From an uncultured Prochlorococcus sp. (GTDB lineage: Bacteria > Cyanobacteriota > Cyanobacteriia > PCC-6307 > Cyanobiaceae), in assembly GCA_902606505.1 (NCBI GenBank), contig CACLGU010000008.1, positions 1 through 43,623 of the forward strand: a stretch of DNA of 43,623 nucleotides. Reading direction: 5' to 3'. Below are positions 1-43,623 of this stretch, piece after piece (position 1 is the stretch's first letter; each line of letters starts with the position of its first letter). Both the position numbers and the translations under genes were made by a program. Below the pieces are notes generated by a model. It worked only from the letters and a program-made list of their open reading frames with translations, was not told the DNA's origin and searched no databases.

Positions 1-991
1 ATTGAGTTGGATTCACTTTGCCTGGCATGATAGAACTTCCAGGTTCATTTTGAGGAATAATTAGTTCATATATTCCTGATCTTGGACCAGAAGATAGAAT
101 TTTTATATCATTAGAAATTTTAAATAATGCACCTGCTAATATTTTTATCTGACTCATTACTTGAGCAAGACGATCATGCGAGGCCATGATAGAAAAATTA
201 TTTTTTGATTTATAGAACATTAGATTAGTATCATCGGAAATTGTTTTTATAGACTCTTCACAAAATCCTTTTGGACAATTAATCCCTGTACCAACTGCAG
301 TTCCTCCTAAAGGTAAGAAATACAATTCATTCAGACTCATAATAATTGCATTCTCAGCATCTTTAAGTTGCTCTGACCATCCTGATATTTCTTGCCCAAA
401 AGTAAGGGGAACTGCATCTTGAAAATGGGTTCTTCCTATCTTTATAAGGTCTTTCCATTCTTCACTTTTTTTATCAAGGATCTTGGTAAGTTCTCTGATC
501 GTTGGAACTAAATTTTTGATTATTTCATTAACAACAGATATTTGAATAGCAGCAGGAAAAGTGTCATTAGTTGACTGGGATTTATTTACATCATCATTCG
601 GATGAATTGGTTGATGACTACCAAGCTCTGAATTAGTTTTTAATGCTGCAATATTTGAAATTACCTCATTAATGTTCATATTTGTTTGCGTGCCACTACC
701 TGTTTGCCAAACCTTTAAGGGAAACTGTGAATCGTGAAGCCCATCAAGTATTTCCGAACATGCCTCTACAATTAAGTCTTTTTTCCTTTTGTCTATTAAA
801 CCTAAATTGAAATTCGCAATTGAAGCAGCTTTTTTTATGAGGGTGAGTGAATAAATTAACTCAATTGGAATTAATTCTTCTCCAATAGAAAAATTTATTA
901 TCGATCTTTGTGTTTGAGCACCCCACAAAGCTTGTATAGGGACTTGTATCGTTCCCATACTATCTTTTTCAATCCTAAAGTTTTTTGTCAT
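1..991 (-). CDS. fumC: Class II fumarate hydratase, truncated at window edge
   Basis: Reverse-strand reading starts MTKNFRIEKDSMGTIQVPIQALWGAQTQRS and reaches the GSSIMPGKVNPTQ fumarase/aspartase signature at the window edge. Missing from the ORF track because it is open-ended. Confidence 0.93.
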   Translation of the reverse strand, partial: MTKNFRIEKDSMGTIQVPIQALWGAQTQRSIINFSIGEELIPIELIYSLTLIKKAASIANFNLGLIDKRKKDLIVEACSEILDGLHDSQFPLKVWQTGSGTQTNMNINEVISNIAALKTNSELGSHQPIHPNDDVNKSQSTNDTFPAAIQISVVNEIIKNLVPTIRELTKILDKKSEEWKDLIKIGRTHFQDAVPLTFGQEISGWSEQLKDAENAIIMSLNELYFLPLGGTAVGTGINCPKGFCEESIKTISDDTNLMFYKSKNNFSIMASHDRLAQVMSQIKILAGALFKISNDIKILSSGPRSGIYELIIPQNEPGSSIMPGKVNPTQ

Positions 992-1039
992 TATTCCTCT
1001 GAAAACACTGGTTTAACTTAGATAAGGTTTTCAGTAATC

Positions 1040-2335
1040 CTAGATACCTAACTTCTCCCATATTACACTTAAATTGTTGAGATGAATTGAAGGATTAAAA
1101 CATTCCTCTAAGTCACTTTGATCAATAAAATCCATTATTTCATTATCTCTCTCTATATTTTGTTTGAAATTCCCATTCTGAGTATTCCAGGCTTGATGCG
1201 CATTTTTTTGTACTAGTCTATAAGCTTTTTCTCTAGACAAGCCCTTCTCTACAAGCAAAAGTAAAACTTTCTGACTAAAGATTACACCACCATATATATT
1301 TAAATTTTTTAGCATATTTTTTGGATAGACTTCTAAATTGCTCACTACATCTTGCATTTCCCTGAGCATAAAATGCAAGCAGATTGATACGTCAGGTAGC
1401 ATGATACGTTCATTTGAACTATGGCTTATATCTCTTTCATGCCAAAGTGGAACATTTTCAAGTGCTGTTAAAACGTAACTCCTCAAAATTCTTGCTAAAC
1501 CGCTTACTCTTTCACTTCGAATAGGATTTCTTTTATGAGGCATGGCAGAACTTCCTTTTTGCCCTTTTGTAAAGCCCTCCTCAACTTCTAAAACATCAGT
1601 TCTCTGTAAATTTCTTATTTCAGTTGCGAATCTATCTAAAGAAGCGCCAACTAATGCAATAGTTTGAACATATTCTGCATGCCTATCTCTTGATATGACC
1701 TGCGTACTTGCTGTATCTGGTTTTAAGCCGAGTAAATCACAAGTTATTTGTTCTACTTTGGGATTCGTATTAGCGTAAGTTCCCATTGCACCACTTATTT
1801 GTCCAATAGCTACAGATTCTTTAAGTGTTAACAATCTTTTTTTGTTCCTTATTATTTCTGCTAACCATCCAGCAAGTTTAAAACCGAAGGAAATTGGCTC
1901 CCCATGAATTGCATGAGATCTGCCAATCATTAAGGTATTTTTATGCTTCCTTGCTAATAATCTGACTTCATTTTCTAGGTTCTCAATTTCTTTTAATAAC
2001 AATTCGCAAGAATCTTTTAACTGAAGAGATAAGCCAGTATCAAGTACATCACTACTGGTCATACCAACATGTATATATCTTCCAGAATCTCCTACAAATT
2101 CATTAACGCTTGTAAGAAATGCTATGACATCATGTTTAACTTCTTTCTCAATTTGTGTAATTCTAGATTCATCAAACTTTGCATTTGAACGTATCTCTTT
2201 CATGGCATTCTCAGGAATTTTCCCCAGGGAAAAATTTGCTTCACATGCAGCTATTTCAACCTTAAGCCAACTCTGGAATTTTGCGCTATCAGTCCAGATT
2301 TTACCCATTTCGGGTAATGTGTAACGCTCGATCAC
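1040..2335 (-). CDS. purB: Adenylosuccinate lyase
   Basis: 431 aa; MIERYTLPEMGKIW start and GSSAMPHKRNPIRSE signature. Confidence 0.95.
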   Translation of the reverse strand: MIERYTLPEMGKIWTDSAKFQSWLKVEIAACEANFSLGKIPENAMKEIRSNAKFDESRITQIEKEVKHDVIAFLTSVNEFVGDSGRYIHVGMTSSDVLDTGLSLQLKDSCELLLKEIENLENEVRLLARKHKNTLMIGRSHAIHGEPISFGFKLAGWLAEIIRNKKRLLTLKESVAIGQISGAMGTYANTNPKVEQITCDLLGLKPDTASTQVISRDRHAEYVQTIALVGASLDRFATEIRNLQRTDVLEVEEGFTKGQKGSSAMPHKRNPIRSERVSGLARILRSYVLTALENVPLWHERDISHSSNERIMLPDVSICLHFMLREMQDVVSNLEVYPKNMLKNLNIYGGVIFSQKVLLLLVEKGLSREKAYRLVQKNAHQAWNTQNGNFKQNIERDNEIMDFIDQSDLEECFNPSIHLNNLSVIWEKLGI

Positions 2336-2625
2336 AATTTTTATTAATTATCAATTTAAACTTTATAACCAAAATCGAATTATTGCTTTATACCTTAAAG
2401 ATGTACTTGCCATTGAAGATATTTGCCTGGCTATTATTTTCTTATGTAACATTTTTCTGGCTAATTAAGAAAGTTTAAATATAAAAATATTTGCATTTTT
2501 TCCTTTATTCCTTTCGTTAATAATGGGAAATTTTTTATTTCTTATTTAAAATTGGAAGGTATTAAAGAATTTGGATCTTAATCTTGTAGAAGTTCATTAT
2601 TCAGTCTTTTTTTATTGATTAATAG

Positions 2626-3438
2626 ATGATTAAAAAAAGTAGATTAGACCTTTATCTTCTTAAAAGTGGTTTATGTGAAACTCGTCAAAAAGCCCAAGGT
2701 TTAATTCTTGCGGGCAAGGTTAGAGATATCAATGGAAAAGTATGGGATAAACCTGGACAACAAGTATTAATTGGATCTGAATTTTTTATTGATTCTGAAC
2801 CTATGTTTGTATCAAGGGGCGGCGAAAAATTATTGGAGGCATTTAATAAACTTGAAATTAAAGTAAAAGAAAAAATATGTATTGACGCAGGAATCTCTAC
2901 TGGGGGATTTACTGATTGCTTATTGCAACAAGGAGCAAAGTTAGTTTATGGGATAGATGTTGGTTATGGGCAGACTGCATGGAAGATTAGAAATAATCCA
3001 AAAGTTATACTTTTTGAACGAACTAATATTCGAAATTTAAAACCTAATGATCTTTTATCTAGAGGTAATGAGTTACCAAATTTTGTGGTGGCTGATTTGT
3101 CTTTTATTTCATTAAAGTTAGTTTTTAAATCTATTGGTAATTTATTAGAAGGTGATTGTATTGAGGGAATATTTTTGATTAAACCTCAATTTGAGGTAGG
3201 TAAAGATAAAGTCAGTAAAGGCGGTGTTGTTCGCAATCCTAGATTCCATATTGAGGCTGTAGAGTCTGTTATTTATGCTGCTAAGAATTTCCAATGGAAT
3301 ATAAAGAATTTGATAGCTTCTCCTCTAGTAGGTCCTGCTGGAAATCATGAATATCTAGCTTGGATGTCCTTAAAAAGTGAATCAAATCCAAGCATAGATA
3401 GTGAATATATACAAAATTTAGTAAAAGAAACTCTTTAA
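2626..3438 (+). CDS. tlyA: TlyA-family rRNA methyltransferase / hemolysin-like
   Basis: S4-like N-terminus (RLDLYLLKSGLCETRQKAQGLILAGKV) and Rossmann methyltransferase motif DAGISTGGFTDCLLQQGA. Confidence 0.9.
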   Translation: MIKKSRLDLYLLKSGLCETRQKAQGLILAGKVRDINGKVWDKPGQQVLIGSEFFIDSEPMFVSRGGEKLLEAFNKLEIKVKEKICIDAGISTGGFTDCLLQQGAKLVYGIDVGYGQTAWKIRNNPKVILFERTNIRNLKPNDLLSRGNELPNFVVADLSFISLKLVFKSIGNLLEGDCIEGIFLIKPQFEVGKDKVSKGGVVRNPRFHIEAVESVIYAAKNFQWNIKNLIASPLVGPAGNHEYLAWMSLKSESNPSIDSEYIQNLVKETL

Positions 3439-3439
3439 A

Positions 3440-3802
<363 letters not shown>

Positions 3803-4048
3803 TTAATTGTTTTTTGGGAAAACATCCAACATTGAAATATCAGAAAAACATTCAACATTAAGGCCTGCATTCTCGGCGTCTTCAATTAATAGTTGGGAAT
3901 TTTCTTCAGAAATTATTACTGTACTATTTGACAATGCTTCCCACTGATCATTCTCAAAGTGCGTTTGAAGCCATAACATTCCAATTGCTGTTTTTGGTTG
4001 CAGGGATTTATTTAAGTTGTTATCGATAGTTATCAAACAAATGTCCAT
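3803..4048 (-). CDS. Conserved hypothetical protein (81 aa)
   Basis: Complete ORF between glnB and queF with plausible start; no recognised domain. Confidence 0.65.
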   Translation of the reverse strand: MDICLITIDNNLNKSLQPKTAIGMLWLQTHFENDQWEALSNSTVIISEENSQLLIEDAENAGLNVECFSDISMLDVFPKNN

Positions 4049-4238
4049 TAATTTTTCATTGAACTAAACACATATAACCCTTTTGGTAGACATAATGAAT
4101 GTTACTGTTGTTACAAAAATAAGATTTAACAGCTTTTGACTTAGTCAATTGTAATACTTAGATTTGTTGATACTTTTGCGAATTTTTATCTTTATATATA
4201 GTTTTTATATAGGTTTAGTAAAAAAGTTCTACTAAAAA

Positions 4239-4649
4239 ATGAGTACAGCTAAATTAGAAGATTCAACTCAAAGACCGTTATATGGTGAAAGAATTATTGA
4301 AGAATCAAAAATAATTTGTTTCGATAATCCAAACAAGAAAAGAATTTATGAAATTTCTATTCAGTTACCTGAATTTACATGTAAGTGCCCCTTTTCTGGT
4401 TATCCAGATTTTGCAAAGTTAAATATTATTTATCAACCTAATTTGAAAGTCTATGAGTTGAAGTCTTTAAAGCTTTATATTAATAATTTTAGAGATATAA
4501 AAATATCACATGAGGAAGTAGTGAATAGAATTATGGATGATTTAGTGAATGAAGGTTCACCTCACTGGATACATTTAAACGCTGCATTTAACCCTAGAGG
4601 GAATGTTTCTATGCAGTTAGATATTTTTAGTGGGCAGAAAAGAAATTAA
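4239..4649 (+). CDS. queF: NADPH-dependent 7-cyano-7-deazaguanine reductase
   Basis: 136 aa; [23 protein letters not shown] and [14 protein letters not shown] motifs. Confidence 0.95.
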
Positions 4650-5932
4650 AATTTTTTTATTTCTTCTGATAATTTAGAAAATTCTTTTTTAAAACCAACT
4701 AGATTTTTATTACTAATGCCTCCAATAGATAATTTTTGTGATTCTTTATTTACTAGAATCCATAATTGGTTAGTTGGTATAAGACTTATTATTGTTCCAA
4801 AAATTATTAAGGTAAAAGAAAAGTAAATAAATGGTATAGACGGATCATTTTTAATTATTAAACCACTGCTGGGAATTATTTTTTTCAGAGATACTTTTGA
4901 AGAATTAACTTCTAAAGGATTGTCATTGATATAGAGATTATTCCCGGAAAAATTTTCTATATTCGAAATTTTAAGTGGACCATTTTCATTATCTATTGTC
5001 AAGAGGAAATTTTTTTTAGTCTCCGATCCTAATTCAACTAAAACTCCCCAAACTTGATTACCGATTTCGGGAATCTCCTTTAATTGTAATTGATAAAGGA
5101 TATTATCTATTTCTAAAACAACATTTGATATTGCCCAATCTGCTTGATAAATAGTTAATCCTTTAAACCTGATAGGGTGATTAACTTTGGTTGTTTTTAT
5201 TTCATTTAAATTTAGATCTTCAGAAGAAAAATTTAATTTTGAAATAAACTGTTTGGGTATACCATCACTTTCTCGTTCTATAGAAAAATCGACTAACTTT
5301 ATATTGGCTTTTGAGTTTGTGCTCTCATTGACAAGATCCAAAGTTTCTCCAGGCAGTAAATATTGTTCTTTTGATTGACTTGTAAAACTTCCATATGCTG
5401 AACCTATAAGTAAGACTATTAATCCAATATGTACAACTAAAGGACCGATTTTTCCAATTAAACCTCTTCTTGCAGAAATATGACTTTTAAATTTGTATGT
5501 TTTCCATCCTCTTTTTTTAAGTAATAAATCTACTTTTGATATTTGTTCTCCATCTTCCTTGATTGGATGACTTGAAGTTAGTTGCAGTTTGCTAAATTTT
5601 TTTTCGCTCTTATATTCGATCCATTTTAATGAAGCTTTTAATGAAGGGATTTGCCTCCTGAAACTACAAGCTGCTAGAGAAATGCAAAGAAGAATTAATG
5701 TAAATACAAACCAAAAGCTTGTATATATATGATCCAATTGAAGTTTCAAGACTTTTTCTCCATCTAAAAAGCCCAAAATAGGAGAACTATCGAAATTATC
5801 AATATAAAATGTATTACTACTACCTTGAGGTATAAAAGTACCTATGCCGCTTGTAATAGCTATGAAGATTATTAGTGATATGGCGAATCTTAAACTTGAT
5901 ATTTTTAATATTAGATTCTTAAAAATAATCAT
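4646..5932 (-). CDS. ccsB: Cytochrome c biogenesis protein Ccs1/ResB-like
   Basis: [26 protein letters not shown]-terminus, several TM segments; adjacent to ccdA. Confidence 0.9.
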
Positions 5933-6589
5933 TTAAATCCAATTTGATAATAAATTCAACAACCCTAGGGAAACTAAAAATATGCCACTTATAGTCGGAA
6001 TTATTTGACTAAATTTTCTAAGCGCTAAAAATTGTTTTAAGTTTTCTGCAGTAGCTCCTGCAATGATTAATGGGGTTACTTGTCCTATCCCAAAGAAAAA
6101 TAAAAAAATAATAGATATTGTTGGATTTTTAGCTTGCGATACCCAAGCAAGAAGAGTTGCTAAGACTGGTGTAATGCAAGGTGAAGAAGCAAGTCCAAAA
6201 GTAGTCCCTATTGCAAAAGGTGCTATAAATGTTGGTATTTTTTCTTCAATTATTTTCATATCAGGCCCATTCGGGAACTGAAACTTTAGAATACCCAGTA
6301 AATTTAAACCCATTATTATTGCTATCAAGGCAACGATCGAAGTGTAAAAAGATGGGATTTGCCCATATATCCTACCTAAGAATCCACTGGCAGCACCAAG
6401 CGCGACGAGTGAAAAAACGACTCCTCCTGAAAAACTAATAAGTTTAAATTTATTTTTTTCTGTTCCTCCTATATAAGCAAATGTGATTGGTAGTAATGAT
6501 AATGAGCATGGGCCAAGACTTGTTAAAAGTCCTGCGCTGAAAACCAAAAATATAGTAAATGGTCCGGGATTATTAAGGCTATTCTGCAT
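5933..6589 (-). CDS. ccdA: Cytochrome c biogenesis protein CcdA
   Basis: Multi-TM, GLLTSLGPCSLSLLP and ASSPCITPVLATLLAW paired-Cys motifs. Confidence 0.93.
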   Translation of the reverse strand: MQNSLNNPGPFTIFLVFSAGLLTSLGPCSLSLLPITFAYIGGTEKNKFKLISFSGGVVFSLVALGAASGFLGRIYGQIPSFYTSIVALIAIIMGLNLLGILKFQFPNGPDMKIIEEKIPTFIAPFAIGTTFGLASSPCITPVLATLLAWVSQAKNPTISIIFLFFFGIGQVTPLIIAGATAENLKQFLALRKFSQIIPTISGIFLVSLGLLNLLSNWI

Positions 6590-6674
6590 GAGCAGATTAC
6601 CCTTTTGAGATAATTCTGAAATAACTAAATTAAATGATTCGATAGCTTGACTAATTAAATACTATAAATTCTAA

Positions 6675-7910
6675 CTAATTAAGCGTCTTTCGTGTACTAA
6701 TCATACCTATGAAGCCTGTAGATTCTAATGAACATCTCAGTAACATCCCTGCAATGAAAAATGATGCGATTAATGAATTCCCACCATAACTAATGAAAGG
6801 TAGTGGTAAGCCAGTAGTAGGCATAGAGCCTGTTGCTACAGCGATATGCATTATTGATTGACCTGTCAACAACACACCACATCCAATAGAAACTAATTTT
6901 GTATAGTTGTTCCTGCACTTTAGAGCAATTCTTACAGTTATATAAGAGAAAATTGCTAGAAAACCTAGGAATAAAGTACACCCTAACAAACCAAATTCTT
7001 CAGCAAAAATGGCAAAAATAAAATCTGTGTACATAAAAGGTAGGTACTGTAATTTTTGTATAGACAAGCCAAAACCTTGACCGAATAAACCACCTGAACC
7101 TATAGCTAATAAACTTTGAATCAATTGAAATCCACTTTCCTGTTGATCTTTCCAAGGATTAATAAATGAAGTAACTCTAAGTTTTTGATATTCGTTATTG
7201 AGGATACTAATACATCCAGTAATAAATCCTAATGAGGCAAATGAGCATAGAGAACTTAGTTTTACACCTCCACATAAACCCATTACCCAAAAAAGAATTC
7301 CAGTTAATGATGCAGTACTTAAATTAGGCTGCTTTAGTATTAATAAAATTAATAATCCAAAAGAGAATATTGAAATTAATTTTTTATCATTCTTAATTAG
7401 ATTCCAATGAGCGAAAAGGTTAGAAGCTTCTAGAATTAGAAAAGGCTTAATTAATTCAGATGGTTGTAGACGTAAATTTCCTAGTACTAGCCATCTTGAA
7501 GATCCGTTAACTGTAATTCCAGTAATATTGGTTAGTAATATTAGAAAGAATAAAATAAAAAAAATAATTCTTGAAAACTTTAAAAGATTTCTAATGTTTG
7601 TATTCAGAACAAAATAAAATATACCTATTCCCGGAATTGTCCAAATAATTTGTTTTTTTAAGAAGTAAGCCCAATTTCCCATTTCCCTACTGGCTACCCA
7701 CCAACTTGATGATCCAAGAATGCATAGTCCTAGTATTGACCAAATTCCAATGAGAATAACGAGAATTTTTGCCTCATAAGGCCATATCGTCCAAGGTAAG
7801 GGAAATATAGACTCTGTTAAATTGATTAGATTTTTTTTGTGATATGAACTAAAGGCTTTTTTTCTTTTAGAAATTCTTTTATATTTTATTTTTTCTTGAC
7901 TTATCTCCAA
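6675..7910 (-). CDS. ftsW: FtsW/RodA/SpoVE family cell-division protein
   Basis: Multi-TM; GSSRWLVLGNLRLQPSELIKP and GLPLPFISYGGNSLIA motifs. Confidence 0.92.
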   Translation of the reverse strand: MEISQEKIKYKRISKRKKAFSSYHKKNLINLTESIFPLPWTIWPYEAKILVILIGIWSILGLCILGSSSWWVASREMGNWAYFLKKQIIWTIPGIGIFYFVLNTNIRNLLKFSRIIFFILFFLILLTNITGITVNGSSRWLVLGNLRLQPSELIKPFLILEASNLFAHWNLIKNDKKLISIFSFGLLILLILKQPNLSTASLTGILFWVMGLCGGVKLSSLCSFASLGFITGCISILNNEYQKLRVTSFINPWKDQQESGFQLIQSLLAIGSGGLFGQGFGLSIQKLQYLPFMYTDFIFAIFAEEFGLLGCTLFLGFLAIFSYITVRIALKCRNNYTKLVSIGCGVLLTGQSIMHIAVATGSMPTTGLPLPFISYGGNSLIASFFIAGMLLRCSLESTGFIGMISTRKTLN

Positions 7911-8175
7911 TTTTTTAGATGTATATGTTCTATTGAGACGTTTAATTGTGATTTTGCCAAGTCTTTTATTAAAGTTTTAAAGTGTTAAAGCGATTAAGAA
8001 AGATGATTTTTCATAAATTTTATTTTTGAAGAATAAAGTAAAAATGACCTACAGATTAATCATAAATCTTAAGAATTAATTTTTTACAAAAAAAAACTAG
8101 CAAAAAGGTCACTCTCCGTGATAGATTCCGTGAGTTTATATACTTACATAAAACCATTCAGAGGGGTTTCTAACT

Positions 8176-8652
8176 ATGTTCACATCAGTGGACTCAAATA
8201 GAAAAAAACTTGAGCATCCTTCTAATGAGAATGTTCAATTTTCTCAACCCCTAGATAATTCAATCATTCAAGAAAGTAAAACTGGCATTGCCTATCAAAT
8301 CGATAGTTTTCTTTCTCAAAATGATGAATACACAAAATTACAATTAACAATTTTTGGGATGACTTTTATTGTTTCTATTCTTTTAGCATCAATAACTGGA
8401 ATTTTTCTCGGATTTACCTTTGGTTTTAGTATTTTAATAGGTGCAATTGCCGGTATTTTTTACCTACGTTTACTTGCTAAAAGTATTGGAAAACTTGGTA
8501 CCGAATCATCAGGTGTATCAAAATTGCAACTATTAGTTCCAGTTTGTCTCTTTATTTTTGCGAGCAAGCTAGGATCTTTGGATATTTTTCCTGCAATGAT
8601 AGGTTTTTTTATTTATAAACCTTCACTCATTTTTTATTTTTCACGTTCTTAA
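8176..8652 (+). CDS. atpI: ATP synthase protein I-like
   Basis: Hydrophobic protein directly upstream of atpB in the cyanobacterial atp operon. Confidence 0.85.
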   Translation: MFTSVDSNRKKLEHPSNENVQFSQPLDNSIIQESKTGIAYQIDSFLSQNDEYTKLQLTIFGMTFIVSILLASITGIFLGFTFGFSILIGAIAGIFYLRLLAKSIGKLGTESSGVSKLQLLVPVCLFIFASKLGSLDIFPAMIGFFIYKPSLIFYFSRS

Positions 8653-8673
8653 GTAAATTTTTATTCTAATCAA

Positions 8674-9399
8674 ATGTTCTTTAATTCCTTGCTATCAAAT
8701 TTTGCAGCATTAGAAGTTGGTCAACATCTTTATTGGCAAATTGGAAATATCAGACTTCATGGGCAGGTATTTTTGACATCTTGGATTTTATTAGGGGCAT
8801 TATTAGTTTTTATTTCTTTAGGAACTAAAAAAATGGAAAATGATCCTAAAGGCCTCCAAAACTTGCTTGAGTTTCTCTGGGATTATATAAGAGATCTTGC
8901 GAGGACTCAGATAGGTGAAAAAGTTTATAGAGATTGGATGCCATTTATAGGTACTTTATTTTTATTTGTATTTGTTAGTAATTGGGGAGGAGCTTTAATT
9001 CCTTGGAGATTGATTAAGTTACCAAGTGGAGAGTTGGGAGCCCCAACTGCAGATATCAATACAACAATAGCATTGGCTTTATTGGTTTCACTTTCTTATT
9101 TCTATGCCGGTTTAAGCAATAAAGGTTGGAGATACTTCGAATATTATGTTCACCCAACTCCGATTATGCTTCCTTTCAAAATTTTAGAGGACTTTACTAA
9201 ACCTTTATCACTCTCTTTCAGGCTATTTGGAAATATTTTGGCTGATGAACTTGTTGTTGGCGTTCTAGTCTTCTTAGTTCCACTAATTCTCCCAATACCT
9301 GTTATGTTCCTAGGATTATTTACTAGTGCAATTCAGGCATTGATTTTCGCAACTTTAGCGGCCTACTACATTGGAGAAGCTGTTGAAGAACATCATTAG
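8674..9399 (+). CDS. atpB: ATP synthase F0 subunit a
   Basis: 241 aa, [28 protein letters not shown] motif. Confidence 0.97.
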
Positions 9400-9546
9400 C
9401 TGTCTTCCAATACATGCAGACGTTTTTACAAAAGGTCTGTAATCTGGCAAAATATTTAATCGCGTAGGTCTGAAAATATCAGACCCATTCTTAAACGAAA
9501 GGATGTCCAAGCGTGTATGACAAAAAAGATTTATCACAAGTATTAA

Positions 9547-9810
<264 letters not shown>

Positions 9811-9878
9811 AAGTTAATATTGCTTCTACTCATTATTAGCAATATTTAAATTTAATTTTTTAACCTCAACTGAATCAT

Positions 9879-10340
9879 ATGTTGGCCTTTAATGTTTTTG
9901 GTGCTACAGAAGGTGGATTATTTGATATAAATGCCACTTTGCCACTTATGGCGATACAAGTAGTTGCTCTCACTTACATATTAAATTCTCTCTTTTTTAA
10001 GCCTGTTGGCAATGTTGTTGAAAAAAGAGAAAAGTTTGTAAGTAATAATATTATTGAGGCTAAAAATAAACTTTCAGAGGTTAAAAAATTAGAAGCTGAT
10101 TTAATGACTCAGCTTCAAAGTGCTCGTTCAGAAGCTCAAAGAATTGTGGGCGAAGCGGAGAATGAGTCTGACAAGCTTTATAAAGAAGCATTAGAACTTG
10201 CCAACAATGAAGCAAATGCTTCAAAAGAAAAAGCAAGACTAGAAATTGAAAGTCAGACATCTGCTGCTCGTGATCAACTTTCTAAACAGGCTGATGATTT
10301 AAGCGAACTTATTGTTAATAGACTGATTCTAGAAAAATGA
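9879..10340 (+). CDS. atpG: ATP synthase F0 subunit b'
   Basis: b/b' coiled-coil architecture between atpE and atpF. Confidence 0.92.
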
Positions 10341-10849
10341 ATTTAACTCTCTTAGCTACAGAAGGTTTTGGATTGAATTTCGATTTATTCGAAACTAATA
10401 TCCTTAATTGGGCTGTAGTGGTTTTTGGCCTTTATAAATTTTTGCCTAGTTTCCTAGGTAAAATGCTTCAAAAAAGAAGAGAAGGGATTCTTCTTGAATT
10501 AAAAGATGCTGAAGATCGACTTCTCAATGCAACTCAAGCTTTAGAGAAGGCAAAGAAAGACTTATCTTTAGCAGAAGAAAAAGCTTCTCAAATAAAAGCA
10601 GATTCTCTCAAAAGATCTGAATCAATCAGAATGGAAAGTGAGAAAAAAGCAATCGAAGAGATGGCACGAATTAAACAAAGTGCAATTTCTGATGAGAGCT
10701 CTGAAGCATCCAGAGCAATTTCTCAACTTCGAAAAGAAGCTGTTGAATTAGCAATTAAAAAAGCTTTAGATTCTCTACCAAATAGACTTGATAAAACAAC
10801 ACAAGAAAATTTGGTTACTCAATCAATTAATAATATTGAGGTGAACTAA
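10337..10849 (+). CDS. atpF: ATP synthase F0 subunit b
   Basis: N-terminal TM followed by long charged helix; overlaps atpG by 4 nt. Confidence 0.93.
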
Positions 10850-11391
10850 TGCCACTTTTAAATTCAGTTACTACACCATATGCAGAGGCATTACTTCAAG
10901 TTGTGAATGAAAATTCGCAAACTGAAGAGATTGTTTCTGAGGTTAAACAACTTTTAGAATTATTAAATGATTCTCCTGAATTGGAGAAGGCATTTTCCTC
11001 TCCTGTTTTAGAGACAGATGCTAAGAAGAAAATCATTATTGAAATTTTTTCAAATAAGGTAAATTCTTCTTTACTGAATTTCTTGAAATTATTGGCCGAT
11101 AGGCAAAGAATTGGAATTATTACTTCTATTCTTGAAAGGTTTTTAGAAATTTATCGAGAAAATAGTAATATTGCTTTGGCAACCGTTACTTCAGCAGTCG
11201 AGCTTACAGATGAACAGAAAGGTTTAATTACCCAAAAGATCATCAATATAGCAGGAACTGAAAAATTAGAACTTGTAACTAAAATTGACCCATCTCTTAT
11301 TGGTGGTTTCGTCGCCAGTGTAGGATCGAAAGTAATTGATGCTTCCCTTGCTTCACAAATTAGAAAACTTGGTTTGTCACTTTCCAAGTAA
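10849..11391 (+). CDS. atpH: ATP synthase F1 subunit delta
   Basis: 180 aa; YAEALLQV start and DPSLIGGFVASVGSKVIDASL C-terminus. Confidence 0.94.
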   Translation: MPLLNSVTTPYAEALLQVVNENSQTEEIVSEVKQLLELLNDSPELEKAFSSPVLETDAKKKIIIEIFSNKVNSSLLNFLKLLADRQRIGIITSILERFLEIYRENSNIALATVTSAVELTDEQKGLITQKIINIAGTEKLELVTKIDPSLIGGFVASVGSKVIDASLASQIRKLGLSLSK

Positions 11392-11409
11392 CTTTTAAAT
11401 CAACCTTAA

Positions 11410-12939
<1,530 letters not shown>

Positions 12940-12958
12940 ATTTATTTAAGGAAATATC

Positions 12959-13909
12959 ATGGCAAATCTTAAAGAAATTAGAGATCGAATAGTTTCTGTT
13001 AAAAATACACGAAAAATAACAGAAGCCATGAGATTAGTTGCAGCTGCAAAAGTTAGGAGGGCACAAGATCAAGTTCTTAAGAGTAGGCCTTTTGCAGATA
13101 AACTTGCTAGGGTTTTAGAAAATATTCAGTCTAGAGTTCAGTTTGAAGCTGTAGATTCTCCTCTTCTATCAAAAAGAGATGTAAAAACAATTTCTTTAGT
13201 ATGCATAACTGCTGATAGAGGATTATGTGGAGGATACAATACCAACATAATCAAGAAGGTGGAAATTAGGTATGCAGAGCTGATTAAACAAGGTTATGCA
13301 CCAAATTTGATCTTAGTTGGTAAAAAGGCAATAGGTTATTTCCAAAATAGGAAAGATAGATACACAATTAAAAGTACATTTAAAGAGCTGGAACAGGTAC
13401 CAACTGCAACAGATTCTGATGGTATAACTAGCGAAGTCTTAGCTGAATTTCTTTCAGAAAATTCTGATAGAGTGGAAATTATTTATACGAAATTCATCAC
13501 TTTAGTTAGTTGCGCCCCTGTCGTTCAAACACTATTGCCACTTGACCCTCAAGGAATCGCCGAGGAAAACGATGAAATTTTTAGGTTGACTACAAAAGAT
13601 AGTAAGTTACTTGTTGAAAAATCAAATACTGAAAAAAGTGATTCAGAGAAGTTGCCATCAGATATTGTTTTTGAACAAAGTCCTGATCAACTATTAGATT
13701 CTTTATTACCATTATATTTACAGAATCAGGTACTAAGAGCTCTTCAAGAGTCGGCAGCTTCAGAACTCGCTTGCAGGATGACTGCTATGAATAATGCGAG
13801 TGATAATGCTAAAGAATTAGCAAGTACTTTGAATCTAACCTACAACAAAGCCAGACAAGCAGCTATTACTCAAGAAATATTAGAAGTTGTAGGAGGATCA
13901 GCAGTTTAG
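12959..13909 (+). CDS. atpC: ATP synthase F1 subunit gamma
   Basis: 316 aa; [36 protein letters not shown] with cyanobacterial-type insertion. Confidence 0.97.
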
Positions 13910-13925
13910 CGATAAGATTTAGGAT

Positions 13926-14252
13926 ATGCCTGAATACAATATCAAAGTTCAATTTGAGCAAAAGACTTTTAGTTTTTTATGTTCTGAAGATCAAGATATT
14001 ATTTCAGCGGCAAAAATGAATGGAATAGACTTACCAAGTAGTTGTTGTTCAGGAGTTTGTACAGATTGTGCATCCATGATATTGGAAGGATCTGTAGATC
14101 AAGAAGATGCTATGGGGTTAAATGATGATTTGAGGGAAAAGGGCTTTGCACTTTTGTGTGTGGCATATCCCAAGTCAAATTTGAATATCGTTATTGGTAA
14201 AGAAGTCGAAGATGATTTATATAATGATCAATTTGGTAAATATCAAAAATGA
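13926..14252 (+). CDS. [2Fe-2S] ferredoxin
   Basis: 108 aa; PSSCCSGVCTDCASMI plus a downstream Cys (LLCVAYP), plant-type 2Fe-2S pattern. Confidence 0.92.
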   Translation: MPEYNIKVQFEQKTFSFLCSEDQDIISAAKMNGIDLPSSCCSGVCTDCASMILEGSVDQEDAMGLNDDLREKGFALLCVAYPKSNLNIVIGKEVEDDLYNDQFGKYQK

Positions 14253-14440
14253 AATTAAGTTCAGTTGATTATTATTTAGATTGGCCAGTTTCAATAAAAT
14301 TAAAATATTTAAGAGAATTCATCATTGCAAATTTAGAAAAAAAAGGTGATTTAATTCGATGGTCAATTGTTGATATTCAAAATTCTATTGACTCTTTTGG
14401 GACAAAAAAACTTAAAATTAAAGCTGTCATAGCTAATTAA
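14249..14440 (+). CDS. Conserved hypothetical small protein (63 aa)
   Basis: 4-nt overlap with the ferredoxin gene and same strand as the downstream DUF3326 gene. Confidence 0.65.
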   Translation: MKLSSVDYYLDWPVSIKLKYLREFIIANLEKKGDLIRWSIVDIQNSIDSFGTKKLKIKAVIAN

Positions 14441-14467
14441 AAAATATAAATTTAAATATTTTAAATA

Positions 14468-15526
14468 ATGGAAAATTCACCAACAATATTCATTGTTCCA
14501 ACTGGTATTGGTTGTGAAGTAGGAGGTTTTGCTGGGGATGCACTTCCTACCGCAAAATTATTAGCATCGGCAAGTGGATGTTTAATTACTCATCCAAATG
14601 TTATGAATGGCGGTACTCTTTCTGAAAAAGATAAAAATATTTTTTATGTTGAAGGTTATAGTTTAGACCGACTTGCTAAAGGAGAAATAGCTTTAAAAAG
14701 TGTAAAGCAGCAGAAAATTGGGATAATTTTTGATTCAGCCATTGAAAAAGAAATATTAGTAAGACATTTACAAGTTGCTGATGCATGTGTCTCTACTTTA
14801 GGGATTAATGTTCATTCTTATGTGATTACAAAAAAGCCTTTAAACATAGTTATTGATTCTGATTCTTCAAACATCAGTGGTGGCACATTTGAAAATCCTG
14901 AGATTCTAATTGATGCTGGAAAATGTTTAATAGAAAAAGGAGTTACGGCAATAGCAATTGTGGCAAAATTTCCAGATAATCCAAATTCTTTAGAAACAAA
15001 TATCTATCGCGAGGGGAAAGGGATTGATCCTATTTCTGGAGTCGAAGCAGTAATAAGTCATTTAATTAGCAAATTTTTAAAAGTTCCCTGTGCTCACGCA
15101 CCTGCTTTAAATCCAATTGAATTGAATGAAAATTTAGATCCTCGTGCAGCTGCAGAAGAAATAGGATACACCTTTTTACCATCAGTACTGATTGGGTTAA
15201 GCAATGCACCTGACATTGTTGAATTGCCTGCTAAAAATGAATTAATCTCACTACACCCTGATCAGATTGAATCTATTGTTGTTCCTAATGGGGCACTAGG
15301 TGGAGAAGCAGTACTAGCAGGGCTTGAAAAAGGTTTAAATATTATCTCTGTAAAAAATCAAAACACATTAAAAGTGACAAATGAGTTTTATGATTATCCC
15401 AATCTTTTTGAAGTCGATAATTATTTAGAGGCTGCAGGCATAATTCTTGCTATCAAAAAAGGCATCAACCTCAAGTCAATTAAAAGGCCTATAAAAAAAA
15501 TCCAAAAATGTACTTTTAGCGATTAA
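14468..15526 (+). CDS. DUF3326-like conserved protein
   Basis: 352 aa; IFIVPTGIGCEVGGFAGDALPTAKLLASA; domain name recalled from family knowledge. Confidence 0.75.
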   Translation: MENSPTIFIVPTGIGCEVGGFAGDALPTAKLLASASGCLITHPNVMNGGTLSEKDKNIFYVEGYSLDRLAKGEIALKSVKQQKIGIIFDSAIEKEILVRHLQVADACVSTLGINVHSYVITKKPLNIVIDSDSSNISGGTFENPEILIDAGKCLIEKGVTAIAIVAKFPDNPNSLETNIYREGKGIDPISGVEAVISHLISKFLKVPCAHAPALNPIELNENLDPRAAAEEIGYTFLPSVLIGLSNAPDIVELPAKNELISLHPDQIESIVVPNGALGGEAVLAGLEKGLNIISVKNQNTLKVTNEFYDYPNLFEVDNYLEAAGIILAIKKGINLKSIKRPIKKIQKCTFSD

Positions 15527-17220
15527 TAAGATATTGCTATTGGAACTCTCCAGTCACTTCCTAATGATTGACTGCTTATTTTTAGAATTGGAGGAGCCTG
15601 TTTCCTTTTAAATTCTGCTTTTTTCATAAGTGAAATTATTTTTAAAATTAATTCTTTTTTATAACCATCTTCTTCAAGTTGTTTTAAATCTTTTTTCTCT
15701 TCAATAATTCCTTTAAGAATATTATCTAGGATGGAATAAGGTGGGAGAGAATCAGTATCTAATTGATTAGGCCCTAATTCAGCACTTGGAGCTTTTTTAC
15801 GTATATTTTCTCCAATTATATCTACATTCATTTCTAACATATATGATTTTCTGTGATTAATTGAATCTTTACTATCAAGCCAATTGCATAATTTAAAAAC
15901 ATTACTCTTATATAAATCCCCTATTACAGATAATCCTCCATTCATATCACCATAAAGTGTGCAATATCCTACGGCTAGTTCCGATTTATTACCTGTTGAA
16001 AGTAATAAATGCTTTTCTTGATTTGCTAAAGCCATCAGAAGCGTTCCTCTTATCCTTGACTGAATATTTTGATTTGTTATTTCAGCCATCTCGAAATCTA
16101 TGTTTTTTATGAAAGACTCTTCAAAAGAGGTCATCAAGTTTTCAATTGGGATGCTGTTGAAATTTATATTTAACCTTCTAGCTAAATCTTTTGCATCACT
16201 CTTTGAATGAGATGAGCTCCATTTAGACGGCATTGAGACGCAATAAATATTATCACTTCCAAGTGCAGCAGTTGCAATTGCTGAAACAAGTGCTGAATCA
16301 ATGCCACCGCTCAATCCAATTAAAGCTGTTTTAAATCCACATTTTTTTGCATAATCTTTAACACCAAGGACTAATGCATCAAAAATTGAGGACATCTCGG
16401 AGTTTTTAAATTTATTTTTTTCAGGTCTTGTTTGATCAATTTCCCAACTGGAGAGCTCTTCTGAAAAGGATTTAAGCTGCTTTATTTTTGATCCATTCTT
16501 ATCAAGGATAAAACTACTTCCATCAAAAATTAAATTATCATTTGCCCCAATCTGGTTTACATAAATCAGAGGTACTTGAAGATATTGTGCAGCAAAACTG
16601 GACACTTTTGATCTTAGCTCTAACTTTCTGAAAGTATATGGGGAGGCTGATAAATTTATTAAAATATTAACTTTTTTTTTCTTTAAATCAAGAATAGGAT
16701 TTTTTTTATGAATTCCTCTGCCTTCTATATCTTTGTTGACCCATAAATCCTCACATATAGTAAAGCCAAGTCGCCAAGTTTTATTTTTAATTTTTTTTTC
16801 TAATACGGAAACTTTTTCTTCTGATCTAAAGTATCTTTTCTCATCAAATACTTCGTAAGTAGGAAGAATAATTTTACGAGCAATTATTTTCCATTCACCG
16901 CCCTCAAGCAAAGCAATAGAGTTATAAAGGTTTGGAAAAAAAGAATCATTTATTATCTCAGCTATCCCTACTGTGATACTTAAGTTTCTATATTTTTTAT
17001 TTATATCTAAGGCTAATTGATCAATTATTTGATATTGATTTTTTATTAAATTTTTTTTAAAAAGTAAGTCATTTGCAGGATATCCCCATAATGACAATTC
17101 TGGAGTAAGAACAAAATCAGCAGAAATTGAGCAAGCTTTCGAAGCAATATATAGTATTTTTTTTGCATTGCCCTCTAAATCTCCAACTACTGGATTTATT
17201 TGAGCAAGTAAAAACTTCAT
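15523..17220 (-). CDS. nadE: Glutamine-dependent NAD+ synthetase
   Basis: 565 aa; N-terminal nitrilase-type amidotransferase domain and SGGIDSAL P-loop. Confidence 0.95.
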   Translation of the reverse strand: MKFLLAQINPVVGDLEGNAKKILYIASKACSISADFVLTPELSLWGYPANDLLFKKNLIKNQYQIIDQLALDINKKYRNLSITVGIAEIINDSFFPNLYNSIALLEGGEWKIIARKIILPTYEVFDEKRYFRSEEKVSVLEKKIKNKTWRLGFTICEDLWVNKDIEGRGIHKKNPILDLKKKKVNILINLSASPYTFRKLELRSKVSSFAAQYLQVPLIYVNQIGANDNLIFDGSSFILDKNGSKIKQLKSFSEELSSWEIDQTRPEKNKFKNSEMSSIFDALVLGVKDYAKKCGFKTALIGLSGGIDSALVSAIATAALGSDNIYCVSMPSKWSSSHSKSDAKDLARRLNINFNSIPIENLMTSFEESFIKNIDFEMAEITNQNIQSRIRGTLLMALANQEKHLLLSTGNKSELAVGYCTLYGDMNGGLSVIGDLYKSNVFKLCNWLDSKDSINHRKSYMLEMNVDIIGENIRKKAPSAELGPNQLDTDSLPPYSILDNILKGIIEEKKDLKQLEEDGYKKELILKIISLMKKAEFKRKQAPPILKISSQSLGSDWRVPIAISY

Positions 17221-17795
17221 TCAACTAATTTAGTAGATTCATATAAATTATTCTTCTTAACTATATCTATTAATGACGTTGGTAAATTAGAACAATTAAA
17301 ATTTAATCTAAAATTAGAACTTGAAGTTTCTGGGATTTTGATGGTTGAAATCTTAAATTTCACTTTGTAAGTCTCTAACATTTTAAGAGTATTTGATTCA
17401 ACAGGATATCCCTCTCTTAAAATTATATAAAAACTTACCTCCAAAATAATCTTGTCAAAATTTTTCCAGTAGAAAATATCTTTAATTAAATCACTCCCAA
17501 TAACAAAATCTAAATTATTAAATTCATAAATTTCTTTGCATTTTTTAATTGAATCTACTGCCCATTGGCTACTAACACTTTGATTAAATAAAATTTTAGG
17601 ATTATCTAAATCTTCAATAAGAGTTTTTAATAAATAGCTACGAATTGATATATCCTCTATGTGCTTTTTTGTGGGGTTATTGCTCACATAGCTAATAGTA
17701 AAAGCATAAATTTTTGATAATTCTTCAAGTATTTTTTTATGTCCAATGGTAGGTGGATCTGCACTAGTACCAAATAATGCAATGCTTTTTCCCAT
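17217..17795 (-). CDS. nadD: Nicotinate-nucleotide adenylyltransferase
   Basis: ALFGTSADPPTIGHKKIL HxGH-type motif; overlaps nadE. Confidence 0.92.
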   Translation of the reverse strand: MGKSIALFGTSADPPTIGHKKILEELSKIYAFTISYVSNNPTKKHIEDISIRSYLLKTLIEDLDNPKILFNQSVSSQWAVDSIKKCKEIYEFNNLDFVIGSDLIKDIFYWKNFDKIILEVSFYIILREGYPVESNTLKMLETYKVKFKISTIKIPETSSSNFRLNFNCSNLPTSLIDIVKKNNLYESTKLVE

Positions 17796-17803
17796 TTTAA
17801 GCT

Positions 17804-19045
17804 TTAAGGTAGAAAACTAATAAAGTTATTATTTAAATTTCTTTTTGTTAAATAAATATTTAAATGTTTAAAAATCTCTGGTTCATTAAAAATAATATTT
17901 TTTAGTATTATGTAAGGCTCTATAAACGAAGCTTTGCTTTTTTTAAATATCTCTTTGGCTGCTAATTTCCCAAGATTTTTTGTAGAATAAACTGCTATTG
18001 CTGCCTGAATAATTGCTATGGGCCCATAGGGTAATAATGATAGCCCGTTAGTGAAAGGTGCTGTAAGTAAAATTACTTTCCTAACAAGATTAAAAGATGT
18101 ATTTACTCCGACTTGAGTGAAGCCCAAAAATAAATTATTAATTGATATATTTTTGAATATTTTCCTAGTAGATTCACCCTTTAAATTTAAGCCGTAAATA
18201 TTACTTAATTCGCTAATCAATGCAGTATCTAGTGCAAGACTACCAGCAATATCGAAAAGAATAAAAGGATTAAGAGCTACCGTTGATGCCTTGATTGTCG
18301 AAAATTTACCAATAGTTGATTGCGCTAATTTCTGCCTTTTTTTCAATCTTTGCTCTTTTATCTGCAGAAACAATTTGTCAGCTGATTGAAGAGAATTTAG
18401 TGTTAAAAATATCTCACCATGTTGATTTATTATCTTTGTCATGTAATTTTTCAGATTGTTTTCATAATTAATAATTATGGGAATATTTAAATCTTTTGGA
18501 AGCTTAAACTTTATACTTTCTATTATTTGTTTTAATTCAACTTTATTGAAAAGATCGATTTTATTTAAAGTTACAACAATTTTTTTTCCATCTTTAATCA
18601 AGGAGTTGATTTCGCTTAATTCATTTCTATTTAAATCTCCTGAGACTATAAATAAAATAATATCTGAGTGATTTATACACGAGTAAACTTTATCTGGGAA
18701 TTCAATATCGCAGAAATCAAATCCTGGAGAATCTAGCAACTCTATACTTTTGAGTGTTTGATCTTTAATATTCCATTCTTTAGCTTGTATTTCTCTTGTG
18801 GTCCCATTTATTATATCCGTTTTGAATATATCTTCTTTTAATAAAGAATTTAAAACAGAGGATTTTCCCACGCCCGATTTACCATATGCGCCAATTCTTA
18901 TTTTTTTTTCTTTTAGCCTAAAAAGTTGTTGATTAAAGGAAATTATGTCTCTATTAAAAAAACTTTTTTCATAGTTGGTAAGATCAATAGTCTCCCACCA
19001 ATTTTGCAAAAGTAAATAATTTTTATGAATTTTCAATTCTTTCAT
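17804..19045 (-). CDS. GTP-binding protein (dynamin/Era-like GTPase, DUF697-like C-terminus)
   Basis: GAYGKSGVGKSSVLNSLL Walker A, DSPGF, TLNKIDLF. Confidence 0.85.
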   Translation of the reverse strand: MKELKIHKNYLLLQNWWETIDLTNYEKSFFNRDIISFNQQLFRLKEKKIRIGAYGKSGVGKSSVLNSLLKEDIFKTDIINGTTREIQAKEWNIKDQTLKSIELLDSPGFDFCDIEFPDKVYSCINHSDIILFIVSGDLNRNELSEINSLIKDGKKIVVTLNKIDLFNKVELKQIIESIKFKLPKDLNIPIIINYENNLKNYMTKIINQHGEIFLTLNSLQSADKLFLQIKEQRLKKRQKLAQSTIGKFSTIKASTVALNPFILFDIAGSLALDTALISELSNIYGLNLKGESTRKIFKNISINNLFLGFTQVGVNTSFNLVRKVILLTAPFTNGLSLLPYGPIAIIQAAIAVYSTKNLGKLAAKEIFKKSKASFIEPYIILKNIIFNEPEIFKHLNIYLTKRNLNNNFISFLP

Positions 19046-19048
19046 AAT

Positions 19049-20026
19049 TTATTTTTTCCACCAGCCAGCTAATACAGACAACACAGCTTCTGCACCAATA
19101 ATTCCCACGAATCCTCCAAATTCATCTACTACTACTTTCACTCCTTTATGATTCTTGTCAAATCTTGTTAATAATTGATCTGCCTTAATCATTTCGGGAA
19201 TGTAGTCTACAGGTTCGCAGATTTCTGATAATAATTTTTTATTTTCCCCATTAATTAATTCTGCTAACATTTTTTCACGTTCAACTACTCCTTGTATTTT
19301 GTCAACTTTATCTCCTAAAACGACCCACCATGTAGAGTTGTCAGACATTATAAGTTTTGAAATTTCATCAAGATTAGAAGAGCCATCAAGACACGGCGCT
19401 GATACCCTAGGTATCATTAAGTCTTTCGCTTTTAAGTCATTTAATTGAAAAACCTTAAATATCATTGCCGCTTCATCAGCCTCTATTAAACCTTTTTGAC
19501 TCCCAATTTTTGCCATTTGTCTAATTTCCTCTTCATCAGTTGAAATTTCATTTTCTGCAGTAATAACAGGAAATATTTGTTCGATTAATATTAAGAATGG
19601 CTTCATTAAGATATTTAATATTCTCAAGATAGGAACTGATAATAATGCTATTTGAACTGAAAATCTTGTACCAAGAGCTTTCGGAAGAACTTCTCCTACT
19701 AAAACAACTAAAATATAAAAAACAATTGAAAATAAGGTTAAGCCGTAACTGCTATTAATTACTAATGCTCCGTATACCCCTAAAATAAGACTCCCAATGA
19801 TGTTAAATCCGTTATTAGTAATAGTAATTACAGTTAGTGTCCTTCCAAGGTGTTTTCTAAGTTTAAGTAGTTGATTTGCAGAACTTTTTGGCTTTTGTTT
19901 TGAGGCTAATTCTAAAATTCTTATTGAATTCACAGCTAAAAAAGCTGCCTCTACTCCCGAACAACATGCAGACCCAATTAAAATTATCAAAATGAGGAAT
20001 ATTAAACCGTAAACACTTGGTTCCAT
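19049..20026 (-). CDS. CNNM/CBS-domain transporter-like protein (HlyC/CorC family)
   Basis: DUF21 TM region (CCSGVEAAFLAVNSIRI) and CBS pair (DLMIPRVSAPCLD). Confidence 0.88.
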   Translation of the reverse strand: MEPSVYGLIFLILIILIGSACCSGVEAAFLAVNSIRILELASKQKPKSSANQLLKLRKHLGRTLTVITITNNGFNIIGSLILGVYGALVINSSYGLTLFSIVFYILVVLVGEVLPKALGTRFSVQIALLSVPILRILNILMKPFLILIEQIFPVITAENEISTDEEEIRQMAKIGSQKGLIEADEAAMIFKVFQLNDLKAKDLMIPRVSAPCLDGSSNLDEISKLIMSDNSTWWVVLGDKVDKIQGVVEREKMLAELINGENKKLLSEICEPVDYIPEMIKADQLLTRFDKNHKGVKVVVDEFGGFVGIIGAEAVLSVLAGWWKK

Positions 20027-20100
20027 TAAAATAGGTAAGTTACTAATTCTGTTTTAATTCATTCTTCCATTTTTTTTTAAAACACGCCAATACACTATTT

Positions 20101-21426
20101 ATGTCTAAACCTGACAATAAAATTTTTGAAGAAAGAAGAGAAATTTTCCTAAATAAATTAAAAGGAAAAGCTGCTATTATTCCTGGAGCTAATCTCGTAA
20201 AGCACCATTCTGATTGTGAATATCCTTTTAGACAAGATAGTAATTTTTGGTATTTGACCGGTTTCGATGAGCCAGATGCAATCGCTCTTTTTTTATCTCA
20301 TAAGCCAAAAGGAGAGAGGTTTATTATGTTTGTTGCTCCAAAAGATGTTATTAGTGAGGTTTGGCATGGCTTTAGATGGGGTTTACAAGGCGCTGAAAAA
20401 GAATTTAAGGCAGATAAGGCCCACTCCATAACCGAATTGAAAGATTTACTCCCTGGCTACATTAAAGGATCTGATGAACTGGTTTTTTCTATTGGTAAGC
20501 ATCCATCAATTGAAAAAATAATACTGGAAATTTTTTCAAAACAACTTGAAAATCGCTCAAGATTAGGTATTGGTGGAAATTCTATAAAATCTCCAGAAAT
20601 TTACTTAAATGAGATGAGATTAATTAAAAGTGAATTTGAAATTAAGAGAATGAGAGAGGCTATACAAATTTCAGCAGAAGCTCATGAACTAGTTAGAGAA
20701 TCTATCTCATCGAAAAAAAATGAAAGACAAATTCAGGGTCTTCTGGAGGGATTCTTTTTGGAAAAAGGTGCAAGAGGTCCTGCTTATAACTCTATTGTTG
20801 CTTCAGGAGATAATGCATGTATTTTGCATTACACTTCAAATAACTCACCTTTAAAGAAGGAAGACTTATTGTTGGTTGATGCAGGCTGTTCATTAACTGA
20901 TTATTACAACGGAGATATTACAAGAACTATTCCAATAGGGGGGAAATTTTCTCAAGAGCAAAAAATTATCTATGAAATTGTATTGAGTGCTCAGAAAAAT
21001 GCAATTAAGAGTGCTGTAACTGGATCGAATTCTAGTACTGTTCATAATGTCGCTTTAACAATTTTGATAGAGGGATTAAAAGAAATTGGTCTATTGGAGG
21101 GCGATACTGAGGAGATAATTGAGAATCAATCCTATAAACATCTTTATATGCATAGAACTGGACATTGGCTCGGCTTAGATGTTCATGATGTTGGAGCATA
21201 CAGAATGGGAGACTATGAAGTGCCATTACAGAATGGAATGATACTTACTGTAGAGCCCGGGATTTATATAAGTGATAGGATCCCAGTCCCTGAGGGACAA
21301 CCCCTCATTGACGAGAAATGGAAAGGCATAGGGATAAGAATAGAAGATGATGTTCTAGTCAAAGATAAAAATCCAGAAGTTTTAAGTATTTCTGCACTAA
21401 AAGAAATTTCTGATTTAGAGTTTTAA
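20101..21426 (+). CDS. pepP: Xaa-Pro aminopeptidase P
   Basis: 441 aa; HYTSNNSPLKKEDLLLVDAGC, HRTGHWLGLDVHDVG, TVEPGIYI metallopeptidase motifs. Confidence 0.93.
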   Translation: MSKPDNKIFEERREIFLNKLKGKAAIIPGANLVKHHSDCEYPFRQDSNFWYLTGFDEPDAIALFLSHKPKGERFIMFVAPKDVISEVWHGFRWGLQGAEKEFKADKAHSITELKDLLPGYIKGSDELVFSIGKHPSIEKIILEIFSKQLENRSRLGIGGNSIKSPEIYLNEMRLIKSEFEIKRMREAIQISAEAHELVRESISSKKNERQIQGLLEGFFLEKGARGPAYNSIVASGDNACILHYTSNNSPLKKEDLLLVDAGCSLTDYYNGDITRTIPIGGKFSQEQKIIYEIVLSAQKNAIKSAVTGSNSSTVHNVALTILIEGLKEIGLLEGDTEEIIENQSYKHLYMHRTGHWLGLDVHDVGAYRMGDYEVPLQNGMILTVEPGIYISDRIPVPEGQPLIDEKWKGIGIRIEDDVLVKDKNPEVLSISALKEISDLEF

Positions 21427-21480
21427 AATTTGACTTATCTAGATAATAGATTTATTTTTTATTAAGTTTAAAATACAAAA

Positions 21481-21639
21481 ATGAATAAGTCCGATTCATA
21501 TGATTTGAAACTCTCTCAAGCAAGAGGCTTAGCTAGTCAGCTTGGCATGTTCGCAGAAGAAAACGATATTCCTAAAGATCTTTGGGATTCATTGGAAGCT
21601 ACTATTTATGACTTTTATGAAGTATCTCATAATAGATAA
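21481..21639 (+). CDS. Small conserved hypothetical protein (52 aa)
   Basis: MNKSDSYDLKLSQARGLASQLGMFAEENDIPKDLWDSLEATIYDFYEVSHNR*; below the ORF-track cutoff. Confidence 0.65.
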   Translation: MNKSDSYDLKLSQARGLASQLGMFAEENDIPKDLWDSLEATIYDFYEVSHNR

Positions 21640-21746
21640 AAATCCTCATTAGAATACATCAATAACTAAAATCAAGAGATTTTGAATAAATTAATCAAAA
21701 TGTGACCATAAACTGATAAATTATTTATTAAACACAAATTAAGTGA

Positions 21747-22223
21747 ATGACCTCATCAGATAAGTTGAATCAAGATTCAACAGAAAAAAAGGAAAAAAAC
21801 AGTGAGGCCACAAAGTCTAAAAATTCTTCTCCCAATTCAGGAATGATGGGTGCCACAGCTGTATTAGCAGCTGCCACAATTGATGAAGATGGAGTACCCA
21901 CTGGTTATACCCCTAAACCTGATGAAGGAAGGTTCATAATTAAAGTATTGTGGTTACCTGATAATGTTGCTTTAGCAGTCGATCAAATAGTAGGGGGAGG
22001 CCCAAGCCCTCTTACTGCTTATTATTTTTGGCCAAGAGATGATGCTTGGGAAAAATTAAAAAGTGAACTAGAGAATAAAGGTTGGATTACAGATAATGAA
22101 AGAGTAGAAATATTGAATAAAGCTACTGAAGTGATAAATTACTGGCAAGAAGAAGGTAAAACAAAAAAATTAGAAGAAGCCAAATTAAAATTTCCCGAAG
22201 TAACTTTTTGCGGAACTGCTTAG
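21747..22223 (+). CDS. ycf65: Plastid-specific 30S ribosomal protein 3 / Ycf65 homologue
   Basis: [47 protein letters not shown]...VINYWQEE core; low-complexity N-terminal extension. Confidence 0.88.
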
Positions 22224-22226
22224 ATA

Positions 22227-22631
22227 TTAGTTCTTTGCAGCTTGAATCTTAGCCTCAGCCTTCGAAATCTCTTTCAAGGCTTTGATTTTCTCTGGATTTT
22301 TTTCATTTTCAGAAAATTTACTAATTGCTAACTTTGCTTCTTTAAGATCTTGCTCAGCATTTTGAACATTAATCTCAGAACCAATTTCAGCATTATTTAC
22401 TAAAACTATGACTTCATCAGATTCGATCTCAGCGAAGCCTCCCATTAGAGCTATTGATTTCCACTGGGAATTCATTCTTAGCCTTAAAACACCAATATCT
22501 ATTGCTGTAACTAAAGAAATGTGTCCTGGTAGTATACCAATTTGACCAGTAGTACTTGGAAGAATCACTTCTTCAGCTTCGCCTTGATAAACATTTTTAT
22601 TAGGAGCTAAAACTTTTAGAGAAATTGCCAT
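22227..22631 (-). CDS. ATP synthase F1 subunit epsilon
   Basis: 134 aa; [32 protein letters not shown]. Confidence 0.96.
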
Positions 22632-22671
22632 TTATTTAAGATTATTTAAGGTTAAATATATATATAAATAT

Positions 22672-24135
<1,464 letters not shown>

Positions 24136-24351
24136 TTATTGATTGGTGATGAATAGCTGATATTAAACAGCTCATAATCCGAAAATACTACCACCTCAAG
24201 GGTCGATTCGTTAAATGGGTTCGGCCACCCGCACAGTTTTACTATGGTTTAATTGCCTCTCTGCAGATTATGTTGTTGATGATACGGACGGAGACTTTCT
24301 CTTTCCATTTTTATGACGCAAAGCGTCTCATTCATGATCCTCCATTAATCT

Positions 24352-24663
24352 ATGGCAGCTGTTTCACTTACAGTCTCTACAGTAAAACCACTGGGAGATA
24401 GAATATTTATTAAAGTTTCCGCATCTGAGGAAAAAACTGCTGGGGGCATCCTTTTGCCTGATTCAGCTAAAGAAAAACCACAGGTTGGAGAGGTTGCTCA
24501 GGTTGGTCCTGGCAAACTTAATGACGATGGTTCTCGACAAACTCCAGAAGTGAGTATTGGCGATAAAGTTTTGTACAGCAAATATGCTGGCACAGACATT
24601 AAATTGGGAGGAGATGAATATGTCTTACTCTCAGAGAAGGATATTTTAGCTGTAGTAAGCTAA
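24352..24663 (+). CDS. groES: Co-chaperonin GroES
   Basis: 103 aa; [33 protein letters not shown]. Confidence 0.98.
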
Positions 24664-24686
24664 AGTATTATTTCAAAAATTATTAA

Positions 24687-26351
<1,665 letters not shown>

Positions 26352-26380
26352 TTAAACAATAGTTTTTTAATTAATTTTTT

Positions 26381-26414
26381 AAAAGGGATCATTCAAAAAT
26401 GGTCCTTTTTTTTT
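26381..26414 (+). terminator. Rho-independent terminator after groEL
   Basis: AAAGGGATCATT-caaa-AATGGTCCTTT stem (one bulge, GU pairs) followed by T run. Confidence 0.75.
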
Positions 26415-26420
26415 CAACTT

Positions 26421-26648
26421 TTACGAAATCCAACCAGCGCTAAGAATAATTGAGAGAGATAAAAATATCACTAAAAAAGTCCAAGTTATTTTGTTTAGAG
26501 AGGCCTCTGCACTACTTGCGCTGTTGAACATAGAACTTCCACTTGCAGCTATTCCTCCCATTCCATCGCCTTTGGGACTATGAAGTAAAACTAAGAGAAT
26601 GAGAAGAACTCCAGATAAAACCCATATCCAACTAATAATTTCAATCAT
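26421..26648 (-). CDS. secG: Preprotein translocase subunit SecG
   Basis: 75 aa; two TM segments around LLHSPKGDGMGGI. Confidence 0.93.
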   Translation of the reverse strand: MIEIISWIWVLSGVLLILLVLLHSPKGDGMGGIAASGSSMFNSASSAEASLNKITWTFLVIFLSLSIILSAGWIS

Positions 26649-26670
26649 TGCTTAAAAACTTTTATTAACT

Positions 26671-28293
26671 CTAAACATGTTGAACAACCTTATTATAACC
26701 TTTTAATTCAATTTCTTGAATAAGTGATTTGCCTGTCATTTCTCTTGGTATTGGGAGATTTAATAATTGCAATAAAGTGGGAGCAATATCTGCTAAGCCG
26801 GCATTATCTCTTAAATTAATTTCATTTCCCATATTTGGTATTTTTCTTTTTTCACCCTCAATCAAAATTAGTGGAACTTTATTTGTTGTATGTGCTGTCC
26901 ATGGTTCTCCTTCAGCTCCTTTCATTACTTCTGCATTACCATGATCGGCTGTAATAAGAATGCTTCCACCCATTTCTCCAGTAGCATTAACTATTTGACC
27001 TACGCATTTATCTACTTTTTCTATAGCTTTAACTGTTGCATCCATGTTGCCTGTATGACCAACCATATCAGGATTGGCAAAATTAATTACAACAAAAGCA
27101 TAATTCCCACTTTTAATTGCTTTAGAGCAACTAATAGTTAATTCCTCCGCAGACATTTCGGGTTCCATATCATAAGTTGCAACTCTTGGAGATGGAATCA
27201 AATGTCTTTCTTCTCCAGGTAAAGGAATTTCAACTCCTCCATTGAAAAAGTATGTTACGTGAGGATATTTTTCAGTTTCCGCTGTTCTGTATTGTTTAAG
27301 TCCGTTTTCTGATACTATTTGGCCTATAAATTTATCAAGTGATTCAGGGGGAAATGCAACTTTAACGGGAAAGTTTGGATCATATTGAGTAAAAGTTACA
27401 AAATCTAGATTTGGATAATTTTTTCTTTCAAAGTCTGAGAATTTCTTGCTTGAAAGGGATTTGACTATTTGTCTTGCTCTGTCTGGACGAAAGTTAAAGA
27501 AAATCAAACTATCACCATCTTTAAGATAGTTTTTAGACATTCGTATGGGCTCTATAAATTCATCGGTTATGTTTTTGGCATAACTTTTTTTTATGTAATC
27601 TAGAGGAGAAATTCTTGATATTGGAATATCTGGATCAGTTAAATTAGAATATGCTTTTTGTGTCCTATCCCATAATAGATTTCTATCCATTATCCAGTAT
27701 CTCCCACAAATGGAAGCAATTTCGCCTGTATTAAATTTTTTTATACATGATTCTATTTGATTTAGATATTTAGAAGCACTTTTTGCAGGAGTATCTCTGC
27801 CATCGGTAATAATATGAATAGCAACTTTTTTGATTTCATTATCAGATGCCCATTTTATTAAACCTAATAAATGGTCGATATGACTATGAACTCCTCCATC
27901 CGAACATAAACCCGTGATATGCAAAGTAGAATTATTTTTCTTTAATGAATCAGCCATCTCTTTTAACTCATTTACCAAGCCTAATTTATTATTTTTTACG
28001 ATATTTGAGATCCTTACAAGTTCTTGTTGTATGATTCTTCCCGAACCAATGGTAAGGTGCCCTACCTCTGAATTGCCCATTTGACCATTAGGGAGGCCTA
28101 CATCAGATCCACTAGCACTTATTAGGGTGTGGGGATAAGCGTGCCACAATGAATCCATAATTGGGGTTCTGGCACTATTTATAGCATTATCTGATTTTTC
28201 TTTTCGATATCCCCATCCATCTAATATTGCGAGAACTACAGGGCTCTGAGGAACACTTAATCTTTTGATATTTTTGCTGCTAATTTTTGACAT
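26671..28293 (-). CDS. gpmI: 2,3-bisphosphoglycerate-independent phosphoglycerate mutase
   Basis: 540 aa; [38 protein letters not shown]. Confidence 0.96.
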
Positions 28294-28430
28294 ACTTAGA
28301 TCAAATTCATTTTTAACTGATCCAACCCTAAATTTAGCTTCAAACGTTACTCTTTAACAATTTATATTTAACATAGTTAGCTTTTGCTAATTTATGAAAA
28401 TAGTAGACGACTTTTATTTATTGATAAATC

Positions 28431-28967
28431 ATGTCCAAGAAAACAAAAAAGATCGTAATACTTAATGAAGTTGAGCTTAGAAAAACTATTTCGCGTTTAA
28501 CTTCTGAAATTATTGAAAAAGTCAAAAAACTGGATAACCTTCTATTGGTTGGTATTCCGACTAGAGGAATTGAGCTGACCGAAGTACTAGAAAAGGAATT
28601 ATTTTGTCGGACAGGTTTAAGAGTTAAAAAAGGAACAATTGATCCAACTTTTTATAGAGATGATCAAAATAGAGTTGGGACACGCATAATACAAGCTACA
28701 GATATTCCAACTCCAATTGAGAAACAAGAAATTCTTTTAATAGATGATGTAATTTACACAGGTAGAACAATTAGAGCTGCAATGGATGCTTTATATTCAT
28801 GGGGTAGACCCCAAAGAGTGATGTTATTAGTAATGGTAGATAGAGGTCATAGAGAATTGCCTATTCAACCAGATTTTTGTGGTAAAAAAGTGCCAACTAG
28901 TAAAATTGAAAGTATTAGTTTACGTTTAAAAAATGTTGATAATGAAGAAGGAGTTTTTCTTGAATAG
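28431..28967 (+). CDS. pyrR: Bifunctional pyr operon regulator / uracil phosphoribosyltransferase
   Basis: 178 aa; VGIPTRGIEL, LIDDVIYTGRTIRAAMDAL. Confidence 0.92.
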   Translation: MSKKTKKIVILNEVELRKTISRLTSEIIEKVKKLDNLLLVGIPTRGIELTEVLEKELFCRTGLRVKKGTIDPTFYRDDQNRVGTRIIQATDIPTPIEKQEILLIDDVIYTGRTIRAAMDALYSWGRPQRVMLLVMVDRGHRELPIQPDFCGKKVPTSKIESISLRLKNVDNEEGVFLE

Positions 28968-28974
28968 CTTGCTT

Positions 28975-30543
28975 TCAGAAAATATTTCCCAAATTATACT
29001 CTCCTAAAAATTCATCTTTCATATCAAAACACTTTACAAATAAATCAGCACTTTTCGTAATTTTAAAAAAAAGTTTTAAGTTGTCTTCTCCAAGATTAGA
29101 TTCATTTTCTAATGCTATTTTGAGTGGGGTTTTTTCCCATTTTATAATTTCTTCTTCATTTTGAACCTCAGATAATTTTGGGAATCCATTTTCGAAAATA
29201 ACATCATATGATCTTTCTTTTTGTGTCTCTCCAATTATTATTTCAAATATTTTTTGGTTATGATTACTGGCTTGAAGGATTAGTTTAAATGGATTTTCTG
29301 TTGGCCATGTTTGACCTCTACAAAATATAGGATGCCAAAAGTGTTTTTGTTCTCTCTTATTAAATAATCTTATAGATAATCCTTTGTTTAATATGTCTTT
29401 AATTTTTACACCCGGGGTCATTGCTAAAGCTCCCAAAGCTATTGATTCGATAGGGGGAGGCGACTTTATTTGAATCTTTGAATTTTTTTTTGTTATCCAT
29501 TCTTTAATCAATGGTATTTGAGTTCCACCACCAACCAAAACAATTGAATTTAAGTCATCAAACGTGCAAAATTTTCCTCTTGCTTGATTTAATAAATCTT
29601 TTAGTAAAGAATTAAGGTGATTCAGCAGATTATTTTCAATTAGTATTTTCTCAAATATTTCCTTACTTAGGTAAAATTCTTTTTCTTGATTTTGTTCAGT
29701 ACATAATTTGATTGGATATTTATTTTCATATTTGATTGTAGATGAACTGAGCTTACATTTTATTTCTTCTGCCTTTAAAAGATTAGTAACGTAATTATTA
29801 CCAGGAATAAAATAATCAACTATCCATTGATCAAAATCTTTTCCTCCAATTTTTGAGCCTGTTTTCCCAATTATTTCTGCACACCTTATTTTTTGTTTTG
29901 AAATTGAGCTTACATTATTACCTTTAAATTTTAATAGTTCAGCTATTGGTCCAGATTTTCCTTCTCCCCCCTCTATTTTGACTATATTCATATCGACTGT
30001 ACTTCCTCCAATATCTAATGTCATGATTTTCGAGCCAAATGGTATCTTTATTCCTAAACTTGCAGCAGTAGGCTCATCAACTAGGGCTATTTCATCTACG
30101 GATATTTCTTCGCAAAGGTTAACTAACCATTTTCTATAACCCTTATATGTATCTATTGGAGCAGTTAAAACAAGTCTTTTGATTTCATATTTGTGAGGAA
30201 TGTTTGCCCACAAAATTTGAAAAAATTTTTCGCCACATTCATTTGGGCTTAAAATATTTTTTTGGTTAATTTTTTCAATAGAATTTCCAATTAATCTTTT
30301 AAAATTTGAATGAAAAAACAAATCAGAATTTGAGTTATCTCTCATTTTTAGAGCACTAAGACCAATTTTAGGAATCTTAGTAGGTTCCTCGAACCAAACG
30401 GCTGTAGGAATAACTCCTGGAGATGATGTAATGTTCGGTATTTCAACTAAAATAGAATTAATATCTTTTTGATCTTGAAAAGCTATTACAGTATTTGTGT
30501 TGCCTAAATCAATAGCAAGTGTTCCAGATAAATTTTCTTCCAT
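28975..30543 (-). CDS. Hsp70 family / DnaK-like protein (short, atypical C-terminus)
   Basis: AIDLGNTNTVIAF, DEPTAASLGI, LDIGGSTVDMNIV, VLVGGGTQIPLI; 522 aa. Confidence 0.88.
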   Translation of the reverse strand: MEENLSGTLAIDLGNTNTVIAFQDQKDINSILVEIPNITSSPGVIPTAVWFEEPTKIPKIGLSALKMRDNSNSDLFFHSNFKRLIGNSIEKINQKNILSPNECGEKFFQILWANIPHKYEIKRLVLTAPIDTYKGYRKWLVNLCEEISVDEIALVDEPTAASLGIKIPFGSKIMTLDIGGSTVDMNIVKIEGGEGKSGPIAELLKFKGNNVSSISKQKIRCAEIIGKTGSKIGGKDFDQWIVDYFIPGNNYVTNLLKAEEIKCKLSSSTIKYENKYPIKLCTEQNQEKEFYLSKEIFEKILIENNLLNHLNSLLKDLLNQARGKFCTFDDLNSIVLVGGGTQIPLIKEWITKKNSKIQIKSPPPIESIALGALAMTPGVKIKDILNKGLSIRLFNKREQKHFWHPIFCRGQTWPTENPFKLILQASNHNQKIFEIIIGETQKERSYDVIFENGFPKLSEVQNEEEIIKWEKTPLKIALENESNLGEDNLKLFFKITKSADLFVKCFDMKDEFLGEYNLGNIF

Positions 30544-30641
30544 GTGAAATTGTTAGAATCAATTAAGTTCTTTTTGTAATTTATGTTTTGAAACGGTCTA
30601 ATAAACTGTAAAATATATTTTATAGTAAAAAAATTTTTTTA

Positions 30642-30878
30642 ATGAAAATATCAAACAATGCAGGAATCGATTCTAATGATCTTGCGAAAAGAGGTGAAAG
30701 CTTAATAAGAAAATCAACTAATAGATATTTAACCACTGTGAAGATTGCTTTCAGAGCTAAACAAAGAAGATTTGATGATTTTGATGGATTGTTAGAGGAA
30801 TCAACAATTAAACCTGTCCAAAGGTCAATTATTGAATTAAGCGATGAACAAGACCAACCAGATTTACTTCCAGGTTGA
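30642..30878 (+). CDS. rpoZ: DNA-directed RNA polymerase subunit omega
   Basis: 78 aa; [22 protein letters not shown], cyanobacterial omega. Confidence 0.88.
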
Positions 30879-31252
30879 TTTTGGTAAGAGACCAAAAAGG
30901 ATGGGGATTACTTAGAGATTTTAAAAAAGGCAAATTTTGCTTTTTGATTAGTGTTGATAATTGGTCAATCGAGTTACAAAAAAGTGAATTCTTTTCTCTC
31001 TACCTTCTACTATTAAAAATTAATGAACAACTATTAGTTATCAAGGATGAACTAATGGATGAGGAATCTATTACTTTAGAAATAGAAAAACTACCTTGGT
31101 ATATTTGCTTAAAGGGGAAAAAAGATGAATGGAGTTTAAGATTTGTTTTTGAAAGTCAAGACCAAACTAGATCCTTCGAAATGTATTGGCCAATACCAAT
31201 TGCACAAAATTTATTTTATGAAATAAAAAACATGTGGGAATCAATGGATTAA
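30875..31252 (+). CDS. DUF1818-like conserved protein
   Basis: 125 aa, overlaps rpoZ by 4 nt; family name recalled. Confidence 0.75.
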
Positions 31253-31564
31253 AAAATAAATAAAATTGGAAATTTTAGGAAATATTTCCCCCTCCAAAAA
31301 AAAATTTTTCACAATTTTTCCACAACTTTTTAGGAAAAATATCTGTGGATTTTAAGGTATGTGGAAAACTTCTTATTTTATATAAATCTTTATATTTCGG
31401 CAAGATTTATTTTTACAAAATTAATTTCCATGACTCCCCTTTTTATGACTGGATTCTCATTTTTCTATGACCTGAGACTGCTTCTAAATAATAATTGTTG
31501 ACGATTTAGTGATTTTGGAGAAAACTAAATTTTGTAGATTTAATTTTCAACAAATTTTTTCAAT

Positions 31565-31816
31565 ATGCAAGAGTTAAATTATCAGGAAAATTCAAAAGTT
31601 TTACGTTATAAAGACGATGTAATAAGCTTTAAATGTGAACTTCAAGAAAATCTTCAAAAGGCTTTGCAAGAATTTGTTGAAGAGCATCCTAACTGGGATC
31701 AATACAGGATACTACAAGCTGCTATTGCAGGATTTTTGATGCAAAAAGGATTCCAAAATAGGAATTTAACGAGACTCTATATTGGCAATATGTTTTCAAT
31801 GAATTTTAAGGAGTAA
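31565..31816 (+). CDS. DUF2811-like conserved protein
   Basis: 83 aa; VSFKCELQENLQKALQEFVEEHPNWDQYR pattern. Confidence 0.78.
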   Translation: MQELNYQENSKVLRYKDDVISFKCELQENLQKALQEFVEEHPNWDQYRILQAAIAGFLMQKGFQNRNLTRLYIGNMFSMNFKE

Positions 31817-31825
31817 AAATTTTTT

Positions 31826-32284
31826 TTATAGTTTTTCTATTAGTATTTTTGCTACATCACCTTTGACAGGTAATATAGACAACCTATTTCCTTTTTTTAC
31901 AACTAATAACTCATCCTCATTAAATAAAATCTTTAGTTCAGATAAACTTAAAATTTTATCGAACTTGGATTTATATTTCACTTTTACACAATCCCATCTT
32001 GGATTATCAGGTTTCGATTTTGGATCAAAATATTTTGAATCTTTATCAAATTGCGTAGGATCAACAATATTTAAATCTATTACCTCCATAAGTCCTACAA
32101 TACCTGGAGGTTTACAGTTCGAATGATAGAAAAAAACCTTATCTCCTTTATTCATTTTTCTCATAAAATTTCGAGCCTGATAATTTCTTATGCCGTCCCA
32201 TAAAGTTACCCCGTCATTTTTTAAAGTATCTATGCTGTAAGCATCGGGCTCACTTTTCATAAGCCAGTAGTTTATTTCAGTCAT
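31826..32284 (-). CDS. EVE domain-containing protein
   Basis: 152 aa; INYWLMKSEPDAYSIDTL...WDGIRNYQARNFMR...VFFYHSNCKPPGIVG. Confidence 0.92.
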   Translation of the reverse strand: MTEINYWLMKSEPDAYSIDTLKNDGVTLWDGIRNYQARNFMRKMNKGDKVFFYHSNCKPPGIVGLMEVIDLNIVDPTQFDKDSKYFDPKSKPDNPRWDCVKVKYKSKFDKILSLSELKILFNEDELLVVKKGNRLSILPVKGDVAKILIEKL

Positions 32285-32534
32285 ATCAATAATTTAGAAG
32301 AAAATTACAATGTGTGAACGGTGTGTGAACAGAATACTAAAAACGTTCAAATCTAGGTTAATTATCCATCAAATTATCTATTTAGGAAAGTGATGGTTGG
32401 TATGGAGTAATTAATTCTCTAAATATTAATGTTTTTATCACTTAAATCAAAAAATAAATATTTAAAATCGAAAACAGAAATGATTTTCATTTTCATATTG
32501 GTGTAAATTTTATACATTAGGTAGTATTTTTTTT

Positions 32535-33317
32535 ATGAGTCAAGTCTGTTTAATATCTGGTTCGCCAGGATGCGGTAAGACAAATTGGATACTAAATACT
32601 TTTAAGAATTATTCTGGTAATTGTGGTTACTTACGTCTAGGAGGATATTCCGAAATTAATTTAGAGCAAGCAATAAATTCAAAAATTGATTTTGCTTTTT
32701 TGAAAGATCAAATTCCTAACTTATTAGACTTATCTATTTCAAACTCAATATCAGAGAAAGATAAAGAAAACATTTTAATTATTATTGAATTTCCACAATT
32801 TTTTACACCTAAATCTCAGGGTATTAATGGAGTTGATCTGAGAATTATTAATGAACTTGAAAAATATAATCTCCAGCCAAATAGATATCTTCATTTTGGT
32901 AGAGATCCAGAATTATCAATTAAAGATACTTTAGATTTTAGAGAAATTGAATCAATAAGCCTTGATCTTAAAAAGCATATTTGGGATCCTGCAAGCTTGA
33001 ATACTTTTTGGTTTGAATTAGTTAATGGTGCTTATGGGGATGTATATAGAGCAAAAGCATTAATGAACTTACCTGATGGGCGTTACATCTTGTTTAATTG
33101 GATAGTCAGTCAGCAAGGATCTCAATATCAAACATTAAACCAAGTTGCCCCTCTTAATGGAAGACCAGAAAGATGTTCTGAAATTGTTATACAAGGGAAA
33201 AATTTAAACTTCGAGTCAATAAAAGCAACGATTCATAATTGCCTTCTTAATGATGCTGTACTAGATCATCATCAAACTTCACTTAGAAATTCACAATTAC
33301 AAACTGCTCGCCGTTAA
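32535..33317 (+). CDS. CobW-like P-loop nucleotide-binding protein
   Basis: SGSPGCGKTNWIL Walker A at the N-terminus; upstream of two metallophosphoesterase-like genes. Confidence 0.7.
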   Translation: MSQVCLISGSPGCGKTNWILNTFKNYSGNCGYLRLGGYSEINLEQAINSKIDFAFLKDQIPNLLDLSISNSISEKDKENILIIIEFPQFFTPKSQGINGVDLRIINELEKYNLQPNRYLHFGRDPELSIKDTLDFREIESISLDLKKHIWDPASLNTFWFELVNGAYGDVYRAKALMNLPDGRYILFNWIVSQQGSQYQTLNQVAPLNGRPERCSEIVIQGKNLNFESIKATIHNCLLNDAVLDHHQTSLRNSQLQTARR

Positions 33318-33324
33318 CTTAAAA

Positions 33325-34140
33325 ATGAATCAAGCTGTCATCTCTTGTTTACATGCAAATCTACCTGCAGTAGAGGCTGTCTTAAAAGATATTGAACTCC
33401 AAGGAATTACAAATATTACCTGTCTTGGAGATCTAGTGGGTTATGGTCCTCAACCTAATGAGGTTATTGAGTTAATAAGAGATAAAGAAATTCCTACTTG
33501 TCAGGGATGTTGGGACGAAGACGTTGTTGATGGATTAGATGCTTGCGATTGTAGTTATCCTTCTCAGCTTGCTGAAAAAAGAGGTCATTTTGCTCATCAA
33601 TGGACTACAGATAAATTAACTACAGAAAATAAGGATTATCTAGCTAATCTACCCTACTCAATACGTAAAGATAAGTGTCTTTTTGTTCATGGTAGTCCTA
33701 ATAGTCAACATGAATATCTTCTACCCGATATGGATGCATTCGCAGCTCTTGAGAGAGTTGAAAATGCCAGAGCAGAGATTCTATTTTGTGGTCATACTCA
33801 CCAACCTTATATTCGCGAATTAGCAGATGGTTCAATTGCTGTAAAGATCAAAAATGCTGTTCCCAAAGATACTCAAGAAAAAGAAATTCAATTGCCGATG
33901 CGAAGAATAGTAAATGCAGGTTCAGTTGGAGAGCCAAGACATGGAGGAACTAAAGCTACTTATGTTGTTTATAACGATGTCACTAATGAAGTAAAAATTA
34001 GAGAAGTGGAATATGATATTGAACTTACTTGTAAAGCAATAATAGATGCCGGTCTTCCTCCGATTTTTGCATGGCGTTTAAAAAATGGATTCGAATTTGC
34101 AGAACAAGCTGAAGATGCATCTCATGTTTGTGAAAGATGA
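33325..34140 (+). CDS. Metallophosphoesterase family protein
   Basis: ISCLHANLPAVEAVL, CLGDLVGYGPQPNEVI, VHGSPN, FCGHTHQPY, NAGSVGEPR. Confidence 0.88.
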   Translation: MNQAVISCLHANLPAVEAVLKDIELQGITNITCLGDLVGYGPQPNEVIELIRDKEIPTCQGCWDEDVVDGLDACDCSYPSQLAEKRGHFAHQWTTDKLTTENKDYLANLPYSIRKDKCLFVHGSPNSQHEYLLPDMDAFAALERVENARAEILFCGHTHQPYIRELADGSIAVKIKNAVPKDTQEKEIQLPMRRIVNAGSVGEPRHGGTKATYVVYNDVTNEVKIREVEYDIELTCKAIIDAGLPPIFAWRLKNGFEFAEQAEDASHVCER

Positions 34141-34856
34141 TAGAACGCTGGGCACTCGTAAGTGGTCTTAAAGGGGATCTAGATACTTATGAACTTATTC
34201 AAAAAGATTTAAAAAAAACTCCTGGTAATATAACTCTTTTTGTTTTGGGGGATATGATAGGTCCTGAAAAAAACTGTAATAGGCTTCTCCATAGGTTAAT
34301 TAATCCAAAAAGTAATGATTTACAACCATGGTGCATATATGGTTGGTGGGAAGAACAAATCCTCTTGGAAAGTGGTTACCGTGGTGATCAAAGAGCTGAA
34401 GCTTTGAGAATAAATAAGGGTGAAGAAGTAGTTAAGTCTCTTACGAATGCTGTAGACAAATCATTTCTTGATTGGATAGCAGCACTTCAATTTGGATTTG
34501 TTGAACTTGATTGTGGTTTGATTCACGGAAGCTCAAAAGATGTTGGCGAAAATTTAACACTAGATACGCCGCCACTGACACTCCTTGATAGACTTACACG
34601 TCTTCAGGTAAACAGATTATTTACTGCAAGAAGTAAACAACAGTTTCACTTGGAATTGACAGAGGGGATTGTTAATTCTGAAGTAGAAGATTTAAATGGA
34701 AATCGTAAGAAAGAGCAGAAAGTTCCTCAAAAAGCTGTTATTGGTATTGGGGCAGGAAAAAATTATACTCTTTATGATGTCGGGACTGATAATACTCAAT
34801 TCGTACAAGCAGGATATAAAACAGAAAAAAGAATTAAGGGATTTGGAAGGCTTTAG
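34137..34856 (+). CDS. Metallophosphoesterase-like paralogue, degenerate active site
   Basis: Overlaps the previous gene (ATGA). Keeps VLGDMIGPEKNCNRL and LIHGSS but lacks DxH and GHxH. Confidence 0.75.
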   Translation: MIERWALVSGLKGDLDTYELIQKDLKKTPGNITLFVLGDMIGPEKNCNRLLHRLINPKSNDLQPWCIYGWWEEQILLESGYRGDQRAEALRINKGEEVVKSLTNAVDKSFLDWIAALQFGFVELDCGLIHGSSKDVGENLTLDTPPLTLLDRLTRLQVNRLFTARSKQQFHLELTEGIVNSEVEDLNGNRKKEQKVPQKAVIGIGAGKNYTLYDVGTDNTQFVQAGYKTEKRIKGFGRL

Positions 34857-35272
34857 TTTTTAGCATCAAGTACCCACTTCATTAGCCAGTAATTAATTTT
34901 AGTCATAGTCTATAATTTGCAGGAAATAGTGCTGCTGGTATGGTGCTGTTATGGCATTTTGTTAATTTTTGCGTAATTCAGCCAAATTCAAAGCATTTTA
35001 TTTAGTTTATCGAACAATATTAGTCGAAGAAAGTTCAAATTTATAAAAGTGTTAGCGGGTATGTGGGGTCCGCATGATGATTTTATATCGTTAAATATGA
35101 CTTTAAAATTTCTGTTGAAATTTTACGGATATAACTTTTTAATAGCTTCTTTTTGTTCTTGCTTTTTTATTTCTTTAGCATCTAAAACAGGGCAAGAGTT
35201 TTGATTTAGTGATGTGAGGAAAGTGCTTTTGTTGAATAGTTTGAACAGTAGTGGGAGTAGTAAGCGTTTCAA
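34801..35272 (+). repeat. Copy A of composite direct repeat flanking the hli island
   Basis: Shares GTACAAGCAGGATATAAA.CAGAAAAAAGAATTAAGGGATTTGGA and ..GCTGGTATGGTGCTG..ATGGCATTTTGTTAATTTTT.CGTAATTCAGCCAAATTCAAA.. with copy B. Confidence 0.9.
35123..35272 (-). CDS. Small protein (49 aa, TTG start), paralogue of 38770-38919
   Basis: LKRLLLPLLFKLFNKSTFLTSLNQNSCPVLDAKEIKKQEQKEAIKKLYP*; same length and conserved C-terminus as the copy-B ORF. Confidence 0.6.
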   Translation of the reverse strand: MKRLLLPLLFKLFNKSTFLTSLNQNSCPVLDAKEIKKQEQKEAIKKLYP

Positions 35273-35273
35273 T

Positions 35274-35534
35274 TTATTTAACTGGAGTTAGTGAATAACA
35301 AATGTCTTTATAACCATTTTCTTTATCCCACTCTTTCATCTCTGGAGTACTAGTAGCCGCAGCAAATCCCTCTAAATCCTTGACTTTAAGAATTAAGTGA
35401 CTTTTATGTTCATTTACCTTGATGAGTTCATATTCTTCGACATATTTATGTCCCTCCTCTTCGTGGAAATCAGCTACAAATTTATCGAAATCTTCAAAAG
35501 AACAATCAAAAGTAGAAATTATTAAGGTATTCAT
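35274..35534 (-). CDS. Conserved hypothetical protein (86 aa)
   Basis: Complete ORF MNTLIISTFDCSFEDFDKFVADFHEEEGHKYVEEYELI...; resembles small picocyanobacterial DUF proteins. Confidence 0.7.
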   Translation of the reverse strand: MNTLIISTFDCSFEDFDKFVADFHEEEGHKYVEEYELIKVNEHKSHLILKVKDLEGFAAATSTPEMKEWDKENGYKDICYSLTPVK

Positions 35535-35583
35535 AAAAAAGAGGGTTTTGTCCCTCTATGTTAGATTGACTGTCAATCAATTA
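35530..35583. repeat. Terminator-plus-palindrome repeat element, copy 1
   Basis: ttcataaaaaagagggttttgtccctctatgttagattgactgtcaatcaatta; gap-free match to 36740-36793. Confidence 0.8.
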
Positions 35584-35694
35584 ATAATTAATTATTTTTC
35601 TATTTTCATCTCTTTTATTTATTCTTAACCCAATGAACAGCATCCAAATAATTGCAAAGACTATTGGTAAGAAAACGATAGCAAGTTTAATCAT
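35581..35694 (-). CDS. Single-TM small protein (37 aa)
   Basis: MIKLAIVFLPIVFAIIWMLFIGLRINKRDENRKIINY*. Confidence 0.55.
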   Translation of the reverse strand: MIKLAIVFLPIVFAIIWMLFIGLRINKRDENRKIINY

Positions 35695-35975
35695 TTTAAA
35701 ATAGTATTATTTCAAAAATAATAACCCTTAAATAAATAATAAAATATAGGTACTTTATCTAAGAAAGTAGAGTCGAGGTTAGATCGACTGTAAATTGAAG
35801 TCTTATAAAACTACTTGACCAAAACCTTTAAAAATATTTTCGTGCAAATTCATAATAAAATACATTTATGTGACAGTTACGTATAGATTTAATATAAAAA
35901 TAAAAATATGCGACTGATTTCTTTACATTAGTTAATACTTGTGTTATATTAGTTTACATAATCATTCTTTTAATT

Positions 35976-36083
35976 ATGACACCTGAAGCAGAAAGATTTA
36001 ACGGTTGGGCGGCGATGCTCGGTTTCGTAGCAGCTGTTGGCGCATACGTAACAACTGGCCAAATTATTCCTGGTTGGTTCTAA
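35976..36083 (+). CDS. hli: High-light inducible protein (Hli), 35 aa
   Basis: MTPEAERFNGWAAMLGFVAAVGAYVTTGQIIPGWF*; ExxNGxxAMxG chlorophyll-binding-like motif and TGQIIPG tail. Confidence 0.93.
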   Translation: MTPEAERFNGWAAMLGFVAAVGAYVTTGQIIPGWF

Positions 36084-36223
36084 TGGCAAATTCAAAAACA
36101 AAAGCAATCGAAAAGGAAAAAGTTGTTGCAGAGACACTTAATGGCAGGTTTGCAATGCTTGGGTTAGTAGCTGCTATTGGCGCATATCTAACTACTGGAC
36201 AAATCATTCCTGGTTTCGTTTAA
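36083..36223 (+). CDS. hli: High-light inducible protein (Hli), 46 aa
   Basis: MANSKTKAIEKEKVVAETLNGRFAMLGLVAAIGAYLTTGQIIPGFV*; TAATG overlap with the preceding hli. The 36005 start in the ORF track is artefactual. Confidence 0.93.
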   Translation: MANSKTKAIEKEKVVAETLNGRFAMLGLVAAIGAYLTTGQIIPGFV

Positions 36224-36253
36224 GAAACAATTCAAAAATTACTTAATCAAATA

Positions 36254-36382
36254 ATGGAAAACTCAAAACCAACTTATTGGCAAAATGCCGAGAGAACCAA
36301 TGGAAGAATGGCAATGATGGGTTTATTCGCATTGGTTGTAAACTACGGTCTTTTTGGCTGGATCATCCCAGGTATTTTTTAA
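36254..36382 (+). CDS. hli: High-light inducible protein (Hli), 42 aa
   Basis: MENSKPTYWQNAERTNGRMAMMGLFALVVNYGLFGWIIPGIF*. Confidence 0.92.
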   Translation: MENSKPTYWQNAERTNGRMAMMGLFALVVNYGLFGWIIPGIF

Positions 36383-36383
36383 A

Positions 36384-36473
36384 ATGAATATAGACATTTT
36401 CTTAATATCTTTCTTTACATATCTATTAGTGCCAGTGCTAATGATAGCTAAAGGAAAAAAAGTAACTAATTAA
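36384..36473 (+). CDS. Single-TM micropeptide (29 aa) in the hli operon
   Basis: MNIDIFLISFFTYLLVPVLMIAKGKKVTN*, 1 nt after the hli stop codon. Confidence 0.6.
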   Translation: MNIDIFLISFFTYLLVPVLMIAKGKKVTN

Positions 36474-36477
36474 ACAA

Positions 36478-36657
36478 ATGAATTTAGGTATTCTTTTTAT
36501 CCTAGTTAATGCAACTGGATCAATAACTTTATCCGAATTGGATTGGATTGCAGATCATCAATCAGAATTTTCAAGGTTAGATATGGCACTAGTTTTAAAG
36601 ATTGGTCGACTTATGGATGAAGGGATAATAGAACTTGATTGTAAATTGCCAGCATAA
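36478..36657 (+). CDS. Small conserved hypothetical protein (59 aa) in the hli operon
   Basis: MNLGILFILVNATGSITLSELDWIADHQSEFSRLDMALVLKIGRLMDEGIIELDCKLPA*, followed by a terminator. Confidence 0.7.
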   Translation: MNLGILFILVNATGSITLSELDWIADHQSEFSRLDMALVLKIGRLMDEGIIELDCKLPA

Positions 36658-36682
36658 ATATTAAAAATTAAATCGTCATGAG

Positions 36683-36717
36683 AGCTTGCTTTTAGGGATA
36701 TAAGCAAGCTTTTTTTG
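36683..36717 (+). terminator. Rho-independent terminator ending the hli operon
   Basis: AGCTTGC-ttttagggatataa-GCAAGCT followed by TTTTTTT. Confidence 0.9.
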
Positions 36718-36739
36718 TTTTCTATCTGTGATGAGTGTG

Positions 36740-36793
36740 TTCATAAAAAAAGGAGCTACTGCCCCCTTATTTTAGATCGACTGTCAATCAATA
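36740..36793. repeat. Terminator-plus-palindrome repeat element, copy 2
   Basis: ttcataaaaaaaggagctactgcccccttattttagatcgactgtcaatcaata. Confidence 0.8.
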
Positions 36794-36803
36794 ACAGGCT
36801 ACA

Positions 36804-36935
36804 TTATTTCGCAGCTATCGAATTTATTTTTAACTTTGCTGTCTTATGTAATAGTCCAACAGCTTCTTTTCTTCCAGAAGCTTGTTGAGCCTGATGCATT
36901 AATTCAGCATATTTTTTTACGATTTTCTTTTCTAT
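36804..36935 (-). pseudogene. Small ORF with apparent lost start (ATA) or shorter ATG start at 36899
   Basis: Reads (I)EKKIVKKYAELMHQAQQASGRKEAVGLLHKTAKLKINSIAAK*; in-frame stop just upstream, no ATG/GTG/TTG at the expected start. Confidence 0.4.
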
Positions 36936-37200
36936 GGTTTAAATTAAATGAAGACCGTTTTTGAATCTCACAACTAGTGAATCACAACTTGAAGTAGATA
37001 AGGAATCAACGGTAAAACCTCAGAGTCAACAAATTGGAACGGGTTAACTCGTGTGTTAGATATATAATCAATTAGCTAAATACTTGTTGGTATCTAAGAT
37101 TACATTGTTTTCAAATCCTGATAACTTGTATACTCAATATAAAGCTTAAAATTAAGAATTTATAATAGCTTGACTAACTTGATTAAGTAAATTTAGAAAA

Positions 37201-37533
37201 TTGAGTTCCTTAATTATCACAAAGGCTGCTTCAAATGAACTGTTAAGGCAATCTATATATCGTGGTACACCTGGAAAAATATTTTTATATTTGCAACACG
37301 ATAATCTTGATGTTGGATGGATGTTTTTAAGAGTAAATGTTTGGAAAGAATCAGGAATTCCTATTGCTAGAACTGATGGCTTAACTATTTACGCCCTAGA
37401 TTCTCAAAAAAGTTTATTAGATGAACTTACTCTTGACCATTATCAAGATTTAACTGGAGGAGGATTTTTAATAAGTACTCCAAAAGGTGCTACAAAAAGT
37501 TCATGTGGCTCAGGTTTTAAATTTATAAAATAG
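37201..37533 (+). CDS. HesB/IscA-like (A-type carrier fold) protein lacking canonical Cys set
   Basis: Fold-like pattern ...GLTIYALDSQKSLLDELTLDHYQDLTGGGFLISTPKGATKSSCGSGFKF; TTG start. Confidence 0.65.
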   Translation: MSSLIITKAASNELLRQSIYRGTPGKIFLYLQHDNLDVGWMFLRVNVWKESGIPIARTDGLTIYALDSQKSLLDELTLDHYQDLTGGGFLISTPKGATKSSCGSGFKFIK

Positions 37534-37574
37534 CAGTTGCAATTTTAATAGGGTGCAAGTATAAAGTTTTTAAT

Positions 37575-37790
37575 TTATTCCCAAGTTTTCATATCAGAGA
37601 AGTCGCTCGCTATTGCATGTAGCATCCCTCCTACAAATGATCTAGGACAACCAAGTTTGTTAACTAAAACTTCTGATTGTTTTTTGATATCTTCCCATGT
37701 AGGTCTGATATCCTCATTTATTTGTTTAATGCTAGGTTTAAATTCTTCTGAATTATTCATATTTAAAGGTATTAACTTATTAAAATTCAA
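37575..37790 (-). CDS. Conserved hypothetical protein (about 61-71 aa)
   Basis: ORF with internal ATG (MNNSEEFKPSIKQINEDIRPTWEDIKKQSEVLVNKLGCPRSFVGGML...). Confidence 0.65.
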   Translation of the reverse strand: MNFNKLIPLNMNNSEEFKPSIKQINEDIRPTWEDIKKQSEVLVNKLGCPRSFVGGMLHAIASDFSDMKTWE

Positions 37791-37838
37791 AAGTTAGTAA
37801 AGAAAATCTCATTTATTTAAATAAATATTCAATAAAAA

Positions 37839-37994
37839 TTATAAAATAAATTCTTTAGAAATTATTCTAAGCTGATTCAAATTCAGATTATTTAAATAAT
37901 TATTTGCAATCAATTTTTCCTCATTAATTTCGAGATCTTTAATCTCAGAAATAATGCTATTAGATATTAAATCAATTAAATGTTCTTTATCCAT
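37839..37994 (-). CDS. Small hypothetical protein (51 aa)
   Basis: MDKEHLIDLISNSIISEIKDLEINEEKLIANNYLNNLNLNQLRIISKEFIL*. Confidence 0.5.
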   Translation of the reverse strand: MDKEHLIDLISNSIISEIKDLEINEEKLIANNYLNNLNLNQLRIISKEFIL

Positions 37995-38094
37995 GACTTA
38001 TATATAAACCCAAAACAAACATTAATTATTAAAAGTCTTCAACTCAACATATAAGTAAAAATACTCAGGTAAATAGAAAACTCATCGTACAAGC

Positions 38095-38140
38095 AGGATA
38101 TAAATCAGAAAAAAGAATTAAGGGATTTGGAATTCTTTAG
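38095..38140 (+). pseudogene. Fossil 3' end of the 34137-34856 metallophosphoesterase-like gene
   Basis: Reads VQAGYKSEKRIKGFGIL* versus VQAGYKTEKRIKGFGRL* at the gene's true end. Confidence 0.9.
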
Positions 38141-38416
38141 TTTTTAGCTATTGAATCAAGTTCCCTAAACTTGTTATGAATATATTTTATCGGTATAAGT
38201 GGTCTAAGGACTTGTCCTATTTGTAAGGACTTGAGCCTAGCGGTTTCAAGGTTAACTCCGCACTCCTGCACACGAGTACAAAAACCTTTTTTATTAATGA
38301 AGATTACTTCCAAGACACTTAGCTTGCTGCTTAATGTAGTTTTTGTGCTTTGTGTCTTTGTTATTTAAAGGCTATTCATCAAAAGAGATTAATAGTTTCC
38401 GGGTTTTATTACTTCG

Positions 38417-38444
38417 AACCGAACTCAATATCGGTTAGTTTTTT
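38417..38444 (+). terminator. Candidate Rho-independent terminator
   Basis: AACCGA-actcaata-TCGGTT-agTTTTTT. Confidence 0.65.
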
Positions 38445-38508
38445 AGTCTGTGAAAGTTTGAGTAAAGTTTGAGTAAAAAATTACGAGTCCTTGAGATCCC
38501 AGGTATCG

Positions 38509-38553
38509 CTAGTCGCGCTCACTTTTCATTAGCCAATAGTTAGGATTAGTCAT
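38509..38553 (-). pseudogene. Fossil 5' end of the EVE-domain gene
   Basis: Reads MTNPNYWLMKSERD* versus MTEINYWLMKSEPDAYS of the intact gene. Confidence 0.85.
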
Positions 38554-38919
38554 AGTCTTATATTTCGAGGGAATAGTGATGCTGGTATGGTGCTGGGATG
38601 GCATTTTGTTAATTTTTTCGTAATTCAGCCAAATTCAAATCATTTTATTTAGTTTATCGAAGATATCTGATCGAAGAAAGTTCACATTTATAAATGTGTT
38701 GGTGGGTATGTAGGGTTCACATGATGGTTTCATATCGTTAGATGTGACTTTAAAATTTCTGTTGAAATTTTACGGATATAACTTTCTAATAGCTTCTTTT
38801 TGTTCTTGCTTTTTTATATCCTTAGCATCATAAACTGGGCAATTATTCTGTTCAAGAGATGAGAAAAAAGTTCTCCTTTTAAAAGCTTTAAATATAGGAG
38901 TAAGTAAGAAACGTTTCAT
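38517..38919 (+). repeat. Copy B of composite direct repeat flanking the hli island
   Basis: Nearly collinear with 34868-35272. Confidence 0.9.
38770..38919 (-). CDS. Small protein (49 aa), paralogue of 35123-35272
   Basis: MKRFLLTPIFKAFKRRTFFSSLEQNNCPVYDAKDIKKQEQKEAIRKLYP*. Confidence 0.65.
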   Translation of the reverse strand: MKRFLLTPIFKAFKRRTFFSSLEQNNCPVYDAKDIKKQEQKEAIRKLYP

Positions 38920-38958
38920 TTAGTCTTTTATTTTTAAGTAGGGTTAATTCTTAATAGC

Positions 38959-39234
38959 TTATTCCTTTGATATTAAAATAAGTTGGTCAGGATCATAATT
39001 AGAAATCCAACTTAGTATTTTTTCTTCCTCTTCTAAAGTTCTAGTGCATGCAAAACCATATTTAGCTCTTACTTTTTCGGAAGCCTTATGCAAAGCTTGA
39101 ATAGCAAGAGACTTAAAATCTGAAATCTTTAAAGAATCTCCAGGTTTTAAATATTCAAGAATTACCGTAGAGGGAGAATATAGAGATTTTTTTTTACCAT
39201 CTGGTAAATTTAATTGAAAATTAATTTCAGGCAT
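38959..39234 (-). CDS. MSMEG_0570-type (NitG-like) protein
   Basis: 91 aa; MPEINFQLNLPDGKKKSLYSPSTVILEYLKPGD..., last gene of the nitrilase cluster. Confidence 0.8.
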   Translation of the reverse strand: MPEINFQLNLPDGKKKSLYSPSTVILEYLKPGDSLKISDFKSLAIQALHKASEKVRAKYGFACTRTLEEEEKILSWISNYDPDQLILISKE

Positions 39235-39292
39235 TTTTTTAGTATCCTTTGTTTTTTATGTAAAAATTTTAATTGATTGGAGCATTATTGAT

Positions 39293-40270
39293 TTAATTTA
39301 CATGAGTAAATCCAGTGAGAGGAGTATCCTCTTCCCAAAGTAATTCTGCTCCATTTGAATTTTTGATATAAACACTGCTATTACCATTTTCAAAGTTGCC
39401 GACATGACAGCAAATAAGCTCATCATATGGTCTTAAAGCATCCTTTAAAAAATTAGCTTTATCTGGTTTGATAGCACAAAGAAAACCATAGCTTGGGAAA
39501 CATGTAAGCCAGTCAAATTCTGGTATTCCTTTAGGGCGTTCAATTTTCTCAATATCAATTACAATTTTTTTCCCAGCAGATTCAGCAAACATAACTGCAG
39601 TGCCTGTGATACCTCCCATGCTAATGTCTTTGGCTGCGTGAATAATATTTTTTTTTGCAAGAAAGGGTATCAATGAAAAATGTTTTTTAAGTAAAGTTGC
39701 CGAGGCTTTTGTAGCCGCATCCCAGAACGGATAATCTTTAAAAAAATATCCATCTTTATTCGCTATTATCCATAATTCATCTCCAGAATCTGCGAACCTT
39801 GAAGAAAGAATAGGACCTTCTATAAGTCCAAGAATTGATACAGATAAAGCAAAATATGGACTTTTTTGATTTGAGTGACCACCTACCATTGGGACATTAA
39901 ATTTTTCACAGGCAAAACTCATACCAGAAAGAATTTTATTGTGTTTTTCTAAATCATTTTCACTCCAAATACTATTTACTAAAGCGATTGGCTTCCCTCC
40001 CATTGCAGTGATGTCACTGATATTAACTAATACGCTGCTCCAACCTGCGAACCACGGTTCCCTTTCTACTAAGATTGGACTAATTCCTTCACTCGCCATT
40101 AATAACAAGCCTGATTGTTGTGGAATTACTGCTGCATCATCTCCAAGCATTGCAGATTTACCAAGTTCGCTGAACGGGCTATGTGAGAAAGTTTTTGCAG
40201 CACTTTGAATATCTTTTTTAGATTCAATACCACTATGTGTTTGCAATTTTTTGATAAGTTTATCTAACAT
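39293..40270 (-). CDS. AIR synthase-related protein (sll0787/MSMEG_0567 C-terminal family)
   Basis: 325 aa; LGDDAAVIP, ITAMGGKPIALVNSIW, MVGGHSNQKSPYFALSVSILG, ISMGGITGTAVM. Confidence 0.88.
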   Translation of the reverse strand: MLDKLIKKLQTHSGIESKKDIQSAAKTFSHSPFSELGKSAMLGDDAAVIPQQSGLLLMASEGISPILVEREPWFAGWSSVLVNISDITAMGGKPIALVNSIWSENDLEKHNKILSGMSFACEKFNVPMVGGHSNQKSPYFALSVSILGLIEGPILSSRFADSGDELWIIANKDGYFFKDYPFWDAATKASATLLKKHFSLIPFLAKKNIIHAAKDISMGGITGTAVMFAESAGKKIVIDIEKIERPKGIPEFDWLTCFPSYGFLCAIKPDKANFLKDALRPYDELICCHVGNFENGNSSVYIKNSNGAELLWEEDTPLTGFTHVN

Positions 40271-40279
40271 TTTATGTGG

Positions 40280-40918
40280 TCACTTTTTCACTAAATACCA
40301 GCCTGGTCTGCTTAATTTTGAAGACTTGTAATAATTTAAGTCAGCTTCCATTAGGTGATGTTTTATTCCCTTGATTTCTATTTGTTTAATTGATTTCCAT
40401 TTGAGGCGTCTAAAAAAACTCACATTTTGGATCTGAACGGTTGCTAAAAATTGATCACAACCCCATCCATTTGCTGTAGTTACTGCTTTCCAGATCAATC
40501 CTTTTCCTATTTGATTGAATTTACGGAAAACAGGATCAACACCTAGTCTCCCCCCATACCATTGTCTTTTTTCTGTTTCGTAAATTCTCACTACGCCAAC
40601 GACTCTCTCTTTAGTGCCATATCCAGAATTCAATGAAACTATTGGGTATGCATCTTGATCAATTTCATCAATGTCAGATTCAGCAAAAATATTCTGTTCT
40701 TCGCAAAATATTCTCTTTCGTAATTCCCAGTAATCTTTGATAAGGGGAGAATCATCTTCAAGCAAATGAAACGAAAAGTTTTCTGAATTTGAACTTGGAG
40801 ATATCATAAAATCTTCTTCTTCAATTCCAATGCCTGATCTTACGGAGGGTGTGAAATAGTAAGGCGCAGAGCTAAAGCTTCTGCCGATATCCTCACTTGA
40901 GGGGTCAATAAAAAACAT
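40280..40918 (-). CDS. GNAT-type acetyltransferase (MSMEG_0567 N-terminal/sll0786 family)
   Basis: 212 aa; VVGVVRIYETEKRQWYGGRLGVDPVFRKFNQIGKGLI, directly upstream of the AIR synthase-like gene. Confidence 0.85.
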   Translation of the reverse strand: MFFIDPSSEDIGRSFSSAPYYFTPSVRSGIGIEEEDFMISPSSNSENFSFHLLEDDSPLIKDYWELRKRIFCEEQNIFAESDIDEIDQDAYPIVSLNSGYGTKERVVGVVRIYETEKRQWYGGRLGVDPVFRKFNQIGKGLIWKAVTTANGWGCDQFLATVQIQNVSFFRRLKWKSIKQIEIKGIKHHLMEADLNYYKSSKLSRPGWYLVKK

Positions 40919-40923
40919 AATAT

Positions 40924-42012
40924 TTAACTCTCAAATAGTGATAAAGCTGAGCAGGCACCGCATTTGGCACAACCAGCGGACATTTCATCAGATTTTATGT
41001 TGCCTTCATTTAGTAATTGCGAGACTGATTGATAAATGTCAATCATGAAATCAGTGCTTGGGGAGGGGTGATGTTCCAGAGGCGTTCCTGCTATTGGCAC
41101 AAATGGAACTATGAAAGGATAAACTCCTATAGATATCAATTTTTTACTGCAATTTATTAGGGATTCTTTGCTATCCCCTAGTCCAGCTAATAAATATGTA
41201 GAAACTTCTCCTCTGCCGAACACTGAGACACTTTCTTCGAAAGCTTTATAGTATCTTTCAAGAGAAATTTCAGATTTGCCTGGAAGAATTTTTTTTCTTA
41301 TCTTCTCCTCCACAACCTCTAAATGCATACCTAAACTATCAACGCCTGAGTCTTTCATTTTTCTAAACCAAATTGGATTATCAGGCGGTTCGCATTGACC
41401 TTGGATTGGAATATCAACTTTAGCCTTAACAGCCTTTGCTGCTTCTGCCATTATTCTTGCTCCCCTATCACTACTGTTTGGGGTCCCTGTTGTCATTACT
41501 AATTGCTTTATTCCATCAAGTCTTACAGCTGCTTCTGCAACTTCAGCTATTTGATCTGGAGTTTTTCTTACGATGGTTTGTTCGTTTTCCAAAGATTGCT
41601 CTATTGCACAAAACTGGCAAGATTCTTCTCTATGTTTGAAACGAATACATTTTTGAAGAATAGTTGTTGCTAATACATCCTTGCTATGAAGAAGAGCAAT
41701 CGACTTATAAGGTATACCATCTTTTGTTTTTAAAGAATAAAAACTTGGTTCTTTTGTGGTCGATAATTCCTTGATATTTGAATCTTCACTATTTTGGAGA
41801 ATAAATTGTCCGTCAGGCTCCTCTGAAAGTTGATAATTAGATTTTTTAGATACGTGATTATAAACTGGAACCATTACAGTCTTCCCTTTAATTGTTAAAG
41901 CTCTATGATCTGATGGACCAGCGCCTCCTTTTCTACCCCTGTTGCCCTTTTTAGGCGTGGAACTTATCCCATTAACTTGTAACTCAGTAATAATTTTGCC
42001 TAGTTCAGACAT
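40924..42012 (-). CDS. Radical SAM protein (MSMEG_0568 family)
   Basis: 362 aa; KCIRFKHREESCQFCAIEQ cluster-binding region, C-terminal GCAKCGACSA. Confidence 0.9.
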   Translation of the reverse strand: MSELGKIITELQVNGISSTPKKGNRGRKGGAGPSDHRALTIKGKTVMVPVYNHVSKKSNYQLSEEPDGQFILQNSEDSNIKELSTTKEPSFYSLKTKDGIPYKSIALLHSKDVLATTILQKCIRFKHREESCQFCAIEQSLENEQTIVRKTPDQIAEVAEAAVRLDGIKQLVMTTGTPNSSDRGARIMAEAAKAVKAKVDIPIQGQCEPPDNPIWFRKMKDSGVDSLGMHLEVVEEKIRKKILPGKSEISLERYYKAFEESVSVFGRGEVSTYLLAGLGDSKESLINCSKKLISIGVYPFIVPFVPIAGTPLEHHPSPSTDFMIDIYQSVSQLLNEGNIKSDEMSAGCAKCGACSALSLFES

Positions 42013-42997
42013 GATTGATTTCCTCTAAATAGTCTTTTGTAGTTAGATCTTTTGGTATGAAATCTTTTCCATTTGATATCTCAAATACCTTGTTGGGGGA
42101 TGTATTTAGTTTTAGAGAAAGAAGATCTGGACGACTGTAGTGACCAACACTATCCATCATTCTTTTCCTTTTTGTAATAAGCGATAAATTAATTTCTGCT
42201 ATGGCTAATCCTTCTCCTTCATCAAGTGGTCCTGCCAAATACTTACCTTCTGGACTGATAATTGCTGTGTGACATCCTCCCTGAAATGCTTTATGAAGAT
42301 TGGTTTCGGACGTTATTTTTTTATAATCTTCTGGATCTAGCCAACCTGTTGAGCAAATGACAAAACAGCCTGCTTCTAAAGCGTGATGTCTCATTGTGAC
42401 TGCAGTTTGCTCGGTAAATATTGGACCAACTAATGAACCTGGAAATTGAGCACAATGTATTTGTTCCCCTTTAGCCATAAGGGCAAATCTAGCTAAAGGG
42501 TTATAGTGCTCCCAACAAGCCAAAGATCCTATCTTGCCAAGTTGAGTATCTACAACTTCTAAACCAGAACCATCTCCTTGACCCCAAATCATTCTTTCGT
42601 GAAAAGTAGGAGTTATTTTTCTTCTTTTTAGAACAATTTCACCTTTTTCGTTGAAAAGAATTTGAGTATTGTACAAACTTCCACCATCAAGTTCATTAAC
42701 TCCTAAAAGAACTTGGATGTTATATTTTTTAGCTGATTTCCCAACTATTTCTGTAACTGGACCCGGGACTTCTACTGCTTGCTCATATAGCTTCATATGA
42801 GATTTACCCATGAGAACTGGCGGCTCAACAAATGAAAAATATGGGTAGTAAGGAAGGAATGTTTCGGGAAAGACTATCAATTTTACATTTTTTGTAGCTG
42901 CTTCTTGAATCTTTAAAAGGACTTTATTCAATGATTCATTTAAGTCAAAGAGTACAGGTCTAACTTGAGCAGCAGCTACTTTAAATGTTTTAGTCAT
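42005..42997 (-). CDS. Nitrilase (Nit6803 / Nit1 type)
   Basis: 330 aa; FPETFLPYYPYFSF (Glu), KRRKITPTFHERMIWGQGDG (Lys), GSLACWEHYNPLARFALMA (Cys). Confidence 0.95.
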   Translation of the reverse strand: MTKTFKVAAAQVRPVLFDLNESLNKVLLKIQEAATKNVKLIVFPETFLPYYPYFSFVEPPVLMGKSHMKLYEQAVEVPGPVTEIVGKSAKKYNIQVLLGVNELDGGSLYNTQILFNEKGEIVLKRRKITPTFHERMIWGQGDGSGLEVVDTQLGKIGSLACWEHYNPLARFALMAKGEQIHCAQFPGSLVGPIFTEQTAVTMRHHALEAGCFVICSTGWLDPEDYKKITSETNLHKAFQGGCHTAIISPEGKYLAGPLDEGEGLAIAEINLSLITKRKRMMDSVGHYSRPDLLSLKLNTSPNKVFEISNGKDFIPKDLTTKDYLEEINHV

Positions 42998-43015
42998 TTT
43001 CTTAGAGCTTATGTC

Positions 43016-43498
43016 TTACAGAGTCCAAGTATCCAAAATAAATGCTCCTTCTTTGCGATGCATTAACACGATATCGAGAACATCTAAAGGACTTATTGGT
43101 TTTATCCCTGGAGTAAGAGCTCCTTCCCCATGCCCGTACAAAGCTTGTAACGCAAATCGACAAGCATAAACCTTACCGCCTTGACCCATAAATTTTTCTA
43201 AGCGAGCATTAAAATTTAAATGACCATCAAATGCTGCATCTCCAAGCTTTGGAAAGCCTCTTTGTAGTCCTAGAGTTACTCCTGGACCATATAGCAATAT
43301 TGAAGTTTCAAAACCCTTATTTATAAGACGACTAGCTTGTAAAAGATTAACAAGACCAATAGACCCCTCAAAAGCAACAGTATGAAAAGTTAGTAAGGCT
43401 TTCTCACTTGGTTCGGCTTTAACATCTGGGAATACTTTTTCTTCATAATCAACTAAGAATTCTCCAGGCTGATTAGCGGGACGAGTTACAGATGGCAT
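43016..43498 (-). CDS. MSMEG_0572/sll0783-family protein
   Basis: 160 aa; first gene of the cluster, ...[53 protein letters not shown]... Confidence 0.85.
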
Positions 43499-43623
43499 GA
43501 AATTTTTTTAAAAAACTTTTGATATTTTCTGATTTGATTTCCCAAAAAGAATGTAACCGATATCACTAAATTGATTAACTTAAGATTTCAGATCAAAAAA
43601 ACTTTTTAGTGAGTTTTATAACA

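Follow-up and report, generated by a model that had tools for sequence, protein, structure and literature searches.

How did an island of hli genes in Prochlorococcus come to lie between two diverged copies of the same DNA? In the genomic islands of this genus, the genes for light, phosphorus and nitrogen vary from one ecotype to another. Our analysis considered a window of 43,623 nucleotides (the whole stretch of DNA that was analysed) and the draft host genome to which it belongs (1.25 Mb, 69 contigs). The diverged direct repeats are real: 34801–34864 matches 38085–38148 (64 nt at 95%) and 34878–35177 matches 38525–38824 (300 nt at 88%). As the second copy was recovered from the window's own genome with E = 1e-112, chance can be excluded. 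The preliminary description had given the order within each copy correctly, namely the 3' end of the second metallophosphoesterase-like gene (MPE2), a 5' fossil of the EVE gene, a noncoding block and a 49-aa ORF on the minus strand, and it had also correctly placed three hli ORFs between copy A and copy B. Its limits for copy A (34801–35272) were kept, while copy B starts at 38085 and not at 38095. An additional 364 bp (38149–38512), which copy A lacks, separates the MPE2 fragment from the EVE fossil in copy B, and the long repeat (D1) begins in both copies with the first base of an att-like core (34878 and 38525). The 42-nt EVE 5' fragment is found at 32244 (in the intact gene, 32244–32285), 34866 and 38513, that is, at three sites instead of the two counted earlier, with the repeats themselves being two of these. 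A structured RNA as the repeated block was rejected, as no Rfam family exceeded the cut-off in the window region. The features to which we refer are as follows, with the strand given where one was assigned:

31826–32284, minus: intact EVE-domain gene, the putative integration target (PF01878, E = 5.6e-54; present in 127/151 genus genomes)
32256–32266: att-like core within EVE, TTCATAAGCCA, differing from the consensus at one position
32286–34868, plus: cassette 1, about 2,583 bp, without right-hand arms; genes CobW-like (32535–33317), metallophosphoesterase (MPE1, 33325–34140) and 239-aa MPE-like (MPE2, 34137–34856)
32311–32330: left-end arm-type tandem, TGTGTGAAC twice, period 11
34801–34864, plus: 3' end of the 239-aa MPE-like gene, copy A repeat
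34866–34907: EVE 5' fossil, copy A, with core TTCATTAGCCA at 34878–34888
34908–38524: cassette 2, with the hli-to-right-end gene order of L123/L124 apart from deleted cargo; noncoding block, 49-aa ORF, 86-aa ORF, three hli genes, P59, P110, P61, P51, MPE2 scar, integrase fossil, right arms
34933–34954: left-end arms of cassette 2, TGCTGGTATGG/TGCTGTTATGG
35123–35272, minus: 49-aa ORF, copy A
35976–36083, 36084–36223 and 36254–36382, plus: the three hli genes
38077–38080: junction, with an overlap of 4 bp, at which 2,465 bp of L123 are deleted
38085–38148, plus: last 64 bp of the MPE2 region, copy B, a putative scar of cargo deletion
38382–38450, minus: fossil of a tyrosine recombinase C-terminus, 23 codons with two in-frame stops (tblastn, profile search)
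38453–38475: right-end arm-type tandem, AAAGTTTGAGT twice, period 11
38513–38554: EVE 5' fossil, copy B, with core at 38525–38535
38555–43623: cassette 3, cut by the window end, with nitrogen-starvation (Nit1C-type) genes at 38959–42012
38580–38601: left-end arms of cassette 3, TGCTGGTATGG/TGCTGGGATGG
38770–38919, minus: 49-aa ORF, copy B

We consider it very probable, judging from the sequence comparisons below, that the repeats arose by successive site-specific insertions near the EVE start of integrative elements with a divergent tyrosine recombinase. Such elements would insert into codons near the start of EVE, with recombination taking place within the 11-bp core, and with each newcomer EVE would gain a new start codon, together with about nine N-terminal codons and the upstream region. 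In this way the inserting elements apparently regenerate the EVE 5' end, and the old 5' end would be pushed outward to become a fossil beside the older array. New elements would enter at the EVE-proximal end. Many cassettes would have lost their integrase by deletion and kept their att-like sites, leaving a tandem array of one orientation; in the window, the outcome would be three cassettes with CobW-MPE1-MPE2 (cassette 1), hli (cassette 2) and nitrogen-starvation genes (cassette 3). Instead of a single duplication, we see two successive cassettes in an array. The proposal of an insertion that reuses a gene end stands, but the target would be the EVE 5' end and not the metallophosphoesterase 3' end.

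We collected the sequence upstream of EVE in 60 members of the genus and scanned a profile of the 39-bp EVE 5' end over 61 loci (the 60 relatives and the window). Of the 171 profile sites, 60 belong to intact EVE genes. The other 111 are extra copies, which lie on the EVE strand and on the 5' side of the gene, with none on the opposite strand. At least one extra site was found in 49/60 EVE loci and nine in one locus, and a stretch of 20 kb can contain as many as nine. In five complete genomes, each scanned over about 100 kb, the sites are confined to the 5' side of EVE. Two observations count against the model. Two right ends lie away from EVE and have no left partner (L153, L154), and the decay of fossils with distance from EVE, which the order of insertion would predict, is no more than a weak trend (p = 0.056). 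The comparison with relatives lacking the island, suggested in the preliminary description, was run and favours insertion: in L074, L067 and L104, EVE is directly fused to a single block with the 49-aa ORF. L074 and L067 have neither cassette 1 nor cassette 2 of the window, and their EVE runs directly into the copy B block and the nitrogen-starvation genes (92–93% over 1.15 kb). The latter genes match TIGR04042, TIGR04049, TIGR04045 and TIGR04043, and they themselves form a cassette of about 6.48 kb; in L067, L077, L081 and L112, the segment spans about 6.45–6.48 kb between two EVE-5' sites.

In the column profile, which covers 60 EVE genes and 109 fossils, the core is nearly invariant. On its left side, sequence is conserved among the EVE genes but variable among the fossils; on its right side, both groups vary equally. 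A crossover inside the core, with the rightward DNA always derived from the element, is expected to produce such a pattern, and the element would thereby supply the start codon, the following codons and the upstream region of EVE. Exact 8-mer tandem repeats with a period of 11 were observed to the left of 76/112 fossils and to the right of 79/171 sites, against a background of 0.26% of tiles; period 11 accounts for 155 cases and any other period from 8 to 20 for 5 or fewer. These repeats look like integrase arm sites and are treated here as putative arms. Their sequence classes are many, including TGCTGGTATG, GTTTGAGTAA, TGCTAGAAT, GTGTGGACG and others. After removal of near-duplicates, arms at both ends of one segment match more often than in shuffled pairings (11 observed vs 3.95 expected, p = 0.0005). 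Matching arms are present in 5/5 segments that have a full-length or nearly full-length integrase and two readable ends (L065, L096, L102, L122 and L165), and arms are unmatched in most integrase-less segments. The unmatched arms and the lack of right arms in cassette 1 indicate that part of the array was moved or changed by other means. A segment of the same length as cassette 1 adjoins EVE in L069, L076, L078, L080, L084 and L085, and the cassette is 99.0–99.7% identical in nucleotides to that of seven other genomes whose EVE genes are 85–93% identical to that of the window. As the cassette identity is far above that of the adjacent EVE, cassette 1 has spread recently. It lacks right arms, and homologous recombination is the probable means by which it moved. 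Integrase-less cassettes in general would travel in cis or by homologous recombination.

A divergent putative tyrosine recombinase of about 525 aa lies beside an EVE-5' site in L065, L096, L102, L122, L163–L169 and L171 (L163, L164, L167 and L168 duplicate L096, L065, L122 and L102, respectively; the L102 copy is frameshifted). In every locus with a readable flank, it is found about 60–140 bp from the core, and in other GTDB genera, arms and an EVE core precede the recombinase start in 10/10 loci with readable flanks. When 300 genomes of the family were searched with a profile, relatives were recovered in 77 genomes from 25/59 genera. The 61 island loci, with their 111 fossils, contain only four full-length or nearly full-length recombinases, one of them frameshifted. 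Over the N-terminal 90 residues, identity is 82–88% within the TGCTGGTATG arm class but 38–42% between classes; over the C-terminal part of the same five proteins, it is 80–91% (80–86% for the C-terminal half between L163–L165 and L166/L167). Since the N-terminal residues follow the arm class, as an arm-binding domain is expected to do, this region would be a candidate arm-binding domain. Tyrosine recombinases usually carry a G-L-R motif; here SGMSPEE stands in its place and some textbook catalytic residues are missing. The catalytic motif is atypical, so that recombinase activity is putative; the protein would catalyze the insertion reaction. Its tentative assignment to the tyrosine recombinases draws on a phrog_1 integrase match of one member (E = 3e-14), a PF00589 match (about 1e-3) below the cut-off, a profile similarity to other integrases of the genus (probability 97) and a fold match of the core-binding part. 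A PDB sequence search with the recombinase returned no match, and Foldseek with the core-binding part gave 3nrw at TM 0.79 but E = 0.39. The structure model is poor (pLDDT 57), too poor for a claim on the fold of the catalytic part, which was dropped. A viral origin was rejected, as no relatives were found in viral_contigs or phage records. When known integrases of the genus were searched for inside the island, the sole match, a fragment of 88% identity in L082, lay at a distance from EVE.

The window was described as having no visible integrase, but copy B contains a trace of one, although it is no more than a fossil. The last 23 codons were recovered at 38382–38450 on the minus strand by tblastn (E = 3e-8) and independently by profile search (E = 1.8e-4). 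As eleven fossil sites are preceded by this 23-codon remnant, it probably descends from one old deletion derivative. The other part of copy B is explained by alignment with L123: window positions 37807–38080 and 38077–38160 match L123 2900–3173 and 5639–5724, a gap showing that 2,465 bp are missing from the window. The right part of cassette 2 has the L123 order P110-P61-P51-CobW-MPE1-MPE2-right-end, minus these 2,465 bp, and the repeated MPE2 3' end in copy B is, as read from this alignment, the scar of a cargo deletion.

This bears directly on the version of the preliminary description, in which an element targets and regenerates the metallophosphoesterase 3' end. The last 64 bp of this gene are indeed repeated at 95%, as such an element would predict. 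However, an intact CobW-MPE1-MPE2 lies at the exact gap position of cassette 2 in L123, L124, L070 and L081, the MPE fragment in copy A has no flanking arms, and any MPE match is limited to 39/151 genomes, yet the majority, which lack the gene, carry the EVE array. The MPE2 3' end as a target was rejected on the evidence of the 2,465-bp deletion, and we regard this version as extremely improbable. Unequal homologous recombination between short repeats, which would give a segmental duplication with no site-specific enzyme, draws some support from the long homologous blocks on either side of the cassettes, from the missing right arms of cassette 1 and from the unmatched arms of many segments; such recombination may well reshuffle cassettes in an existing array. 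As the origin of the repeats it is nonetheless quite improbable, since it does not predict the different cargo between the repeats, and an 11-bp core with a sharp left boundary, arms of period 11, an integrase that always adjoins the core and a strict single orientation also speak against it.

It may also be asked whether the elements are tycheposons whose tRNA target was replaced or lost, given the same host genus, the cargo-bearing islands, the tyrosine recombinase and a distant profile similarity (hhalign probability 97) to further long recombinases of Prochlorococcus. We hold this to be unlikely, as the core is EVE coding sequence and as the recombinase shows no similarity to the set A4 recombinases, 3/5 of which are near a tRNA gene. 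The absence of tRNA from the window, stated in the preliminary description, agrees with our scan, which found none in the window and none in 58 island loci, so that the EVE elements lack the tRNA target of tycheposons there. When wider stretches were scanned, the sole tRNA was a tRNA-Val in L173, about 61 kb from EVE; a tRNA or tmRNA target was rejected, none being found in the island.

Insertion at the EVE 5' end has counterparts in known systems. Tandem ssrA islands of Dehalococcoides comprise over a dozen direct repeats and, like the arrays here, repeat the target-gene end on one side of the gene, carry strain-specific cargo and have an integration module in some islands and not in others; they use a tmRNA 3' end and a serine recombinase, however, and not a protein-gene 5' end, a tyrosine recombinase and varied arm sites (PMC3146451). 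The dusA islands, too, have tyrosine recombinases of a family specific to a single protein-gene 5' end, a replacement 5' end brought by the element and semiconserved att repeats, but differ in target and host (Proteobacteria) and are not described as long integrase-less arrays; the recombinases are likened here by description (PMC4482086). In CIME accretion, decayed att-flanked elements without integrase are stacked in tandem by later integration (PMC5704250). Units of this kind, att-flanked and without integrase, were found here in tandem at one target, and a difference lies in the size of the EVE arrays, with the nine extra sites noted above. The array seems to grow as cis-mobilizable islands do when they are stacked by accretion, here with the 5' end of a protein gene as the site. 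In the additive flexible genomic islands of small-genome aquatic bacteria, as here, copies of a target-gene end stand between the cassettes, but the end is a tRNA 3' end and not the EVE 5' end (PMC10872708). Tycheposons, as outlined in the same source, likewise combine a Prochlorococcus host, cargo, a tyrosine recombinase and remodelled genomic islands, and are set apart by their description as integrating at tRNA genes and not in EVE (PMC10872708). In the literature searched, we found no paper on EVE as an integration site in Prochlorococcus. It is reasonably likely that these elements form an undescribed family across Cyanobiaceae, dedicated to the EVE 5' end, whose arm specificity was switched repeatedly as the N-terminal domain of the recombinase diverged, and which builds the tRNA-free island 5 of Prochlorococcus and resets the promoter and N-terminus of EVE with every insertion. 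While tRNA-gene integration explains some islands, it does not explain an island without tRNA, for which insertion into EVE offers an explanation. Given a concrete att core, arm sites and a recombinase, it becomes possible to test how island 5 grows, and the clusters of hli, phoX and nitrogen-starvation genes are identified as exchangeable cassettes.

The name island 5 refers to MED4, one of the five complete genomes scanned, in whose islands a 48-bp repeat was reportedly noted by Coleman et al. in 2006. Yfr20 and nearby hli genes were placed in MED4 genomic island 5 (PMC2518516). In our analysis, Yfr20 lies at exactly its published position (1336435–1336523) and the EVE gene at 1367679, about 31 kb away, and we infer from this that the studied region corresponds to that island. 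In the window, a weak Yfr20-like match is found at 36590–36706.

In the window, a block lying just past the 3' end of the integrase, on its downstream side (38205-38390), retains 86-98% identity across about 23 loci and is more strongly conserved than the integrase remnant itself. It may encode either a small protein, with INKKGFCTRVQERGVNLETARLKS conserved on the minus strand, or an RNA. A Yfr20-like RNA match was found at 36590-36706, where it overlaps P59, an ORF of the hli cassette; it has a conserved 3' hairpin and scored 27.8 bits, under the Rfam cut-off of 44.

Two features of the window recur in other genomes:
32358-32405, el48 repeat, with 126 sites in related loci
38555-43623, nitrogen-starvation cassette, also in L067, L077, L081 and L112

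The el48 repeat (ATTATCCATCAAAGTTTCTATTTAGGAAAGTGATGGGTGGTATGG) lies just inside many element left ends, in a single orientation throughout, and may correspond to the 48-bp island repeat reported in the literature. The first residues of the EVE protein appear to vary with the left end of the neighbouring element, for example in L113, L114 and L117 as compared with the window (MTEINYWLMK, MTEENFWLMK, MPQQEPSYWLMK). Element right ends, with arms and core as far as TTCAT, are also found distant from EVE (L153:10161-10238 and L154:9406-9482). A left partner was sought for both and none was found; these lone ends would reflect secondary integration or translocation.

The nitrogen-starvation cluster, of the MSMEG_0567-0570/Nit1C type, acts as a ~6.48-kb cassette with EVE-5' sites at its bounds. 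In L065, an intact, integrase-carrying element has a PhoX alkaline phosphatase gene (16735-18537; PF05787, E=8e-170) as cargo, which ties the insertion mechanism to phosphorus acquisition. In a different clade, L136 (G105 contig 14) contains a diverged cluster of CobW-like and metallophosphoesterase genes near a tRNA-Pro, accompanied by a different, 396-aa integrase; the L082 island holds a fragment of this integrase at 88% identity.
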